Of a stretch of 64,000 nucleotides of DNA, positions 1-64,000 are shown piece after piece (position 1 is the first letter of the stretch; every line of letters starts with the position of its first letter). Source of the stretch: Gemmatimonas sp. (lineage in GTDB: Bacteria; Gemmatimonadota; Gemmatimonadetes; Gemmatimonadales; Gemmatimonadaceae); assembly GCA_011390885.1 (NCBI GenBank), contig JAABRO010000011.1, positions 186,001 through 250,000 of the forward strand. Reading direction: 5' to 3'. The position numbers and the translations under genes are program-made. A model generated the notes under the pieces. That model made no database searches. It saw only the letters and a list, made by a program, of their open reading frames with translations, and was not told the origin of the DNA.

Positions 1-1976
1 AGCGCACGGTCGCCATCGCGCACGCCGGCCGCGCCGACTGGCCCGCGGGAACGCGCGTGAGCACCGAGCGCGCGCCGCGCTGGTCGCACGACCTCGACGG
101 CCTCTTCTTCGGGCTCGCCGTCGTACCGCCGGCCGTGCCGCGCGATTCGCAGCTCACCGACGACGACCGCCCCTCGCTGCGGCTCTGGCACGAGAACGAC
201 CAGCGCCTGCAGTCGCAGCAGGACGTGCAGGCCACGCAGGACCGTACCTTCTCCTTCCTCGCGGCCTACTGGCCGTCGAGCGACAAGGTGGTGCGCCTCA
301 CCGATGACGCCGCCCGTAGCGGCAGCCCCACCGACCTCGATCGCTGGGTGGTGACGAACGACGTCACGCCCTACCAGCGCCAGGCGAGCGTGGACGGCAT
401 CAACCGACGCGACGTGTACGTGGTGAATCCGCGCACCGGCGAGAAGCGGCTCGCGCTGCAGGGGCAGCAGGGCGCCGCCTCCCCGTCGCCCGACGGCCGC
501 CGCATGGCCTTCTGGCACGACGGCGAATGGCACGTGCTCGACATGGCCACGCTCGCGAAGACGCCGCTCACCACGGGCGGCCGCTTCATCAACGTGGAGG
601 ACGACCACAACGTGGACCGCCCGAGCTATCCGCTCTTCGGCTGGGCGGCCGACGGCAACGCCTTCCTGGCCTCCGACGGCTGGGACGTGTGGCGCGTCAA
701 CGTGAGCGGTGGCGCCCCGGTCAACCTCACCAAGGACGGGAAGGCGCGTGGCATCCGCTACGGACGCCCCATGCAGTTCGACCCGCGGCAACGCGGCGTG
801 AACCTGAACGCACCGTTCATGGTCACGGCCCGCGAGGAGCGCACCAAGCGTGAAGGCATCGTGCGCGTCGACCCGCGCGCCGGTCGCGTGACCGCGCTCG
901 AGTGGAAGGACGCGCGCATCATGCCCATGAAGGCGCGCAACGCCGACGTGTGGGTGGCGAGCATCTCCACCGCCGCGCGCTACCCCGACTACTGGCGCGT
1001 GACGTGGGGCGGCGACTCGCTCCGCCTCACCGACGGCGCGCCGAACATGAACGGCGTGGCGTGGAGCGCCGGCTCGCGCCTCGTCACCTACGTGAGCGAC
1101 AAGGGGGACACGCTGCAGGGCGCGCTCTTCCTCCCCGCCGGCTACGAGGAGGGGAAGAAGTACCCCACGGTGACGTACATCTACGAGAAGATGTCCGACA
1201 ACCTGCACACGTTCTACGCGCCCACCTTCAGCAGCTCGTACACGCCGAGCATCTACACGAGCCGCGGCTACGCGGTGTTCATGCCCGACATCGTGTACAA
1301 GATCAACGACCCCGGCATGTCGGCCGTGTGGTCGGTGGTGCCGGCCATCAAGGCAGCCGTGGCCACCGGCATCGTGGACGAGGGCAAGGTAGGGTTGCAC
1401 GGCCACTCGTGGGGCGGCTACCAGACCGCGTTCCTCGTGGGCCAGACGAACATCTTCAAGAGCGCCGTGGCCGGCGCGCCGCTCACCGACATGGTGAGCA
1501 TGTACAGCTCCGTGTACTGGAACACCGGCTCCGCCAACCAGCCCATCTTCCAGAGCTCGCAGGGGCGCTTCAAGGGCAACTTCATCGACAACAAGGACGC
1601 CTACGAGCGCAACTCGCCCAACCGCTACGCGGACAAGATCAACACGCCGCTCGTCATCCTGCACAACGACCGCGACGGCGCCGTGGACTTCAACCAGGGC
1701 ATCACCTTCTACAACACGCTGCGCCAGCTCGACAAGGACGTGATCCTGCTCGAGTACCAGGGCGAGAACCACGGCCTCTCGCAGCTCAAGAACCGGCGCG
1801 ACTACACGATCCGGCTCATGGAATGGTGGGACACGCACCTCAAGGGACAGCCGGCCCCCGACTGGATCGAGCGGGGCGTGCCGCGCCTCGAGATGGACGC
1901 GCACTATCGCGCCCGCAAGCCGCTGTACACGCCGCCGAAGAAGGCCGAGGAGAAGAAGCCGGCCCTCGTGCCCTGA
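1..1976 (+). CDS. S9 family serine peptidase, 5' end outside window
   Basis: This is the C-terminal part of a secreted prolyl-oligopeptidase-clan (S9) peptidase. The frame is open from base 3 with coding-like residues before the GTG at 57, so the true start lies left of the window and that GTG is probably internal. The first half carries propeller-like SPDGRR blades. The alpha/beta-hydrolase domain has the nucleophile in GHSWGGY (about 1400-1420), the acid in NDRDGAVD (about 1665) and the histidine in GENHGLS (about 1765). S9 enzymes of this form usually release dipeptides or acyl-amino acids from oligopeptides in the periplasm. The tail after the hydrolase fold is Lys/Glu-rich. It converges on the peroxidase gene across a strong hairpin. 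Confidence 0.9.
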   Translation, partial: RTVAIAHAGRADWPAGTRVSTERAPRWSHDLDGLFFGLAVVPPAVPRDSQLTDDDRPSLRLWHENDQRLQSQQDVQATQDRTFSFLAAYWPSSDKVVRLTDDAARSGSPTDLDRWVVTNDVTPYQRQASVDGINRRDVYVVNPRTGEKRLALQGQQGAASPSPDGRRMAFWHDGEWHVLDMATLAKTPLTTGGRFINVEDDHNVDRPSYPLFGWAADGNAFLASDGWDVWRVNVSGGAPVNLTKDGKARGIRYGRPMQFDPRQRGVNLNAPFMVTAREERTKREGIVRVDPRAGRVTALEWKDARIMPMKARNADVWVASISTAARYPDYWRVTWGGDSLRLTDGAPNMNGVAWSAGSRLVTYVSDKGDTLQGALFLPAGYEEGKKYPTVTYIYEKMSDNLHTFYAPTFSSSYTPSIYTSRGYAVFMPDIVYKINDPGMSAVWSVVPAIKAAVATGIVDEGKVGLHGHSWGGYQTAFLVGQTNIFKSAVAGAPLTDMVSMYSSVYWNTGSANQPIFQSSQGRFKGNFIDNKDAYERNSPNRYADKINTPLVILHNDRDGAVDFNQGITFYNTLRQLDKDVILLEYQGENHGLSQLKNRRDYTIRLMEWWDTHLKGQPAPDWIERGVPRLEMDAHYRARKPLYTPPKKAEEKKPALVP

Positions 1977-1992
1977 CGCCTGGCATGCGATG

Positions 1993-2036
1993 ACGACACG
2001 GCCCCGCCACTCTCACGAGTGGCGGGGCCGTGTCGT
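1993..2036. terminator. bidirectional hairpin between convergent genes
   Basis: A perfect 20-bp inverted repeat (arms 1993-2012 and 2017-2036, TCAC loop) lies between the stop codons at 1976 and 2073. There is no T-tract on either side. Its position between convergent genes argues for a two-way terminator. Confidence 0.8.
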
Positions 2037-2072
2037 GCAAGCCGCGCGTGGCGCGCGCCGCTCCGCGTCGAC

Positions 2073-3956
2073 TCAGTCGAGCGAGCGCAGGAACGCGATG
2101 AGGTCGGCGATCTCGCGGTCCGTGAGATCGAGCGCGTCGGTCGGCAGCGTCTGGTGCGCGGTGACCGCCCCGATCGCCTCCCCGCCGCCGAGGTTGTAGA
2201 AGCGGATGACCTCCTCGAGCGTGCGGTACACGCCGTTGTGCATGTACGGCGCCGTGCGCGCGCTGTGGCGCACGGTGGGCGTCTTGAAGGCGAAGGCGTG
2301 CAGCGGGTTGTCGTTGAGCGGGCCGCGCCCGGAATCGGCGTCCACGCGCGCGCCGCGCCAGACGGCACGCCCGGGCACGCCGATCACCTCGTACTCCGCC
2401 TCGGTGTAGCGCGTCGGCACGACGCCGTTGAAGAGCGGCGCGAAGTGGCAGGTGCCGCACGCGGCCTTGCCCATGTACACGTTGAAGCCGCGGCGCGCCT
2501 CCGCGCTGATGGCGGCCGTGTCACCGCGCAGCGCGCGATCGAAGGGCGCGTCCGTCACGGGCAGCGAGCGCACGTACGCCGCCAGCGCCGAGGCGATGCG
2601 CCGCGACGTGACGGCGCCGCTGTCTGCCGGCCCGCCGAAGGCGCGCGCGAACGCGGCGCGACGCACCGCATCGCTCCGCCACGCCTCGGCGACCCGATCG
2701 AGGTCGCCCGCCATCTCGTCGGGATTGTGCACCACGTCGCGCACCTGGTCCTCGAGGAACGCGAGGCGGCCATCGGCGTGCAGCGCCGGCTGCAGCGCCG
2801 CGTGCCGCAGCGTGGGCGTGTTGCGCAGCGACGCCGTGCGGCCTGCCACCGGCTCCGCGCGTACGCGCCCGTCCTGGAAGGCGCGCCCCGGCTGGTGACA
2901 GCTCGCGCAGCTGCGCGTGCCGTCGCCGGACAGCGCCGGGTCGTGGAAGAGCGCCGCACCGAGCGCGGTCGTCGACGCCGTGGGCGCCTCCGCCCACGTG
3001 GGCGCGAACGCCATCGGCTCCCACGCGCCCACCTCGTACGGCGTGGCGGCGTCCGCGCGCCACAGGCGCCGCTCGTCCGGCACCGCAATGCCGAGCGCCT
3101 CCCGCACGGCGGCGAGCGCGAGCCCCGCCGGGCGGGCATGCTGCACGATGAACCCGAATCGATCGAACGTCACGAACGCGGTGTCCCGCTCGAGCGTCGC
3201 GATCGCGCCGTCGAGCACGGCCTCGAGGTGTGCGAAGGCCGACGCATCCGCCGCCCGCGCGTCGGCCGCGTACGGCACGAGTGCGCCGCGCACGCCCCGC
3301 AGCGCTTCGGCGGACTCCAGGACGCTCCTCCTCGCCACGGGCGAGTCGAAGCCGGACAACCCCAGCGACACCACGCGCGCGAGTTCGCGCCGCAGGCCGT
3401 CGAAGTGGTGCTCGTCGGTGAAGGTGACCTGCGCGGCGATGAGACGCACGCGCCCGAGTGTCGCGCGCGTGTTGCGCACTTCCTCCGTGAGCATGCCGCT
3501 GCAGTCCGGTGCGACCGCCGGGAAGAGATACTCCTCGACCACCTGGAAGCCCTCAGGCTCGCGGTACGGCCGGTCGCCCTCGTCGTCCGCCACCTTGGGC
3601 AACGCCGGTCCGTTCAGCGCCATCGCCGCCGTCGGCGCCCATGTCTCGATGGCGTACTCGGCATGCTTGTACGCGCGACGCGCCTCGGTGAACGCGCGCT
3701 GCGCCTGCCGGTCGCCTTCGGGCGTGCCGACCGAGGCGGCCGCGCGCTCGAGCGACGCGAGCGCCGCATCCACGCTGTCCAGCTGTGCGCGCACGAGCGC
3801 CTGCGCAGCGGCCGTGCGCGCGGGCTGGCTGCGGGCGGGGGCGGCGGCGAGCAGGACACCCGGGATCGGTCCGTCACCTTCGGCCGCGACGGAGCCCCGA
3901 CCTGCGCACGCGCTCACCAGCGACACGACCAGCCCCGCCACCACTACGCGCGACAT
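2073..3956 (-). CDS. Di-heme cytochrome c peroxidase/MauG-like lipoprotein with imelysin-like N-terminal domain
   Basis: A 627-residue exported protein with two c-type heme sites, CASCH (residues 350-354) and CGTCH (about 500), in a CCP/MauG-like C-terminal half. The N-terminal ~260 residues are helical and look imelysin-like: a YKHAEYAIETW segment followed by GFQVVEEYLF, where imelysins have GxHxxE. I chose the ATG at 3956 because it gives a clean lipoprotein signal (lipobox ending at Cys17). The ATG at 4040 would also translate through the hairpin at 3971-3998. Members of the CCP/MauG family reduce peroxide or oxidise protein substrates through two hemes. It lies downstream of the PhoX-like lipoprotein gene on the same strand. 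Confidence 0.85.
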   Translation of the reverse strand: MSRVVVAGLVVSLVSACAGRGSVAAEGDGPIPGVLLAAAPARSQPARTAAAQALVRAQLDSVDAALASLERAAASVGTPEGDRQAQRAFTEARRAYKHAEYAIETWAPTAAMALNGPALPKVADDEGDRPYREPEGFQVVEEYLFPAVAPDCSGMLTEEVRNTRATLGRVRLIAAQVTFTDEHHFDGLRRELARVVSLGLSGFDSPVARRSVLESAEALRGVRGALVPYAADARAADASAFAHLEAVLDGAIATLERDTAFVTFDRFGFIVQHARPAGLALAAVREALGIAVPDERRLWRADAATPYEVGAWEPMAFAPTWAEAPTASTTALGAALFHDPALSGDGTRSCASCHQPGRAFQDGRVRAEPVAGRTASLRNTPTLRHAALQPALHADGRLAFLEDQVRDVVHNPDEMAGDLDRVAEAWRSDAVRRAAFARAFGGPADSGAVTSRRIASALAAYVRSLPVTDAPFDRALRGDTAAISAEARRGFNVYMGKAACGTCHFAPLFNGVVPTRYTEAEYEVIGVPGRAVWRGARVDADSGRGPLNDNPLHAFAFKTPTVRHSARTAPYMHNGVYRTLEEVIRFYNLGGGEAIGAVTAHQTLPTDALDLTDREIADLIAFLRSLD

Positions 3957-3970
3957 CGCCCCCCCAACGA

Positions 3971-3998
3971 CGACCGGGCCGCCGAAGCGGCCCGGTCG
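3971..3998 (-). terminator. hairpin between PhoX-like and peroxidase genes
   Basis: Perfect 12-bp stem (3971-3982 with 3987-3998) and a CGAA loop, between the stop at 4040 and the start at 3956 of two genes read in the same direction. It may end most transcripts of the upstream gene or protect its 3' end. No T-tract follows. Confidence 0.65.
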
Positions 3999-4039
3999 AT
4001 TGGAGCTGGCGGCGTGTGCGATGACTCGCCGCGACCGCA

Positions 4040-5506
4040 TCAGCGCGGCAGCCCCGTCACGACGATCAGCTGGCTCGCCTGGTTCTCGTTCGGGCGCAGC
4101 GTGCCGCCGTCCACGGCGCGGTAGCGGTCACCGCGCCAGGTGTGCGGCTGGATCGCGATGATGAAGGCATCTCGCACACCGATCTGGTCGGACACGTCGA
4201 TCATCGCGCCGAACTCCCAGGACCCGAAGCGCGACGCGCCGCCCACGTTGTACTTGGCCGCGTCGGCCGCCTCGCGCCGGTGGTCGAGTTCCATCACCGT
4301 GGCGAACGCCTTGCTGGTGAGGTTGTACTGGTAGATGCGCGCATCGTGCGTCTCGTCGCCGTAGCCGTTCGGGTCTTCCTGCGTGTACAGGTAGTTGCTG
4401 CCGACGTAGATGTTGTCCGGGTTCTGGAACTCGCGCGCCGGGCCGCTGCGGTCATCGCCATCGAGGATCACCTCGAGTGTGCCCTTGGTCGGGTCCGTGG
4501 CGTCCATCACCAGCTTGTACACTCGGCCGTACTTGCTGCGCGAGTAGTCGGCGTTGCGCCCCGTGTTGTTCTGGCCGGTCGTGTTGAAGTAGATCTCGCG
4601 GTTGTTCGCTGCGCTTCCCTTGCGATAATCGATGTCCTCGACGCGGCCGAACTGCAGCATGTTCACCGCGACACCGGCCTGCTCGAGCTGCGCGCCGGTC
4701 TTGCCGATGGCCGACCCGATGTCCTTGAACTCGACCGCCACCGGCTGGCCCACGCGCAGGTCCATCTCCCGCGTGTTGCCGTCCACGCGCGCCAGCACGT
4801 GCACGCGGCCGGTGTTGAGGTCACCCTCACGGTCCGCCTTGTACATCACGACCTGGCCGCCGTTCACGCCGGAGTCGTCGTCGCCGACCAGGACGATGGT
4901 CTTGCCGGGGTAAGCCGCCTTCGGCATCGGCACGGCATTTTCCGCGTTCCAGCGTCCGAACGCCTCCACGATGAAGTTGGAGTTGGCCGTGCCGAACGGG
5001 TTCACGGCGTGCGTCTGCGATTCGATGCCGCTCTCGCCCACGGTGAAGAAGAGCGGACCGTAGCCGTGCTCCTCGGGCGTGGCCATCGTGGCCGAGCAGA
5101 GGCGCCAGCGACCGGCGTTCGAGGTCATGAGGTAGTCGCCGCGCATCGGCTTGAGATCCTTGTCGAGCACGAGGCGCGACACCGCGAAGTTGTCCTCGTG
5201 GTTCGTCAGCAGCGTGAACGTGCCATCCTGGTTCTTCACCATGCCGGCGCCGTCCGCCGAGCCCCCGAAGATGAAGCCGGCCGACGCGGAGAGCGTATCG
5301 TCGGACGAGAGCAGGGTGTACGCCTTGGCGCCGGCGGCGAGGTTCTTGATCAGCGACGGGGTGACCGAGCGGTCGGCCAGCTGCGCACCGGTCGGCGTGG
5401 ACGGTCCGACGCCATTGTCGGTCGAGGCATCGTCGCTGCAGGCGGCGAGCAGGCCAGTGGCGGCCAAGGCAAGTGCTGGAAGGGACCGGCGGCGGATAAC
5501 GGACAT
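4040..5506 (-). CDS. PhoX/DUF839-like secreted lipoprotein, putative phosphatase
   Basis: A 488-residue predicted lipoprotein (start at 5506 chosen for the signal ending at Cys23 and a GAGGT five bases upstream). The body has PhoX/DUF839-like features: an early LLTNHED segment, acidic GDDDSGVNGG, EDIDY, and a late NPDNIYVGSNYLYTQED block where DUF839 proteins place metal ligands. PhoX enzymes are calcium/iron-dependent phosphomonoesterases, but many DUF839 lipoproteins have no tested activity, so the substrate is unknown. It precedes the di-heme peroxidase by 83 bp with a hairpin between. The divergent S9 peptidase starts 253 bp away. Confidence 0.7.
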   Translation of the reverse strand: MSVIRRRSLPALALAATGLLAACSDDASTDNGVGPSTPTGAQLADRSVTPSLIKNLAAGAKAYTLLSSDDTLSASAGFIFGGSADGAGMVKNQDGTFTLLTNHEDNFAVSRLVLDKDLKPMRGDYLMTSNAGRWRLCSATMATPEEHGYGPLFFTVGESGIESQTHAVNPFGTANSNFIVEAFGRWNAENAVPMPKAAYPGKTIVLVGDDDSGVNGGQVVMYKADREGDLNTGRVHVLARVDGNTREMDLRVGQPVAVEFKDIGSAIGKTGAQLEQAGVAVNMLQFGRVEDIDYRKGSAANNREIYFNTTGQNNTGRNADYSRSKYGRVYKLVMDATDPTKGTLEVILDGDDRSGPAREFQNPDNIYVGSNYLYTQEDPNGYGDETHDARIYQYNLTSKAFATVMELDHRREAADAAKYNVGGASRFGSWEFGAMIDVSDQIGVRDAFIIAIQPHTWRGDRYRAVDGGTLRPNENQASQLIVVTGLPR

Positions 5507-5759
5507 GAACGACCTCGATTCATCGAAGGAGACACGAACGGACAGGCCGGGCACACGGCGCCCGGGAAGCGACTCGGGAGGATCGCCGCCTCCCGTCACG
5601 CCCGCGCACGCGCGGCGTCACGACTGCGCGACGGGACCGTCACGTGTCGCGGTCGGACGGCCTCGCGCCTCCGCCCCTCGCACGGTCAGCCCTCGCGCGC
5701 GCCAGCCGGCCCTGTAGCTTCCCCTGCGGTTCCCTGCCTCACCTCCTGCCCGCGCCGCC
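5507..5759. other. divergent intergenic region, no clear promoter
   Basis: A 253-bp region between the divergent starts of the PhoX-like gene and an S9 peptidase gene. It must hold two promoters. The only AT-rich short element I find is TAGCTT near 5713 on the plus strand, without a matching -35. The last 50 bases before 5760 are strongly pyrimidine-rich. Confidence 0.4.
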
Positions 5760-8063
5760 ATGCTCTCCATCGCCTCTCGCGCCGTTCCCGCCCGTGCGTT
5801 CGCGCTCGCCCTGACCCTTACCTTCGCGCTCCAGCCGGCACTGCGTCCGGTCGCCGCTCAGGCCGCACCGCGCCCGATGACCTTCCTCGACATGCAGCAC
5901 CTCAAGTCGGCCGGCGCGCCCACGCCGAGCCCCGACGGCAAGTGGCTGCTGCACACCGTCTCCACCCCCGACTGGGAGCAGGCACGCTCCCAGACCGACC
6001 TGCACCTCGTGTCTCTCCAGCAGGGCGTGTCGTCGTCGCGCCAGCTCACCTTCACGGCTGACAAGAACGAGACGTCACCCGCGTGGACGCGTGACGGCAC
6101 CATGTTCGCCTTCCTCTCCAACCGCGATGCGACCGGAGAGAACGGCGGCAACCAGGTGTACCTCATGCGCCCGGATGGCGGCGAGGCGCGCAAGGTCACG
6201 TCGGCCGCGGGGGGCGTGTCGAGCTTCGCCTTCACGCGCGACGGCCGCTGGCTGGTGTACCGCGCCGGCCGCACCGCGCAGCAGCAGCTCTACCGGCTGC
6301 CCATGAGCGCGCTCTTCACCACCGAGCCGGAAAAGCTCACCAGTCACGCCGGCGGCGTGGTGGCGTGGGAGCTCGCCCCCGATTCGCGTCGCGCGTACTT
6401 CACCGGCCCCGATGTGGATGCGGCCGACGAGCGCCTGCGCCGCGAGAAGAAGTTCACGGTGGACATCCGGAACGCGCCCACCCCGCTCAACAGCCTCTGG
6501 GCGCTCGACCTGGAGCCGGTGCGCGCCGTGCGTCTCACCCGCGACTCGTCGATCACGGTGGACAACCTCGTCGTGTCGCCCGACAGCCGCTGGGTGGGCT
6601 TCACCGGCATCTCGTCCGACCGCTATGCGCGCAACATCACCGAGGAAGGCATCAACGGGGATCTCTTCCTGCTCGAGGCGGCGACCGGTCAGGTGGAGCG
6701 CCTCACGAACAACCGGGAAGTGAGCGAGGGCGGCCTCTCCTTCTCCCCTGACGGCAAGTGGGTGGCCTTCTCGGCGCCCAACGACCTCACGCGCTACACC
6801 ATGTCCAATCGTCGCGTCTACCTGCGCGACGTGACGGCACGTGGTGGCGAGTGGCGCAAGCTTGGCGAGTCGTTCGACGGCAACGTGGCCGTGGACTTCT
6901 GGTCGCCGGACAGCCGCACCATCTACTTCAACGAGGGCGTCAAGGCCACGCGCCAGCTGCTCGCGCTCGACGTGGCGCGCAACACGGTCAAGCAGGTCAC
7001 GCAGCTGCCGGCCGCGCTCACCGTGAGCCGCGACGACGACGCGGGCGTGCTGCTCATCAACTACTCCGATCCGGCCACGCCGCCCACGCTCTACACCGTC
7101 GCGTCGATCGAGCGCGTGGGCAACAAGGCTTCCTGGACGCAGCTCTCCGACGTGAACCCGCAACTGCGCGAGATCGCGCTCGGCGAGGAGCGCGAGATCA
7201 CCTGGACCTCCACCGACGGCAAGCCGGTGGGTGGTGTGCTCAACCTGCCGGTGGGCTACCGCGAGGGGCAGCGCTATCCGCTCATCGTGGCCATTCACGG
7301 CGGCCCCGCCTCGGCCGACCTGCTCAGCTTCAACGGCGGCTACGGCTCACAGGTGTACGCGGGCGCCGGCTACGTCGTGCTCAAGCCCAACTACCGCGGC
7401 TCCACCAACTACGGCGAGGCACATCGCACCGCCATCGTGGGCAACTACTTCCCGCAGGGCTACGACGACATCATCACCGGCGTGGATCACCTCATTGCGC
7501 AGGGGATCGTGGATTCCTCGCGCATGGGCATGCTCGGCTGGAGCGCGGGCGGCCACTGGTCCAACTGGACGCTGGTAAACACCGACCGCTTCAAGGCGAT
7601 CAGCTCGGGCGCCGGCACCTCGAACTGGATCTCCATGTACGCGCAGAGCGACGTGCAGCGGAACCGCCAGTTCTACCTCGGCGACAAGCTCCCCTACGAT
7701 GACTTCGACGCCTACTGGAACCAGTCGCCCATCAAGTACATCAGCAAGGCGAAGACGCCCACCATGATCCACGTGGTAGAGGGCGACCCGCGCGTGCCGA
7801 GCCCGCAGTCGGTGGAGCTGCACATGGCGCTCAAGAAGCTCGGCGTGCCCACGGAGCTGTTCATGTACCCGGGCGCCAGCCACGGCATCCCCGACCCGCG
7901 CAACCGGCTGGTGAAGTCGGTGAGCGAGATGGCGTGGATGGACTACTACGTGCGCGGCAGGGGCGAGCGCTTCAACTGGCGCGACGTGCTCGGCACCGTG
8001 AAGGGCGGGGCCGATTCGTCGCGTGCGAACGCGGGACCGACGATCGTGCCGGACGATCGTTGA
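5760..8063 (+). CDS. S9 family peptidase (DPP IV/acylaminoacyl-peptidase type)
   Basis: A 767-residue secreted serine peptidase with a Sec signal peptide of about 38 residues ending in an Ala-rich cleavage region. A WD-like propeller with repeated SPDG/SPDSR motifs fills residues 50-460. The alpha/beta-hydrolase domain follows, with Ser595 in GWSAGG, Asp676 in GDPRVPS and His708 in GASHGI, a complete triad. It would cleave short peptides in the periplasm. There is no Shine-Dalgarno; the leader is pyrimidine-rich. It stands alone, convergent with susD, with a long hairpin between. Confidence 0.93.
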   Translation: MLSIASRAVPARAFALALTLTFALQPALRPVAAQAAPRPMTFLDMQHLKSAGAPTPSPDGKWLLHTVSTPDWEQARSQTDLHLVSLQQGVSSSRQLTFTADKNETSPAWTRDGTMFAFLSNRDATGENGGNQVYLMRPDGGEARKVTSAAGGVSSFAFTRDGRWLVYRAGRTAQQQLYRLPMSALFTTEPEKLTSHAGGVVAWELAPDSRRAYFTGPDVDAADERLRREKKFTVDIRNAPTPLNSLWALDLEPVRAVRLTRDSSITVDNLVVSPDSRWVGFTGISSDRYARNITEEGINGDLFLLEAATGQVERLTNNREVSEGGLSFSPDGKWVAFSAPNDLTRYTMSNRRVYLRDVTARGGEWRKLGESFDGNVAVDFWSPDSRTIYFNEGVKATRQLLALDVARNTVKQVTQLPAALTVSRDDDAGVLLINYSDPATPPTLYTVASIERVGNKASWTQLSDVNPQLREIALGEEREITWTSTDGKPVGGVLNLPVGYREGQRYPLIVAIHGGPASADLLSFNGGYGSQVYAGAGYVVLKPNYRGSTNYGEAHRTAIVGNYFPQGYDDIITGVDHLIAQGIVDSSRMGMLGWSAGGHWSNWTLVNTDRFKAISSGAGTSNWISMYAQSDVQRNRQFYLGDKLPYDDFDAYWNQSPIKYISKAKTPTMIHVVEGDPRVPSPQSVELHMALKKLGVPTELFMYPGASHGIPDPRNRLVKSVSEMAWMDYYVRGRGERFNWRDVLGTVKGGADSSRANAGPTIVPDDR

Positions 8064-8159
8064 GGCGCAGCCGGTCGCGGCTGCACAGCGCCCCCGCAGC
8101 GACGCCATGATGGCCTGACGCAGGGCCGTATCGCACGGCTGCATCGCTCGGCCGAAGAC

Positions 8160-8200
8160 ACGAACGGGGCCGGTCGCACCATGCGACCGGCCCCGTTCGT
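8160..8200. terminator. bidirectional hairpin between S9 peptidase and susD
   Basis: Perfect 19-bp stem (8160-8178 with 8182-8200) and a 3-nt loop, between convergent stops at 8063 and 8220. Read on the minus strand, the stem is followed by TTCGTGTC-like sequence rather than a T-tract. A small hairpin (8067-8084) also follows the plus-strand stop. Confidence 0.8.
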
Positions 8201-8219
8201 CTGCTGACCGTGTTGACGA

Positions 8220-9605
8220 CTACGGCAGCCGGTCGGTGCACCCCTGGAAGTTGGGGTTGTTCCGCTCGTCAGTGACCACGGGCAGGTTCACGTCCGAGCC
8301 GTAGTTGCCGCCCTTGTAGTGCACACCCTGCGGGAAGGTGTTCTGCTCGGTGCGACCGTACTGCCTGATCAGGCGCCGCATGTCGCCGAGGCGCTGGCCG
8401 CGGCTGAACGTCCAGAACGCCTTCTCGCGGAAGTGCAGGCTCACCCGCGCCTCCGTGGAACCCGGATCCACGAGCGCCGGCAAGGCGGCCGGCTGGACCG
8501 TGCCGAGCGCCGGCGGTGCCGCGCGCAGCGCGTTGTGGATCGACAGCCACAGCCCCGGATTGTTGGCCTGCAGCGCCGCCTCGGCTTCGATCATGCGCGC
8601 ATCGATGCCGTTGGCCACGTCCACGGCCGTGAGCTGGTCCCACATCGTGGTGGTGCGGGCGTACGTCTGGCCATCCTGGCCGTTGATCGCCCCCGACGTC
8701 CGGATCACGACGGGGAGCCGCGGATCACCGGCCGACGCGAAGGGAATCGCGTTGAGCACGCGGATGTTGCGCGCGTTGCCCTCCACGCTGTCGCCCACGC
8801 TGTAGCGGCGCGAGCTGATGCCCTGGCCCCAGATCGTGTTCGTGCTCGTGGTGAGCGAGAACGTGTGCTGGTAGCGGAACGACGTGGGAATGCCCGTCAC
8901 GAGCGTGCCCGCCGCGGCGAACTGTCCCTGCGCCAGCGCCACACGCGCCCGCGCCACGCGCGACGCCCGGTTGATCAGCACGGTGGCGGCATCGGTCGCG
9001 TTGGAGAACGCGATGGCGCTGTCGAGCGACCCCGCAGCGAGGGCGAACACCTCCGCGGTCGAGAGTGGCTGCCCCGGCACGGGGGGCACCGCGTTGCCGT
9101 CGCTGATCGGGATGCCGTTGCAGAAGTCCGACGCGAGCTGCATCTCGGCGAAACCGCGTGCGAGATACATCTCGGCGAGAAGCGTGCGCGCGCTCGGCCG
9201 GTACGCGTTGAGCGCCGCGATCGCCTCGTCGGCGCGCGTGCGGGTGCGATAGAGCTGCCGCAGCATGCCCGTGATGGAGCCGTTGAACTCCTGGATGGTG
9301 CGCTGGTCGGTCTCGTCGTTCTGGATGAACGTCGAGCTGGTCGACCACTCGTCGGCCAGCAGGCCGCCGAACAGCCAGGTGCTTTCGCCTCCGCCGGTGA
9401 TCGAGCGGAAGGTGCCGACCACGCCATTGGCGATGGCCGTGGCGCCCTCCTCGGTCGCCGCGTCAGAGGGATTGATGATGTCCGGGTCGACGACCCCGAG
9501 CAGGCGCTCATTCGCCTCGTTGCACGCGACACCCGCCAGCACGAGGGCAGCGACTGCTCCCACGCGCGCACCACGCCGGACGCGGTCCAGTCGGTTGTGT
9601 GTCAT
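8220..9605 (-). CDS. SusD/RagB-family outer-membrane lipoprotein
   Basis: A 461-residue surface lipoprotein that pairs with the SusC-like barrel upstream as its substrate-capturing lid. The start at 9605 gives a lipoprotein signal with Cys28 (LAGVAC) and a GAGGAG six bases before the ATG. The sequence has the SusD pattern: NPSDAATEEGATAIANG helix after the signal, TPR-like helices with repeated Ala-rich ARVALAQG segments, and a C-terminal FREKAFWTFSRGQRLGDMRRLIRQYGR block followed by the FPQG motif typical of SusD ends. Substrate is unknown; no glycoside hydrolase is adjacent, and the neighbouring S9 peptidases make peptides possible. Confidence 0.92.
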   Translation of the reverse strand: MTHNRLDRVRRGARVGAVAALVLAGVACNEANERLLGVVDPDIINPSDAATEEGATAIANGVVGTFRSITGGGESTWLFGGLLADEWSTSSTFIQNDETDQRTIQEFNGSITGMLRQLYRTRTRADEAIAALNAYRPSARTLLAEMYLARGFAEMQLASDFCNGIPISDGNAVPPVPGQPLSTAEVFALAAGSLDSAIAFSNATDAATVLINRASRVARARVALAQGQFAAAGTLVTGIPTSFRYQHTFSLTTSTNTIWGQGISSRRYSVGDSVEGNARNIRVLNAIPFASAGDPRLPVVIRTSGAINGQDGQTYARTTTMWDQLTAVDVANGIDARMIEAEAALQANNPGLWLSIHNALRAAPPALGTVQPAALPALVDPGSTEARVSLHFREKAFWTFSRGQRLGDMRRLIRQYGRTEQNTFPQGVHYKGGNYGSDVNLPVVTDERNNPNFQGCTDRLP

Positions 9606-9615
9606 GGGTTGCTCC

Positions 9616-12600
9616 TCAGAAGCCGATGTTGACGCGGAACACGAAGTAGCTCGGCGGTCCCACGGTCTGGAACTCGCTCGGCGCATCGGTGCCGGACGTG
9701 GTGTTGAACGCGGACTCCGGGTCGGTGCCGCGGTAGTCGGTCCACAGGCCGAGATTGCGGCCGGTGAGCACGACGTTGAGCGAGTTCGCCTTGGCGATGC
9801 GGCGCGCGATTGCCGGCGAGAACGTGTACTGCACCGAAGCTTCGCGCAGGCGCACGAACGAACCCGGCTGGAAGTAGCCGTCGAGCGTGCGGGCCGCGTG
9901 TTCGTTGGCCGCGATGTTCATGGCCTGGTCGATGAACGTCGCGTTCTGGTTCATGCGCCCGCTGCAGTTGGGACGCGTGCACCGGATGCGCTCGGTGTTG
10001 TTGTACCACTTGTTGCCGCCGCGGTAGTCCCACATGGTCTGCACGCGCAGCTTGCGCGTGAAGAGGTCCCAGCCGCTCGTGAGCGTGGCGGTGTAGCGAG
10101 GCGTGGCGTAGCCGCGGAAGATCGCGGAATCGCCCACGAACACCTCGTTGCGCGCGTCGTCGGCGAAGTACGTGAGCAGGCCGTCGCCGTTCTTGTCCTC
10201 CCAGCCCGTGATGGGACGGGCCCAGTAGCCGGAGATCGGGTAGCCGGCCTGGATGCGCGTCGTGGTGCCGATCTGCGCCGGCGTGTCGCCCAGCGAGACG
10301 ACCTTGTTCTCGTTGGCGGAGGCCGCCAGCGTCACGTCCCAGCCGATGGCATCACGCTGCAGCAGCTGCGTCGTGATCTGCGCTTCCACACCGGCATTCT
10401 TCACCGAGCCGAGGTTGCGCAGCTGCGACGTGACGGAGCCGAGCGAGGGCGGCAGGATGGCGCTGATGAGCGCGTCGGTCGTGATCTTGCTGTAGTAGGT
10501 GAAGTCGAGCGACACGCGCGAGTCGAAGAGCGCGGTCTCGAAGCCCATTTCGTGCTCGGCGGAACGCTCCGGCTTGAGGTCCGGGTTGCCGAGCGCGGCC
10601 TGGATGATCGTGGGCTGGTCGGCGTTCGCGATGCTCGTGGTGCCGGCCGAGTAGAAGCGCAGGGCGTCGTTCGGGCCAGGCTGCACGCCCGACTGCCCGT
10701 AGGCGTAGCGCAGCCGCATGCTGTTCACGAAGGCCGGCGCGCGCCAGAAGTCCTCATCGGAGATCACCCACGAGGCGGAGAACTTCGGGTACACGATGCT
10801 CTGGAAGTTCGTGCCGAACGCCGAGTTCTGGTCGCTGCGCACGGCCGCCGTGAGGAACAGCTTGTCGTTGATCGCGAGCGCCTGCTCCACGAAGGTGCCG
10901 AACGTCTTCTGCCGCGTGGTCGTCTCGGACACGTTCGGCTGCGTGCCGGACGCGACGTTCTGCGAGCCCGGCGCGAGCTGGTTCGAGCCGGCGCCGGCGC
11001 CGAAGAAGTTGTACGAGATGTACTGTGCGCCCACGGTGGTCTTGAACGCAGCCCACGTGCTGTAGTTGTACGAGGCCGTGGCGCCGAGATCCACCGTGAA
11101 GTTCTGGATGTTCACGCGATTCACGCCGCGCGAGCCGAGGCGCGTGGTGGCCGTGAGCGGCGGTCCCTCGCCGCGCAGCAGCAGGTTCTCGTCGGTGCGC
11201 CCCGTCCAGTCGTTGCCGACCGCGGCGCGCGTGGAGAGCCAGCTCGTGGGGCGGTAGTTCGCGTTCATCGACCAGATGAAGCGGTTCACCGCCTGCTGGC
11301 TCTTCTCCTGCCACATGTAGCCCGGTGTCCAGCCCCGGTAGCCGTTGAGTGGCGTGCCCAGTCCGGACACGGTGCCGTTGTCGCGCAGCCCCGGCCCACC
11401 GAACACATGCGACCCCAGACCGGCCGTGGAGTTGGACTCGAGCGAGTAGCGCTGGTCGATGGTCACGAAGTTCGTGCTCATCGCCATGTCGAGTTTGGGA
11501 CTGATGGCCGCGTTCAGGTTGAGGCGGATGGACTGGCGGCTGAGCGCGTTGGGCCGGTCGGTCCACTCGCGGAGCGGCAGCCCCTCGGTCGCGAACCGGT
11601 CCCGCTCGAACTGCGGCAGCGAGAGCACACCCGTCTCGTTCTCGTTCTCGGCCGACATGAAGTAGCGCAGCGTTTCCGTGCCGCCGGAGACCTGCACGCC
11701 GAGCTGGTTGCGGTTGGCCGTCTTGAGCGGCGTGAGGTCCGATTCGTCGAAGATGTTGAGCGCGCTCGTGGAGTCGAGCAGGCACTGCCCCGTGCCGACG
11801 CGCTGCAGGTTGCAGAAGCCGCGCGCGGAGGTGGCGTTCGCGACGTCGGTGCGCCGTCCCCACGTCGTGTAGGCCGTGGGATAGAAGTTGCGGTCGGTGA
11901 CCGCGCCCCCCTCGGCGTAGATGTTCCAGCGCGCCGCGCCGGCACGGCCGCGCTTGGTGGTCACCAGGATCACGCCGTTGGCCGCGTCGGTACCGTACAG
12001 CGTGGCGGCCGACGGTCCCTTCACGATCTCGATGCTCTCGATCTCCTCGGGGTTGAGGTCGCCCACGCGGCTCGGGTTGTTGCCACCCGTGTTGCCGCCC
12101 GCGCCGTTACCCGTCGACGTGCTGAAGCTGGCGTTGTTGCTCGTCATGCGGATGCCGTCGATGATCCAGATCGGATCATTGTTCAGGCTCACCGAGTTGA
12201 TGCCGCGAATACGGATGCGGGCGCCGGTGCCCGTCTGCGTGCCGCTCGTCACGGTCACGCCGGGCGCGCGCGAGTTGAGCAGGTCGTTCAGGTTCCCGAC
12301 CGGCGCCGCCTCGACCACCTTGCTCACGTCGATGTTGGCCGTGGCGTTGCCGATCTCCTTGCGCCGCTGCTCACCCGTGGCCGTGGTCACCACCTGCGCG
12401 AGACTCACGCTCACCGCGGTGAGCTGGGCGGTCACCGTGGCCGTGCCGCCCGACTCGACCGTGACCGGCTGGCTGGTCTCGGCGTACCCCACGCGCAAGA
12501 TGCGAATGGTGTACGAGCCTGGCTGGATCTGGCGCAGGCTGAGTCGCCCTTCGGCGTTGGTCTGACCGCCGAAGGTGGTGCCCGCGATGAACACGCGGGC

Positions 12601-12744
12601 CGCCTCGACCGGCTGGCGGGTGGCGGCATCGGTCACGGTCACGTTGATGGTGCCCGGGGCTCTCGCCTGCGCTTGCAGCAGGGCGGGAGCGGCGGTCGCC
12701 AGCAATCCGACCAGCACCGCCGCGCGGTGCCATGAGAATCGCAT
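9616..12744 (-). CDS. SusC/RagA-family TonB-dependent outer-membrane receptor
   Basis: A 1042-residue TonB-linked barrel. A signal peptide (about 25 residues) is followed by a carboxypeptidase-regulatory-like beta domain (about 30-105), a plug domain (about 115-235) with the SusC signature GIRMTSN preceded by IWIIDG, and a 22-strand barrel ending in an aromatic residue (VNIGF). An AGGAGGT lies seven bases before the ATG, the strongest Shine-Dalgarno I see here. susD follows after 10 bp, so they form one unit. It imports oligomeric nutrients using TonB energy. No anti-sigma/sigma pair accompanies it. Confidence 0.94.
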   Translation of the reverse strand: MRFSWHRAAVLVGLLATAAPALLQAQARAPGTINVTVTDAATRQPVEAARVFIAGTTFGGQTNAEGRLSLRQIQPGSYTIRILRVGYAETSQPVTVESGGTATVTAQLTAVSVSLAQVVTTATGEQRRKEIGNATANIDVSKVVEAAPVGNLNDLLNSRAPGVTVTSGTQTGTGARIRIRGINSVSLNNDPIWIIDGIRMTSNNASFSTSTGNGAGGNTGGNNPSRVGDLNPEEIESIEIVKGPSAATLYGTDAANGVILVTTKRGRAGAARWNIYAEGGAVTDRNFYPTAYTTWGRRTDVANATSARGFCNLQRVGTGQCLLDSTSALNIFDESDLTPLKTANRNQLGVQVSGGTETLRYFMSAENENETGVLSLPQFERDRFATEGLPLREWTDRPNALSRQSIRLNLNAAISPKLDMAMSTNFVTIDQRYSLESNSTAGLGSHVFGGPGLRDNGTVSGLGTPLNGYRGWTPGYMWQEKSQQAVNRFIWSMNANYRPTSWLSTRAAVGNDWTGRTDENLLLRGEGPPLTATTRLGSRGVNRVNIQNFTVDLGATASYNYSTWAAFKTTVGAQYISYNFFGAGAGSNQLAPGSQNVASGTQPNVSETTTRQKTFGTFVEQALAINDKLFLTAAVRSDQNSAFGTNFQSIVYPKFSASWVISDEDFWRAPAFVNSMRLRYAYGQSGVQPGPNDALRFYSAGTTSIANADQPTIIQAALGNPDLKPERSAEHEMGFETALFDSRVSLDFTYYSKITTDALISAILPPSLGSVTSQLRNLGSVKNAGVEAQITTQLLQRDAIGWDVTLAASANENKVVSLGDTPAQIGTTTRIQAGYPISGYWARPITGWEDKNGDGLLTYFADDARNEVFVGDSAIFRGYATPRYTATLTSGWDLFTRKLRVQTMWDYRGGNKWYNNTERIRCTRPNCSGRMNQNATFIDQAMNIAANEHAARTLDGYFQPGSFVRLREASVQYTFSPAIARRIAKANSLNVVLTGRNLGLWTDYRGTDPESAFNTTSGTDAPSEFQTVGPPSYFVFRVNIGF

Positions 12745-12900
12745 GGGTCCTACCTCCTGGTGGTTGGGGGACGACGATCTCGTTGCGGCTTGGCCCGTGG
12801 CGGGGGGAGGCGGGTGGCCAGCAGCGCTGTGTGCGCTACTGTACGGCTTCCAGGCGGATTGCGGAAGAGCCTGCTACCCACGTCCTTCACCCCTGCTCCG

Positions 12901-13698
12901 ATGCCGTTACGCGCGCTCCTGAGGCCACTGCTGGCGATCTGCGCCTTGGGGTGCACCCCACGCCCGGTCACCGACATTCCTTCCGAATCGACCGGGGTTC
13001 GCGTGGTGTCGTGGAACATCCGCCATGGCGCCGGCCTCGACGATCGGCTCGACCTGCCCCGCACCGCGGCCGTGCTGCGCGCCCTCGCCCCGGACGTGGT
13101 CGGCCTGCAGGAGGTCGATCAGGGGGTGCGGCGCAGCGGCGGGGTGCCCCAGGCCGATTCGCTCGGTCGCCTGCTTGGCATGGCCTCTGCCTTCGGCGCG
13201 TTCATGCCGTACCAGGGGGGCGAGTACGGGCTGGCGATCCTCTCACGGCACCCGATCGTGCGCACGCACGTCATTCGACTGCCGGACGGCAACGAGCCGC
13301 GCGTGGCCCTGCTCGCGGACGTGGCACTGCCCGGTGCCGACACCATCAGCGTAGTGAACGTGCACTTCGACTGGGTGGCCAACGACACGCTGCGCCACGC
13401 GCAGGCACTCACGCTCACGCGGGTGCTCGACACGCTCGCGCGGCCGTACGTGCTGCTCGGCGACTTCAACGACGAACCCGGATCGCGCACGCTGGCGCTC
13501 TTCTCGTCGCGAGCCGCGGAGGCCCGGAAGCCGGCCGCCGACCGGTTCACCTTCTCCTCGAGTGACCCCACCAAGGAGATCGACTTCATCTTCGCGGCGC
13601 CGGCTTCGGCGTGGCGCGTGGGCGCCGCCCGCGTGATGCACGAGCCGATGGCGTCAGACCATCGGCCCGTGGTCGCGGTGCTGCGGCGGGTGCGATAG
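12901..13698 (+). CDS. Endonuclease/exonuclease/phosphatase-family lipoprotein
   Basis: A 265-residue EEP-fold hydrolase. I chose the ATG at 12901 because it begins a short lipoprotein signal (lipobox ALGC). Motifs in order: SWNIRHG, LQEVD (metal Glu), LPDGNEPRV, NVHFDW, LGDFNDEPGS and SDHRPVV (catalytic His), the standard EEP set. Such proteins are metal-dependent phosphodiesterases or phosphatases; an exported lipoprotein form could act on extracellular DNA, phospholipid or sugar phosphates. It is divergent from susC (156 bp between) and convergent with the aldo/keto reductase gene. No strong Shine-Dalgarno. Confidence 0.87.
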   Translation: MPLRALLRPLLAICALGCTPRPVTDIPSESTGVRVVSWNIRHGAGLDDRLDLPRTAAVLRALAPDVVGLQEVDQGVRRSGGVPQADSLGRLLGMASAFGAFMPYQGGEYGLAILSRHPIVRTHVIRLPDGNEPRVALLADVALPGADTISVVNVHFDWVANDTLRHAQALTLTRVLDTLARPYVLLGDFNDEPGSRTLALFSSRAAEARKPAADRFTFSSSDPTKEIDFIFAAPASAWRVGAARVMHEPMASDHRPVVAVLRRVR

Positions 13699-13722
13699 CA
13701 CGCGCGGCGACCGCGGGCTTTC

Positions 13723-14700
13723 CTACCGCGCCGCCGCCGGCAGCGCGTCGATGAACGCCGCCATGCGCTGACGCATGGCCGCATCGGGAAGGCGACCGAT
13801 GCCGCCACCGATGTTGTCGATCATGTTCGTGGCGCGGCTCGTGGCCGGCGTGACCGCCGTCACGGCCGGATGCCCGATGATCCACTTGAGGAAGAACTGC
13901 GCCCACGTCGTGGCGTCGAACTCCTTCGCCCACTCCGGCAGCGGCGTGTTCGCCGTGCGGCGGAACAGGCTCGTGCGACCGAACGGCGCATACACCAGCA
14001 CCCCGATCTTGCGCTCCGCCGCAAGGGGCAGGATGACCTCTTCGACGCCGCGGTTGTCCACCGCGTAGTCGATGCCGATGAAGTCGAGCGGTTCGTTGCG
14101 CATGATGTCCGCGAGCCGGCCGTACGCGCCGTCGCTCGTGGTGGTGACCCCCGTGTAGCGAATGCGTCCCTGCGCCTTGAGCTCCTTGAGGATGCCGAGC
14201 TGCGTGGGCACGTCACCGAGGTTGTGCACCTGGATGAGGTCGATCTTCGCCTTCTTGATCCGTCCGAACGACGTGTCGATCTGCGCGCGCGCCGCCGCCG
14301 GATCGGCCGCCGCGCCCCCGCGTCCGGCCACGTTCACCTTCGTGGCCCAGAAGAGCTTGTCCGCGAGGCCCAGCTCGTTGGCGATGTTGCCCGCCGTCTG
14401 CTCCGAGGCCCCGTAGCTCGGTGCCGTGTCGAACACGGTCGCCCCGCGATCGACCATCGTGCGCAGCACCTCCTTGAGCGCCGACACGTCTTCGCTGCGC
14501 GCCACCGACGAGAAGGTGGCCGAACTGCCAAGGCCGATCACCGGCAGCATTTCGCCACTGCTCGGGATGGCGCGCTTGAGCAGCGCGCCCTGCGGCAGCA
14601 GGCGGGCGCTCCGCTCGAGCGCCTGCAGCAAGCGCGGGGACAGCGCGAGGGATGCGCCGGCGCCAAGGGTGACGCCGAACCAGTCACGACGGGAAAGCAT
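13723..14700 (-). CDS. Tat-exported aldo/keto reductase
   Basis: A 325-residue NADPH-dependent aldo/keto reductase with an N-terminal SRRDWFGV twin-arginine motif and hydrophobic stretch. The start at 14700 puts a CAGGAG nine bases upstream and leaves a normal Tat signal; an upstream ATG at 14745 would add 15 unneeded residues. AKR features: FDTAPSYGASE (catalytic Asp/Tyr), a Lys in WATKVN, DLIQVHNL and a C-terminal AVTPATSRATNMIDN cofactor loop. Export with cofactor pre-bound explains Tat use. The physiological carbonyl substrate cannot be inferred. A small secreted protein gene lies 75 bp upstream on the same strand. Confidence 0.88.
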   Translation of the reverse strand: MLSRRDWFGVTLGAGASLALSPRLLQALERSARLLPQGALLKRAIPSSGEMLPVIGLGSSATFSSVARSEDVSALKEVLRTMVDRGATVFDTAPSYGASEQTAGNIANELGLADKLFWATKVNVAGRGGAAADPAAARAQIDTSFGRIKKAKIDLIQVHNLGDVPTQLGILKELKAQGRIRYTGVTTTSDGAYGRLADIMRNEPLDFIGIDYAVDNRGVEEVILPLAAERKIGVLVYAPFGRTSLFRRTANTPLPEWAKEFDATTWAQFFLKWIIGHPAVTAVTPATSRATNMIDNIGGGIGRLPDAAMRQRMAAFIDALPAAAR

Positions 14701-14775
14701 GGGAGCAGACTCCTGAACGGAAGGGGATGTCGACGCTACGGGCACCGGTCGCCGAATGCTGCGCGACCGAGACGA

Positions 14776-15279
14776 TCAGTGCTGGTCGTGCTTCATCGGC
14801 TTGCACCCTTCCTCGGCCACATGATAGGTGTCATGCACCGTCTTCAGCGCCGCCTTGACCGTCGCGTCGTCGGCCTTGCGTGCCACCAGCGCCGCCACCG
14901 CTTCCGACTCCGGCACGAGTCGGGCGATCGCCGTCTTCACGGCGGGCGAGTCACAGCCCATCGGGGCCTTGGCGCCGGCCCACGTCTTCGCGGCGGTGAC
15001 GAGCTGCGCCGTCGAGGCGCGCGCCGGCGCGAGCGAATCCTTCATGGCCGGGTGCCACGCCGCCGACATCACGTCGTGAAAGGCGTCGAGTTCCTTCCAG
15101 CCGCTCTTGGCGTGTTCTTCTTCCTTGGCCGCCTTCTCCTGCGCGGCACCGTGGTGCGCATGCGCTTCGGCGGCCTTGGGGGGCGTGGCCTGCTGGGCCG
15201 ACAGCGCGGACGCGGAGAGGGCGACGGTGGCCGCCAGGGCGGCAGCGAGGGACACGGAGAAACGACGCGATGCAGTCAT
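14776..15279 (-). CDS. Secreted His-rich helical protein of unknown function
   Basis: A 167-residue protein with a signal peptide (start at 15279, cleavage near SALSAQ), then an AHAHHGAAQEKAAKEEEHAK charged segment and predicted helices. Conserved-looking features are FHDVMSAAWHPA, a CDS (Cys) and HDTYHVAEEGCKPMKH near the end. The pattern of paired His/Cys in a four-helix arrangement recalls cytochrome c'-like or metal-binding periplasmic helical bundles, but no CxxCH heme motif exists. I do not recognise the family. It lies upstream of the aldo/keto reductase gene on the same strand. Confidence 0.7.
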   Translation of the reverse strand: MTASRRFSVSLAAALAATVALSASALSAQQATPPKAAEAHAHHGAAQEKAAKEEEHAKSGWKELDAFHDVMSAAWHPAMKDSLAPARASTAQLVTAAKTWAGAKAPMGCDSPAVKTAIARLVPESEAVAALVARKADDATVKAALKTVHDTYHVAEEGCKPMKHDQH

Positions 15280-15434
15280 GGTTCGCTCGAGAGCCGGGGA
15301 GGTCGATGGGGACGCCGCGCGCGAGGTCGGGGGCACACGGCACCCATGGTACCCTGCGCGTGACTGAATGTTGTCATGACACGCCACGCGGCGCGACAGG
15401 GGCCGGGCGCCTGGGCCGCGGGGCCGCGCTCCGG

Positions 15435-16004
15435 TCAGGGCCGCTGCGACGGCCGCACTGCGTGCCCCCAGTGCAGCGGCGGCGTAGGCACGGGGGCGCG
15501 CAGGTCGAACTCCAGGTGGTGGCGCCAGGCGTCGCCGCGGATCGTGCCATAGGTGAAGCGCACGCCCGGCACGACCTCCACCCGCCAGCCGCTGCGCACG
15601 CCGTTCCGCTCGGTCACGAACGCCTGGCTCGAGTCGCTGCCGGCGTCGAGCGTGGTCGCGCCGTACCATGTGGTGCGATCCTCGCTGCCATCCTCGTGCC
15701 GGTGATCGTGGCGCAACTCGAGCGTGTCGTCATGGCGGATGAACACCCAGGTGCGCGAACGATTTTCCGCCACGTGCAGCGGGAAACGCAGCTCCGTGTC
15801 ACCACATTCCCAGAAGTGCACCACCAGGCGCGCCGACGGGTCGATCTGCGTGTCGCCCGGCGGTGCCTGCACCAGCCGGCCGGCCGCCGCCGATTCGCAC
15901 AGCGCCTGCAGCCGCGCCCAGAAGACGTCGCGCGGGGCGCGGGAAGGGGTGGTGTCGGACTCGAACGGTAGGGACAGCGTGGCAGCCAGCAGCAGGGAGA
16001 GCAT
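15435..16004 (-). CDS. Small secreted protein of unknown function
   Basis: A 189-residue protein with a short signal peptide (MLSLLLAATLSLPF). After it come predicted beta strands rich in Trp, His and Arg: VVHFWECGDTELRF, TWVFIRHDD and FTYGTIRGDAWRHHLEFDL. The beta-rich pattern suggests a lipocalin-like or beta-sandwich fold, but I recognise no family. The start at 16004 lies 44 bp after the stop of the amidohydrolase gene on the same strand, so it is probably co-transcribed. No clear Shine-Dalgarno. Confidence 0.65.
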   Translation of the reverse strand: MLSLLLAATLSLPFESDTTPSRAPRDVFWARLQALCESAAAGRLVQAPPGDTQIDPSARLVVHFWECGDTELRFPLHVAENRSRTWVFIRHDDTLELRHDHRHEDGSEDRTTWYGATTLDAGSDSSQAFVTERNGVRSGWRVEVVPGVRFTYGTIRGDAWRHHLEFDLRAPVPTPPLHWGHAVRPSQRP

Positions 16005-16048
16005 CGAAGCGGTTGTTGGGGAGTTCGAAGGACGGAGGCCGCGTGCGA

Positions 16049-17764
16049 TCAGGGCGCCTCGTGCACCACGCGCCCGCCCACGACGGTGAGCAGCACCCGC
16101 GCGTCGCGCAGGGTTTCGGCCGGAATGCGCGTGAGGTCGCGGTCGAGCAGCACCAGGTCGGCCAGACGGCCCGTGGCGAGCACGCCCGTCTCCGCCTCGG
16201 CGAAGCCGGCGCGCGCGGCCGCCTGCGTGTACGCGCGCAGCGCCTCCTCCACGGTGATGCGCTGCTCGGGCACCCAGCCGCCGGGATTGGCGTCGTCGAG
16301 CGTGCGACGCGTGACGGCGGCGTAGATCCCCTCGAGCGGTGTGGGCGGGGCCACGAACCAGTCGCTGCCAAACGCGACCTCCGCGCCGGCATCGAGCAGC
16401 GACCGGAACGCATACGTGCCCTTTGCGCGCTCCGCGCCGATCACCTTCTCGGCCCACCGTCCGTCGTCGATGGCATGGTACGGCTGCATGCTCGCCACCA
16501 CGCCGAGTTCCGCGAAGCGCGCGAAGTCGTTCGGGTGGATGTGCTGCGCGTGCTCGATGCGCCAGCGTCGGTCACGCGGGCCGTGCTCCGCGAGCACGCG
16601 CGCGAACAGGTCGAGCTGCGTGCGAATGGCGCGGTCACCGATCGCGTGGATCGCCAACTGCAGGCCGGCCGCATCGGCGGCGCGCATGCGCGCGAGCATG
16701 GTGTCCGGATCGGTGACGAAGAAGCCCGTGTCACCGGGCGCGTCGGTGAAGGGCTCGAGCATGGCCGCGGTGTGCGAGCCGAGCGACCCGTCCACGAAGG
16801 CCTTGAGCAGGCCGACGCGGAACCAGGCGTCGCCACGGCCACGCTCGGCGACGTGCGCCGCGAGCCGCTCGTGCGTGGCGAGCGGCACCGCCGCGTAGAT
16901 GCGCGTGCGCATGGTGTTCGCATCGCGCGCGCGCTGGAACACGGGCAGGTCGTCCCAGAACCCCATGTGATGCACCGCCGTCACGCCGCGCGCGGCGACG
17001 TACGCCATCGCCGCGTCGAGCGCGCGATCGAGCTCCGCGTCACTCGGCGCCGGTATCGCGCGTTCCACGAGCCCCATCGCGTTGTCCTTGAACACGCCCG
17101 TGGGTTCACCGCGCGCGTCGCGCACGATCTCGCCGCCGGCCACGTCCGTCGCGCTCGCAGTCACGCCGGCCGCGCGCAGCGCCGCGCTGTTGGCGAGCGC
17201 CATGTGCCCGTCGAGCCGATTGATCCACACCGGATGCTCCGGCGTCACGCTGTCGATCCACGCGCGCGTGGGCAGCTCCCCACCCCAGTTCTCGTGGTCC
17301 CAATCGCCGTTCTGGATCCACGTGCCGGCGGGAAGCGCGCGCGCATGCGCGGCAATGCGCTGCACGAACTCCTCCGGTGTCGCGGCGTCGCGCAGCTGCA
17401 CGCTCGCCAGCGCGAACCCACCGGTGAGGAAGTGCACGTGCGCATCGATGAAGCCGGGGGTGACCATGCCCCCTTTTGCGTCGATCACGCGCGCCGAGCT
17501 CGGCAGCCGTTTGCGCAGCTCGGCGCTCGAGCCCACCGCGGCGATCGTGTCACCGGCCACGGCGATCGCGTCGGCCCAGGGGCGCGCCGCGTCACCGGTC
17601 CAGACGCGAGCGTTGACGATGGCGAGCGTGATGGCGGGCGACGGGTCAGCGGGCATGGGCTGGTCGGGGGCGCAGGCGGAGAGCAGCGTCGCAACAGCCA
17701 CGGCGCGAAGCGCCAGGGCGATTCGAGCGGCCGCGCCGGTGAGGGGGCGAAATCGATGGGCCAT
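16049..17764 (-). CDS. YtcJ-like amidohydrolase lipoprotein
   Basis: A 571-residue metal-dependent amidohydrolase (Amidohydro_3/YtcJ type). The start at 17764 gives a lipoprotein signal ending LLSAC. The fold shows IVNARVWTGD at the N-terminal beta domain, GFIDAHVHFL (metal HxH), TWIQNGDWDHENWGG, VNRLDGHMALAN, HAIGDRAI (metal His), RWRIEHAQ and GSDWFVAP (metal Asp). Relatives hydrolyse formamides, amides or cyclic ureides; the in vivo substrate is unclear. The leader is pyrimidine-rich without Shine-Dalgarno. It heads a unit with the small secreted protein gene downstream and is divergent from a Uma2 gene. Confidence 0.88.
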   Translation of the reverse strand: MAHRFRPLTGAAARIALALRAVAVATLLSACAPDQPMPADPSPAITLAIVNARVWTGDAARPWADAIAVAGDTIAAVGSSAELRKRLPSSARVIDAKGGMVTPGFIDAHVHFLTGGFALASVQLRDAATPEEFVQRIAAHARALPAGTWIQNGDWDHENWGGELPTRAWIDSVTPEHPVWINRLDGHMALANSAALRAAGVTASATDVAGGEIVRDARGEPTGVFKDNAMGLVERAIPAPSDAELDRALDAAMAYVAARGVTAVHHMGFWDDLPVFQRARDANTMRTRIYAAVPLATHERLAAHVAERGRGDAWFRVGLLKAFVDGSLGSHTAAMLEPFTDAPGDTGFFVTDPDTMLARMRAADAAGLQLAIHAIGDRAIRTQLDLFARVLAEHGPRDRRWRIEHAQHIHPNDFARFAELGVVASMQPYHAIDDGRWAEKVIGAERAKGTYAFRSLLDAGAEVAFGSDWFVAPPTPLEGIYAAVTRRTLDDANPGGWVPEQRITVEEALRAYTQAAARAGFAEAETGVLATGRLADLVLLDRDLTRIPAETLRDARVLLTVVGGRVVHEAP

Positions 17765-17927
17765 GCGGAGGAACGATGCAGGGCGCGCACGGCAAATGCG
17801 ATAGCGTGGCGCATCGCCTCGACGGTCGTGGCGCGCCGAGTTGCCCTTCCCTCCCGCCCACGCCATGGTTCATGCGTCCCGCTCGCGCATTCCCTCGACG
17901 GTCCCTTCCGCCTCTCGGAGTGTGGCC

Positions 17928-18491
17928 ATGGTCCCCTCGGCGCTCGTGCCTTCGTACACGCTCGACGATCTCGAGCAGTTCCCGGACGACGGGAACCGCT
18001 ACGAGCTGCTCGACGGGTTCCTGCTCGTGACGCCCGCGCCACTGTTGCCGCATGACGTGGTCACGATGCGGCTGACGCAACGACTCATGGCGTACCTCTG
18101 CACCGAGGACCGCGGTGTGGTCTTCACCCGCGGCGCCGTGCAGATCGCCCCTCGCACCCATCTCGAGCCCGACATCCTCGTCATCCCGCCGCTGCATCGA
18201 GTGCCTCAGCGCTGGCTGGCGCTCACCGAGTTCTGGCTGGCGGTGGAAGTCTCGGGCACCGGCTCACGCGTGTACGATCGCGACTTCAAGGGACCGGCCT
18301 ATCTGCAGCTCGCCGTGCCGGTATACTGGCGCGTGGACCTGCGCGACCAGTGCATCTACGTGTCGGAGCGCGGCGCCGAGCCGGAGCGCCCGGTGCACGA
18401 CCGGCTCACGTGGTGTGCGCCCGGCATGGACACGCCACTGGTGATCGACGTGCCCGCGCTGTTCGCGGGGATCGACGAGCCGGAGCGCTGA
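17928..18491 (+). CDS. Uma2-family (DUF820) putative nuclease
   Basis: A 187-residue PD-(D/E)XK-type protein of the Uma2 family. Motifs: GNRYELLDG near the N-terminus, EPDILV (catalytic Asp), AVEVSGTGSRVYDRDFKG (catalytic Glu and the usual DRxxK) and YWRVDL. I chose the ATG at 17928, which has CGGAG seven bases upstream and gives the normal family N-terminus; upstream ATGs would add a non-conserved Ser/Arg-rich extension. Uma2 proteins are common in cyanobacteria, Chloroflexota and Gemmatimonadota and have no settled role. Confidence 0.88.
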   Translation: MVPSALVPSYTLDDLEQFPDDGNRYELLDGFLLVTPAPLLPHDVVTMRLTQRLMAYLCTEDRGVVFTRGAVQIAPRTHLEPDILVIPPLHRVPQRWLALTEFWLAVEVSGTGSRVYDRDFKGPAYLQLAVPVYWRVDLRDQCIYVSERGAEPERPVHDRLTWCAPGMDTPLVIDVPALFAGIDEPER

Positions 18492-18524
18492 GCGCCCCGG
18501 CCTCCTGAGCCGCGCCGCCCCTCG

Positions 18525-18821
18525 CTACCGCTTCTCCACCGCGTCGCGCACGTCCAGCAGGATCTCGAAGTACAGCTGCTCGCGCCGGTAGGCGAAGTCG
18601 AGTGACGCCATCTGCGCCTCGTCGCCGACCTCCTTGGCACGGGCGAAGGCTTCGCTGTACATCTCTTCGAGGTTGGTCAGGATGCGATCACGGGAGCGGG
18701 ACATGCGCAGGGCCTCGAGGGCGGTGTGGGTGAGTCGGGGGGGCAGGTCGCCGGGCGCGGCGGTGGCGGCTTCGTCGGGATCGAGAAAGCGCGTCAGCCG
18801 CGTCATGAAGTGGCGGCGCAT
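18525..18821 (-). CDS. Conserved-looking small hypothetical protein
   Basis: A 98-residue acidic, mostly helical protein without signal peptide: LTRFLDPDEA at the N-terminus, then helices including SRDRILTNLEEMYSEAFARA and a Tyr/Phe/Glu-rich end. Start at 18821 or the in-frame ATG at 18806. Strand bias and frame use fit a real gene, and it sits between a convergent Uma2 gene and a divergent HNH gene starting 30 bp away. I do not recognise the family. Confidence 0.6.
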   Translation of the reverse strand: MRRHFMTRLTRFLDPDEAATAAPGDLPPRLTHTALEALRMSRSRDRILTNLEEMYSEAFARAKEVGDEAQMASLDFAYRREQLYFEILLDVRDAVEKR

Positions 18822-18851
18822 CGGATCGGGAATCTTCACGATGGCGTGCCG

Positions 18852-19238
18852 GTGAGTGACGAAGGGTTCGACGGGAGCGGTGCCGACTGGCCGCGTCACG
18901 CCAGCCTGACGCGCGAGCAGGTGTTCGCGCGGGACCACGACTGCTGCGTGTACTGCGGCGTCGAGGGCACCCCCGAAACGCTGAGCGTGGATCATGTGCA
19001 GCCCCGCGTGCGGGGCGGCGACCACTCGGCGGGGAACGTAGTGACGGCCTGTACCGCGTGCAACGCGCGCAAGGCGCACCGACGCCACGCGGAGTTCCTC
19101 GCCGACGAGCCCGAGGCCTGGCGGAACTTCCGCGCGCGGGCCCGGTACGTGTGGCCGCGTCACCTTGCGGCCGTGGAGGAGGAGCTCGCGCGCCGGTCCC
19201 GAACGAAGCGCGAAACCCGAGCGCCCGGGCGGGGTTAA
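18852..19238 (+). CDS. HNH endonuclease
   Basis: A 128-residue HNH nuclease. The core is CVYCG, then LSVDHVQPRVRGG (the catalytic DH and the first H of the motif), NVVTACTACNARK with the second zinc CxxC, then a C-terminal helix with FLADEPEAW and WPRHLA. This is the common HNH form with two structural CxxC knuckles. I chose the GTG at 18852, which leaves about 20 residues before the first Cys and clears the divergent gene; the frame is open further left but overlaps that gene. Such proteins are often orphan nucleases; no methylase or toxin partner is present. Confidence 0.85.
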   Translation: MSDEGFDGSGADWPRHASLTREQVFARDHDCCVYCGVEGTPETLSVDHVQPRVRGGDHSAGNVVTACTACNARKAHRRHAEFLADEPEAWRNFRARARYVWPRHLAAVEEELARRSRTKRETRAPGRG

Positions 19239-19280
19239 ATTGGGAGCAGGTTTGTCCCCTCAGCCAACGCAATCACGACC

Positions 19281-20123
19281 ATGAACAACGTGAAGGTTTT
19301 CGTCCTCATGGCCGGCATGACGGCGCTCGTCGTCGCCATCGGCCAGATGTTCGGCGGCTCCAACGGCGCGATCATCGCTTTCGGCATGGCCGCCGTCATG
19401 AACCTCGGCATGTTCTGGGGTTCCTCCAAGCTCGTGCTGCGCTCGTACGGTGCACGCGTCGTGAGCGAGGCGGAGGCTCCCGAGCTGTACCGCATGGTGG
19501 ACCAGCTCCGCCAGCGCGCCGGGCTCCCCATGCCCGTCGTGGCCATCGCCCCGCACCAGCAGCCCAACGCGTTCGCCACCGGCCGCAACCCGGAGAACTC
19601 CGTGGTGTGCGTCACCGAGGGGCTCATGCAGCTCATCAACCGGGAGGAGCTGGAGGGGGTGATCGCGCACGAACTGGCGCACATCAAGAACCGCGACATG
19701 CTCCTGCAGACGATCGCGGCCACGATGTCGGCCGCGATCAGCAACATCGCGCAGTTCGCCATGTTCTTCGGCGGCGGCCGCGACGAAGACAGCCCGAGCC
19801 CGGCTGCGGCGATCGCGCTGGCCATCGTGGCCCCCATCGCCGCCATGGTCATGCAGTTCGCGATCAGCCGGCAGCGCGAGTTCAAGGCCGACCAGGTGGG
19901 CGCCGAGATCTGCGGCCGACCGCTGGCGCTTGCCGGCGCGCTCCAGAAGCTCGAAATGAGCGCCCGTCGCATCCCGATGCAGGTCTCGCCGGCGGTCGCG
20001 CCGCTGGCCATCATCAACCCGCTGTCGGCACTCAAGAAGTTGGGCATTGGCAAGCTGTTCAGCACGCACCCGCCCACCGAGGAGCGCGTCGCGCGCCTGC
20101 AGGCGCTGGCCACCGCCGCGTAA
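19281..20123 (+). CDS. htpX: HtpX-like membrane zinc protease (M48)
   Basis: A 280-residue M48 membrane metalloprotease. Two N-terminal membrane segments (about residues 5-20 and 28-47) precede the active site HELAH (His130, His134) with the third ligand Glu200 in REFKAD, and two further hydrophobic stretches near 148-190. The C-terminal STHPPTEERVARLQAL block is typical of HtpX. It degrades misfolded membrane proteins under stress. It lies 42 bp after the HNH gene and ends at a hairpin shared with the convergent ferredoxin gene. No strong Shine-Dalgarno. Confidence 0.93.
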   Translation: MNNVKVFVLMAGMTALVVAIGQMFGGSNGAIIAFGMAAVMNLGMFWGSSKLVLRSYGARVVSEAEAPELYRMVDQLRQRAGLPMPVVAIAPHQQPNAFATGRNPENSVVCVTEGLMQLINREELEGVIAHELAHIKNRDMLLQTIAATMSAAISNIAQFAMFFGGGRDEDSPSPAAAIALAIVAPIAAMVMQFAISRQREFKADQVGAEICGRPLALAGALQKLEMSARRIPMQVSPAVAPLAIINPLSALKKLGIGKLFSTHPPTEERVARLQALATAA

Positions 20124-20142
20124 CCGCGTCGGCCCCACACGG

Positions 20143-20180
20143 CGAACGGCCGGCCTCCCGCAAGGGAAGCCGGCCGTTCG
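20143..20180. terminator. bidirectional hairpin between htpX and ferredoxin gene
   Basis: A 17-bp stem with one mismatch (20143-20159 with 20164-20180) and a GCAA loop lies between convergent stops at 20123 and 20186. The outer stem is CGAAC/GTTCG, as in other hairpins of this window. Confidence 0.75.
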
Positions 20181-20185
20181 TGCGT

Positions 20186-20533
20186 CTACCCCGCGACCGG
20201 TGCGAGGCGGTGAAACACCGCCTCCTCGACCACGCGTCCCCCCTTGAGATGCTCCACGACGATGCGCTCGAGCAGCTCGGTGTCCACGTGGCCGTACCAC
20301 ACGCCTTCCGGGTAGACCGCCACGATCGGCCCGCCGTTGCACACGCCCAGACACGGCGCCTCACTGCGCTTCACCCGGTGCGGACCGAAGAGCAGCCCTT
20401 CCCGCTGCAGAAGGAACGCCAGCCGGCTGTACAGCGCGCGGCCCCGCCGGTCGGAGGTGCAGTACCCGCCGGTGCACACCAGCACATGGCGGGCGTACGG
20501 TTCCATCTGCGGCAGCGCAGCGGTCTCGGCCAT
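20186..20533 (-). CDS. Thioredoxin-like [2Fe-2S] ferredoxin
   Basis: A 115-residue protein of the thioredoxin-like 2Fe-2S family (NuoE/CbiW-related). The four cluster ligands are visible in CTGGYC and, about 35 residues later, CLGVC; a VAVYPEGVWYGHVD strand follows, as in cobalamin-associated and NuoE-like ferredoxins. It probably shuttles electrons in the cytoplasm. It starts 13 bp after the stop of the DUF155 gene, so the two are an operon. No cobalamin or Nuo gene is nearby, so the partner is unknown. Confidence 0.85.
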   Translation of the reverse strand: MAETAALPQMEPYARHVLVCTGGYCTSDRRGRALYSRLAFLLQREGLLFGPHRVKRSEAPCLGVCNGGPIVAVYPEGVWYGHVDTELLERIVVEHLKGGRVVEEAVFHRLAPVAG

Positions 20534-20546
20534 CGACGATTGGGAC

Positions 20547-21692
20547 TCAGTGGGGAATGAACGCCAGCACGATCTCCATCACGATCAACAACACGATGGC
20601 GAGCTCCAGCGTTTCCGACCGCGCCGCCTGCGCTTCGTCGTTGAGCATGGCATAGGTGTCCCGCAGGATCCCGATCTTGCGGTCGATCCCCGAGCGCCAG
20701 GTCCGTCCCCGGAACAGCTCCAGCGCCGTCTGGTACACGCGCGCGAGGTACACGTCGTCGGTCACCTTGAGCGCGTTCTCCACCCGCTCCACCAGCTCGG
20801 TGGACTCGGCCACCTGCTGCTGCAGCGCCCCGAGCAGGTCGCCGTACCGGCGCCCGGGGAACAGGAGGCGCCGTCGCTGGCGCGCCTCGGCGATCCGCTC
20901 GAACACCTTCGGGATGTCGGCGTCGAGCACGGCGTCGTAGTAGCGCAGCTCGAGCAGCTGCGCGTTGGCGAACTCGAGGATGTACTGCAGGTCGGTGTCC
21001 GACGAGCCGAGCTCGACCACCAGCGCGTTGTCCCAGGTCAGGATCGCGAGGTCGTCGGTGTAGTACGAAAAGCGGTGCGGCAGCAGCTCGCGCCGGGCCT
21101 CGGGCGACAGCGGACGCGTCTCGTTGAGCAGCAGCGGCACCACGTCCACGTCGCCGAGCACCTCCGGGCTCGCCGCAGTGCCATCGGCGTGCGAGAGCCG
21201 GTTGATGCGGTACACGGTGTAGTCCTCGTGCACCGAGGCGAGCAGCGGCTTCACGATCGCCGGCGCGATGCGCTCGGACAGCAGCCGCAGGTGATGCGCG
21301 ACCATCGGAGCGATCTCGGGGTGCTCCTCGACGCCCTGGGCGAACGCCACGAACGCCGGCCAGCTCAGCTCCCCCGGCGTGCGAATGCGCACCCGCAGCG
21401 ACACCACGCCGAAGTCGAAGATGCGCGCCGACAGCTCCACGTCCTGCGACTCGCCGTCGAGCGTGAGCACTTCGGTGCCGAGCAGCACGGTGATCGGCGG
21501 ATTGGCGATCTGCAGCGCCTGCCCCTCGCCGCGCACCGGGCGCACCCGCTCGGGGGCGCTCGTGGCCAGCAGATCGAGCGCGCGGTCGAGCTTGATCTCG
21601 TAGCCGATGTCGAAGAGGCGGTAGACGATCGCCGCGCCGAACAGCCGGACCGCCGCGGCCCGCTCCTCGGGAACTCCCTGGTCGCTGCGCAT
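20547..21692 (-). CDS. DUF155 (RMD1/Sif2-like) membrane-anchored protein
   Basis: A 381-residue protein related to the DUF155/RMND1 family. It has an N-terminal DIGYEIKLD region, an IFDFGVVSLRV strand, DDLAILTWDNALVVE (a highly typical family block), LEFANAQLLELRYYD, and a C-terminal LRDTYAMLNDEAQ coiled region before one membrane helix (last 18 residues). Yeast and human relatives support mitochondrial translation; bacterial function is unknown. It is co-transcribed with the 2Fe-2S ferredoxin downstream and is divergent from the sulfurtransferase gene. Confidence 0.85.
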   Translation of the reverse strand: MRSDQGVPEERAAAVRLFGAAIVYRLFDIGYEIKLDRALDLLATSAPERVRPVRGEGQALQIANPPITVLLGTEVLTLDGESQDVELSARIFDFGVVSLRVRIRTPGELSWPAFVAFAQGVEEHPEIAPMVAHHLRLLSERIAPAIVKPLLASVHEDYTVYRINRLSHADGTAASPEVLGDVDVVPLLLNETRPLSPEARRELLPHRFSYYTDDLAILTWDNALVVELGSSDTDLQYILEFANAQLLELRYYDAVLDADIPKVFERIAEARQRRRLLFPGRRYGDLLGALQQQVAESTELVERVENALKVTDDVYLARVYQTALELFRGRTWRSGIDRKIGILRDTYAMLNDEAQAARSETLELAIVLLIVMEIVLAFIPH

Positions 21693-21694
21693 GC

Positions 21695-21723
21695 TTGGAA
21701 GGTAGCGCGCCCGCGGCTACTGT
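21695..21723 (+). promoter_or_regulatory. candidate promoter of sulfurtransferase-OsmC operon
   Basis: TTGGAA (21695-21700), a 17-bp spacer, then TACTGT (21718-21723), 37 bases before the ATG at 21760. Four of six and three of six bases match sigma-70 consensus and the spacing is ideal. It sits just upstream of the divergent DUF155 start. Confidence 0.5.
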
Positions 21724-21759
21724 GGATGCACGCGTCTCTTCCCTCTCCGGCCCCGGATC

Positions 21760-22653
21760 ATGTCCATTCCGTTCGCCCCAGATCCGCTCATCGTCGCCAA
21801 GGGCTACGCGCACCCGGAGGTGCTCGTGAGCACCGACTGGCTCGCCGCCCGGCTCGGCGACCCGGCCATCCGCCTGCTCGAATGCAACGAGGACGTGCTG
21901 CTGTACGACCTCGAGCACATTCCCGGCGCGCAGCGCATCGACTGGCACGTCGATCTCAATGACCCGGTCGAGCGTGACTACATCGCGCGTCCCGAGTTCG
22001 AGGCGCTCCTGCGACGGCTCGGCGTGGACGGCACCACGACCGTGATTTTCTACGGCGACAAGAACAACTGGTGGGCCGCCTACGCCTTCTGGGTGTTCTC
22101 GCTGTTCGGCTTCACCAACATGAAGCTGCTCGATGGCGGACGGGCGAAGTGGATCGCCGAGGATCGCCCCGTGACCACGGAGGTGCCGCGCTTCCAGCCG
22201 ACACACTTCATTGCCGACGAGCGGCGCGACGGCGCCATCCGCGCGTACTTCCACGAGACGCGCGCCCACATGGAGTCGGGCAAGGCCATGATCGACGTGC
22301 GTTCGCCGCAGGAGTACACGGGCGAACGCACGCACATGCCCGACTACCCGCAGGAAGGCACGCTGCGCGGCGGGCACATTCCGGGCGCGCGCAGCGTGCC
22401 GTGGGCCCGTGCCGCCGAGGCTGACGGCAGCTTCAAGCCTGCCGAGGCGCTGCGTGCGATCTACGAATCGGAAATCGGTCTCGCGCGCGACCAGGACGTG
22501 ATCACCTACTGCCGCATCGGCGAGCGCTCGTCGCACACCTGGTTCGTGCTCACCTACCTGCTCGGCTTCGAGCACGTGCGCAACTACGACGGCTCGTGGA
22601 CGGAGTGGGGCAATGCCGTGCGCGCGCCCATCACCACCGGAGACCAGCCATGA
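21760..22653 (+). CDS. Thiosulfate sulfurtransferase (tandem rhodanese)
   Basis: A 297-residue two-domain rhodanese. The inactive N-terminal domain covers about 25-145; the active C-terminal domain has [11 protein letters not shown] and the catalytic loop CRIGERSS (Cys near residue 248), the loop typical of actinobacterial CysA-type thiosulfate sulfurtransferases. It moves sulfane sulfur from thiosulfate to cyanide or thiol acceptors in the cytoplasm. Its TGA overlaps the ATG of the OsmC gene (ATGA), so they are translationally coupled. A TTGGAA-17-TACTGT promoter lies upstream; the leader is pyrimidine-rich. Confidence 0.93.
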
Positions 22654-23066
22654 GCGGCAAGCCGCCATCACGCACCGACCTGACGTGGGTGGGAGGACAC
22701 GCCTTCGAGGGCGGCCGCCCTGGAGGCCCCACCATCGTGCTCGACGGGGACGCCGCACGCGGACCGAGCCCCGTGGACACGCTGCTCATGGCGCTCGCCG
22801 CCTGCACCGGGTACGACCTGGTGGACATCATGGAGAAGCGCCGCACACCGCTCGCCTCGCTGCGCATCGCGGTGCACGGTGAGCGCTTCGACGGGGTGCC
22901 GGGACGCGTGACGCGCGTGGTGCTCACCTACGACGTGAGCGGCGAGGGCGTCGAGCGGGTGCACGTGGAGCGTGCCGTGGAGCTGGCCGTCACCAAGTAC
23001 TGCTCGGTGCGCGACTCGCTCGATCCGAACCTGCCGATCGAGACGGTGATTCACGTGCACGGGTGA
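22650..23066 (+). CDS. OsmC-family protein
   Basis: A 138-residue OsmC-like protein with the two conserved Cys, ALAACTGYD and TKYCSV, and the DxMEKRR helix. OsmC proteins reduce organic hydroperoxides or handle reactive sulfur and carbonyl species with these two Cys. Start at 22650 overlaps the sulfurtransferase stop by four bases (ATGA). Pairing with a rhodanese favours a role in sulfane-sulfur or thiol stress, but that is inference. Confidence 0.9.
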
Positions 23067-23068
23067 GG

Positions 23069-23097
23069 TTGCCGGCGCGGCTCAACGAGAATAGGTT
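23069..23097 (+). promoter_or_regulatory. candidate promoter of ZIP transporter gene
   Basis: TTGCCG (23069-23074), a 17-bp spacer, TAGGTT (23092-23097), starting three bases after the OsmC stop codon and 38 bases before the ZIP ATG. It matches sigma-70 consensus at 4/6 and 3/6. The -10 overlaps a Fur-type dyad (next entry). Confidence 0.5.
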
Positions 23098-23119
23098 ATC
23101 AGATTCACCTTCATTCTCG
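23086..23119. promoter_or_regulatory. candidate Fur/Zur-type operator at ZIP promoter
   Basis: CGAGAATAGGTTATCA (23086-23101) reads as a Fur-superfamily dyad: half-sites GAGAAT and, inverted, GATAAC around a 3-bp centre. A second arm ATTCTCG (23113-23119) is the exact inverse of 23086-23092. The dyad covers the -10 of the ZIP promoter, where a repressor would block polymerase. The GAGAAT half-site recurs at the start of the Fur-family gene 2 kb away. Hexamers like this occur by chance several times per window, so the case rests on position. Confidence 0.45.
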
Positions 23120-23135
23120 CGTCGCGCCCGCTCTC

Positions 23136-23930
23136 ATGTCCGTCTGGTTCCGAACGCTCGTCGCCGTTGGGCTCGTCTGCGCCGTCCCGCTCGTGGTGAC
23201 CATGCTGCTGGCGGCCAACGAGGGGCTGGTGCGCCGCGTGCTCCCCAACCTGCTCTCCTTCGGGGTGGGGGTGCTGGTGGCGTCGGCGGGGCTGCACCTG
23301 CTCCCCGAGGCGTTCGAGCACACCGCCCCGCTGCCCGTGCTCGCGCTGGCCGTCGTGGGGTTCGCGGCCTTCGCGGTGGTGGAACGGCTGCTCGAGGGGC
23401 ATGACCACGGCCATGTCCACGGGCTGGCCATGGGGGTGCCGGGACATGAGCATCCGCCGGCCGACGTCGTCGTGGCGCCGCGAGCGTCCCGCGCCCTGCT
23501 GCCGATCGCCTTCGGCGCCGACGTGCTCCACAACTTCGTGGACGGCATCCTCATCGCCGCCACGTTCCTGATCCGCCCCGAGCTCGGCCTGCTCACCGCA
23601 CTCGCCATCGGCCTCCACGAGCTGCCGCGCGAGCTGGGCACCTTCGGGCTGTTCGTGCACGGCGGCCTCTCGCCCAAGCGGGCGGTGCTGTTCAATGCGC
23701 TCACGGCCGTCTTCGCGCTCGCCGGTGCCACTCTCACGCTGCTGCTCGGCGCGGTGGCGGAGCGCATCGCCGAATACGCGCTCCCCTTCGCCGCCGGCAC
23801 GATGCTCTACATCGCCGTGACCGTGGGCCGCTCCGTGCTCCCTCCGGTGGACGGGGTGCTGCCGATGCGCCGCATGGGGTGGCTGGCCGCCGGCGGCGCC
23901 ATGGTGGCGCTGCTCGTGCTCCAGCACTGA
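23136..23930 (+). CDS. ZIP-family metal transporter
   Basis: A 264-residue membrane protein with eight predicted helices. The ZIP metal site is in HNFVDG (helix 4) and HELPRELG (helix 5); a His-rich cytoplasmic loop (GHDHGHVHG and GHEHPP, about residues 88-107) lies between helices 3 and 4. ZIP proteins bring zinc, sometimes iron or manganese, into the cytoplasm. It has its own promoter overlapped by a Fur-type dyad, consistent with zinc control by the regulator encoded at 25166. Leader pyrimidine-rich, no Shine-Dalgarno. Confidence 0.92.
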   Translation: MSVWFRTLVAVGLVCAVPLVVTMLLAANEGLVRRVLPNLLSFGVGVLVASAGLHLLPEAFEHTAPLPVLALAVVGFAAFAVVERLLEGHDHGHVHGLAMGVPGHEHPPADVVVAPRASRALLPIAFGADVLHNFVDGILIAATFLIRPELGLLTALAIGLHELPRELGTFGLFVHGGLSPKRAVLFNALTAVFALAGATLTLLLGAVAERIAEYALPFAAGTMLYIAVTVGRSVLPPVDGVLPMRRMGWLAAGGAMVALLVLQH

Positions 23931-23964
23931 GGGCACCCGCGCACCCGTTCAGGCGGGCGGTGGC

Positions 23965-23994
23965 TTGACCCGGGCGCCCGGATTGGCGATTCAT
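23965..23994 (+). promoter_or_regulatory. candidate promoter of rpmE
   Basis: TTGACC (23965-23970), 18-bp spacer, ATTCAT (23989-23994). The -35 is 5/6, the -10 only 3/6. The spacer holds a perfect 12-bp GC palindrome (23970-23981). The transcript leader would be about 145 nt. No Fur-type dyad is visible here. Confidence 0.4.
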
Positions 23995-24145
23995 TCAGAC
24001 TGTCCCGCAGCCGGCACACGCCGCGCTCCGGAACGACCGCCGGTTCAGCCCAGGTCGCCAGTGCGACTGGACCGGCTCACCCCCACGCATCGCCCGCGAT
24101 GCACAGCGCACCCGCCGGAAATGGGCGCGCGAGGAGCAGCAGGAC

Positions 24146-24391
24146 ATGAAGGAAGCCATTCATCCGCCGTACCACCCGGTGGTCTTCAAGGACGCCTCCA
24201 CGGGTGCGATCATCCTCACGCGGTCCACGATGACCAGCGAGCAGAAGATCCGCCTCGACGACGGCAACGAGTATCCGCTGATCCTCCTCGAAATCACGTC
24301 GGACTCGCACCCGTTCTACACGGGCACGCAGCGCCTCATCGACACGCAGGGTCGCGTCGACAAGTTCAAGAAGCGCTACGGCCGCGCGTAA
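24146..24391 (+). CDS. rpmE: 50S ribosomal protein L31 type B
   Basis: An 81-residue L31 of the zinc-free type B: it begins [14 protein letters not shown], has the SHPFYTG motif, ends FKKRYGR, and has no Cys at all, so it lacks the CxxC zinc knuckle of type A L31. AGGAG lies ten bases before the ATG. In many bacteria the zinc-free form is induced by Zur when zinc is scarce and replaces the zinc-binding form. Its neighbours, a ZIP transporter and a Fur-family gene, fit that. Alternatively it is the organism's only L31. A true T-tract terminator follows. Confidence 0.95.
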
Positions 24392-24418
24392 CTCGCGCCG
24401 TCGTTCGCTGCAGTGCGC

Positions 24419-24450
24419 AAAGGGCGCGGCCTCACGGTCGCGCCCTTTTT
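24419..24450. terminator. intrinsic terminator of rpmE, overlapping PAP2 gene end
   Basis: Stem 24419-24428 with 24439-24448 and a five-T run at 24446-24450: the only classical T-tract terminator I see in the window. Its right arm covers the last codons of the convergent PAP2 gene (stop at 24432), and the left A-run gives a U-tract for that strand too. Confidence 0.85.
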
Positions 24451-25061
24451 GCGGCCCACCGCCACATCCCCTCGGCCACCAGCCAGCCGATCGCCGCGGC
24501 GGCCACGGTGTCGCTCAGGTAGTGGGCGCCCGCCAGCACGCGCGTGAGGGCGCACCCACCGGCCAGCAGGTACCAGACGGGCGCCGACCCCGGCATGAGG
24601 CGCGCGAGCACGGCCGCCGCCCCGAAGGCCACCGCCGTGTGGCTGCTGGCCAGGCCGAGCCCGCGCGTGCTCCAGAAGTCCACGTCGTAGGGGCGGAAGA
24701 AGTACTCCGGCGACTCCGCGCCCGGGCGCTGGCGGCGCACGGCGATCTTCATGAGTTCGGCCAGCCCGCCGGCCAGCGCCGGTGCGAGCAGCAGGGCGAC
24801 TGCCCTGCGCCCCGCGCCCTCGGCCGAGGGCCCGCGGCGCGTCGCCAGCCAGAGCGCGGCCGCTCCGAAGATCCAGGTGGGCACATAGCCCACCGAGCGC
24901 AGCAGCCGCCCCCACTCGCGCTCGTTGACGCGCGGGTCCCGGAGGTGCGTCCACGCCGCCGCGTCCGCGACGTGGGCGGCGGCCAGCGCGAGCGCGATCA
25001 CGAGCAGCACGGCGCCCCAGCGGATGGGCGGCGTGACGATGGCTTCTGTCGAGGTGGACAC
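24432..25061 (-). CDS. PAP2-family phosphatase
   Basis: A 209-residue membrane phosphatase with about five hydrophobic helices. The three PAP2 motifs are present: KIAVRRQRP, SSHT and TRVLAGAHYLSD (catalytic His/Asp). Such enzymes dephosphorylate phosphatidate, undecaprenyl diphosphate or lipid A at the membrane. It is convergent with rpmE and divergent from the Fur-family gene 104 bp away. No Shine-Dalgarno. Confidence 0.9.
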   Translation of the reverse strand: MSTSTEAIVTPPIRWGAVLLVIALALAAAHVADAAAWTHLRDPRVNEREWGRLLRSVGYVPTWIFGAAALWLATRRGPSAEGAGRRAVALLLAPALAGGLAELMKIAVRRQRPGAESPEYFFRPYDVDFWSTRGLGLASSHTAVAFGAAAVLARLMPGSAPVWYLLAGGCALTRVLAGAHYLSDTVAAAAIGWLVAEGMWRWAAKRARP

Positions 25062-25154
25062 GGCGGGGAATCAAGCGACGGACACGCGCCGAGGCCAGCG
25101 TATGCCGACGCGTCCGCGCGCACGGCGGGGTGCCAGCCGACCTCGACAGCCCGT

Positions 25155-25167
25155 TATTATTGAGAAT
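25155..25167 (+). promoter_or_regulatory. candidate -10, operator half-site and leaderless start of Fur-family gene
   Basis: TATTAT (25155-25160) is a near-consensus -10 and lies only five bases before the ATG at 25166, so transcription would begin at or next to the start codon. GAGAAT (25162-25167) overlaps the ATG and, with the preceding ATTATT, makes a Fur-type dyad. No convincing -35 lies 16-18 bp upstream and no Shine-Dalgarno is possible. The pattern predicts a leaderless, self-repressed gene. Confidence 0.45.
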
Positions 25168-25537
25168 GGAACGTCGAACACGCCAACGCGATGCGATCCG
25201 TCGCGTCTTCGAGGACGCCGGTCGGCCGCTCGGGCCCGGCGAGGTGCTCGAGGCGGGCCGAGAGCATGTGGAAGGACTCGGCATCGCCACCGTGTACCGC
25301 ACCATCGCCTCCCTGGTGGAGTCCGAGTGGCTCACGCCGGTCGAGCTGCCGGGCGAGCCGCCGCGATACGAGGTCGCGGGTCAGGGACACCATCATCACT
25401 TCCGCTGCCGGCAGTGCGCCCGGGTGTTCGAGATCCACGGCTGCCCGGGCTCGCTCGAGCACCTGACCCCGCCGGGTTTCTCGCTCGAGCGGCACGAGGT
25501 CACGCTGTACGGGCTGTGCACCGCGTGCGTCGGGTGA
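25166..25537 (+). CDS. Fur-family metal-dependent regulator (Zur-like)
   Basis: A 123-residue Fur-superfamily repressor. The N-terminal winged helix has RTRQRDAIRRVFED and IATVYRTIASLVE (recognition helix). The dimerisation domain has the HHHHFRCRQC metal-site block, EIHGCPGSLEHL and a final CTAC giving the second structural CxxC. I chose the ATG at 25166 because family N-termini begin a few residues before RxTxQR; the GTG at 25130 adds an atypical stretch and lacks a Shine-Dalgarno. Nearby ZIP and L31 genes favour zinc sensing, but Fur or PerR function cannot be excluded. Its stop overlaps the Sco1 start (GTGA). Confidence 0.9.
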   Translation: MERRTRQRDAIRRVFEDAGRPLGPGEVLEAGREHVEGLGIATVYRTIASLVESEWLTPVELPGEPPRYEVAGQGHHHHFRCRQCARVFEIHGCPGSLEHLTPPGFSLERHEVTLYGLCTACVG

Positions 25538-26139
25538 CGGGCGCTGCCGGCCGTACCGCTCGGTCGCTGCGCAGCCTCACCCTGACCCTCGGACTGACCG
25601 CGAGCGCTCTCGCGGCGTGCGGCGAGCCGGCGTGGGAGGGGATCACGATCGACCCGCCGCGTCCCATTCCGACGTTCGCGTTCACCTCCTCGACCGGCGA
25701 GGCAATCAGCACAGCCCCCGAGTCGGGCCGGCCGACCATGGTGTTCTTCGGCTACACGCACTGCCCGGACGTGTGTCCCGTCACGCTCGCGGACTGGTCG
25801 CGCGTGAAGCGGGCACTTGGTCCCGATGGGGATCGGGTGCGCTGGCTGTTCGTGACCGTGGACCCGGCGCGCGACACGCCGTCGGTGGCCGAGGCGTATG
25901 CCACGCAGTTCGACCCGGCCTTCCGCGGTCTCTCCGGCGACAGCGCCACGGTGGCCGGCATCCAGCAGGCGTTTTCGGTGGCCTCTTACGAAACGCCCGG
26001 CGCCACCGACGACGACTACCTCGTCACCCACGCCGCGCAGTGCTTCCTGCTCGACGACACGGGACAGCTGGTGACCATGTACCAGTTCAACACGGGCACG
26101 GACGCGATGGTCGCCGACCTGCGTCGTCTGCTGCGCTGA
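25534..26139 (+). CDS. Sco1/SenC-family copper chaperone lipoprotein
   Basis: A 201-residue thioredoxin-fold protein. A lipoprotein signal ends LAAC; the copper site is CPDVC (in FFGYTHCPDVCPVT) plus a distal His in DYLVTHAAQ. It delivers copper to the CuA centre of cytochrome c oxidase or keeps it reduced, at the outer face of the inner membrane. GTG start at 25534 overlaps the Fur-family stop by four bases, an unusual coupling of a Fur-type regulator with a copper chaperone. No oxidase gene is in the window. Confidence 0.92.
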   Translation: MTGAAGRTARSLRSLTLTLGLTASALAACGEPAWEGITIDPPRPIPTFAFTSSTGEAISTAPESGRPTMVFFGYTHCPDVCPVTLADWSRVKRALGPDGDRVRWLFVTVDPARDTPSVAEAYATQFDPAFRGLSGDSATVAGIQQAFSVASYETPGATDDDYLVTHAAQCFLLDDTGQLVTMYQFNTGTDAMVADLRRLLR

Positions 26140-26140
26140 C

Positions 26141-26500
26141 ATGGGTGCGTTCTCGATGAAGCGCGCGGCCGGCCTCGCGGGCGTGCTCGCGGCCATGGTG
26201 CTGGCGGTGCTCGCCACGTGGCCCCGGCCCGCGGTCGACATTCGCATCCCGGCCGGCGGCATTGCCGAGGTGCATGGGCGCTTCTGGCGCGTGTCGGCGC
26301 TGCCCGAGACGATCTACGTGGCGGCCGGCGGGCGTCCCCGCGTGCGCATCAGCAACGCCGACAGCATCGAGCATCGCCTGGGGCTCTTCGCGGCACCGGC
26401 CGGTGAAACGGTGGAGTACACCCTGCCTCAGCCCGGATCGTACACGGGGCTCTGCAGCGCGCATCCCACGAGCGAGACGCTGACGTTCGTGGTGCGGTAA
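26141..26500 (+). CDS. Cupredoxin-like exported protein
   Basis: A 119-residue protein with an N-terminal membrane segment or signal (about 7-28) and a small beta domain. The type-1 copper pattern is visible: His in SIEHRLGLF, then GSYTGLCSAHPTSE with Cys and His ligands, ending in the strand TLTFVVR. It probably binds copper in the periplasm. It starts one base after the Sco1 stop (or at the ATG at 26156), so the two are co-translated and likely share a copper role. Confidence 0.8.
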   Translation: MGAFSMKRAAGLAGVLAAMVLAVLATWPRPAVDIRIPAGGIAEVHGRFWRVSALPETIYVAAGGRPRVRISNADSIEHRLGLFAAPAGETVEYTLPQPGSYTGLCSAHPTSETLTFVVR

Positions 26501-26503
26501 AGC

Positions 26504-26543
26504 ACGCCCGCGGTGCCGTGGATGACCACGACACCGCGGGCGT
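26504..26543. terminator. bidirectional hairpin between cupredoxin and carbonic anhydrase genes
   Basis: A 12-bp stem (26504-26515 with 26532-26543), one mismatch, then a 5-bp inner stem with an ATGA loop, between convergent stops at 26500 and 26594. Confidence 0.75.
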
Positions 26544-26593
26544 CCAGCGTCAGGCGCAGCAGCGGCAGACGCATCCGCCGCGCATGCATGCCC

Positions 26594-27229
<636 letters not shown>

Positions 27230-27464
27230 AGTCGGGGAGGTTGGGGCGTGCGGTGGTGGGCTACCGCGCGAGGGCGGTGGGGAGTGGGAGGGCGACGGAC
27301 CCGCGGATCGCGCGTCTGCCTCCACCCCATGATCCTGCCTTCCGGGCCACCGCGGGTCAACTGGAGGTTGGCCTGGGCCCCGCGGCACTCGCGATGGCGG
27401 CCCGTCCGCATCGCGCCCACACGGCCGTCGCCGCGCAGTGCGCGCCGCGGTTACTTTCCCCGCC
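27230..27464. other. divergent intergenic region upstream of biotin operon
   Basis: A 235-bp region between the carbonic anhydrase and bioF starts. I find no BirA-type operator. TACTTT (27452-27457) is a candidate -10 seven bases before the bioF ATG, which would make bioF leaderless or nearly so; no -35 match sits 16-18 bp upstream. The rest is GC-rich without strong dyads. Confidence 0.4.
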
Positions 27465-28685
27465 ATGGCCGAGACCGCGCCGGCGCCCACGCCGTCCCTC
27501 GACGACGCTCTCGACGTCGAACTGCAGCAGCTGACCGCGCGCGGACTGCGGCGCACGCTGCGCTCCGTGCGCCAGCGCCGCGCGGGCACGGTGCTGCTCG
27601 AGGGCGAGCGCATCGCCGACTTCGCCTCCAACGACTACCTCGGCCTCGCGGCCGACCCGCGGCTGGCTCGCGCCGCTGCCGCGGTGCTCGAGTCGGAAGG
27701 CACGGGGGCCGGCGCGGCGCGCCTCATCTCGGGCAACCACCCCACGCACGAGGCGCTCGAGCGGGAGCTGGCCGCCTTCAAGCACTGCGCCCGCGCCCTG
27801 CTCTTCCCCAGCGGCTACATGGTGAACGTGGGCGCCATCCCGGCGCTCGTCGGCGCGGAGGACGTCGTCTACAGCGATGCGCTCAACCACGCCTCGCTCA
27901 TCGACGGCATGCGACTCGCCCGCGCCACCGTGCGAGTCTTTCCGCACGCCGACGTGGATGCGCTCGACCGCCTGCTCGCCGAGGACGCGGGGAGGTTTCG
28001 CCGTTCGCTCATCGTGGTCGAGGGCGTCTTCTCCATGGACGGCGACGTGTTTCCGCTCGACGCGCTCGTGCGCGTGGCGCGCGCGCACGGCGCCTGGACC
28101 TACGTGGACGACGCGCACGGCACCGGCGTGATGGGTGACACGGGGCGCGGCGCGCTCGAGCAGTGCGGTGTGCTCGGCCAGATCGACGTGGTCGTGGGCA
28201 CGCTCGGCAAGGCGCTCGGCACGACCGGGGCGTACGTGGCCGGCTCCGACCGGCTCGTCGAGTTCCTGCTCAACCGCGCGCGGTCCTTCGTGTTCACCAC
28301 CGGCACCCCACCGGCGCTGGCGGCCGCCACGCTCGAAGCGCTGCGCATCGCGCGCGTGGAGCCGTGGCGCCGCCAGGCCGTGCGCGATCGCGCCCGACGC
28401 CTGCGCCAGCGACTCCGGCAGGGCGGCATCGAGGTGCCGGGAGAGGCTGACGGCCACATCGTGCCGGTGCACGTCGGCGACCCGCTCCGCACGATGCGCG
28501 TGGTCGCCGACCTCCGCCGCCGCGGCTTCCTGCTGGGCGGCGTGCGCCCGCCCACCGTACCGGCCGGCACATCGCGCCTGCGCATTTCGATCAGCGCGAT
28601 GCACCCGCCCGAACTCGTGGACGCGCTCGCCGCCAACCTGCTCGACGTGCTCGGCACCACGTCAGGAGGCACGGGGCCCGCGTGA
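27465..28685 (+). CDS. bioF: 8-amino-7-oxononanoate synthase
   Basis: A 406-residue PLP enzyme that condenses pimeloyl-ACP/CoA with alanine, the first step of biotin ring assembly. Family motifs: [55 protein letters not shown] and the PLP lysine in [11 protein letters not shown]. The ATG at 27465 is preceded by TACTTT and CTTTCCCCGC, with no Shine-Dalgarno. First gene of bioF-bioA-bioD-bioB; its TGA overlaps the bioA start (GTGATG). Confidence 0.96.
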
Positions 28686-30100
28686 TGCACTTCGACGATG
28701 ACGACATGCACGACACGTTCGACGACCTGACGGACGACATGGGGGAGGCGTCGGCGTTCGATGCCGCGCTCGGCACGCGCGTGGCCGGCCGCGACTACGA
28801 CGCCGAGGAGCAGTCGCTGCTGCTGCTCGACCAGTCGCACGCGTGGCATCCGTACACGCAGCACCAGGGAATGGCGCTGCCCATCCCGATCGCGCGCGCG
28901 AGCGGCGCGTGGCTGTACGAAACCAACGGGCGCCCCGTGCTCGACGCCGTCTCCTCGTGGTGGGTGACCACACACGGGCATTGCCGCCCGGAGATCGCCG
29001 AGGCGATCGCCGAGCAGGCGCGCACGCTCGATCATGTGATGTTCGCGGGCTTCACGCACGAGCCGGCGGCCGAGCTCGCGGCGGCCCTCGTGGCGCGCAT
29101 GCCGCGCGGCCTCGCGCGCGTGTTCTTCTCCGACAACGGCTCCACCGCCGTGGAAGTGGCGATCAAGATGTCGCTGCAGGCGTTCGCGAACGCGGGCACG
29201 CCGCGGCGGCTCATCGCGGCGCTCGACAACGCGTATCACGGCGACACCTTCGGTGCGATGGCGGCGAGCGGGCGCGGCGTGTTCACCACGCCCTTCGAGC
29301 CGCTGCTCTTCGAGGTGGCGCGCCTCCCCGACCCGAGCGAGGCCGACACGCTGGCCGCGCTCGACGCGCTCATCGACGCGCGCGGCACCGAACTCGCGGC
29401 GGTGATCGTGGAGCCGCTGCTGCTCGGTGCCGGCGGCATGCGCGTCTGGGACGAGCGCGTGCTGCAGGGCATCCGCACGCGCACGCGCGCCGCCGGTGTG
29501 CACCTCATCGCCGACGAAGTGCTCACCGGGTTCGGCCGCACCGGCCCGATGTGGGCGTGCGAACGCGCGGACGTGTCCCCCGACCTCATGTGCCTCTCGA
29601 AGGGGCTCACGGGCGGCTTCCTGCCGCTCGGCGCGACGGTGGCCACCGAGCGCATCTTCGATGCGTTCCTGGGCGATCGCACCCGCACCTTCTTTCACGG
29701 GCATTCGTACACGGCCAACCCGATCGCCTGCGCCGCGGCGCGCGCGGCGCTCACGTTGCACGATGACGAGTCGGAGGACGCCCGCGTGGCCATCGAGGTC
29801 GCGCAGGCGGGACATCTCGCGTCGGTCGCGGACCATCCGGCGGTTCGCGCCGTGCGCCAGCTCGGCACCGTGGCCGCCGTGGAGCTCGCAGGCACGGCCG
29901 GCTACCTGAGCGACGTGGGGCGCGCGATGTCGGCGTTCGCGCTGCAGGAAGGCGTGCTGCTGCGCCCGCTCGGCAATGTGGTGTACGTGCTGCCCCCGTA
30001 TTGCATCACGCTGCCGGAGCTGGCGCGCGCGCACGACGTGATTGCGCGATTCCTCGAGGGCGAACGGGCGAAGGACGAGCGAGGTGGCGATGTCGACTGA
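28682..30100 (+). CDS. bioA: Adenosylmethionine-8-amino-7-oxononanoate aminotransferase with acidic N-terminal extension
   Basis: A 472-residue class III PLP aminotransferase that uses SAM as amino donor to make DAPA. Conserved parts: HAWHPYTQHQ, SSWWVTTHGH, FSDNGSTAVEVA, YHGDTFGAM, ADEVLTGFGRTG and the PLP lysine in CLSKGLTGG. Residues 1-45 are an unusual extension with about 15 Asp/Glu ([18 protein letters not shown]) before the normal N-terminus. GTG at 28682 overlaps the bioF stop; ATGs at 28685 and 28739 are alternatives, the last omitting half the extension. bioD overlaps its end by 11 bases. Confidence 0.94.
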   Translation: MMHFDDDDMHDTFDDLTDDMGEASAFDAALGTRVAGRDYDAEEQSLLLLDQSHAWHPYTQHQGMALPIPIARASGAWLYETNGRPVLDAVSSWWVTTHGHCRPEIAEAIAEQARTLDHVMFAGFTHEPAAELAAALVARMPRGLARVFFSDNGSTAVEVAIKMSLQAFANAGTPRRLIAALDNAYHGDTFGAMAASGRGVFTTPFEPLLFEVARLPDPSEADTLAALDALIDARGTELAAVIVEPLLLGAGGMRVWDERVLQGIRTRTRAAGVHLIADEVLTGFGRTGPMWACERADVSPDLMCLSKGLTGGFLPLGATVATERIFDAFLGDRTRTFFHGHSYTANPIACAAARAALTLHDDESEDARVAIEVAQAGHLASVADHPAVRAVRQLGTVAAVELAGTAGYLSDVGRAMSAFALQEGVLLRPLGNVVYVLPPYCITLPELARAHDVIARFLEGERAKDERGGDVD

Positions 30101-30854
30101 ACCACGGGTGCGCCTGGGTGTCACGGGCACGGACACCGAGATCGGCAAGACGGTGGTCTCGTGCGCGCTCGCGGCGATCGCGCGGGCGCGCGGGCTGCGT
30201 CGTGCCGTGATGAAGCCGGTGGAGACGGGGGTGCTGGCACGCACGCGCGTGGATGGACCGTCCATGCGATCCGACGCCGAACGGCTGCGCTCTGCCGCCG
30301 GCGTGGACGACGCGATCGAGCGCATCCGCCCGATCGCCCTCGTCGAGCCGCTCGCCCCGATGGTGGCGGCGCGGCGCGCCGGCATCACGCTCGACCTCGC
30401 GCTGCTCGACGACACCTTCGCCGAGCTGGGTGCCGACCGGGACGTGATCATCGTGGAGGGGGCCGGCGGCCTGCTGGTGCCCATCACGCCGACCATGCAC
30501 TTCGGCCACCTGTTCGCCCGCTGGCACTGCGACCTGGTGGTCGTGGCCGGCAACCGGCTCGGCGTGATCAACCACACACTGCTCACCGTGCAGGCCGCCG
30601 AGGCGGCGGGTGTGCGCGTGCGCGCCATCGTGCTGACCTCGCTGACCGGGCGCGATGCGTCGGTCGCCGAGGCCACCAACTTCGACGCGCTCACCAGCCT
30701 GCTGCCGCACATTCGCTGCTACCGCTTCCCCTGGGTGGATCGCTGGGAAGACCCGGACGCACTCGCGGCTGCCGCCGAGGGCACCGGGCTGGCCGACCTG
30801 CTGTTACCTGAGCAGGCGTCCGTTTCGGCATCCACCACGTCGCCTACCGACTGA
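30090..30854 (+). CDS. bioD: Dethiobiotin synthetase
   Basis: A 254-residue ATP-dependent carboxylase closing the ureido ring of dethiobiotin. The P-loop is GTDTEIGKT; MKPVETG and VEGAGGLLVPI are the substrate-binding blocks; NRLGVINHTLLT is typical of BioD. A GAGGT lies five bases before the ATG at 30090, inside the end of bioA, so the overlap is 11 bases. The C-terminal EQASVSASTTSPTD tail is disordered and beyond the family core. Confidence 0.95.
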   Translation: MSTEPRVRLGVTGTDTEIGKTVVSCALAAIARARGLRRAVMKPVETGVLARTRVDGPSMRSDAERLRSAAGVDDAIERIRPIALVEPLAPMVAARRAGITLDLALLDDTFAELGADRDVIIVEGAGGLLVPITPTMHFGHLFARWHCDLVVVAGNRLGVINHTLLTVQAAEAAGVRVRAIVLTSLTGRDASVAEATNFDALTSLLPHIRCYRFPWVDRWEDPDALAAAAEGTGLADLLLPEQASVSASTTSPTD

Positions 30855-30872
30855 CCGTCTTTCCCCGCTCGC

Positions 30873-31970
30873 ATGCTCAACGACACCTCGGCGCCCGGCG
30901 CCTCCTCGGACGTCACGCCCGACTGGCAGGCCATGGCCGACCTGGCCCTCGCCGGCGGCGTGCTCTCGCGCGAACAGGCCCACGCCGTGCTCTCGGCACC
31001 CGACGAGGCGCTGCTCGACCAGCTCGCCGCCGCGTATCGTGTGCGCCGGCAGGCCTGGGGCAACCGCGTGCGCCTGCACTTCCTGCTCAACGCGCAGAGC
31101 GGCCTGTGCCCGGAAGACTGCGGCTACTGCTCGCAGTCGTCGATCTCCACGGCCGAGATCGAGAAGTACCCGATGCTCGCGCAGGAGAAGATCCTGGAAG
31201 CCGCCGACCGCGCCGCGCAGCTCAAGGCCGGCACGCTGTGCATGGTGATCTCGGGGCGCGCCCCCGGTGAGCGCGTGTTCGGCAAGGTGCTCGACGCGGT
31301 GCGCGCGGTGCGCGAGAAGCACGACCTCAAGATCTGCGCCTGCCTCGGACTGCTGAACGGCGAGCAGGTGGAGCGTCTCAAGGCGGCGGGGGTGGAGACG
31401 ATCAACCACAACCTGAACGCCTCGGCGCGCTTCACCGACGAGATCGTGTCCACGCACACGTACGACGATCGCGTGGCCACCGTGGAGGCCGTGAAGGCCG
31501 CCGGCGTGAAGACCTGCTCGGGCGGCATCCTCGGCATGGGGGAAACCGACGACGACGTGATCGACCTCGCGCTCTCGCTGCGCGAGATCGGCGTCCAGTC
31601 GGTGCCGGTGAACTTCCTCATTCCGGTGGAGGGCACGCCCCTCGCCGGCGTGCGCCAGCTCGACCCGCGCCGCTGCCTGCGCATTCTCGTGCTCTACCGC
31701 CTGCTGCTGCCCACGCAGGAGATCCGCATCTCCGGCGGACGCGAAGTGCACCTGCGCAGCCTGCAGCCGCTCGGCCTGTACGCCGCCAACTCGATCTTCA
31801 TCGGCGACTACCTCACGACGCAGGGGCAGACCGCACGGGACGACCTGCGCATGATCGAGGACATGGGCTTCGTGCTCGAGACCCCCGATGGCGAGCCGTA
31901 CACGGGCGACCCGTTCGCGAACGTGCCCGAGGAATACCCGCGCGCGAAGCTGCCGCTGGTCGAAGTCTGA
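30873..31970 (+). CDS. bioB: Biotin synthase
   Basis: A 365-residue radical-SAM enzyme inserting sulfur into dethiobiotin. The SAM cluster motif is CPEDCGYC followed by SQSS; CACLGLL and NLNAS near 180-195, GGILGMGE and RISGGRE are the other family blocks, with Cys and Arg positions for the 2Fe-2S cluster present. It starts 18 bp after bioD; the start lacks a Shine-Dalgarno but has CTTTCCCCGC, the same 10-mer that precedes bioF. Slightly long at both ends for the family. Confidence 0.96.
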
Positions 31971-32002
31971 CCCGTGACGTCGTCACGTCCGAGAGAGTGC
32001 CC

Positions 32003-32638
32003 ATGAGCATTGCCGAACTGCGCAAGGAATACCGCCTCGCCGCCCTTGGCGAGCAGGATGTGGACGCCGACCCGATCGTGCAGTTCCAGCGCTGGTTCCA
32101 CGAAGCGCAGGAGACGAAGGTGGTCGAGCCGAACGCGATGACGCTGGCCACCTGCACACCCGACGCCTATCCGTCGGCACGCATGGTGCTGCTCAAGGGC
32201 GTGGACGCGCGCGGGTTCGTGTTCTTCACCGACTACCGGAGCCGCAAGGGCACCGAGCTCACCGACAATCCGCACGCCGCGCTCGTGTTCTGGTGGCACG
32301 AGCTCGAGCGTCAGGTGCGCATCGTGGGCGCGGTGCAGCGCATCACGCGCGAGGAGTCGGTGGAGTACTTCACGTCGCGCCCGTACGGTGCACGCGTGGG
32401 CGCCTGGGTGTCGCACCAGTCCACCGTGATCCCCGACCGCGAGTCGCTCGATGCGCGCGTGGAGGAGATGATGGAGCGCTTCCGCAGCGGCGAGGTGCCG
32501 CTCCCGGATCACTGGGGCGGGTTCCGTGTGCTGCCGGAGGAAGTGGAGTTCTGGCAGGGACGCGAGAGCCGGCTGCACGATCGCATCGCGTACGTGCGTG
32601 AGAGCGGGCGGTGGGCGCGGCGTCGCCTGTCGCCCTGA
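32003..32638 (+). CDS. pdxH: Pyridoxamine/pyridoxine 5'-phosphate oxidase
   Basis: A 211-residue FMN flavoenzyme producing pyridoxal phosphate. Blocks: RKEYRLAALGE, DPIVQFQRWFHEA, RMVLLKGVDARGFVFFTDYRS, FWWHELERQVRI, YFTSRPYGARVGAW and the C-terminal WQGRESRLHDRI and RRLSP, all typical. Start at 32003 with GAGAG upstream. It follows bioB by 32 bp with no terminator, so it likely belongs to the biotin unit and supplies PLP for BioF and BioA. Confidence 0.96.
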   Translation: MSIAELRKEYRLAALGEQDVDADPIVQFQRWFHEAQETKVVEPNAMTLATCTPDAYPSARMVLLKGVDARGFVFFTDYRSRKGTELTDNPHAALVFWWHELERQVRIVGAVQRITREESVEYFTSRPYGARVGAWVSHQSTVIPDRESLDARVEEMMERFRSGEVPLPDHWGGFRVLPEEVEFWQGRESRLHDRIAYVRESGRWARRRLSP

Positions 32639-32664
32639 ACCGGGGCGCTCCGCTGGACACACGA

Positions 32665-32697
32665 AGGGCCCGGGTGCGGATCTCGCACCCGGGCCCT
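32665..32697. terminator. bidirectional hairpin after pdxH
   Basis: Perfect 14-bp stem (32665-32678 with 32684-32697) and a 5-nt loop between convergent stops at 32638 and 32719. Read on the minus strand it is followed by TTCGTGTG, as at 8160 and 59127. Confidence 0.8.
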
Positions 32698-32718
32698 CTG
32701 CGTTGCACACTGGTGTGC

Positions 32719-33324
32719 TCAGTGCTTCGTGTGGTCGGTGTGCGAGCCGCCCATGCCGCGTGCGATCATGACGTGATGCGGGCCATGGTGGTCGCCGGCC
32801 ACGAGGAGCCCCGCGAATCCGAGTCCGCGCAGCTTCGTCACGTAGGCCGAGTCGGTCGCATTCTTCGCCGTGACGGTGAGCACGAGCCCCTGCGCATGGT
32901 GCGCAATGGCCGTGGTGACCGGGAACTCGCTCTCGAGCGCCTGTCCGTGGCTGTGCAGCATGCGACGGATCGCGTCCACCACCTCGCCGTCCCCCGTGAC
33001 CTCCATGCGCACGCCGCCGTCCACCGGCGCCTGCGCCACGCGCGCGCGCATGAGCACGAGGTCCATGTCGCGCAGGTGCTGCCGCAGCGCCTCGAGGTTC
33101 ACCTTCGACCAGTCGGTGCCGGCATCGGCCTCGAGCATGCGCACCACCTCGGCGATCGCGGCGAAGGCCGCCTGCCCCACCTGCGCGGGCTTCGCGCCGG
33201 TCGTGACGGGCTGGTGCGTCATGCCCGGCGTGTGGTCGTGCGCCTGTGCCGCCGCCGACGCGCCGGGCGTCGCGAGCAGGGCCAGCAGCAGGGCGGCGGC
33301 GGGAGCAAATCGAAGCGGAGACAT
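32719..33324 (-). CDS. Secreted His-rich protein of unknown function
   Basis: A 201-residue protein with a signal peptide (start 33324; cleavage near ASAAAQA) and His-rich ends: HDHTPGMTHQP after the signal, GDHHGPHHVM and SHTDHTKH at the C-terminus. The middle (about 50-170) is helix-rich with VVRMLEADAGTDW and LRQHLRDMDLVLM, then HSHGQALE. It may bind metal. Its ATG is two bases after the stop of the DUF5916 gene, so it is coupled to that barrel. I do not recognise the family. Confidence 0.75.
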   Translation of the reverse strand: MSPLRFAPAAALLLALLATPGASAAAQAHDHTPGMTHQPVTTGAKPAQVGQAAFAAIAEVVRMLEADAGTDWSKVNLEALRQHLRDMDLVLMRARVAQAPVDGGVRMEVTGDGEVVDAIRRMLHSHGQALESEFPVTTAIAHHAQGLVLTVTAKNATDSAYVTKLRGLGFAGLLVAGDHHGPHHVMIARGMGGSHTDHTKH

Positions 33325-33326
33325 GA

Positions 33327-35636
33327 TCAGAAGCGCTGCGTGAAGTTGACCTTGAGGTTGGCCTGACGTTCGAGCGTGAAGAGCCGCTCGTCCACCGGAT
33401 TGCGCCAGTTGTGCTGGTACACGAGGAAGATGGTGTTGCCCGGGGTGAGAATCCAGACGAGCCGGTTCTGCGTGCCGAGCAGGCGGCTCACGTTGTCGTA
33501 TTGCACGTTGAGGTTCACCGACACGAGCGGCGTGAGGTCCACGCTGCTGAACAGGCGATAGACCTGCGCGTCGAAGCTCCCGGTCGGCAGGGACACGGTG
33601 TTGTACACCCAGTTGGCGGTCATGTTGATCCCCGCCATGGGGCGAACGGTCACGTTCGCCGTGATGTCGTCGCGCGTGCCCGTCCAGAAGCCGGTCCGCT
33701 CGAAGGCCGCCGTGCCCGAGAGGCGCCGGAACGATGCGCTCGACGCCTGCACGCGGAAGCCGCGGTTGCCATAGTCGCCCACCGGAATCACGAAGCGCCC
33801 GTCGCGCAGGATGTCGAAGGCCCGGTCGAGCCGCTCGAAGTTCCACGTCAGTTCGGTGGTGATCGCATCACCCGATTCGAAGCGCACGCCCAGCGGCGTG
33901 ATGCGATGGTTCACCGTGAGCGGCTGCCACTGGTTGTCGGTGAGGTACTCGTTGAAGTACTCGAAGGTCAGCTCGCGAATGTGCCGGCTCTGCGGCACGA
34001 GCGGTCGCCAGGTCACGGTGGGCTGCACGCGCCGGAAGCCGACCCGCGGCGCGAAGCCCACCGCCGGATCGTACGCGTCGCCGAACTCGCGAAAGGACAC
34101 GTGCGCGTCCCACGGCCGGTTGGGGTAGTTGAGACGGAAGCCGCGCACGGAGCGGTCCGCGAGGGTGGTCGGCGTCGCGCCGCGCGTGAACTCGGGGCGT
34201 CCGTCGGTGTGGTACACGGCGAACGCCTGGAACTGCAGGTTGCGCGAGCCGAGGAAGCGCGACGTGCCGAGTTCGAGGTCCACGCCCAGCGTGTGCCGAT
34301 CGGGGAGCGTATCACCGTCGCTGGCGCGGCGCGTGTACAGCAGTCCCACACTGCTCTCGCGGAAGATGTTGCGCGAGACGCGCGCCACCGTGTAGTCCTC
34401 CGCAGCGCTGCCGTCGAGACCGGCGCGCGTGCGCAGGTGCACGAGCCCCACGTCCTGCCGGCCCGCGCGCCCGATCAGTCGCGCGCCGCCGAGCACCGAC
34501 ACGGGCTGGCCGTCCGCGAGTCCGATGCGACGGCTGAAGAACGGGTTCGGGCTGCTCGCGGGCGCGAAGCTGAACACCGACGACCCTTCGAGAAAGAACG
34601 CGCGCCGCTCGGGAAACACGAGCGGGAACCGCGTGAGGTTGACCTGCCGATCGTCCACGTCCGTCTCGGCGAAGTCGGTGTTCACCGTGATGCCCGCGCG
34701 CAGGTTGGGCGTGATGCTGTAGTTCACGTCCGCGCCCACCCGCGAGTTCCAGTCGGTGACCGGTGCCTGACCGCCGGACACACGTTGCGTGCCGAGCGTG
34801 TACGGAATCACCTCCACGCCGAGCCCTTGGGTGATCTCACCGAGTCCGGAGAGCGTACCGGCGTTCTGCGGGCGGAAGAGCCCCTCGGAGCGGCGCGAGC
34901 CGGACCAGACGAGCTCCTCGTTCTTGCGCCGGATCGTGCGCTGGAAGTTGATCCCCCACGAGTCGGCCGACGGGTCGAAGTTGAGCGTGCGGAACGGGAT
35001 CCGGATCTCGGCGCTCCAACCGTCCGGACCACGGTCCACCCACGCGCGCCAGATGCCGTTCCACGCCTTGTTCACCGACGTGCCCTGCCCAGTGCGCAGC
35101 AGGCCGTCGCCCATGAGTCCCGCGGGGTTGATCTCGAAGAAGTACGCGTTGCGCTGGTCGCGGTACGTGTCGAGGATCCACATGAAGCGATCGTCGGTGC
35201 CCAGCCCCTGATCCCAGCGCCGCTGGAAGCCCTTGATGCCATCCGGGTCGCTGTCGAACAGCATCACACCGATGTAGAGAAAGTCGGCGTCATAGGCCAC
35301 GCGGATTTCGGTGCGCTCGCTCGGCGCGCCGCCCTCGACGGGCTCCTGCATGCGAAAGTCGGAGATCGGCTCGATCCGCTGCCACAGCGCCTCGCCGAGC
35401 CGACCGTCGAGCACGAGCGACTCGCCGGCATCGAGCGGATGCGCGACGACCTGTTTCGTGAGGGGCGCGGGCATCGCCGACGCGCTCGCCGATGGCGCGT
35501 CGGCCGCGGGCTGGGCGCCCGCCGGCCAGGTGGTGAGCGCAAGGAAGAGCGCGGCGAGCGGAGGCAGCCATCGCCGCGGAACGGACAGGAAAATCGACAC
35601 GACGGGCAGGGACCGGGGAACCAGCGTCGGAGGCAC
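33327..35636 (-). CDS. DUF5916 outer-membrane protein with CBM9-like domain
   Basis: A 769-residue exported protein. After the signal (about residues 20-42) a CBM9-like beta-sandwich covers about 60-240 (LDGRLGEALWQ, AYDADFLYIGV, GWSAEIRIPFRTLNF), followed by the DUF5916 region (FQRTIRRKNEELVWSGSRR) and about 16 amphipathic strands ending in F, as in an outer-membrane barrel. Function is unknown; a nutrient-uptake role is plausible. Start is uncertain: GTG at 35636 gives a long n-region, GTG at 35600 a normal one; neither has a Shine-Dalgarno. It is divergent from the SDR gene. Confidence 0.85.
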   Translation of the reverse strand: MPPTLVPRSLPVVSIFLSVPRRWLPPLAALFLALTTWPAGAQPAADAPSASASAMPAPLTKQVVAHPLDAGESLVLDGRLGEALWQRIEPISDFRMQEPVEGGAPSERTEIRVAYDADFLYIGVMLFDSDPDGIKGFQRRWDQGLGTDDRFMWILDTYRDQRNAYFFEINPAGLMGDGLLRTGQGTSVNKAWNGIWRAWVDRGPDGWSAEIRIPFRTLNFDPSADSWGINFQRTIRRKNEELVWSGSRRSEGLFRPQNAGTLSGLGEITQGLGVEVIPYTLGTQRVSGGQAPVTDWNSRVGADVNYSITPNLRAGITVNTDFAETDVDDRQVNLTRFPLVFPERRAFFLEGSSVFSFAPASSPNPFFSRRIGLADGQPVSVLGGARLIGRAGRQDVGLVHLRTRAGLDGSAAEDYTVARVSRNIFRESSVGLLYTRRASDGDTLPDRHTLGVDLELGTSRFLGSRNLQFQAFAVYHTDGRPEFTRGATPTTLADRSVRGFRLNYPNRPWDAHVSFREFGDAYDPAVGFAPRVGFRRVQPTVTWRPLVPQSRHIRELTFEYFNEYLTDNQWQPLTVNHRITPLGVRFESGDAITTELTWNFERLDRAFDILRDGRFVIPVGDYGNRGFRVQASSASFRRLSGTAAFERTGFWTGTRDDITANVTVRPMAGINMTANWVYNTVSLPTGSFDAQVYRLFSSVDLTPLVSVNLNVQYDNVSRLLGTQNRLVWILTPGNTIFLVYQHNWRNPVDERLFTLERQANLKVNFTQRF

Positions 35637-35650
35637 CGGTTTCAGTGCAC

Positions 35651-36391
35651 ATGACCAATACGCCCTCCCCTGCCTACCTGCTGCTCGGCGGCGCCGGTGG
35701 CATCGGCGCCGCCACGGCGCGCCGTCTCGTGGCCGCTGGCGCCCGCATCTTTCTCGCCGGCCGCTCGGAGGCCCCGCTCGCGTCGCTTGGTGCCGAGCTG
35801 GGCGCCCGCTGGCACGTGGGCGACCTGACCACCTTCGACGCCGTCGACGCAGCCTTCGCGGCGGCCACCGAGGCCGTCGGTCCGCTCTCGGGCGTGGCCA
35901 ACCTCGTGGGGTCGATCGTGCTCAAGCCGGCCCACCTCACGCGCGAGGAGGAGTACCACACCACCATCGCGCAGAACCTGACGACCGCATTCGCCACCGT
36001 GCGCGCGGCGGCGCGGACCATGCCGAACGGCGGCAGCGTGGTGCTCACCGCCACCGCGGCGGCGCGGCACGGTCTGGCGAACCACGAGGCGATCGCTGCG
36101 GCCAAGGGTGGCGTGATCGCGCTGGCGCGCAGCGCCGCGGCCACGTACGCCGCCAAGGGGCTGCGCGTGAACGTCGTCGCCCCGGGGCTGGTGCGCACGC
36201 CGATGGCGGCACGCATCACCGCCACGCCGGCCGCCGAGCAGGCATCGGCCTCCATGCACGCACTCGGCCGCATCGGTGAGCCGGATGACGTCGCGCCGGC
36301 CTACGTGTGGCTGCTGGGTGCCGAGTCGTCGTGGGTCACGGGCCAGGAGATCGGCGTGGACGGCGGCCTGGCCACGCTGCGGTCGCGGTAG
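35651..36391 (+). CDS. Short-chain dehydrogenase/reductase fold lacking catalytic Ser and Tyr
   Basis: A 246-residue SDR-fold protein. The cofactor loop is LLGGAGGIGAATAR, followed by AGRSEAPL, HVGDLT and NLVGSI in place of NNAG. At the active site, VVLTATAAARHG has Thr where Ser is usual, and NHEAIAAAKGG has Ile at the Tyr position of YxxxK; only the Lys remains. The end, RVNVVAPGLVRTPMA and VTGQEIGVDGGLATL, is canonical. It may bind a nucleotide without being a normal dehydrogenase. The GTG at 35645 is an alternative start. Convergent with the DUF302 gene. Confidence 0.85.
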   Translation: MTNTPSPAYLLLGGAGGIGAATARRLVAAGARIFLAGRSEAPLASLGAELGARWHVGDLTTFDAVDAAFAAATEAVGPLSGVANLVGSIVLKPAHLTREEEYHTTIAQNLTTAFATVRAAARTMPNGGSVVLTATAAARHGLANHEAIAAAKGGVIALARSAAATYAAKGLRVNVVAPGLVRTPMAARITATPAAEQASASMHALGRIGEPDDVAPAYVWLLGAESSWVTGQEIGVDGGLATLRSR

Positions 36392-36405
36392 CGCGCGCGA
36401 CGGGG

Positions 36406-36429
36406 CGAGGCGCCGTTCAGCGCGCCTCG
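36406..36429. terminator. weak hairpin between SDR and DUF302 genes
   Basis: 8-bp stem (36406-36413 with 36422-36429) with an 8-nt loop, overlapping the last codons of the convergent DUF302 gene. Weaker than the other convergent hairpins. Confidence 0.4.
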
Positions 36430-36812
36430 TCGATCATGGCGCGCGTCTTGTCCGACACTTCACGCGCCACGCCGGCAAGCATGACATCGTTCGAGAGCAT
36501 GCCGAGCGTGGCGACCGGGTCGATCATGCCCACCTTGGTGCGTCCGCCCTCGGTGTACACCGAGATGCGGCACGGCAGGGCCATGTTGAGCGCCATGTCT
36601 CCGGACATCACGCGGGCCGCCTGCGCCGGGTTGCACACCTCGAACACGCGGCACTGTTCGGTGAAGTCCTGCCCCTTGGCCCGCAGCGTGGCCCCCAGGT
36701 CGTGCACGTGCAGCACGCCGAAGCCGTGCCTGGGCACGGCGGCGGCGAGGTCGGTGCACGCCTGCTCGAACGGCTTCTCGGAATCGGCGATGTAGTACAG
36801 TGCGTCGGTCAT
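36417..36812 (-). CDS. DUF302-family protein
   Basis: A 131-residue cytoplasmic protein of the DUF302 type: KPFEQACTDLAAAVPRHGFGVL, then HDLGATLRAKG, CRVFEVCNPAQAA, MALNMALPCRISVY and TKVGMIDPVATL. DUF302 proteins have a small alpha/beta fold and often lie next to metal or oxidative-stress genes; activity is unknown. Three Cys are present. It follows the CDF transporter gene by 26 bp and is the last gene of the gltB unit. Confidence 0.88.
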   Translation of the reverse strand: MTDALYYIADSEKPFEQACTDLAAAVPRHGFGVLHVHDLGATLRAKGQDFTEQCRVFEVCNPAQAARVMSGDMALNMALPCRISVYTEGGRTKVGMIDPVATLGMLSNDVMLAGVAREVSDKTRAMIDEAR

Positions 36813-36838
36813 GGGTTCGATGGGTGATTCGGTCGGGA

Positions 36839-37554
36839 TCAGTGAGCCGTGCCCTGCGTGCTGCACGCGCCCGCGCATTCGCTGCACGTCACGATGCCTC
36901 GCACGGCCTGCACGCCCTCGTAGGCGATGATGGGCACCATCGCGAGCGCGGCGACGGGATCGGCCCACCACCAGCCGACGAGCGCGTTCGCGCCGAGGCC
37001 GAAGAGCACGATGGCCGAGAGCCACGCGCAGATGCTCGTCTGCGTGGCCTCGGCGGCCAGTGCGCCGCTCGCGAGTGAGACGGCCACCGTGCGCTTGGCG
37101 CGGGCGAGCACCGGCATCACCAGCACGGAGAGTGCCGCGAGCGCCGTGCCCCACCACGTCGCGCTCGGCGTCTCCCGCAGCACGAGCGCCTCCACCGCCT
37201 CATACGCCACGTAGGCCGCCAGGGCGAGGAAGCTCCACCCGACCAGCTGCAGCGTGCGGCGTTCGGCGCGTGCGCGCTTCGACGGCGACAGATCCGCGTG
37301 CAGGCGCCAGCGCGCCGCGAGACTCGCCGACACCTCGATCACACTGTCGATGCCGAAGCCGACGAGTGCGATGCTGCCGGCGAGGCCGCCGAGCAGCAGG
37401 GCGAGCACGGCCTCGACCACGTTGTAGCCGATCGTGATGTTGTTGAGCAGCACGCCCCGACGCCGGACCAGCGCGCGCGCCGCCTCCGCGCGGTCGTCGG
37501 GCACCGACGCCTCGGCCGACAGGCCGAGGCGGCTGCGAGGCGGGGCCGTGAGGG

Positions 37555-37558
<4 letters not shown>
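36839..37558 (-). CDS. Cation diffusion facilitator-like transporter with Cys-rich tail
   Basis: A 239-residue membrane protein with about six helices. Helix 1-2 region NNITIGYNVVEAVLALLLG and GFGIDSVIEVSASL resemble the DxxxE site of CDF metal exporters, but the cytoplasmic C-terminal domain is missing. Instead it ends in TCSECAGACSTQGTAH with three Cys. Substrate unknown; Zn, Co or Fe are possible. Its ATG overlaps the gltB stop (ATGA), so expression is coupled to glutamate synthase. Confidence 0.85.
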
Positions 37559-42180
<4,622 letters not shown>

Positions 42181-42214
42181 GGAACGCCCTCCAGGCGTGA
42201 ACGTGCGGTGACGG

Positions 42215-44491
42215 CTAGCGGAGTGCGGCGCCGTCGGAGGTGGTCTTCACCGCAGCATCGCGGCGCAGGTAGCGGTCGTACCAGCCGAGCAGGCGGCCGT
42301 GGAAGTCGGCGAACTCGGTGGGGGTGGTCATCGGAATGCCGTGCCCACCGTTCACGTAGTTCACCCATTCCACCGTCCGCCCGAGCCGACGCAGCGCGAA
42401 GTACATCTCGCGCGTGTTCAGGGCCGGCACGTTGTGGTCCTCACCGCCGGTGAGCAGCAGCAGCGGCGTGCGGATGCGATCGGCGAACATGACGGCACTG
42501 TGCTGCACGTACTTCTGCGGCTGCTCCCACATCGTGGCGCCAATGCGGTCCTGCGTGCGCTCGGCAGCGTTCACGTTGCGCACCCCGAGACGCGGCGAGT
42601 CGGTGTAGAAGGAGATCAGGTCCACCTTGCCGGAGATGTTGATCGCCGCCTTGAATCGGTTGGTCTGCGTGACGAGCAGGTTGGTCGCGTAGCCGCCGTA
42701 GCTCGTGCCGTGCACCCCGAGGCGCGCGCTGTCGGCCACCCCTATCTCGATGAGCTTGTTCGCCGCCGCGGTCACGCCCTTGAGCCAGGCCTCGCCGGGG
42801 TAGCCGATCTCGAAGCCCACCGACGGCTTCATCACCGCGTACCCGTGGCTGGCGAGATACATGCTGGTGGCATCGAAGCCATCGTCGAAGAACGACTCGT
42901 ATACGCTGAACACCGTGGGCACGTTGCGCGCGCCGGCGCTCGGCAGCGTGAGCACGCCGAACTGCGGCTTGCCGTCCACGTCGAGGTACTGCACGAGCTG
43001 TGTGACGGGGAGCGCGCGGCCGGCGAGCTGCGGGTTGGACGCCAGCACGCGTCGCGGCGACTGCATGCGACCATCGGCGAGCCACAGGTCGGGCGGTCCA
43101 CCGCGCTCGGCGATCGTCACCGCGATGCGGTCGCCGGACGGCGACAGGCTGGGCGACCCGTACAGGCGACCGTCGCGCACGAGCGTGTCCCGCGCGCCCG
43201 TGGCCACATCCACGCGCACGAGCGCGCGGTCCCACGCCGTGCGCGATGTCACGCTCAGCAGCAGCGTGCGGCCGTCGACGCTCCAGTCCGCGAGCGTGGC
43301 GCGCGGACCGGTGATCGTGTCGGTCACCGTGTGCAGCGCGCGCGTCGAGCCATCGGCGGTGTTCACCAGCCACAGGCCGCTGCGATTGCCGGCCACGAGC
43401 GCCGAGGCGTCGGGGCCAAGCCGCACGAGGGTCCAGCGGTCGTTTCGCGTGGAGTCGGCGCGCGAGGTATCGCCGCGCGCCCGTGGCGGCGGACCCACGA
43501 GCCGTCGCGGTGTGGTGTCGTCCACGCTCGCGACATGAATCGCGCCGTCGCGACCGAAGGCGTAGCGCCGCCCGTCCGCTGCCATCGACACGGTCACACC
43601 GCGCATGGACGGCATGAGCACGCGCGGCTCGCCGCCGTCGCGCCGCGCCATGAGCCGCGCCTCGGCGGCGCTCCCACCCTCGTAGTTGGTCTTCTTGGTG
43701 AGATCCTCGCGCCACGAGATGCCGGCGCCGTCGCGCGTGGCCGTCCACGAGCTGAGCTGCGTGGCCGCCACGAGCGTATCGAGGCGCCCCGTGGCCGGAT
43801 GCAGCGCCACCACGAGCGCACGATTGCCGAGCCGACGCAGCACGTCCCAGGCGAGGAAGTCGTCGGTGCCGACCTGCACGCTGATCGGGCCGGTCACGAG
43901 CGAATCGAAGCGTGCGCGCACTTCACCCAGCCACGCCCGCTCGCGCACCGACAGCACGAGCCGCCCGTCGTCGGTCCATGCCAGGTCCGTGTTCTCGGCG
44001 AGGCGTGCGCCGCCGAGGGACACGGTGCGCAGGCGGCGACGTTCACGCTCCCAGAGCAGGAGGGCCGGCACGGAGTCGCGCGTGGCGATCGCGAGGCGCG
44101 CCCCGTCGGGGCTCCAGGCGATGCTGCCGATGGTGCGCGGCGCCGTGAGGATCGCCGACGTGTCGCCCGTCTCCGCGTTCATGAGCAACAGCCGGGCGGG
44201 CGCCGGTCGCGTGTAGCTCGGATCACCGTCGCGCGCCGCGACGAAACCGAGGCCGTCTCCGCGACGCGACTGCCGCACGAGCAGCCAGCGGCCGTCGGGG
44301 GAGAAGTCGCCGATCGCGAGGGAGCGCACGTCGAGCAGGTCGTTCGGCGTGAGTGGTGCGCTCGCGGACTGCGCCGCGACCGATGCTGCGGGCGGCACGG
44401 TCAGGAGCAGGGCACCAAGCACGGCGGCCAGGGAACGAACGGGAGCGGACGGGACGCGGCGAACGTCACCACGGAGCGAGGCGATCGGCAC
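42215..44491 (-). CDS. S9 family peptidase
   Basis: A 758-residue secreted S9 peptidase with a signal peptide (cleavage near VAAQSA at about 41), propeller with FSPDGRW, WSPDGARLAI and LSPSGDRIAV blades, and an alpha/beta-hydrolase end: Ser in GVHGTSYGGY, Asp in GGEDHNVP and His in NGGHGI. It probably digests oligopeptides in the periplasm. The leader is a long pyrimidine run without Shine-Dalgarno. It lies directly upstream of gltB, so peptide-derived glutamine could feed that enzyme, which is inference. Confidence 0.93.
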   Translation of the reverse strand: MPIASLRGDVRRVPSAPVRSLAAVLGALLLTVPPAASVAAQSASAPLTPNDLLDVRSLAIGDFSPDGRWLLVRQSRRGDGLGFVAARDGDPSYTRPAPARLLLMNAETGDTSAILTAPRTIGSIAWSPDGARLAIATRDSVPALLLWERERRRLRTVSLGGARLAENTDLAWTDDGRLVLSVRERAWLGEVRARFDSLVTGPISVQVGTDDFLAWDVLRRLGNRALVVALHPATGRLDTLVAATQLSSWTATRDGAGISWREDLTKKTNYEGGSAAEARLMARRDGGEPRVLMPSMRGVTVSMAADGRRYAFGRDGAIHVASVDDTTPRRLVGPPPRARGDTSRADSTRNDRWTLVRLGPDASALVAGNRSGLWLVNTADGSTRALHTVTDTITGPRATLADWSVDGRTLLLSVTSRTAWDRALVRVDVATGARDTLVRDGRLYGSPSLSPSGDRIAVTIAERGGPPDLWLADGRMQSPRRVLASNPQLAGRALPVTQLVQYLDVDGKPQFGVLTLPSAGARNVPTVFSVYESFFDDGFDATSMYLASHGYAVMKPSVGFEIGYPGEAWLKGVTAAANKLIEIGVADSARLGVHGTSYGGYATNLLVTQTNRFKAAINISGKVDLISFYTDSPRLGVRNVNAAERTQDRIGATMWEQPQKYVQHSAVMFADRIRTPLLLLTGGEDHNVPALNTREMYFALRRLGRTVEWVNYVNGGHGIPMTTPTEFADFHGRLLGWYDRYLRRDAAVKTTSDGAALR

Positions 44492-44579
44492 GGGCGGGGG
44501 CGGGCGAGGGAGGGGCGGGATGGTGCGGCCTTCTCAACCTGTCACCATTCGCCTCGCCTTGCCACCTCGCGACCTGCGC

Positions 44580-45539
44580 CTACCAGCCCGACGAGGCCGC
44601 GCTCGCGAGTTCGTCGCGCAGCTTGGCGTAGCTCTCCCAGCGGGACCGGCTCACCTCACCGCGCTCCACCGCCTCGCGCACCGCGCACCCGGGCTCCACG
44701 AGATGCGTGCAGTCGGCGAAGCGGCAGCCGTCGAGGAAGGGGCGCAACTCGGGGAAGCAGTGCGCCACCTCGCGCACCTCGATGCCCCAGAGCCCCACCT
44801 CGCGAAGCCCGGGCGTATCGGCCACGAAGCCACCCCCCGGCAACGGGTGCAGCAGCGCGCCCACCGTGGTGTGCCGCCCCTTGTTCACGCTGTCGCTGAT
44901 GGCACCCACGCGCAGCGTGAGCCCCGGGAAGAGCGCGTTCATGAGCGACGACTTGCCCACGCCGGACGGCCCCGTGAGCGCGGAGACGCGCCCCTGCACC
45001 ACCGCGCGCAACTCCTCGAGCCCGCTGCCGTCCTTGATGCTGGTGTAATGCACCGGGTAGCCCGCCTTCTCGTAGTCGGCGAAGCGTGCGCGCGCCGACG
45101 ACTGGCCGGCCAGGTCACACTTGTTCACCACGATGCGCGCGGCGAGATCGTTGGCCTCGGCGATCACGAGGAAGCGATCGAGCATCTTCGGGTGCGGCTC
45201 CGGGTTCGCCACGGCGAACACCACCAGTACCTGGTCGAGATTGGCCACCACCACACGCTCACCGAAGGCGCGGCCGGGCGCGCGGCGCGCCAGCTGCGAG
45301 CGCCGAGGGGTGATCGAGGCGATCGCGTGCACGATGAGGCCATCGGGCCCCGGTTCGCTCTCGATGTCCACCACGTCGCCGACCGCGAGCTTGAGCGGCT
45401 TCGCGCCATCCTTCGCCGCCGTGCCGCGCTCCTCGTCACGCTTGAGGCGTCCGCGCATCGACGCGTCCACGGACGAGCCATCCTCGAGCAGCACGCGCCA
45501 CACGCCGCCGGTGCCGGTGAGCACGGTGCCGCGCCTCAC
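44580..45539 (-). CDS. rsgA: Ribosome small-subunit-dependent GTPase A
   Basis: A 319-residue circularly permuted GTPase that assists late 30S maturation. Order: OB fold (VLLEDGSSVDASMRGRLKR), G4 VNKCDL, G1 GPSGVGKSS, G2 and G3 DTPG, then a zinc region with CRFADC and H and C in THLVEPGC. GTG at 45539 overlaps the upstream stop (GTGA) and has a GGAG-type site. It is the third gene of a PRODH unit. Confidence 0.95.
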   Translation of the reverse strand: MRRGTVLTGTGGVWRVLLEDGSSVDASMRGRLKRDEERGTAAKDGAKPLKLAVGDVVDIESEPGPDGLIVHAIASITPRRSQLARRAPGRAFGERVVVANLDQVLVVFAVANPEPHPKMLDRFLVIAEANDLAARIVVNKCDLAGQSSARARFADYEKAGYPVHYTSIKDGSGLEELRAVVQGRVSALTGPSGVGKSSLMNALFPGLTLRVGAISDSVNKGRHTTVGALLHPLPGGGFVADTPGLREVGLWGIEVREVAHCFPELRPFLDGCRFADCTHLVEPGCAVREAVERGEVSRSRWESYAKLRDELASAASSGW

Positions 45540-45928
45540 CAGCCCCCCCGCTCCGACGCCGGTGCCGACTGCCCGCGAATGAGCCCGTCGAGCGTGGCCT
45601 TCACCACGAGCAGCGACATGCGACCGAGTTCGTCGCGCACGGCCGCCTCGCTCTGCCCGCGCACGAGGAACTCCGTTTCCAGGTGCCCGACGGCCTCGGG
45701 CTCGCCGCGCCCCCAGCGCAGGAAGAACAGGAACGCGCCCCACGGCGCGCCCGGATCGCCGGTCGTGTCGGTGAGGATGTCGGCGGAGTACGACATGCCG
45801 TCCACCCCTTCGAAGGCGGCCGGCCGCGCGTGCACGGCCATGTAGCCGCCCAGCGTGCGCTCATCGCCCGCGCTGTGGTCGGCGGGCAGGTGGTGTCCGG
45901 CGTGCGCGCTCAGGGTGGGCCCGGTCAA
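45536..45928 (-). CDS. Small protein of unknown function between PRODH and rsgA, TTG start
   Basis: About 130 residues. Recognisable text starts at HAGHHLPADHSAGDERTLGG and runs through a Trp/Phe core (APWGAFLFFLRWGRG) to the stop. No in-frame ATG lies before it until residue 31, so I place the start at the TTG at 45928, overlapping the PRODH stop. A start at the ATG near 45841 would drop the His-rich front. The stop overlaps rsgA (GTGA). I do not recognise the family. Confidence 0.6.
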   Translation of the reverse strand: MTGPTLSAHAGHHLPADHSAGDERTLGGYMAVHARPAAFEGVDGMSYSADILTDTTGDPGAPWGAFLFFLRWGRGEPEAVGHLETEFLVRGQSEAAVRDELGRMSLLVVKATLDGLIRGQSAPASERGGW

Positions 45929-46896
45929 TGCGCGCCGTTGCGGCGCGCGGGGTCGGACGGGCGCGGCGCGCGATGCATCGCCTCGCGCACGATGCTGCCC
46001 GTCATGAACGCGATGTTCGCCGGCCGCTCCGCCAGGCGACGCATGAGGTACGGATACCACTGGGTGCCGAACGGGATGTACACACGCACGCGCCAGCCAT
46101 CCTGCACGAGCGCTTCCTGCAGGTCACGCCGCACCCCGTACAGCATCTGGAACTCGAAGCGGTCGGGCGTGATCCCCTGCTCGCGCGCAAACCGCTTGGC
46201 CTGGTCGATGATCGCTTCGTCGTGCGTGGCGAGGCCTGGATAGTGGCCGCGCGTCATGAGCCGCTGCATGGCCTGCACGTAGGTCGCGTCCACGTCGGAC
46301 TTGTCCGGGAACGCGACCGCATCGGGCTCCTTGTAGGCGCCCTTGCAGAGGCGCACGCGCGCACCGAGCCCGATGGCGCGCTCCACATCGTCGAGCGTGC
46401 GGCGCAGGGCGCTCTGCAGCACGATGCCCACGCGCTTCGGGTAGCGGCTGTACAGATCGCGCTCGAAGGTGTCGATGGTGCGCTGCGTGTATTCGCTCGA
46501 CTCCATGTCGAGGCGCACGAAGGAGTCGTACTGCTCGGCGCGCTGGAGGATCGCACTCACGACCTCCACGCAGAGGTCGTCGCGGATGTCCTGGCCGAGC
46601 GCGGTGAGCTTCACCGACACGTTGCAGTCGAGCCCGCGCGCGTGGATGGCGTCGAGCAGCTCGAGGTACTGCCGCCCCGTCTCGCGCGCTTCCGCCTCGT
46701 TGGTCACGCTCTCACCGAGCAGGTCGAGCGTGGCGCTGATGCCGTGGCTGTTCAGTTCGGCCGCGGCATCGCAGGCGCTCTGGATGGTCTCGCCGGCCAC
46801 GAAGCGGGACGCCATGCGGCGCGCGAAGCCGTTGCCGCGGATGAAGTCGAAGATGCGCTGTTGGCGCGAGAGGTACAGCAGGGAGTTGCGGAGCAT
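45925..46896 (-). CDS. Proline dehydrogenase
   Basis: A 323-residue monofunctional PRODH, a FAD beta/alpha barrel oxidising proline to pyrroline-5-carboxylate at the membrane. Blocks: VSVKLTALGQ, RLDMESSEYTQ, RVRLCKGAYKEPD, LATHDEAII, EFQMLYGVRRDLQ and the flavin/substrate motif YIPFGTQWYPYLMRRLAERP. The ATG at 46896 gives the usual MLRNSLLYLS front; its leader is pyrimidine-rich. No P5C dehydrogenase is nearby. It heads the PRODH-unknown-rsgA unit; TATATT at 46971-46976 is a candidate -10. Confidence 0.94.
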   Translation of the reverse strand: MLRNSLLYLSRQQRIFDFIRGNGFARRMASRFVAGETIQSACDAAAELNSHGISATLDLLGESVTNEAEARETGRQYLELLDAIHARGLDCNVSVKLTALGQDIRDDLCVEVVSAILQRAEQYDSFVRLDMESSEYTQRTIDTFERDLYSRYPKRVGIVLQSALRRTLDDVERAIGLGARVRLCKGAYKEPDAVAFPDKSDVDATYVQAMQRLMTRGHYPGLATHDEAIIDQAKRFAREQGITPDRFEFQMLYGVRRDLQEALVQDGWRVRVYIPFGTQWYPYLMRRLAERPANIAFMTGSIVREAMHRAPRPSDPARRNGAH

Positions 46897-46942
46897 TGCA
46901 GGGAGCGGACGGTCACGGGGAGCCGCCACCGCTCCCCGCCTC

Positions 46943-46967
46943 GGGCCGCCCCGGTGCGGGGCAGCCC
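46943..46967 (-). terminator. hairpin after M14 peptidase gene, next to PRODH promoter
   Basis: 11 pairs with one mismatch and a GTG loop (46943-46967), 14 bases beyond the M14 stop. TATATT (46971-46976) just upstream is the best -10 for PRODH, so the hairpin would also sit at the 5' end of that transcript. No T-tract. Confidence 0.5.
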
Positions 46968-46980
46968 TGAAATATACCGC

Positions 46981-48630
46981 TTACCGCTGGCCGGAAGTGA
47001 TGCGGCGCACGGGCGCGGGGCGTCCGACCGTCAGACCCGCATCGGTCATGTTCCACGTGACCATGCCGTCGTCGCTTTCCGGCTCCAGCAGCAGCATGGC
47101 CAGCCGGTCACGCGGGGTGCCAAGGCGCACGAGGAGCGACCCGACCGGGATGGTCTCCTGCGCTGCCTCCCAGCGGCCGGACAGCGTCACCTCCTGATGC
47201 CCTTGAAACGGTCGAGGGGCCTTGGCGATGCCATCCACGACGAAGCGCTCCACCTGCATGACCATGGGCATCGAGACGCGAGAGGACAGGATGCCGTGCG
47301 CCTGCAGCCGCGGCAGCACCGAGTCGGCCACGCTGGCGTCGATCACCCATCCACCCGCTGGCGGCGTGCGCGTGAGCGAGGCCTCGAACCGGTCCACCAC
47401 GGGCATGCGCACCGAGGCGAAGCGTCCGGTGCGCTTGAGACCAAGCGGCATGCCGGGCTCGTCACGCTGCGTGCTGTCCGCCAGCCGCGCCAGCACCTCG
47501 ACCAGCACGGCCTGCGTGTCGGGGCGTGTGGAGAAGCGCGAGCGCACCGCGACCGCAGGCGATGCCCCCGCGGTGCCGAACGTGGATGCGGCGCGCCCCG
47601 CGGCGACGCGCGCGCGGATGCTCTGCGCCCGCGCCGCCACGACCGACAGCACTTCCTGCACGAACGCCCGCGTGGCGGCGACGCGCACGTTGAAGGGATC
47701 GTGCGAATACGCCTCGCTCAGGATCGAGATCGCACCGCGCAGCCCGTAGTAGTTGGTGCCGAAGCGTGGCTTGTGCTCGTACGTGACCCACGCCGACTTG
47801 AGCGTGTCGGTGAGCGACCCGCGCCCCGACTCGCCGGTGAAGTTGCCGTACGGGAAGATGCGAAAGCCGTGCTTCTGCTGCATGCGCTCGCGCACCGTGA
47901 CCAGGAAGGTGTCGGCCGTGAACGGCGCGAGCGGCGCGGACGGGTGCAGCGACGGCGAGTAGGTGAGGTGGTAGCCGTGGTAGCTGCCGTTCGTGGTGTG
48001 CAGGTCCATGAACACATCCGGCTCCCACGCCGCGAAGGCGGCAAGCGCCGCGCGCGTTTCGGGGGCTTCCACCTTGATGTAGTCGCGGTTCAGGTCGAGC
48101 CCCTGCGCATTCGGGCGCTGCCCCACGAGTGCGGGACCATTCTGCGCGCCACGCTGCCGCGCCTGGTCGGCGAAGCGCTCGTTGCCATCGGCGTTGTAGA
48201 TCGGCACCACGAGCAGCACGAGCGAGTCGAGCACGGTGGGCCCGGTCGCCGACGACAGGTCGCGCAGCAGCGCGAGCACCGCCTCCTTCCCCTCCACTTC
48301 GCCGGCGTGGATGTTCGCCTGCACGTACACCACGGGACGCCCGAGCGCGCGCGCCTCGGCCGGCGTGCGCACCTGCGGCTTCGATGCGATCACGAGCGGC
48401 AGCACCCGCCCTTCCTGCGAGCGCCCGAGCTCGCTCACCACGAGCGGCGCGCGCATGGCCACGAGCGTGTCGAGAAAGGCCATCACGTCGGCATGATGCG
48501 ACGTCTCGGCGTAGTTGGTGCGCTCGGCGCGCGTGGCAGGACGGGGCAGCGCCCCACCTTGCGCCTCGATCGCCTGCAGCGAGGGGGCGAGCAGCAGGAC
48601 AGCGGTGAGCGTACGCAGCGAGCGGGACAT
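46981..48630 (-). CDS. M14-family zinc carboxypeptidase, secreted
   Basis: A 549-residue secreted peptidase (start 48630; the ATG at 48642 is an alternative). After the signal peptide, the M14 zinc site is NIHAGEVEGKE (HxxE) with the third His in MDLHTTNG; NADGNER, LDLNRDY and an EAYSHDPF block follow. About 210 residues after the catalytic domain form a beta-rich extension. It trims peptides from the C-terminus. It ends the fadI-fadJ-dinB chain and starts 10-22 bases after the DinB stop. Confidence 0.9.
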   Translation of the reverse strand: MSRSLRTLTAVLLLAPSLQAIEAQGGALPRPATRAERTNYAETSHHADVMAFLDTLVAMRAPLVVSELGRSQEGRVLPLVIASKPQVRTPAEARALGRPVVYVQANIHAGEVEGKEAVLALLRDLSSATGPTVLDSLVLLVVPIYNADGNERFADQARQRGAQNGPALVGQRPNAQGLDLNRDYIKVEAPETRAALAAFAAWEPDVFMDLHTTNGSYHGYHLTYSPSLHPSAPLAPFTADTFLVTVRERMQQKHGFRIFPYGNFTGESGRGSLTDTLKSAWVTYEHKPRFGTNYYGLRGAISILSEAYSHDPFNVRVAATRAFVQEVLSVVAARAQSIRARVAAGRAASTFGTAGASPAVAVRSRFSTRPDTQAVLVEVLARLADSTQRDEPGMPLGLKRTGRFASVRMPVVDRFEASLTRTPPAGGWVIDASVADSVLPRLQAHGILSSRVSMPMVMQVERFVVDGIAKAPRPFQGHQEVTLSGRWEAAQETIPVGSLLVRLGTPRDRLAMLLLEPESDDGMVTWNMTDAGLTVGRPAPVRRITSGQR

Positions 48631-48652
48631 GGGAAGCGGCATGGGGTGGGGA

Positions 48653-49228
48653 TCAGGCGGACGCGAGGTCGTCGAGCTGGCCCACGTGGCGCGCTTCATG
48701 GCGCGCGATCATGAGCAGCCACTCGTACATCGTGAGTGAACCGAGGCGCGGATGCGGCGCCGACACGCTGCCGAGTGCGAGCCCGCTCGCCTTGGCGATG
48801 GCCTGCCGCAGGCGCGCGCGCGATGCGGTGAGCGCCTCGAGCGCAGCGTCGAAGGTGATGCCCTCATCGGGCTGCACCATCTCCGGCGCCTCCACGGCGG
48901 TCACGCGCGTGTGCAGCGGGAAGCGCGTGAACCCCTCGATGATCGGGCCGGCGTCGGTGTCGGATTCCGCGGGCGCGCCCGCTTCGCGCAGACGCTTGGC
49001 GTGCACGCTGAACAGGCGGCCGCTCGACTCCTCGACCTTGGCGAGGTGCGCGAGCACCTGGGCGCCCGACCAGCGTCCGGGCGCAGGGCTCGCGTCGCGA
49101 TGCGCCGCGGGCACGCGCTCGGCGGCCTCGAGCAACAGGCGGCGCTCGTGTTCGAGTTCGTGCACGAGCGCCGCGAGGATCGGATGCAGCGGCGCGTCGG
49201 CGGCCGCGGTGGAATCGGACGACGTCAT
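48653..49228 (-). CDS. DinB-family protein
   Basis: A 191-residue four-helix DinB/YfiT protein. The metal-triad His residues are in LVHELEHERR, AHLAKVEE and HEARHVGQL. Such proteins often act as thiol-dependent S-transferases. The start region reads GTGATG: GTG at 49231, TGA of fadJ at 49230-49228 and ATG at 49228, so translation is coupled either way. M14 peptidase follows within 25 bases. Confidence 0.9.
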   Translation of the reverse strand: MTSSDSTAAADAPLHPILAALVHELEHERRLLLEAAERVPAAHRDASPAPGRWSGAQVLAHLAKVEESSGRLFSVHAKRLREAGAPAESDTDAGPIIEGFTRFPLHTRVTAVEAPEMVQPDEGITFDAALEALTASRARLRQAIAKASGLALGSVSAPHPRLGSLTMYEWLLMIARHEARHVGQLDDLASA

Positions 49229-51384
49229 CACAGGGGCCTTCCGGAGGCAGGATAGAATCGTTCGCCGCGCGCGGCCATGTCGCGCAGGCGCGCGGCCGGT
49301 GCAAAGCGACCAGGGAATCGCGTGTCGAGCGCCTCGAGGCGGCGTACCACCTCGGCAGCACCGAGGGTGTCGATGGTGCGGAACGGACCGCCGCGAAACG
49401 GCGGGTAGCCGATGCCGAACACGGCCCCCACGTCCCCGTCGCGCGGCGAGCGCAGCACGCCGTCCTCGAGACAGCGCACGGCCTCGTTGAGCATCGGGAG
49501 CACGGTGCGGTCCTGCATGTCGCCATCCGCGAAGGCACGACGCGAGGCGCCGGCCGGCGTGAGCGCGTACACCGACGCATCGGGTGCGCCACGCTTGCCC
49601 TCGTCATACGTGTGGAAGCCGCGTCCGCCCTTGCGTCCGGTGCGCCCGCTCTCGATGACGCGCTGCAGCGTGCGTGACGGGACCATGCGATCGCCGAAGG
49701 CGTCCACCATGATCGCACCCGACTTGCCGGCAATGTCGAGGCCGACTTCGTCGAGCAGCGTGATGGGGCCCACCGGGAATCCGTACGCGAGCAGCGCCGC
49801 GTCGATGGCCTCGATGCTGGCCCCGTCGTCGAGCAGGGCACCGGCTTCGTTGAGATAGGGCGCGAGCATGCGGTTCACGTAGAACCCCGGACCGTCGCGC
49901 ACCACGATCACCGTCTTGCCGAGCTGCTTGCCATACGCCACGGCGGTGGCGACGGTCTCGTCGCTGGTGGTCGGCGCGGTGATCACCTCCAGCAGCGGCA
50001 TCTTGTGCACGGGGCTGAAGAAGTGCATGCCCACCACGCGCTCCGGTCGCGCGGCCGTCTCGGCCAGCTGCGCGATCGGAATGGTGCTCGTGTTCGATGC
50101 GAAGATCGCCTCGGGGGCCACGGCCTCGATCTCGGCGAGCACGCCACGCTTCACGGCGAGGTCCTCGAACACCGCCTCGATGACGAGGTCGGCGCGCCGG
50201 AAGCCGGTGAGGTCGGTGCCGCCGCTCACGCGCGCGAGCGTGTCGTCCATCTCGAGGCGCGTGCGCCGCTTCCGACGCCGCTGCTCCTCGAGCACCGCGC
50301 GCACGGCCCGGAGCGCGCCGGTGATGCGCTCGAGCGAGGCATCCTTGATGCGCACGAGCGTGTCGTGCTGCACCGCCACCGTGGCGATGCCGGCGCCCAT
50401 GAAGCCGCCGCCCACGATGCCGAGCCGGCGCACCGGCCGCGCGACCACGTCGGCGTTCGCGACGCCGGAGTCCTTCTTGAGCGCCGTGGTGGCGAAGAAG
50501 AGAAACGTGAGCTGCCGGCACACGTCGGTCATGGCGAGCCGTCCGAACGCGCGCGCCTCGGCGTCGAGTCCGCGGGCGATGCCGTTGGCGTAGCCCTCCG
50601 CGACCGCCTCGATCGCGGCGAACGGCGCAGGGTACGCGCCGCGCGTCTTCTTCTGCACCTGTTCGCGCGCCTGCCGGAACACGACGGCACGTCCCACCGG
50701 ATTGTCTTCGAGCAGCAGTTCCGTGGCACCGGAGCGCCGCTGCACGCGGGTGCGCCGTCCGTCGGCGAGCTCGCGCGCGCGCTGCATCGCGACGGCGCGC
50801 AGGATGGCTGGATGCACCAGGTCGTCCACGAGACCGAGCGTGCGCGCCTTGCGCGGGCGCACGGTCTTGCCGGTGAGGATGAGGTCGAGCGCCGCCTGCA
50901 GCCCGATCAGGCGCGGCAGGCGCTGCGTGCCACCCGCCCCCGGCAGCAGGCCCAGCTGCACTTCGGGGAGCGCGCACACCGACTTCGGGTGATCGCTCAG
51001 CACGCGCCAGTGACAGGCCAGCGCCACCTCGAGTCCTCCGCCGAGGCACGCGCCGTGGATCGCGGCCACGACCGGCTTGTGCAGTGCGGACAGCCGATCG
51101 AGCATGCGCTGACCGCTGCGCGAGAGGTTCTCCGCATCGGCGGCGCTCGTGATCGCGGCCAGCTCCTCGATGTCCGCGCCGGCGATCCAGCTGTCGGCCT
51201 TGCCGCTGCACAGCACGGCCGCGCGAATCGCGTCGTCGCCCTCGAGTTGCGCGAAGATCGCATCGAACTCGCCGGCGAGCCGCGAGTTGAGTGCGTTTAC
51301 GGGCGCCGGCGCGTCGAAGGTGATCACCGCGATGCCATCCACCACCTCGAGCGAGAGCGCGGAGCGCATCGGATCCGTGCTCAT
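49228..51384 (-). CDS. fadJ: Fatty acid oxidation multifunctional subunit (enoyl-CoA hydratase/3-hydroxyacyl-CoA dehydrogenase)
   Basis: A 718-residue FadB/FadJ-type protein of beta-oxidation. The hydratase half has GGLEVALAC and LPEVQLGLLPGAGG, both catalytic Glu present. The dehydrogenase half starts with GGGFMGAGIATV (NAD) and has FASNTSTIPI and HFFSPVHKMPLLEVI (catalytic His), then two C-terminal dehydrogenase domains. The ATG at 51384 overlaps the thiolase stop (ATGA). Whether it is closer to FadB or FadJ cannot be settled by eye. Confidence 0.95.
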   Translation of the reverse strand: MSTDPMRSALSLEVVDGIAVITFDAPAPVNALNSRLAGEFDAIFAQLEGDDAIRAAVLCSGKADSWIAGADIEELAAITSAADAENLSRSGQRMLDRLSALHKPVVAAIHGACLGGGLEVALACHWRVLSDHPKSVCALPEVQLGLLPGAGGTQRLPRLIGLQAALDLILTGKTVRPRKARTLGLVDDLVHPAILRAVAMQRARELADGRRTRVQRRSGATELLLEDNPVGRAVVFRQAREQVQKKTRGAYPAPFAAIEAVAEGYANGIARGLDAEARAFGRLAMTDVCRQLTFLFFATTALKKDSGVANADVVARPVRRLGIVGGGFMGAGIATVAVQHDTLVRIKDASLERITGALRAVRAVLEEQRRRKRRTRLEMDDTLARVSGGTDLTGFRRADLVIEAVFEDLAVKRGVLAEIEAVAPEAIFASNTSTIPIAQLAETAARPERVVGMHFFSPVHKMPLLEVITAPTTSDETVATAVAYGKQLGKTVIVVRDGPGFYVNRMLAPYLNEAGALLDDGASIEAIDAALLAYGFPVGPITLLDEVGLDIAGKSGAIMVDAFGDRMVPSRTLQRVIESGRTGRKGGRGFHTYDEGKRGAPDASVYALTPAGASRRAFADGDMQDRTVLPMLNEAVRCLEDGVLRSPRDGDVGAVFGIGYPPFRGGPFRTIDTLGAAEVVRRLEALDTRFPGRFAPAARLRDMAARGERFYPASGRPL

Positions 51385-52679
51385 GCGCGCTCCAGCACCA
51401 TGGCGTGTCCCATGCCACCCGCGGCGCACACCGTGAGCAGACCGAACTGCCCATCGCGCCGCGCCAGTTCGTTGCCCAGCGTGGTCACGATGCGCGCGCC
51501 CGTGGCGCCGAACGGATGCCCGATGGACAACGAGCCACCCAGCACGTTGAGCCGCTCCGGGTCCACCTCGCCCACCGGCTCGGACAGCCCCGCGCGCGCC
51601 GCCCACGCGCGTGACGCGAGCCCCTGCACGTTGCTCAGCACCTGCGCGGCGAACGCCTCGTGCATCTCGACGAGGTCGATGTCGCGCAGCGACAGGCCGG
51701 CGCGCGCGAGTGCCTTCGGGGCCGCGAAGACCGGGGCTTGCAGCAGCTGCTCACTCGGGTCGATCGCGGCGTAGGCATACGAACGGATGAACGCGAGCGG
51801 CGTGTAGCCGAGCGCCGCCGCCACGTCCTCGCGCATGAGCAGCACGGCCGAGGCGCCATCGGTGAGGGGCGACGCGTTGCCGGCCGTCACGGTGCCGTAG
51901 TGCCGATCGAACACCGGCTTGAGCGCGGCCAGCGACTCGAGCGAGCTGTCGGCGCGGATGCCGTTGTCCGCGGCGAGCATGTCGGCGTGTCGCGGTGGCA
52001 ACGTGATCGGGGCGATCTCGGCAGGCAGGCGGCCGTCTGTCGTGCCCGCCGCGGCGCGCAGGTGCGAGCGCAGGGCGAACGCGTCCTGTGCCTCGCGCGT
52101 GATGCCATTGAGCTTGGCCATGGTGTCGGCCGACTGCCCCATCGTCTCGCCGGTGCTCGGCTCGGTGATGGCCGGCGTGATCGGCACCAGGTCGCGCGGC
52201 CGAACGCCGCCGAGCACACGCAGGCGCTGCGAGAGCGACTTCGCCTTGCTCGCGGCCACGAGCGTGTCGGACATGCGCCGCGAATGCAGGATGGGCACCT
52301 GCGTGAGCGACTCGGTGCCACCGGCGATGGCGATCGTGGCGTGGCCGAGCGTGATCTGGTCGGCCGCGTCGGTGATGGCCTGGTTGGCCGAGGCGCAGGC
52401 GCGTCCCACGGTGAAGGCCTGCACATCGCGCGGGAAGTACGGCAGCAGCGCGACTTCACGGGCCGGGTTGGGCGTGAGCACGGAGGGGAGCACCGTGCCG
52501 AGCGTGATGAGGTCCACGCCGGTCCCGTCGAGCTCCGTGCGCTGCATGAGCGCCGCGACCGCGTAGCGCGCGAGGTCGAGGGCGGAGTAGTCCTTGAGCG
52601 CGGTGCCGGAGCGGGCGAAGGGCGTGCGGACACCCGCCACGATCGCGACACGCCGCCCGGGAGAGCCGAAGCGGGTCAT
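51381..52679 (-). CDS. fadI: Acetyl-CoA acyltransferase (3-ketoacyl-CoA thiolase)
   Basis: A 432-residue thiolase catalysing the last step of beta-oxidation. The acyl Cys is in VGRACASANQAI; HEAFAAQVL, GHPFGATGARI and CAAGGMGHAM carry the catalytic His and second Cys. It is the first gene of fadI-fadJ-dinB-M14 and is divergent from the BNR-repeat gene. Length fits FadI-type thiolases, which are longer than FadA. Confidence 0.95.
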   Translation of the reverse strand: MTRFGSPGRRVAIVAGVRTPFARSGTALKDYSALDLARYAVAALMQRTELDGTGVDLITLGTVLPSVLTPNPAREVALLPYFPRDVQAFTVGRACASANQAITDAADQITLGHATIAIAGGTESLTQVPILHSRRMSDTLVAASKAKSLSQRLRVLGGVRPRDLVPITPAITEPSTGETMGQSADTMAKLNGITREAQDAFALRSHLRAAAGTTDGRLPAEIAPITLPPRHADMLAADNGIRADSSLESLAALKPVFDRHYGTVTAGNASPLTDGASAVLLMREDVAAALGYTPLAFIRSYAYAAIDPSEQLLQAPVFAAPKALARAGLSLRDIDLVEMHEAFAAQVLSNVQGLASRAWAARAGLSEPVGEVDPERLNVLGGSLSIGHPFGATGARIVTTLGNELARRDGQFGLLTVCAAGGMGHAMVLERA

Positions 52680-52822
52680 GGCCGAAAGCTACCGCGCGGC
52701 GCGCGGCAGCGAAGCGGGGCGGCGCCTCGTTCTAGCTGAGCACGGCCTCCCCACGCATCATTCCGGCGGTCAGCCAGCGCGACCGTCTTCTCTCTCTTCC
52801 TCTCCTCCCCGGAGCCTCACCC

Positions 52823-55800
52823 GTGACGGACCTGCCGTCGTCTCGCGTCTCCCGAACACTGCTCGCCGGCCTCGTGGCCGGCGCCTCGACCCTCATGCAG
52901 CCGCTCGCCGCGCCGGCCCTGTCGGCGCAGCCGGCCGCCGTGCCGGTGGCTGGCGAGTTTTCCTCGCTGCACTTCCGCTCGATCGGACCGGCCACCATGT
53001 CCGGCCGCATCGCCGCCGTGGCCGTGTACGAGGCCGACCCGGCCACGTACTACGTGGGCACGGCGCACGGCGGCCTCTGGAAGACCACCTCCAACGGCTC
53101 CCTCTTCACGCCGCTGCTGCAGCACGAGGGGCTGCTGTCCATCGGCGCGGTGACCGTCTCGCAGGGTGACCCGAACCTCGTGTGGGTGGGGACCGGCGAG
53201 TCGAACAACCGGCAGAGCATCTCGTGGGGCGACGGCCTGTACAAGAGCACCGACGGTGGCCGCACCTTCACGCACATGGGGCTGCGGGAGTCGAAGCACA
53301 TCCACAAGATCGTGCTCGACCCGATCAACTCCGATGTGGTGTTCGTGGCCGCCACGGGCCCACTCTTCGGCAGCGGCGGCGAGCGTGGCGTGTATCGCAG
53401 CACCGATGGCGGCAAGACGTGGGCGCGCGTGCTCTTCGTGGACGACGACACCGGCGTGAACGACCTCGTCATGCACCCCACCAACCCGAAGGTGCTGTTC
53501 ACGTCCACCTACCAGCGGCGCCGCACCACCTGCTGCATGGTCGGCGGCGGCACAGGCAGCGCGCTCTGGCGCAGCACCGACGGCGGCAGCTCGTGGCAGA
53601 AGGTCGAGGGTGGCTACCCGAGCGGTGCGCTCGGCCGCATCGCCGTGGACATCGCCCGCTCCAACCCGCAGGTGGTGTACTCGCTCGTCGAGGCGCCGAG
53701 CCAGGCCGGCGGCAGCCCGCAGGGGCTCTGGCGCTCCGATGACGGCGGGCTGACGTGGCGCCAGGTGAACTCGGTGAACCCGCGCCCGATGTACTTCAGC
53801 AAGCTCGTGATCGACCCCACCAACCACGACCGCGTGTACTACGGCGGCGTGGGCCTGCATGTCTCGCACGATGGCGGACGCACCGTGGAGACGGACGCGG
53901 CGCAGGTCATCCACGACGACATCCACGCCATCTGGGTGGATCCGCGCAACCCGACGCATGTGCTGATCGGCGGTGACGGCGGCCTCGGCGTGTCCTACGA
54001 TGGCGCGTTCACCTGGCAGGCGCTACTCAACCTGCCGGTCGGGCTCTTCTACCACGTGTCGTTCGACATGGAGACGCCGTTCAACGTGTGCGGCGGCATG
54101 CAGGACAACTACAACTGGTGTGGCCCGAGCCGTTCGCGCCTCGGCGCCGGCATCATGAACTACGACTGGTTCCAGATCCTCGGCGGAGACGGCTTCGTGG
54201 CGCTCCCCGACCCGCGCGACTCGCGCATCGTCTACACCGAGTCGCAGGACGGCAACATGATCCGCCGCAACATCGTGACCGGCGAATCGCGCAGCATCCG
54301 CCCCACGCCGCTGAACGTCTCGCCGGCGGTGCCTGCGACCGAGCGTTTCCGCTTCCACTGGGACTCGCCGATGATGCTCTCGTCGCACGACCCGGGCGTG
54401 CTGATCGTGGCGGCGAACCGCGTGTTCAAGTCCACCGACCGCGGTGACTCGTGGACGGTGATCAGCCCCGACCTCACGAAGAGCCCCAACCGCGACACGA
54501 TCGTCACGATGGGGGTGAAGAACACCGACATCCGCATCGCGCGCAACGACGGCATCTCGCAGTGGCCCACGATCGTGACGCTGGCCGAGTCGCCGAAGCA
54601 GGCCGGTGTGCTGTACACGGGCACCGACGACGGCACCGTGAGCGTCACGCGTGACGGCGGCGCCACGTGGACCGACATCACGAAGAACCTGCCGGGCTTC
54701 CCCGCCGGCGCGTTCGTGTCGGAAGTGGTGCCGTCGCGCTTCGACGCCGGCACGGTGTACGTGACCGTCGACCACCACCGCGAGAACGACTACGGCACCT
54801 ACGTGTGGATGAGCACCGACTTCGGGCGCACCTTCCGCTCCATCGCCAGCAACCTCTCGGGGCGCGTGGTGCGCACGCTCACCGAGGACACGCGGAACGC
54901 GGACGTGCTCTACATCGGCAGCGAGGACGGCCTCTACCTGTCGCTCGACCGCGGCAAGAGCTGGCGCAAGTTCGGCGGCCACAACCTGCCCAACGTGCGC
55001 GTGGACGAACTCACCATCCATCCGCGCGACAACGCCCTGCTCGTGGCCTCGCACGGCCGCTCCATCTGGATCCTCGACGACCTGTCGCCGGTGCAGGAGC
55101 ACACGGCCGCGCAGCGCGCCGCGACCGCGGCGCTCTTCACGCCCGGTCCCGCGCTGCAGTGGAAGTACAAGGACGATCGCAACGACGAGTTCTGGGGCCA
55201 CCAGACGTTCATCGGCGAGAATCCACCGGCGGAGGCCGTGCTCTCGTACCACGTGAACGCGGCACCGAAGGCGCTGGCGCTACGCATCTCGCGCGGCAGC
55301 CAGGTGGTGCGCGAACTCACCGTGCCCGAAGCGCGTCGTGCGGCCGGCCTGCAGTCGGTGTGCTGGGACATGCGCAGTGAACCGATCCGCGCGGCGGCAG
55401 CGGCAGGTGGCGGTGGCGCGGGTGGCGGTGGCGGCCGTGGCGCCGCGGGCCGCGAGCGTCCGATCGCGGGTATGCCCACGCCGATTCCCGCGGCGGGGTA
55501 CATGCAGGACAACCCGTGCCGCGACGCCGGTGGCGGCGGCGGTGGTTTCGGCGGGTTCGGCGGCGGGGCGGCCAACCTCGGCCCGTACGTGACGCCCGGT
55601 GAATACACGGTCGCGCTCGTGGCCGACGGGCAGGTCGTGGACAGCAAGCCGCTGCGCGTGGTCATGGACCCGAAGGTGGACCTCGCCGGCGAAGCGCGCG
55701 TGGCCTACGACGCGTTCCTGCTCGACCTGCACACGCGGCAGCAGCGCGGCGCTGACGTGGCCGCGTCGCTCACCACGCTCGCGGGCCAGATCGCCACGGT

Positions 55801-56194
55801 GAAGAGCAAGCTCGGTGAGGCGGCCAACCTGCCGGCCGATGCGCGCAGCCGCTTCACGGCGCTCGAGCAGGCGTTCGACAGCGTGCGCGTGAAGTTCGGT
55901 GTCGCCGCCGGCCGCGCGCCCGGTGCGCCCGCGCCGGCCGCTGCGCCCGGTGGTGGCGGTGGCGGCTTCGGCGCCGCCGCGCTCAACACCACGAACGCGC
56001 TCGCGCGGCTCGGTCAGGTGAAGGGGCTGATCGCAGGGATCTGGGAAACGCCGAGCGAGGGGTCGCGGCGGCAGGCGGAAGCGGCAACGGCGGCGCTCGA
56101 CGCCGCCATCACCGAGGCCAACGGGGTGCTCGCCACCGCGCGCACGCTCGGCACCACGCTTTCCCCGTTCAACCTCACGCTCGGCACGCCCTGA
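52823..56194 (+). CDS. Secreted BNR/Asp-box (VPS10/sortilin-like) repeat protein
   Basis: A 1123-residue secreted protein. GTG start with GGAG eight bases upstream, then a signal peptide. Eight or more Asp boxes form one or two beta-propellers between about 45 and 745: STDGGRTF, STDGGKTW, STDGGSSW, SDDGGLTW, STDRGDSW, TRDGGATW, STDFGRTF and SLDRGKSW. The C-terminal third has beta domains joined by Gly-rich linkers near 857-880, 900-918 and 1040-1053, and a helical end. Such proteins are annotated as glycosyl hydrolases, but Asp boxes alone do not prove that. Confidence 0.88.
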   Translation: MTDLPSSRVSRTLLAGLVAGASTLMQPLAAPALSAQPAAVPVAGEFSSLHFRSIGPATMSGRIAAVAVYEADPATYYVGTAHGGLWKTTSNGSLFTPLLQHEGLLSIGAVTVSQGDPNLVWVGTGESNNRQSISWGDGLYKSTDGGRTFTHMGLRESKHIHKIVLDPINSDVVFVAATGPLFGSGGERGVYRSTDGGKTWARVLFVDDDTGVNDLVMHPTNPKVLFTSTYQRRRTTCCMVGGGTGSALWRSTDGGSSWQKVEGGYPSGALGRIAVDIARSNPQVVYSLVEAPSQAGGSPQGLWRSDDGGLTWRQVNSVNPRPMYFSKLVIDPTNHDRVYYGGVGLHVSHDGGRTVETDAAQVIHDDIHAIWVDPRNPTHVLIGGDGGLGVSYDGAFTWQALLNLPVGLFYHVSFDMETPFNVCGGMQDNYNWCGPSRSRLGAGIMNYDWFQILGGDGFVALPDPRDSRIVYTESQDGNMIRRNIVTGESRSIRPTPLNVSPAVPATERFRFHWDSPMMLSSHDPGVLIVAANRVFKSTDRGDSWTVISPDLTKSPNRDTIVTMGVKNTDIRIARNDGISQWPTIVTLAESPKQAGVLYTGTDDGTVSVTRDGGATWTDITKNLPGFPAGAFVSEVVPSRFDAGTVYVTVDHHRENDYGTYVWMSTDFGRTFRSIASNLSGRVVRTLTEDTRNADVLYIGSEDGLYLSLDRGKSWRKFGGHNLPNVRVDELTIHPRDNALLVASHGRSIWILDDLSPVQEHTAAQRAATAALFTPGPALQWKYKDDRNDEFWGHQTFIGENPPAEAVLSYHVNAAPKALALRISRGSQVVRELTVPEARRAAGLQSVCWDMRSEPIRAAAAAGGGGAGGGGGRGAAGRERPIAGMPTPIPAAGYMQDNPCRDAGGGGGGFGGFGGGAANLGPYVTPGEYTVALVADGQVVDSKPLRVVMDPKVDLAGEARVAYDAFLLDLHTRQQRGADVAASLTTLAGQIATVKSKLGEAANLPADARSRFTALEQAFDSVRVKFGVAAGRAPGAPAPAAAPGGGGGGFGAAALNTTNALARLGQVKGLIAGIWETPSEGSRRQAEAATAALDAAITEANGVLATARTLGTTLSPFNLTLGTP

Positions 56195-56210
56195 CGATCG
56201 TGCCGTCGGT

Positions 56211-56245
56211 CCGGGAGGCGGGGCACACATGCCGCCGCCTCCCGG
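56211..56245. terminator. hairpin between BNR-repeat and lipoprotein genes
   Basis: 11-bp stem (56211-56221 with 56235-56245), with GGC/GCC pairs inside the loop, between convergent stops at 56194 and 56261. Confidence 0.65.
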
Positions 56246-56260
56246 CCCCGATGGGGTGCG

Positions 56261-56656
56261 TCAGTAGATGCGCTCGCTGCGCGACGTGGCGATCACCCGC
56301 CCGTCGCGCAGCGCGCGAACCCGCCACGCGCTGTGCGGATCCGGGCTGAACAGCGGCGGCAACGACGCGACCGTGTCGGCCGACTCGCTCGACGTCACCA
56401 CCGCGCCCCCTGCGCCGAGCAGCTCGAAGCGATAGGCCGTGGCCCCGGGAAGCGCGCGCCACACCATCACGCCGGCACGCTCGCCCACCAGCGTCACCTC
56501 GGCGCTCTCCGAGGTCGCGTCTGCTGTTGCGCCGGGTGTCGCATTGGGTGTCACGTCCGATGTCGCCTCGCCGGAATCAGCCGGCTGACAGGCCGCCGCG
56601 GTCAGTGCAAGCAGCAGCGCGCCGCCGTGCAGGATGTGGCTCAGGTTCGTCGTCAT
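56261..56656 (-). CDS. Small lipoprotein with fibronectin-like domain
   Basis: A 131-residue lipoprotein (signal ending AAAC). A Thr/Ala/Pro-rich linker (TPNATPGATADAT), coded by repeated GGTGTC-type DNA, leads to a short beta domain (VMVWRALPGATAYRFELL, HSAWRVRALRDG) resembling fibronectin type III. The start is GTG ATG with GGAG eight bases before the ATG at 56656. Function unknown. Confidence 0.7.
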   Translation of the reverse strand: MTTNLSHILHGGALLLALTAAACQPADSGEATSDVTPNATPGATADATSESAEVTLVGERAGVMVWRALPGATAYRFELLGAGGAVVTSSESADTVASLPPLFSPDPHSAWRVRALRDGRVIATSRSERIY

Positions 56657-56849
56657 CACATGTGCTCCGTATCAACGCATGTGCCGCGGTGCCCGGTCGA
56701 ATGCTCCATCGCCACGGGCACGATCACTCCGTGCAGCGGGACCCTGCTGCCGGACGCAATCTCCGCGCGCGACCTGTCCGGTTTCAAGCCGTCCGGCGCG
56801 TCCACCGCCTCCACTGGCGCCTCCCGGTGTCGAGGCACAGGTTGCGATC

Positions 56850-58553
56850 ATGCAGCCGCCGGTCGCCCCTGCCCCAGGGGGCTCGTCTCCGTTCAGCTCC
56901 GGACATCACCGCGCAATCCGCGCGACTGGTGCGCGCGCCGAGTCGTTCGCCTCGCTCGCCAGCGAACGCTTCGACCTGGTCGTGATCGGCGGTGGCATCA
57001 CTGGGGCCGGCGTGGCGCGGGAAGCCGCGCTGCGCGGCCTACGGGTGGCGCTGGTGGAGCGCGACGATTTCGCGGCCGGCACGTCGAGCCGCTCCTCCCG
57101 CCTCATCCACGGTGGCGTGCGCTACCTCGAGCATGGCCACCTCGGTCTCGTGTTCGAGGCCAGCCAGGAGCGCCGGCTGCTGCTCGAGCTCGCGCCGCAC
57201 CTCGTGCGGCCGCTCGCCTTCACCTGGCCCGTATACCGCGACGCGCGCGTGCCGCGCTGGAAGCTGCGCGCCGGTCTCGCGCTGTACGATGCGCTCTCGC
57301 TCTTTCGCAACGTGGGACGGCACCAGGGCCTCGACGTGCCCGAGCTGCTCGACGCCGAACCGGAACTCGAGCGCAACGGCCTCACCGGTGGCGCCCGCTA
57401 TTGGGACGCCGCCACCGACGACACGCGTCTCACGCTCGCGGCGGCACTGGCCGCGCGTGAGGCCGGCGCGGTGGTGGTGAACCACGCCGACGTGGAGGCG
57501 GGGATCCACGAGGGCGATCGCCTGATCGGTGTGCGCGTGCGCGACACGCTCGCCGATGCGCAGATCGACGTGCGCGGTGACGTCGTGGTGAACTGCACCG
57601 GTCCATGGAGCGACGCCACGGCCGCGCTCACCGGCGTACCGGCGACGCACGCGGTGCACGGGGCCGTGGGCGCGCACATTGCCGTGCCACGCCAGCGCAT
57701 CGGCAACCGCGACGCGATCACGCTCACCTCGCCGCTCGACGGTCGCGTGATGTTCGTGCTGCCGGCCGGTGTGCACGCGATCATCGGCACCACGGAGCGA
57801 CCGGCCACGAGCGGCCCCGACGAAGTGCGCGCGAGCGGCCAGGAGATCGCCTACCTGCTGCGCTCCGTGAACATGCGCTTTCCGTACGCGTCCCTCACCC
57901 GCGACGACGTCGTGTCCGCGTGGGCCGGCATCCGGCCGCTCGCGGCGGCGAAGACCGGCAGCGGGCGCGACACCGGGAGCGCGTCGCGCGAGCACGCGAT
58001 CGTGCGCGCCGCCAACGGTCTCGTGAACGTGACCGGCGGCAAGCTCACCACGTGGCGCGCCATGGCGATCGACATCGTGGACCGCGCCACGGGGCACAAG
58101 GCCTCGGCCGACGCCGCGCGGCGCAGCCGCACGGAACCGCTCCCCGGTGGAGACATGCTCTCCCACGCACACACCGTGCACGACGCGAGCGTGATCGTGC
58201 ACGACGCGGCCGTTGCCGAGCGACTCGCCCAGGCCTACGGCAGCCGCTGGCACAATGTCTGGAGCTACGTGCAGCGCGATGCGGCCATGCGACAGCGCGT
58301 GGTGGAGCAACTGCCGTACCTGCACGCGGAGATCGCGCACGCGGTGGAGCGGGAATCCGCGTGCACGCTCTCCGACCTGCTCATGCGCCGCACGCACGTG
58401 GCCTACGAGACGCGCGACCACGGCGTCGCGGCGGCGGAGCGCATCGCTCCGCTCATGGGCGCGCTACTGGGATGGAGCGACGCGGCGCGCGTGGAGGCCA
58501 TCGAAGCCTATCGCGCCGACGTGGCGCGCGTGTTCGACATCGACGACGCCTGA
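56850..58553 (+). CDS. glpD: Glycerol-3-phosphate dehydrogenase (FAD)
   Basis: A 567-residue membrane-associated flavoenzyme oxidising glycerol-3-phosphate to dihydroxyacetone phosphate and feeding quinones. FAD loop VVIGGGITGAGVA; SSRLIHGGVRYLE; WSDATAALTG; IIGTTERPAT; WAGIRPL; NVTGGKLTTWR and a C-terminal helical domain. The ATG at 56850 precedes a ~40-residue leader before the FAD loop. It stands alone, without glpK or glpF. A strong hairpin follows. Confidence 0.95.
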   Translation: MQPPVAPAPGGSSPFSSGHHRAIRATGARAESFASLASERFDLVVIGGGITGAGVAREAALRGLRVALVERDDFAAGTSSRSSRLIHGGVRYLEHGHLGLVFEASQERRLLLELAPHLVRPLAFTWPVYRDARVPRWKLRAGLALYDALSLFRNVGRHQGLDVPELLDAEPELERNGLTGGARYWDAATDDTRLTLAAALAAREAGAVVVNHADVEAGIHEGDRLIGVRVRDTLADAQIDVRGDVVVNCTGPWSDATAALTGVPATHAVHGAVGAHIAVPRQRIGNRDAITLTSPLDGRVMFVLPAGVHAIIGTTERPATSGPDEVRASGQEIAYLLRSVNMRFPYASLTRDDVVSAWAGIRPLAAAKTGSGRDTGSASREHAIVRAANGLVNVTGGKLTTWRAMAIDIVDRATGHKASADAARRSRTEPLPGGDMLSHAHTVHDASVIVHDAAVAERLAQAYGSRWHNVWSYVQRDAAMRQRVVEQLPYLHAEIAHAVERESACTLSDLLMRRTHVAYETRDHGVAAAERIAPLMGALLGWSDAARVEAIEAYRADVARVFDIDDA

Positions 58554-58562
58554 GCCCCGATG

Positions 58563-58599
58563 CACGAGCGCCCCGCCGGTGGCCGGCGGGGCGCTCGTG
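58563..58599. terminator. bidirectional hairpin between glpD and greA
   Basis: Perfect 17-bp stem (58563-58579 with 58583-58599) and a TGG loop between convergent stops at 58553 and 58619. No T-tract. Confidence 0.8.
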
Positions 58600-58618
58600 T
58601 GTCAGGCCGTGCGGCCGT

Positions 58619-59101
58619 TCACTCGTCGCCGAGCGCGTCCTCGTGGATGGTCACGAGTTCCACGACCTTGAGGCGACGCGTGGTGGCGGGCAGCCGCAGG
58701 ATGGCCGTCTCCCCGACGGCCTTGCCGGCGAGCGCGCGACCGATCGCCGAGCCCATGGTCACATGGCCCTCCTCGAAGTCGGCGGAGTCGCCGAACACGA
58801 GGTGGTACGTCTCGCGCCCGCCCATGCCCTCGTCCTCGACGACGACCTTGGAGCCGAGGCCGACGCGGTCGGTCGGAATCTGGTCCATGTCGATCTGGCC
58901 GAGCTTGCTGAGCCGCATGTTCAGTTGCCCGAGCCGCGCCTGCACGAACTGCTGGCGTTCGAGCGCGGCCTTGTACTCCGAGTTCTCCTTCAAGTCGCCC
59001 ATCTCCACCGCGCGGCGGATCTCCGCGGGCAGGACGATGGTGAGTTCGTGCGTGAGTCGTTCGACTTCGCCGCGAAGCCTGGCCTTGAGTTCCTCGAGCA
59101 T
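58619..59101 (-). CDS. greA: Transcription elongation factor GreA
   Basis: A 160-residue GreA that stimulates RNA cleavage in backtracked polymerase. The N-terminal coiled coil starts MLEELKARLRGEVERL and has the tip acidic pair in GDLKENSEY; the C-terminal domain has GSKVVVEDE, YHLVFGDSAD and the GSAIGRALAGKAVGE block. I chose the ATG at 59101 over 59140 because it gives the normal family start and length. A strong promoter lies 120 bp upstream and two hairpins fill the leader. Confidence 0.95.
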   Translation of the reverse strand: MLEELKARLRGEVERLTHELTIVLPAEIRRAVEMGDLKENSEYKAALERQQFVQARLGQLNMRLSKLGQIDMDQIPTDRVGLGSKVVVEDEGMGGRETYHLVFGDSADFEEGHVTMGSAIGRALAGKAVGETAILRLPATTRRLKVVELVTIHEDALGDE

Positions 59102-59126
59102 GGTGGGCACCGGTAAGTGACACGAA

Positions 59127-59158
59127 GCCCCGTGGCACACCGTGGGTGTGCCCGGGGC
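59127..59158 (-). promoter_or_regulatory. greA leader hairpin 2, terminator-like
   Basis: 14 pairs with one bulged base and a GTG loop (59127-59158), 26 bases before the greA ATG. On the minus strand it is followed by TTCGTGTCAC, the same tail as the convergent terminators at 8160 and 32665. It could attenuate greA. Confidence 0.6.
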
Positions 59159-59179
59159 GTGGGGCAGATAAGCAAAGGA

Positions 59180-59207
59180 GCGCCCGGCCTGCGGTCAGGC
59201 CGGGCGC
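59180..59207 (-). promoter_or_regulatory. greA leader hairpin 1
   Basis: Perfect 12-bp stem (59180-59191 with 59196-59207) and 4-nt loop, followed on the minus strand by TCCTTTGCTT. It begins about seven bases after the predicted greA start point and 65 bases after the metalloprotease stop, so it may be that gene's terminator, a greA leader element, or both. Confidence 0.6.
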
Positions 59208-59220
59208 ACCTTCATTAGGT

Positions 59221-59249
59221 ATTGTACCCCTGCGAGCCGGTGCCCTCAA
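59221..59249 (-). promoter_or_regulatory. greA promoter
   Basis: TTGAGG (59249-59244), 17-bp spacer, TACAAT (59226-59221) on the minus strand: 4/6 and 5/6 consensus, the best sigma-70 site I see in the window. Predicted start near 59214, giving a leader of about 113 nt. Confidence 0.7.
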
Positions 59250-59271
59250 GCCCCGGCCACCGCAGGCACGG

Positions 59272-61707
59272 TCAGGGCCAGGGGAGCGGAATCACCGGGA
59301 AGCGCGTGCGCGACGCGGGCACGTCTTCCCCGTCGAGGAAGCGTTCGATGTCGACACGCGCCGCCAGCCGGTGCGCATGGACAGCGTCACGCCGGCTCGT
59401 CGCGTTGTCGAGCGCATCCTCGAGCTCCGCGTCGAGCTGCTGCAGGTGCATGGCCGCGATCGCGCGCACCTCGGGCATGGCGCGCGCATCGCCGGCGAGG
59501 TCGAGCAGGGCATCGAGCGCGGCGCGCTGCACGGCGCGCTGGATGGCCGGATGCTGCGTGCTCGTCGAAGCGCGCCACGTACGCGCCATGAGCGTGTCGA
59601 GCACGTCGTCGAAGCCGAGCGCACGCGGGTCCTGCGCCTTGAAGATCACGAGGCGCGCGGCACGCTCACGGTCGAGCAGGTAGCCGATCACCTCGGTGGC
59701 GAGCCCGCCGGCGAGCGTAATGGGGTCGAACGCCGTGCCGGCGTTGCCCTCGATCCACGTCAGCTCGCCGCCCATGCCCGGAGGCGGCGGCGGGATCATT
59801 GCAGAGATCCGGGCCGGCACCGCGAGTTCGGCCGGCATGATCGCGTCGAGCGCGAGCGAGAGTGCGCGGCGCTGCTGCTCGGCCGGGATCACGGTGGTGG
59901 GCACCTGCCCATCGCCGCGCATCGCGAAGCGGAAGTCCATGCCGCCCACGTACTTCACCAGCCCCTCGAGCGAGTAGCGGTGATGCAGGTACACGTGCGC
60001 GAAGCGCATGTTGAGCAGGTGCATCGGCTCGCCGGGCTGGATCGCGCGCTCGTCGAAGTTGTCCATGAGCACGCGGCGCACGCGCGCCGTGCGCTCCACG
60101 GCGTCGAACATCGTCGCGCCTTCCACCCAGCGCGTGACCTCGGGAATGGAGCCGTTCGGGCCGGCGTACGTGTCGTTGATGAAGCGCACGTTGCGATCGA
60201 TCATCTCCTTGATCACGGCCGCGTTGCCGGCCCGCTCAGCGGCGGCATCCGGATACCAGCGATAGCCGAAGCGGATCGCCAGCGAGTCCCACGCACCGGG
60301 GCCTGTGCGGTAGGCGTCACGCAGGTCGGGACGACCGTCGGCACCGACGGTGATGAGCGGCACCGGGTAGTCCATCACCGAGGAGCGGCCCTGCGAGGCG
60401 GCGATGTAGTTGTGCGACAGGCCGAGCGTGTGCCCGATCTCGTGCGCCGTGTGCTGCCGGCGCCGCGCCATGGTGAACGCCTCGGCGCTCACGTTCGGGC
60501 CGGTGGGGCCCGACGCGGGCACGGTGCCGGCCCAGATGTTGTAGTCCACGAGCGAGCGCCACGCATCCATGCGCACCACGGCGCGCACGATCTCGCCCGT
60601 GCGCGGATCGCTGTAGCTCGGCCCCACCGACGGGCCGGGCCCCGTGCGGTGCACCCACATGAGCATGTTGTAGCGCGCGTCCATGGGGTCGGCGCCGGCG
60701 GGCAGGTCGCGCACCTCGAAGGCGTTCTTGAAGCCGGCCGCCTCGAACACCTTCGCCCACCAGTTGCCGCCCTCGCGGAACGCCTCGCGATACGGTGCGG
60801 GGATGCCGGGATCGAGGTAGTAGATGATCGGCGTGGCCGGCTCCACGAGCTCGCCGCGCGCGTAGGCCGCGGGATCCTTCGGCACCAGGCGCCAGCGGTT
60901 GATGAAGCCGGCGCGATACTGCTGGTCGAAGCCCTGCGACAGGTCGGCGAACTGCGTGCCCCCGTAGCCGGACCGCCCATCGTAGGCACGCGGCGTGAAG
61001 CCCGCCGTGTCCGGCAGCACGACAAGCGAGTGGTGCTGCTCGAAGGTCATCGCGCCGGCGTCGGGCGCGACGCGACGCGCGGTCGCGGCCGGTGCGTCGG
61101 AGGTGAAGGTGAGCACGGCGTGCACTTCCACGTTGCGCGGGAAGGACTTGGTGCGGTCCGTGTCGAACCAGCTGCGGGCCGCGTCCACGCGGTACGAGCC
61201 GCCACCCTGCCCTCCGCGCAGGCCGCCGGCCACGCCGTACACGTCGCTCAGGAAGAAGCTCGTCGCGTCCACCGTGATCACGCCGTTGGTCTCGCCGTCG
61301 ATCGTGAACGAGGCCGACACGGACCGCGGGAAGGCGTCGCGTGCCGCCTGCTGGTTGGCTGCGTCACCGCTGAGCGCGCGCGGGTACAGGTTGTCGCGCA
61401 CCATGAGGATGCGGTTGCCGCGCCGCTCGAGCTTGACGATGAAGTTCGCACCCGTCTGGCCGCGGTCGAGCGAGCCGGTGCCGAGGCCGGTGGCCAGCGT
61501 GTTCTGGTAGAGGAAGTCGCGGCCGAGCTGCGCGGCCGGAATCTCGAGCATGAGCCGGTTGCGCGCCTCGTCCACGCGCACGCGCAGGAACTCCGACGCC
61601 TGCGCCGCACTTGGTGAGGGGAATGCGAGCAGCGCGACGGCGACCACTCCGGTGTACACTGCGGACAGCAGGCGGCGCAGCGGGCCGCGCACACGATCAG
61701 GCGACAT
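59272..61707 (-). CDS. Secreted zinc metalloprotease (DUF5117/DUF4953 type)
   Basis: An 811-residue exported metalloprotease. The start at 61707 has GAGG six bases upstream and begins a signal peptide ending near SAAQAS; an upstream ATG at 61794 would add 29 residues. N-terminal beta region DUF5117-like (FLRVRVDEARNRLMLEIP, DFLYQNTLATGLG), a putative propeptide-like section, then the zinc motif HEIGHTLGLSHN with SSVMDYP as the Met-turn, as in metzincins. The C-terminal 250 residues are helical. Adjacent genes: greA downstream and a LOG-family gene 49 bp upstream on the same strand. Confidence 0.9.
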   Translation of the reverse strand: MSPDRVRGPLRRLLSAVYTGVVAVALLAFPSPSAAQASEFLRVRVDEARNRLMLEIPAAQLGRDFLYQNTLATGLGTGSLDRGQTGANFIVKLERRGNRILMVRDNLYPRALSGDAANQQAARDAFPRSVSASFTIDGETNGVITVDATSFFLSDVYGVAGGLRGGQGGGSYRVDAARSWFDTDRTKSFPRNVEVHAVLTFTSDAPAATARRVAPDAGAMTFEQHHSLVVLPDTAGFTPRAYDGRSGYGGTQFADLSQGFDQQYRAGFINRWRLVPKDPAAYARGELVEPATPIIYYLDPGIPAPYREAFREGGNWWAKVFEAAGFKNAFEVRDLPAGADPMDARYNMLMWVHRTGPGPSVGPSYSDPRTGEIVRAVVRMDAWRSLVDYNIWAGTVPASGPTGPNVSAEAFTMARRRQHTAHEIGHTLGLSHNYIAASQGRSSVMDYPVPLITVGADGRPDLRDAYRTGPGAWDSLAIRFGYRWYPDAAAERAGNAAVIKEMIDRNVRFINDTYAGPNGSIPEVTRWVEGATMFDAVERTARVRRVLMDNFDERAIQPGEPMHLLNMRFAHVYLHHRYSLEGLVKYVGGMDFRFAMRGDGQVPTTVIPAEQQRRALSLALDAIMPAELAVPARISAMIPPPPPGMGGELTWIEGNAGTAFDPITLAGGLATEVIGYLLDRERAARLVIFKAQDPRALGFDDVLDTLMARTWRASTSTQHPAIQRAVQRAALDALLDLAGDARAMPEVRAIAAMHLQQLDAELEDALDNATSRRDAVHAHRLAARVDIERFLDGEDVPASRTRFPVIPLPWP

Positions 61708-61756
61708 CACGAGCCTCGACGTGAAAGGACGAACGGTGAACGGAATGAACCACGGG

Positions 61757-62836
61757 TCAGACATCGGCGTGCGCATGCTGCGCCGCATGCGCATCGATCA
61801 CGGCCTGCGCCGCCTCGGCCGGGTCGTCGGTGAGCATGACGAGATCCAGGTCGCCGGGCGAGATCTTGCCCTCCCCCGCCACGCGCGAGTGCAGCCAGCG
61901 CATGAGGCCGGCCCAGTAATGCCGGCCGAAGAGGATGACCGGGAACTGGTAGATCTTGCCGCACTGGATGAGCGTGAGCGCCTCGAACAGTTCGTCGAGC
62001 GTGCCGAAGCCGCCCGGAAAGATGATGAACGCGTTCGAGTACTTCACGAACATCGTCTTGCGCACGAAGAAGTAGCGGAAGTTGACGAGCGTGTCGACGT
62101 AGGGATTGGCCCCCTGCTCGAAGGGCAGCTCGATGTTGCAGCCGATGCTCGCGCCGCCGCCGTCCTTCGCGCCGCGGTTCGCGGCCTCCATGATGCCGGG
62201 GCCTGCGCCGGTGATGATCGCGAAACCGGCCTCGGCGAGCAGGCGCGCGACTTCACGCGCGTGCCGGTACTGCAGGTCGTCGGGGCTCGTGCGTGCGCTG
62301 CCGAAGATGGACACGCCCTTGGTCACGTGCGCGAGCGCGTCGAACCCCTCGATCACCTCGCTGAACACGCGCATCGCGCGCCACGGATCGGTGAGCGTGA
62401 ACGGCTCGCCGGCGTCCGGGCTGTGCAGCAGCTTCTCGTCCTCGGTGAGCCGCGGCACGTCGCGAATCGCCGAGTCCACATCGCGCAGCGCGCGGCGCGG
62501 CGTGCGCTCCACGCGCGGTCCCCGGGAGACGTGGTCCACCAGCTGCGCGGGATCTCGGCCGGCGAGGCGGTGCCCCTCCTGCGTGCGCTTCTCGTATTCA
62601 GCGACGGACGACTGCTCGGCGGCGGCCCGCAGCGCCGGCGATGCGCGCTTGCCGGTGGCCGTGCGCGGGCCGTTGGCCTTGGGCGACCTGGGGGTGGCGG
62701 GCTTCGCCGTGGCGGACTTCGCCGTGGTGGACTTCGCCGTGGTGGACTTCGCCGTGGTGGACTTCGGTGCGGCGGGCTTGCTCGCATCGCGCTTGACCGC
62801 GACGCGCTTGGCCGGAGTGCGGCTGGAACGGGCCAT
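61757..62836 (-). CDS. LOG-family protein with repeat-coded Lys/Thr/Ala N-terminal tail
   Basis: A 359-residue protein. Residues 1-75 are basic and repetitive (AKSTT units) and look disordered. The rest is a LOG/Rossmann-like domain: SIFGSARTSPDD, FAIITGAGPGIMEAANRGA, VRKTMFVKYS and PGGFGTLDELFEALTLIQ, the diagnostic LOG motif. LOG enzymes release adenine or cytokinin-type bases from nucleotide monophosphates. The tail resembles those of DNA- or RNA-binding proteins. Leader pyrimidine-rich. Confidence 0.9.
   Translation of the reverse strand: MARSSRTPAKRVAVKRDASKPAAPKSTTAKSTTAKSTTAKSATAKPATPRSPKANGPRTATGKRASPALRAAAEQSSVAEYEKRTQEGHRLAGRDPAQLVDHVSRGPRVERTPRRALRDVDSAIRDVPRLTEDEKLLHSPDAGEPFTLTDPWRAMRVFSEVIEGFDALAHVTKGVSIFGSARTSPDDLQYRHAREVARLLAEAGFAIITGAGPGIMEAANRGAKDGGGASIGCNIELPFEQGANPYVDTLVNFRYFFVRKTMFVKYSNAFIIFPGGFGTLDELFEALTLIQCGKIYQFPVILFGRHYWAGLMRWLHSRVAGEGKISPGDLDLVMLTDDPAEAAQAVIDAHAAQHAHADV
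62696..62770. repeat. 15-bp tandem repeat in LOG-family gene
   Basis: Five copies of a 15-bp unit (consensus GGTGGACTTCGCCGT on the plus strand), the inner ones nearly identical. On the minus strand each codes Ala-Lys-Ser-Thr-Thr or close variants. Unit length keeps the frame, so copy-number change would only alter tail length. Confidence 0.85.
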
Positions 62837-62961
62837 GAGGCAGGGCTGAGTGGGTCGGCGCCGAGGGCCTGCGAGCGCGCACGGGTGTCGCGGCCGGAGG
62901 GGAGACTCGGCAAGCCTGCAACCTACCCCGCGGGTCCCCGCACCCGCCACCGGAGCCCCTC

Positions 62962-64000
62962 GTGAGCGTGCCGGGGCAGACGCTGCTGCTGATCGTGGCC
63001 GATGGCGTACGCCCCGACGTGCTCCGCGACGAGCTGGCCGCCGGCCATCTGCCCCGCCTGGCGGCGCGGGCGGAGCGCGGCGTGCTCACCGAGGTCTCGA
63101 GCTGCTTTCCGTCAGTCACCGGGCCCGCCTACGCGCCATTCATGATGGGGCGCTTTCCCGCCTCCGTCGGGCTGCCGGGGCTGCGCTGGTACGACCGCGC
63201 GCGCTCGGTGGCCAGCTGGCCGTCTTACGCGCGCAGCTATGTGGGCCCCGAGATCCGCCTGCTCGACGACGACCTGCACCTGGACGCGCCCACCCTGCTC
63301 GAGCTCGCCACGCCAAGCGTGGCCGGCTCCACGCTGCTCGGCCGCGGCGCCCGCGGCGTGCGGCATCCGGGGCGCGGCTGGGCGTGGGCGGCGCGCGCCT
63401 TCCTGCCCCACTTTCGCGGCGACCTCATGGGGTGGCGGCGCGTGGAACAGCTCGTGGTGGATCGTGTGCTCGGACACCTGCGGCGCGAGCGTCCGCAGTT
63501 CGCGGTCATGTCGTTCCTCACGCCGGACAAGTTCGCGCACGCGTTCGGCGCCGCGTCGGCCGAGGTGCGTGCCTCGCTGCGCGACATCGACGCGTTCGTG
63601 GGGGAGGCCGAGACGATCGCGGCGCGCGGCGGCTGGGCCGACCAGCTGCACGTGTGGCTGGTGGCCGATCACGGGCACGCCGATGTGCAGCGGCACGACG
63701 AGCTCGCCGACGGCGTGCGCGAGCACGGGTTGCGCGTGCTGTCGCACCCCAAGGTGTGGGTGCGCAAGCCGGATGCCGCGGTGATGGTGGGCGGCAACGC
63801 GATGGGGCACGTGTACGTGGAGCTGCCGCACCGGCAGCGGCCGTGGTGGCCGGCGCTCGATGCGCGCTGGACGGAGATGCACGACGCGCTCGTGGCGCGC
63901 GAGAGCGTGGATCTGATGGCCGTGGCGGTGAACGCGCAGACGGTGCGCGTGTCGCACGCCACGCGCGGCTCGGCGCTGATCGTGCGCGACGACGCGCCCG
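62962..64000 (+). CDS. Type I phosphodiesterase/nucleotide pyrophosphatase family, 3' end outside window
   Basis: At least 346 residues, open to the right edge. GTG at 62962 with CGGAG six bases upstream. Alkaline-phosphatase-superfamily motifs: LLIVADGVRPDVL (metal Asp), CFPSVTGPAYAPFMMGRF (nucleophile Thr/Ser region), TPDKFAHAFG (metal Asp/His) and VADHGHADV (metal Asp/His). Relatives hydrolyse nucleotide or phospholipid phosphodiesters. No signal peptide is visible at this start. It is divergent from the LOG gene. Confidence 0.85.
   Translation, partial: MSVPGQTLLLIVADGVRPDVLRDELAAGHLPRLAARAERGVLTEVSSCFPSVTGPAYAPFMMGRFPASVGLPGLRWYDRARSVASWPSYARSYVGPEIRLLDDDLHLDAPTLLELATPSVAGSTLLGRGARGVRHPGRGWAWAARAFLPHFRGDLMGWRRVEQLVVDRVLGHLRRERPQFAVMSFLTPDKFAHAFGAASAEVRASLRDIDAFVGEAETIAARGGWADQLHVWLVADHGHADVQRHDELADGVREHGLRVLSHPKVWVRKPDAAVMVGGNAMGHVYVELPHRQRPWWPALDARWTEMHDALVARESVDLMAVAVNAQTVRVSHATRGSALIVRDDAP

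Follow-up and report, generated by a model that had tools for sequence, protein, structure and literature searches.

A conserved hairpin and U-run form a putative attenuator in the greA leader of Gemmatimonadaceae

The DNA analysed here is a 64-kb stretch (the window) of a metagenome-assembled genome (MAG) of the Gemmatimonadaceae, and the features described all lie on its minus strand. The greA coding sequence (58619–59101; 160 aa), for the factor that rescues RNA polymerase, contains the Pfam domains GreA_GreB_N and GreA_GreB, and its ATG start at 59101 is conserved in relatives. GreA identities to the nearest of these, two of them MAGs named Gemmatimonas, were 83–89%. The protein retains the acidic motif GDLKEN, which we take to be the counterpart of the catalytic tip of the Escherichia coli protein. 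Although both domains are present, the NCBIfam GreA score was 105 bits against a cut-off of 139 bits, and automatic annotation of this protein may therefore be imprecise. No Shine-Dalgarno-like motif was found ahead of the start codon of the window greA. The gene upstream is metalloprotease-like, runs in the same direction and ends at 59272, 65 nt before the first of two hairpins (H1 and H2) in the greA leader.

The original prediction had singled out TTGAGG-17-TACAAT (59249–59221, minus strand) as the best promoter of the window, and a scan at a criterion of 9/12 matches returned it as the only sigma-70-like site in all 64 kb. From its −10 element, transcription is predicted to start at about 59214, giving a short unpaired 5′ segment (59214–59208). 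H1 follows directly (59207–59180), with a perfect 12-bp stem and a 4-nt loop, and the fold lengthens it by GAAGG:CCUUU to 59213–59174. Behind it lies a U-rich tail, UCCUUUGCUUAUCUG (59179–59165), matched by T-runs in relatives; a short leader RNA is predicted to end near 59172. The run consists of just UUU-G-CUU in the window's species; three relatives in the genus retain UUUUC (TTTTC in the DNA), and by this comparison the U-run has decayed to UUUGCUU in the former. H2 (59158–59127) pairs 14 bp around a 3-nt loop and is followed by the tail TTCGTGTC (59126–59119). The two stems thus agree with those expected beforehand, save that the second carries one bulged A. The folding energy of the 116-nt leader was −70.8 kcal/mol, compared with −45.2 ± 3.2 kcal/mol for shuffled sequences (z = −8.1), and both hairpins occur together in the minimum-energy fold.

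The tail of H2 had been likened to those of terminator hairpins elsewhere in the window. The window alone gives one further case: there are five copies of TTCGTGTC against 1.97 expected, of which one other follows a gene-end hairpin (8157–8200, where TTCGT lies within the stem) and the remaining three do not. The likeness does hold across 464 kb of the same genome, where TTCGT marks 21% of gene-end hairpins and 1% of control stretches, and TCGT was found in 44% of gene-end hairpin tails versus 6%. Because gene-end hairpins of this genome carry TCGT or TTCGT tails, H2 resembles the terminators that close genes here. Very long G+C-rich hairpins (14–20 bp) that lack a U-run are found at gene ends at 1993–2036, 8160–8200, 32665–32697 and 58563–58599 of the window, most of these ends being convergent. 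H2 was present in all four members of the genus that have greA, weaker in one of them (L003), and is absent elsewhere in the family, where the leader has a single hairpin. Judged by this distribution, H2 is a genus-level addition and H1 the conserved element under long-term selection. The prediction had placed the emphasis on H2 as the terminator-like hairpin; the comparison moves the weight to H1.

Conservation was assessed in 92 distinct greA leaders of the Gemmatimonadaceae, using a hairpin and T-run score that is blind to sequence. H1 with its U-run passed in 86 of the 92, giving a layout of the kind known from the E. coli leader GraL, in which a terminator-like hairpin and U-run separate greA from its promoter. 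The hairpin lies 19–50 nt before the greA start in most leaders, and a T-run of three or more is found in nearly all. Among the six leaders that failed, two were just below the threshold and four were clear negatives (L006, L025, L026 and L120), in which greA sits close behind an apparent same-strand gene. L025 and L026, which belong to one genus, have an A/T-rich palindrome of GTGATTA repeats before greA that folds into a long imperfect hairpin. The score was passed by 9 of 18 greA leaders in the sister family and by 4 of 20 elsewhere in the class, two of these four following an apparent tRNA gene. In another family of the class, greA lies close behind an apparent tRNA 3′ end (L275, L277 and L279); L275 and L277 have a hairpin with a long T-run between the tRNA-like 3′ end and greA, perhaps the terminator of the tRNA. 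The promoter recurs along with H1: TTGnnn-16/17-TAnnnT was found ahead of the hairpin in 61 of 85 family leaders, against 0.74 expected from mononucleotide shuffles, and the gap from the −10 element to H1 is 4–29 nt in relatives.

In the window, a terminator-like hairpin so soon after the end of a co-directional gene could simply belong to that gene. Across the family, however, 52 of the 86 leaders with H1 have a divergent gene upstream, so the hairpin is not the terminator of a neighbour in those leaders. Upstream genes change from one relative to the next while H1 remains with greA, and even where the neighbour is co-directional, as here, the promoter intervenes between that gene and the hairpin. 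Termination of the upstream gene is refuted for the family by these neighbours, and we regard it as a very improbable account of H1.

The conserved letters of H1 are paired, whereas loops and flanks vary in length and sequence, the loop ranging from 3 to 11 nt. Seven pairs are altered on both sides, and the covariation score exceeded all 500 shuffles in a test that takes no account of relatedness; the alignment omits the most diverged stems (e.g., L012, L014 and L018), which also pair. Covariation of the stems in relatives, proposed with the original prediction as a check, is thus found for H1, and in H2 too the letters have changed and mostly remain paired. Within the inner stem of H1, G-U cells outnumber A-C cells by 44 to 8. 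This bias, together with the variable loop, indicates from the alignment that selection acts on the greA-sense RNA rather than on a DNA palindrome or an antisense RNA. The conserved dyad, GCGCCCGGCC...GGCCGGGCGC, adjoins the promoter and could in principle serve as the operator of a dimeric repressor, but the spacing of its half-sites varies from 3 to 11 nt, and the stem accepts G-U pairs, which would disrupt a dyad in DNA, but not A-C pairs. An operator would also leave the one-sided T-run unexplained. Given the changing length of the loop and the excess of G-U pairs, we reject this reading and assign it next to no likelihood.

The same features bear on whether the element is mainly a gene for a trans-acting small RNA, with greA reached by read-through. 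Small RNA genes likewise consist of a promoter, hairpin and U-run, and E. coli GraL acts both in cis and in trans (PMC6829880). However, loops and flanks, where seed sites would be expected, are the variable parts of the element while its conserved letters are paired, and it stays with greA. A predominantly trans-acting role accordingly seems highly unlikely.

The arrangement is rare at other genes. Background samples of 464, 400 and 392 kb were taken from three family genomes with a home-made gene caller, and 1/125, 3/117 and 0/83 divergent-type leaders of other genes passed the hairpin and T-run score (4/325 in total). Among these four are two leaders of hisG that encode a His-rich peptide (MQRTTAHHHAHHGHG and MPCCRPTHHHTHHGHG), showing that the score recovers classical attenuators. 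In both L292 (G000:C33; hisG at 18619–19497, minus strand) and L316 (G051:C1; hisG at 261431–262309, minus strand), a peptide of the HHHAHHGHG or THHHTHHGHG type is followed by a hairpin and T-run. By their sequence layout, they are classical histidine attenuators in Gemmatimonadaceae.

A covariance model (R1) built from H1 was searched against the window's own genome and 18 relatives; in the former and in 17 of the latter, the greA leader was the best match. Secondary matches are mostly ordinary terminators, the majority lying 18–38 nt past a stop codon and often where two genes converge. One H1-like hairpin, with a poor U-run, lies 84 nt before an O-acetylhomoserine sulfhydrylase-like gene (L188; G000:C2:50355–50402, minus strand) and is possibly another leader element. 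The secondary matches first suggested that H1 is the terminator hairpin in general use in the family. This was rejected on comparison with 30 gene-end terminators picked without regard to sequence: the core GCGCCCG/CGCCCGG occurs in 72 of 85 greA leaders and in 2 of the 30, a contrast that is not phylogenetically independent because the leaders were drawn from many genomes but the gene-end terminators from two or three. The same caveat applies to spacing, in that the T-run of greA leaders typically starts 5 nt past the stem (the commonest value, 29/85), while at gene ends it mostly abuts the stem. The near-fixed stem letters and the offset U-run suggest something beyond a generic stop.

Both the offset and the position of H1 at or beside the predicted 5′ end would also suit a different role, in which the hairpin stabilises the mRNA by blocking 5′-end-dependent decay and the U-rich stretch replaces the Shine-Dalgarno sequence as a ribosome landing site. 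The U-run ends near the start codon, and a Shine-Dalgarno-like motif was found in just 4 of 87 greA leaders. Yet such a U-run is no general pre-start feature of these genomes, TTTT preceding the start in 73 of 87 greA leaders but in only 2–12% of other genes, and a hairpin is found there in about 1% of the other genes. In the window's genus, moreover, the U-run lies ~70 nt from the start, too distant for landing, and is nevertheless retained. We consider this role unlikely, if less so than the other alternatives. The reading that we prefer, with fairly good confidence, is that H1 and its U-run act as an attenuator at the very start of the greA leader.

In the proposed attenuation, transcription from the conserved promoter would begin a few nucleotides ahead of H1, so that the hairpin would form almost at once and RNA polymerase would pause in the U-run. 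Some complexes would then release a short RNA of about 40–50 nt, and others would read through into greA; early termination at this point is what we infer from the arrangement of hairpin and run. In the window's genus, H2 may supply a second stop. The RNA ahead of H1 measures a few to about 20 nt, which leaves no space for an antiterminator, aptamer or leader peptide. An antiterminator-type arrangement was not seen in the minimum-energy fold, where the two hairpins coexist, and at most about 20 nt of RNA precede H1. Nor was a conserved leader peptide found ahead of H1, where, unlike at hisG, there is too little RNA; ATGAAGGTGCGCCCGGCCTGA, which lies close to the predicted start in the window, is not kept in relatives. 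With so little RNA before the hairpin, read-through would be set by the hairpin and U-run together with polymerase factors such as GreA, NusA and NusG.

GreA itself would be the likeliest regulator, since it acts on backtracked complexes and cleavage-active GreA enhances the GraL terminator of E. coli, and its action would give negative feedback. Such feedback of GreA on its own leader termination is plausible, although we advance it tentatively. With its offset T-run, H1 might terminate weakly or serve as a pause site, and a stop that is not open to regulation might merely lower greA expression. More speculatively, and to our minds somewhat doubtfully, H1 may be a sequence-specific RNA element read by polymerase and GreA, providing a backtracking-dependent stop through which GreA titrates its own gene without a sensor domain. 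If that were true, this reading of H1 would be a second, independent invention of autoregulation of the GreA/GraL type.

The closest known system is that of E. coli, where the GraL terminator stops about two thirds of greA transcripts and loss of GreA lowers GraL about 4-fold (PMC6829880). Repression there requires cleavage-active GreA and the hairpin's own letters; how GreA represses itself through GraL is unsolved, the authors finding classification hard and suspecting a missing factor (PMC6829880). Both leaders place a hairpin and U-run shortly past a promoter of their own, both lack a leader peptide, and the short RNA predicted for Gemmatimonadaceae is about the same size as GraL (37–59 nt). 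They differ in that E. coli has two promoters, a U-run 1–2 nt past the stem, and about 100 nt and a Shine-Dalgarno sequence before the start, whereas the Gemmatimonadaceae have one promoter, an offset U-run and a start codon usually 20–45 nt after the stem.

Nor are the two related in sequence. The Rfam model of the enterobacterial greA leader (RF01769), which scored 127.5 bits on E. coli as a positive control, had no match in the window even at an E-value of 10 and none at gathering score in ten relatives; conversely, a model built from Gemmatimonadaceae leaders did not match the E. coli greA leader. Rfam scans of the window and relatives gave nothing credible. The element is, on present sequence comparisons, analogous rather than homologous to GraL and probably evolved independently. 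Of the independent GraL equivalent in the original prediction, the attenuator-type leader is strongly supported across the family (by position, promoter, covariation, strand test and divergent neighbours), and its independence of GraL holds in sequence.

Premature terminators ahead of greA/rnk have also been predicted in bacilli, Clostridia and Proteobacteria (Naville & Gautheret, 2010; PMC2965389), and Gemmatimonadota are not among the groups named there. Those leaders share with ours a premature terminator before a greA-family gene, but were reported with a clear antiterminator structure, for which the RNA before H1 is too short. The hisG attenuator of the same family likewise has a hairpin and U-run, about 65–70 nt before the start codon in a divergent-type leader, but there a His-rich leader peptide is the classical ribosome sensor and the U-run abuts the stem; the greA leader lacks a peptide and its run is offset. 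A literature search for greA with Gemmatimonadota, covering titles and the beginnings of abstracts, returned no paper evidently on greA regulation. Attenuators in greA leaders are known from other phyla, the present element matches neither those predicted before greA/rnk nor RF01769 by model, and within the limits of that search none has been described from Gemmatimonadota. The same layout with a different sequence, conserved throughout a family in a distant phylum, offers natural variation in which the important features can be located by comparing stem letters, spacer, U-run and distance to the promoter, and it suggests that a stop to greA transcription directly at the promoter arose more than once.
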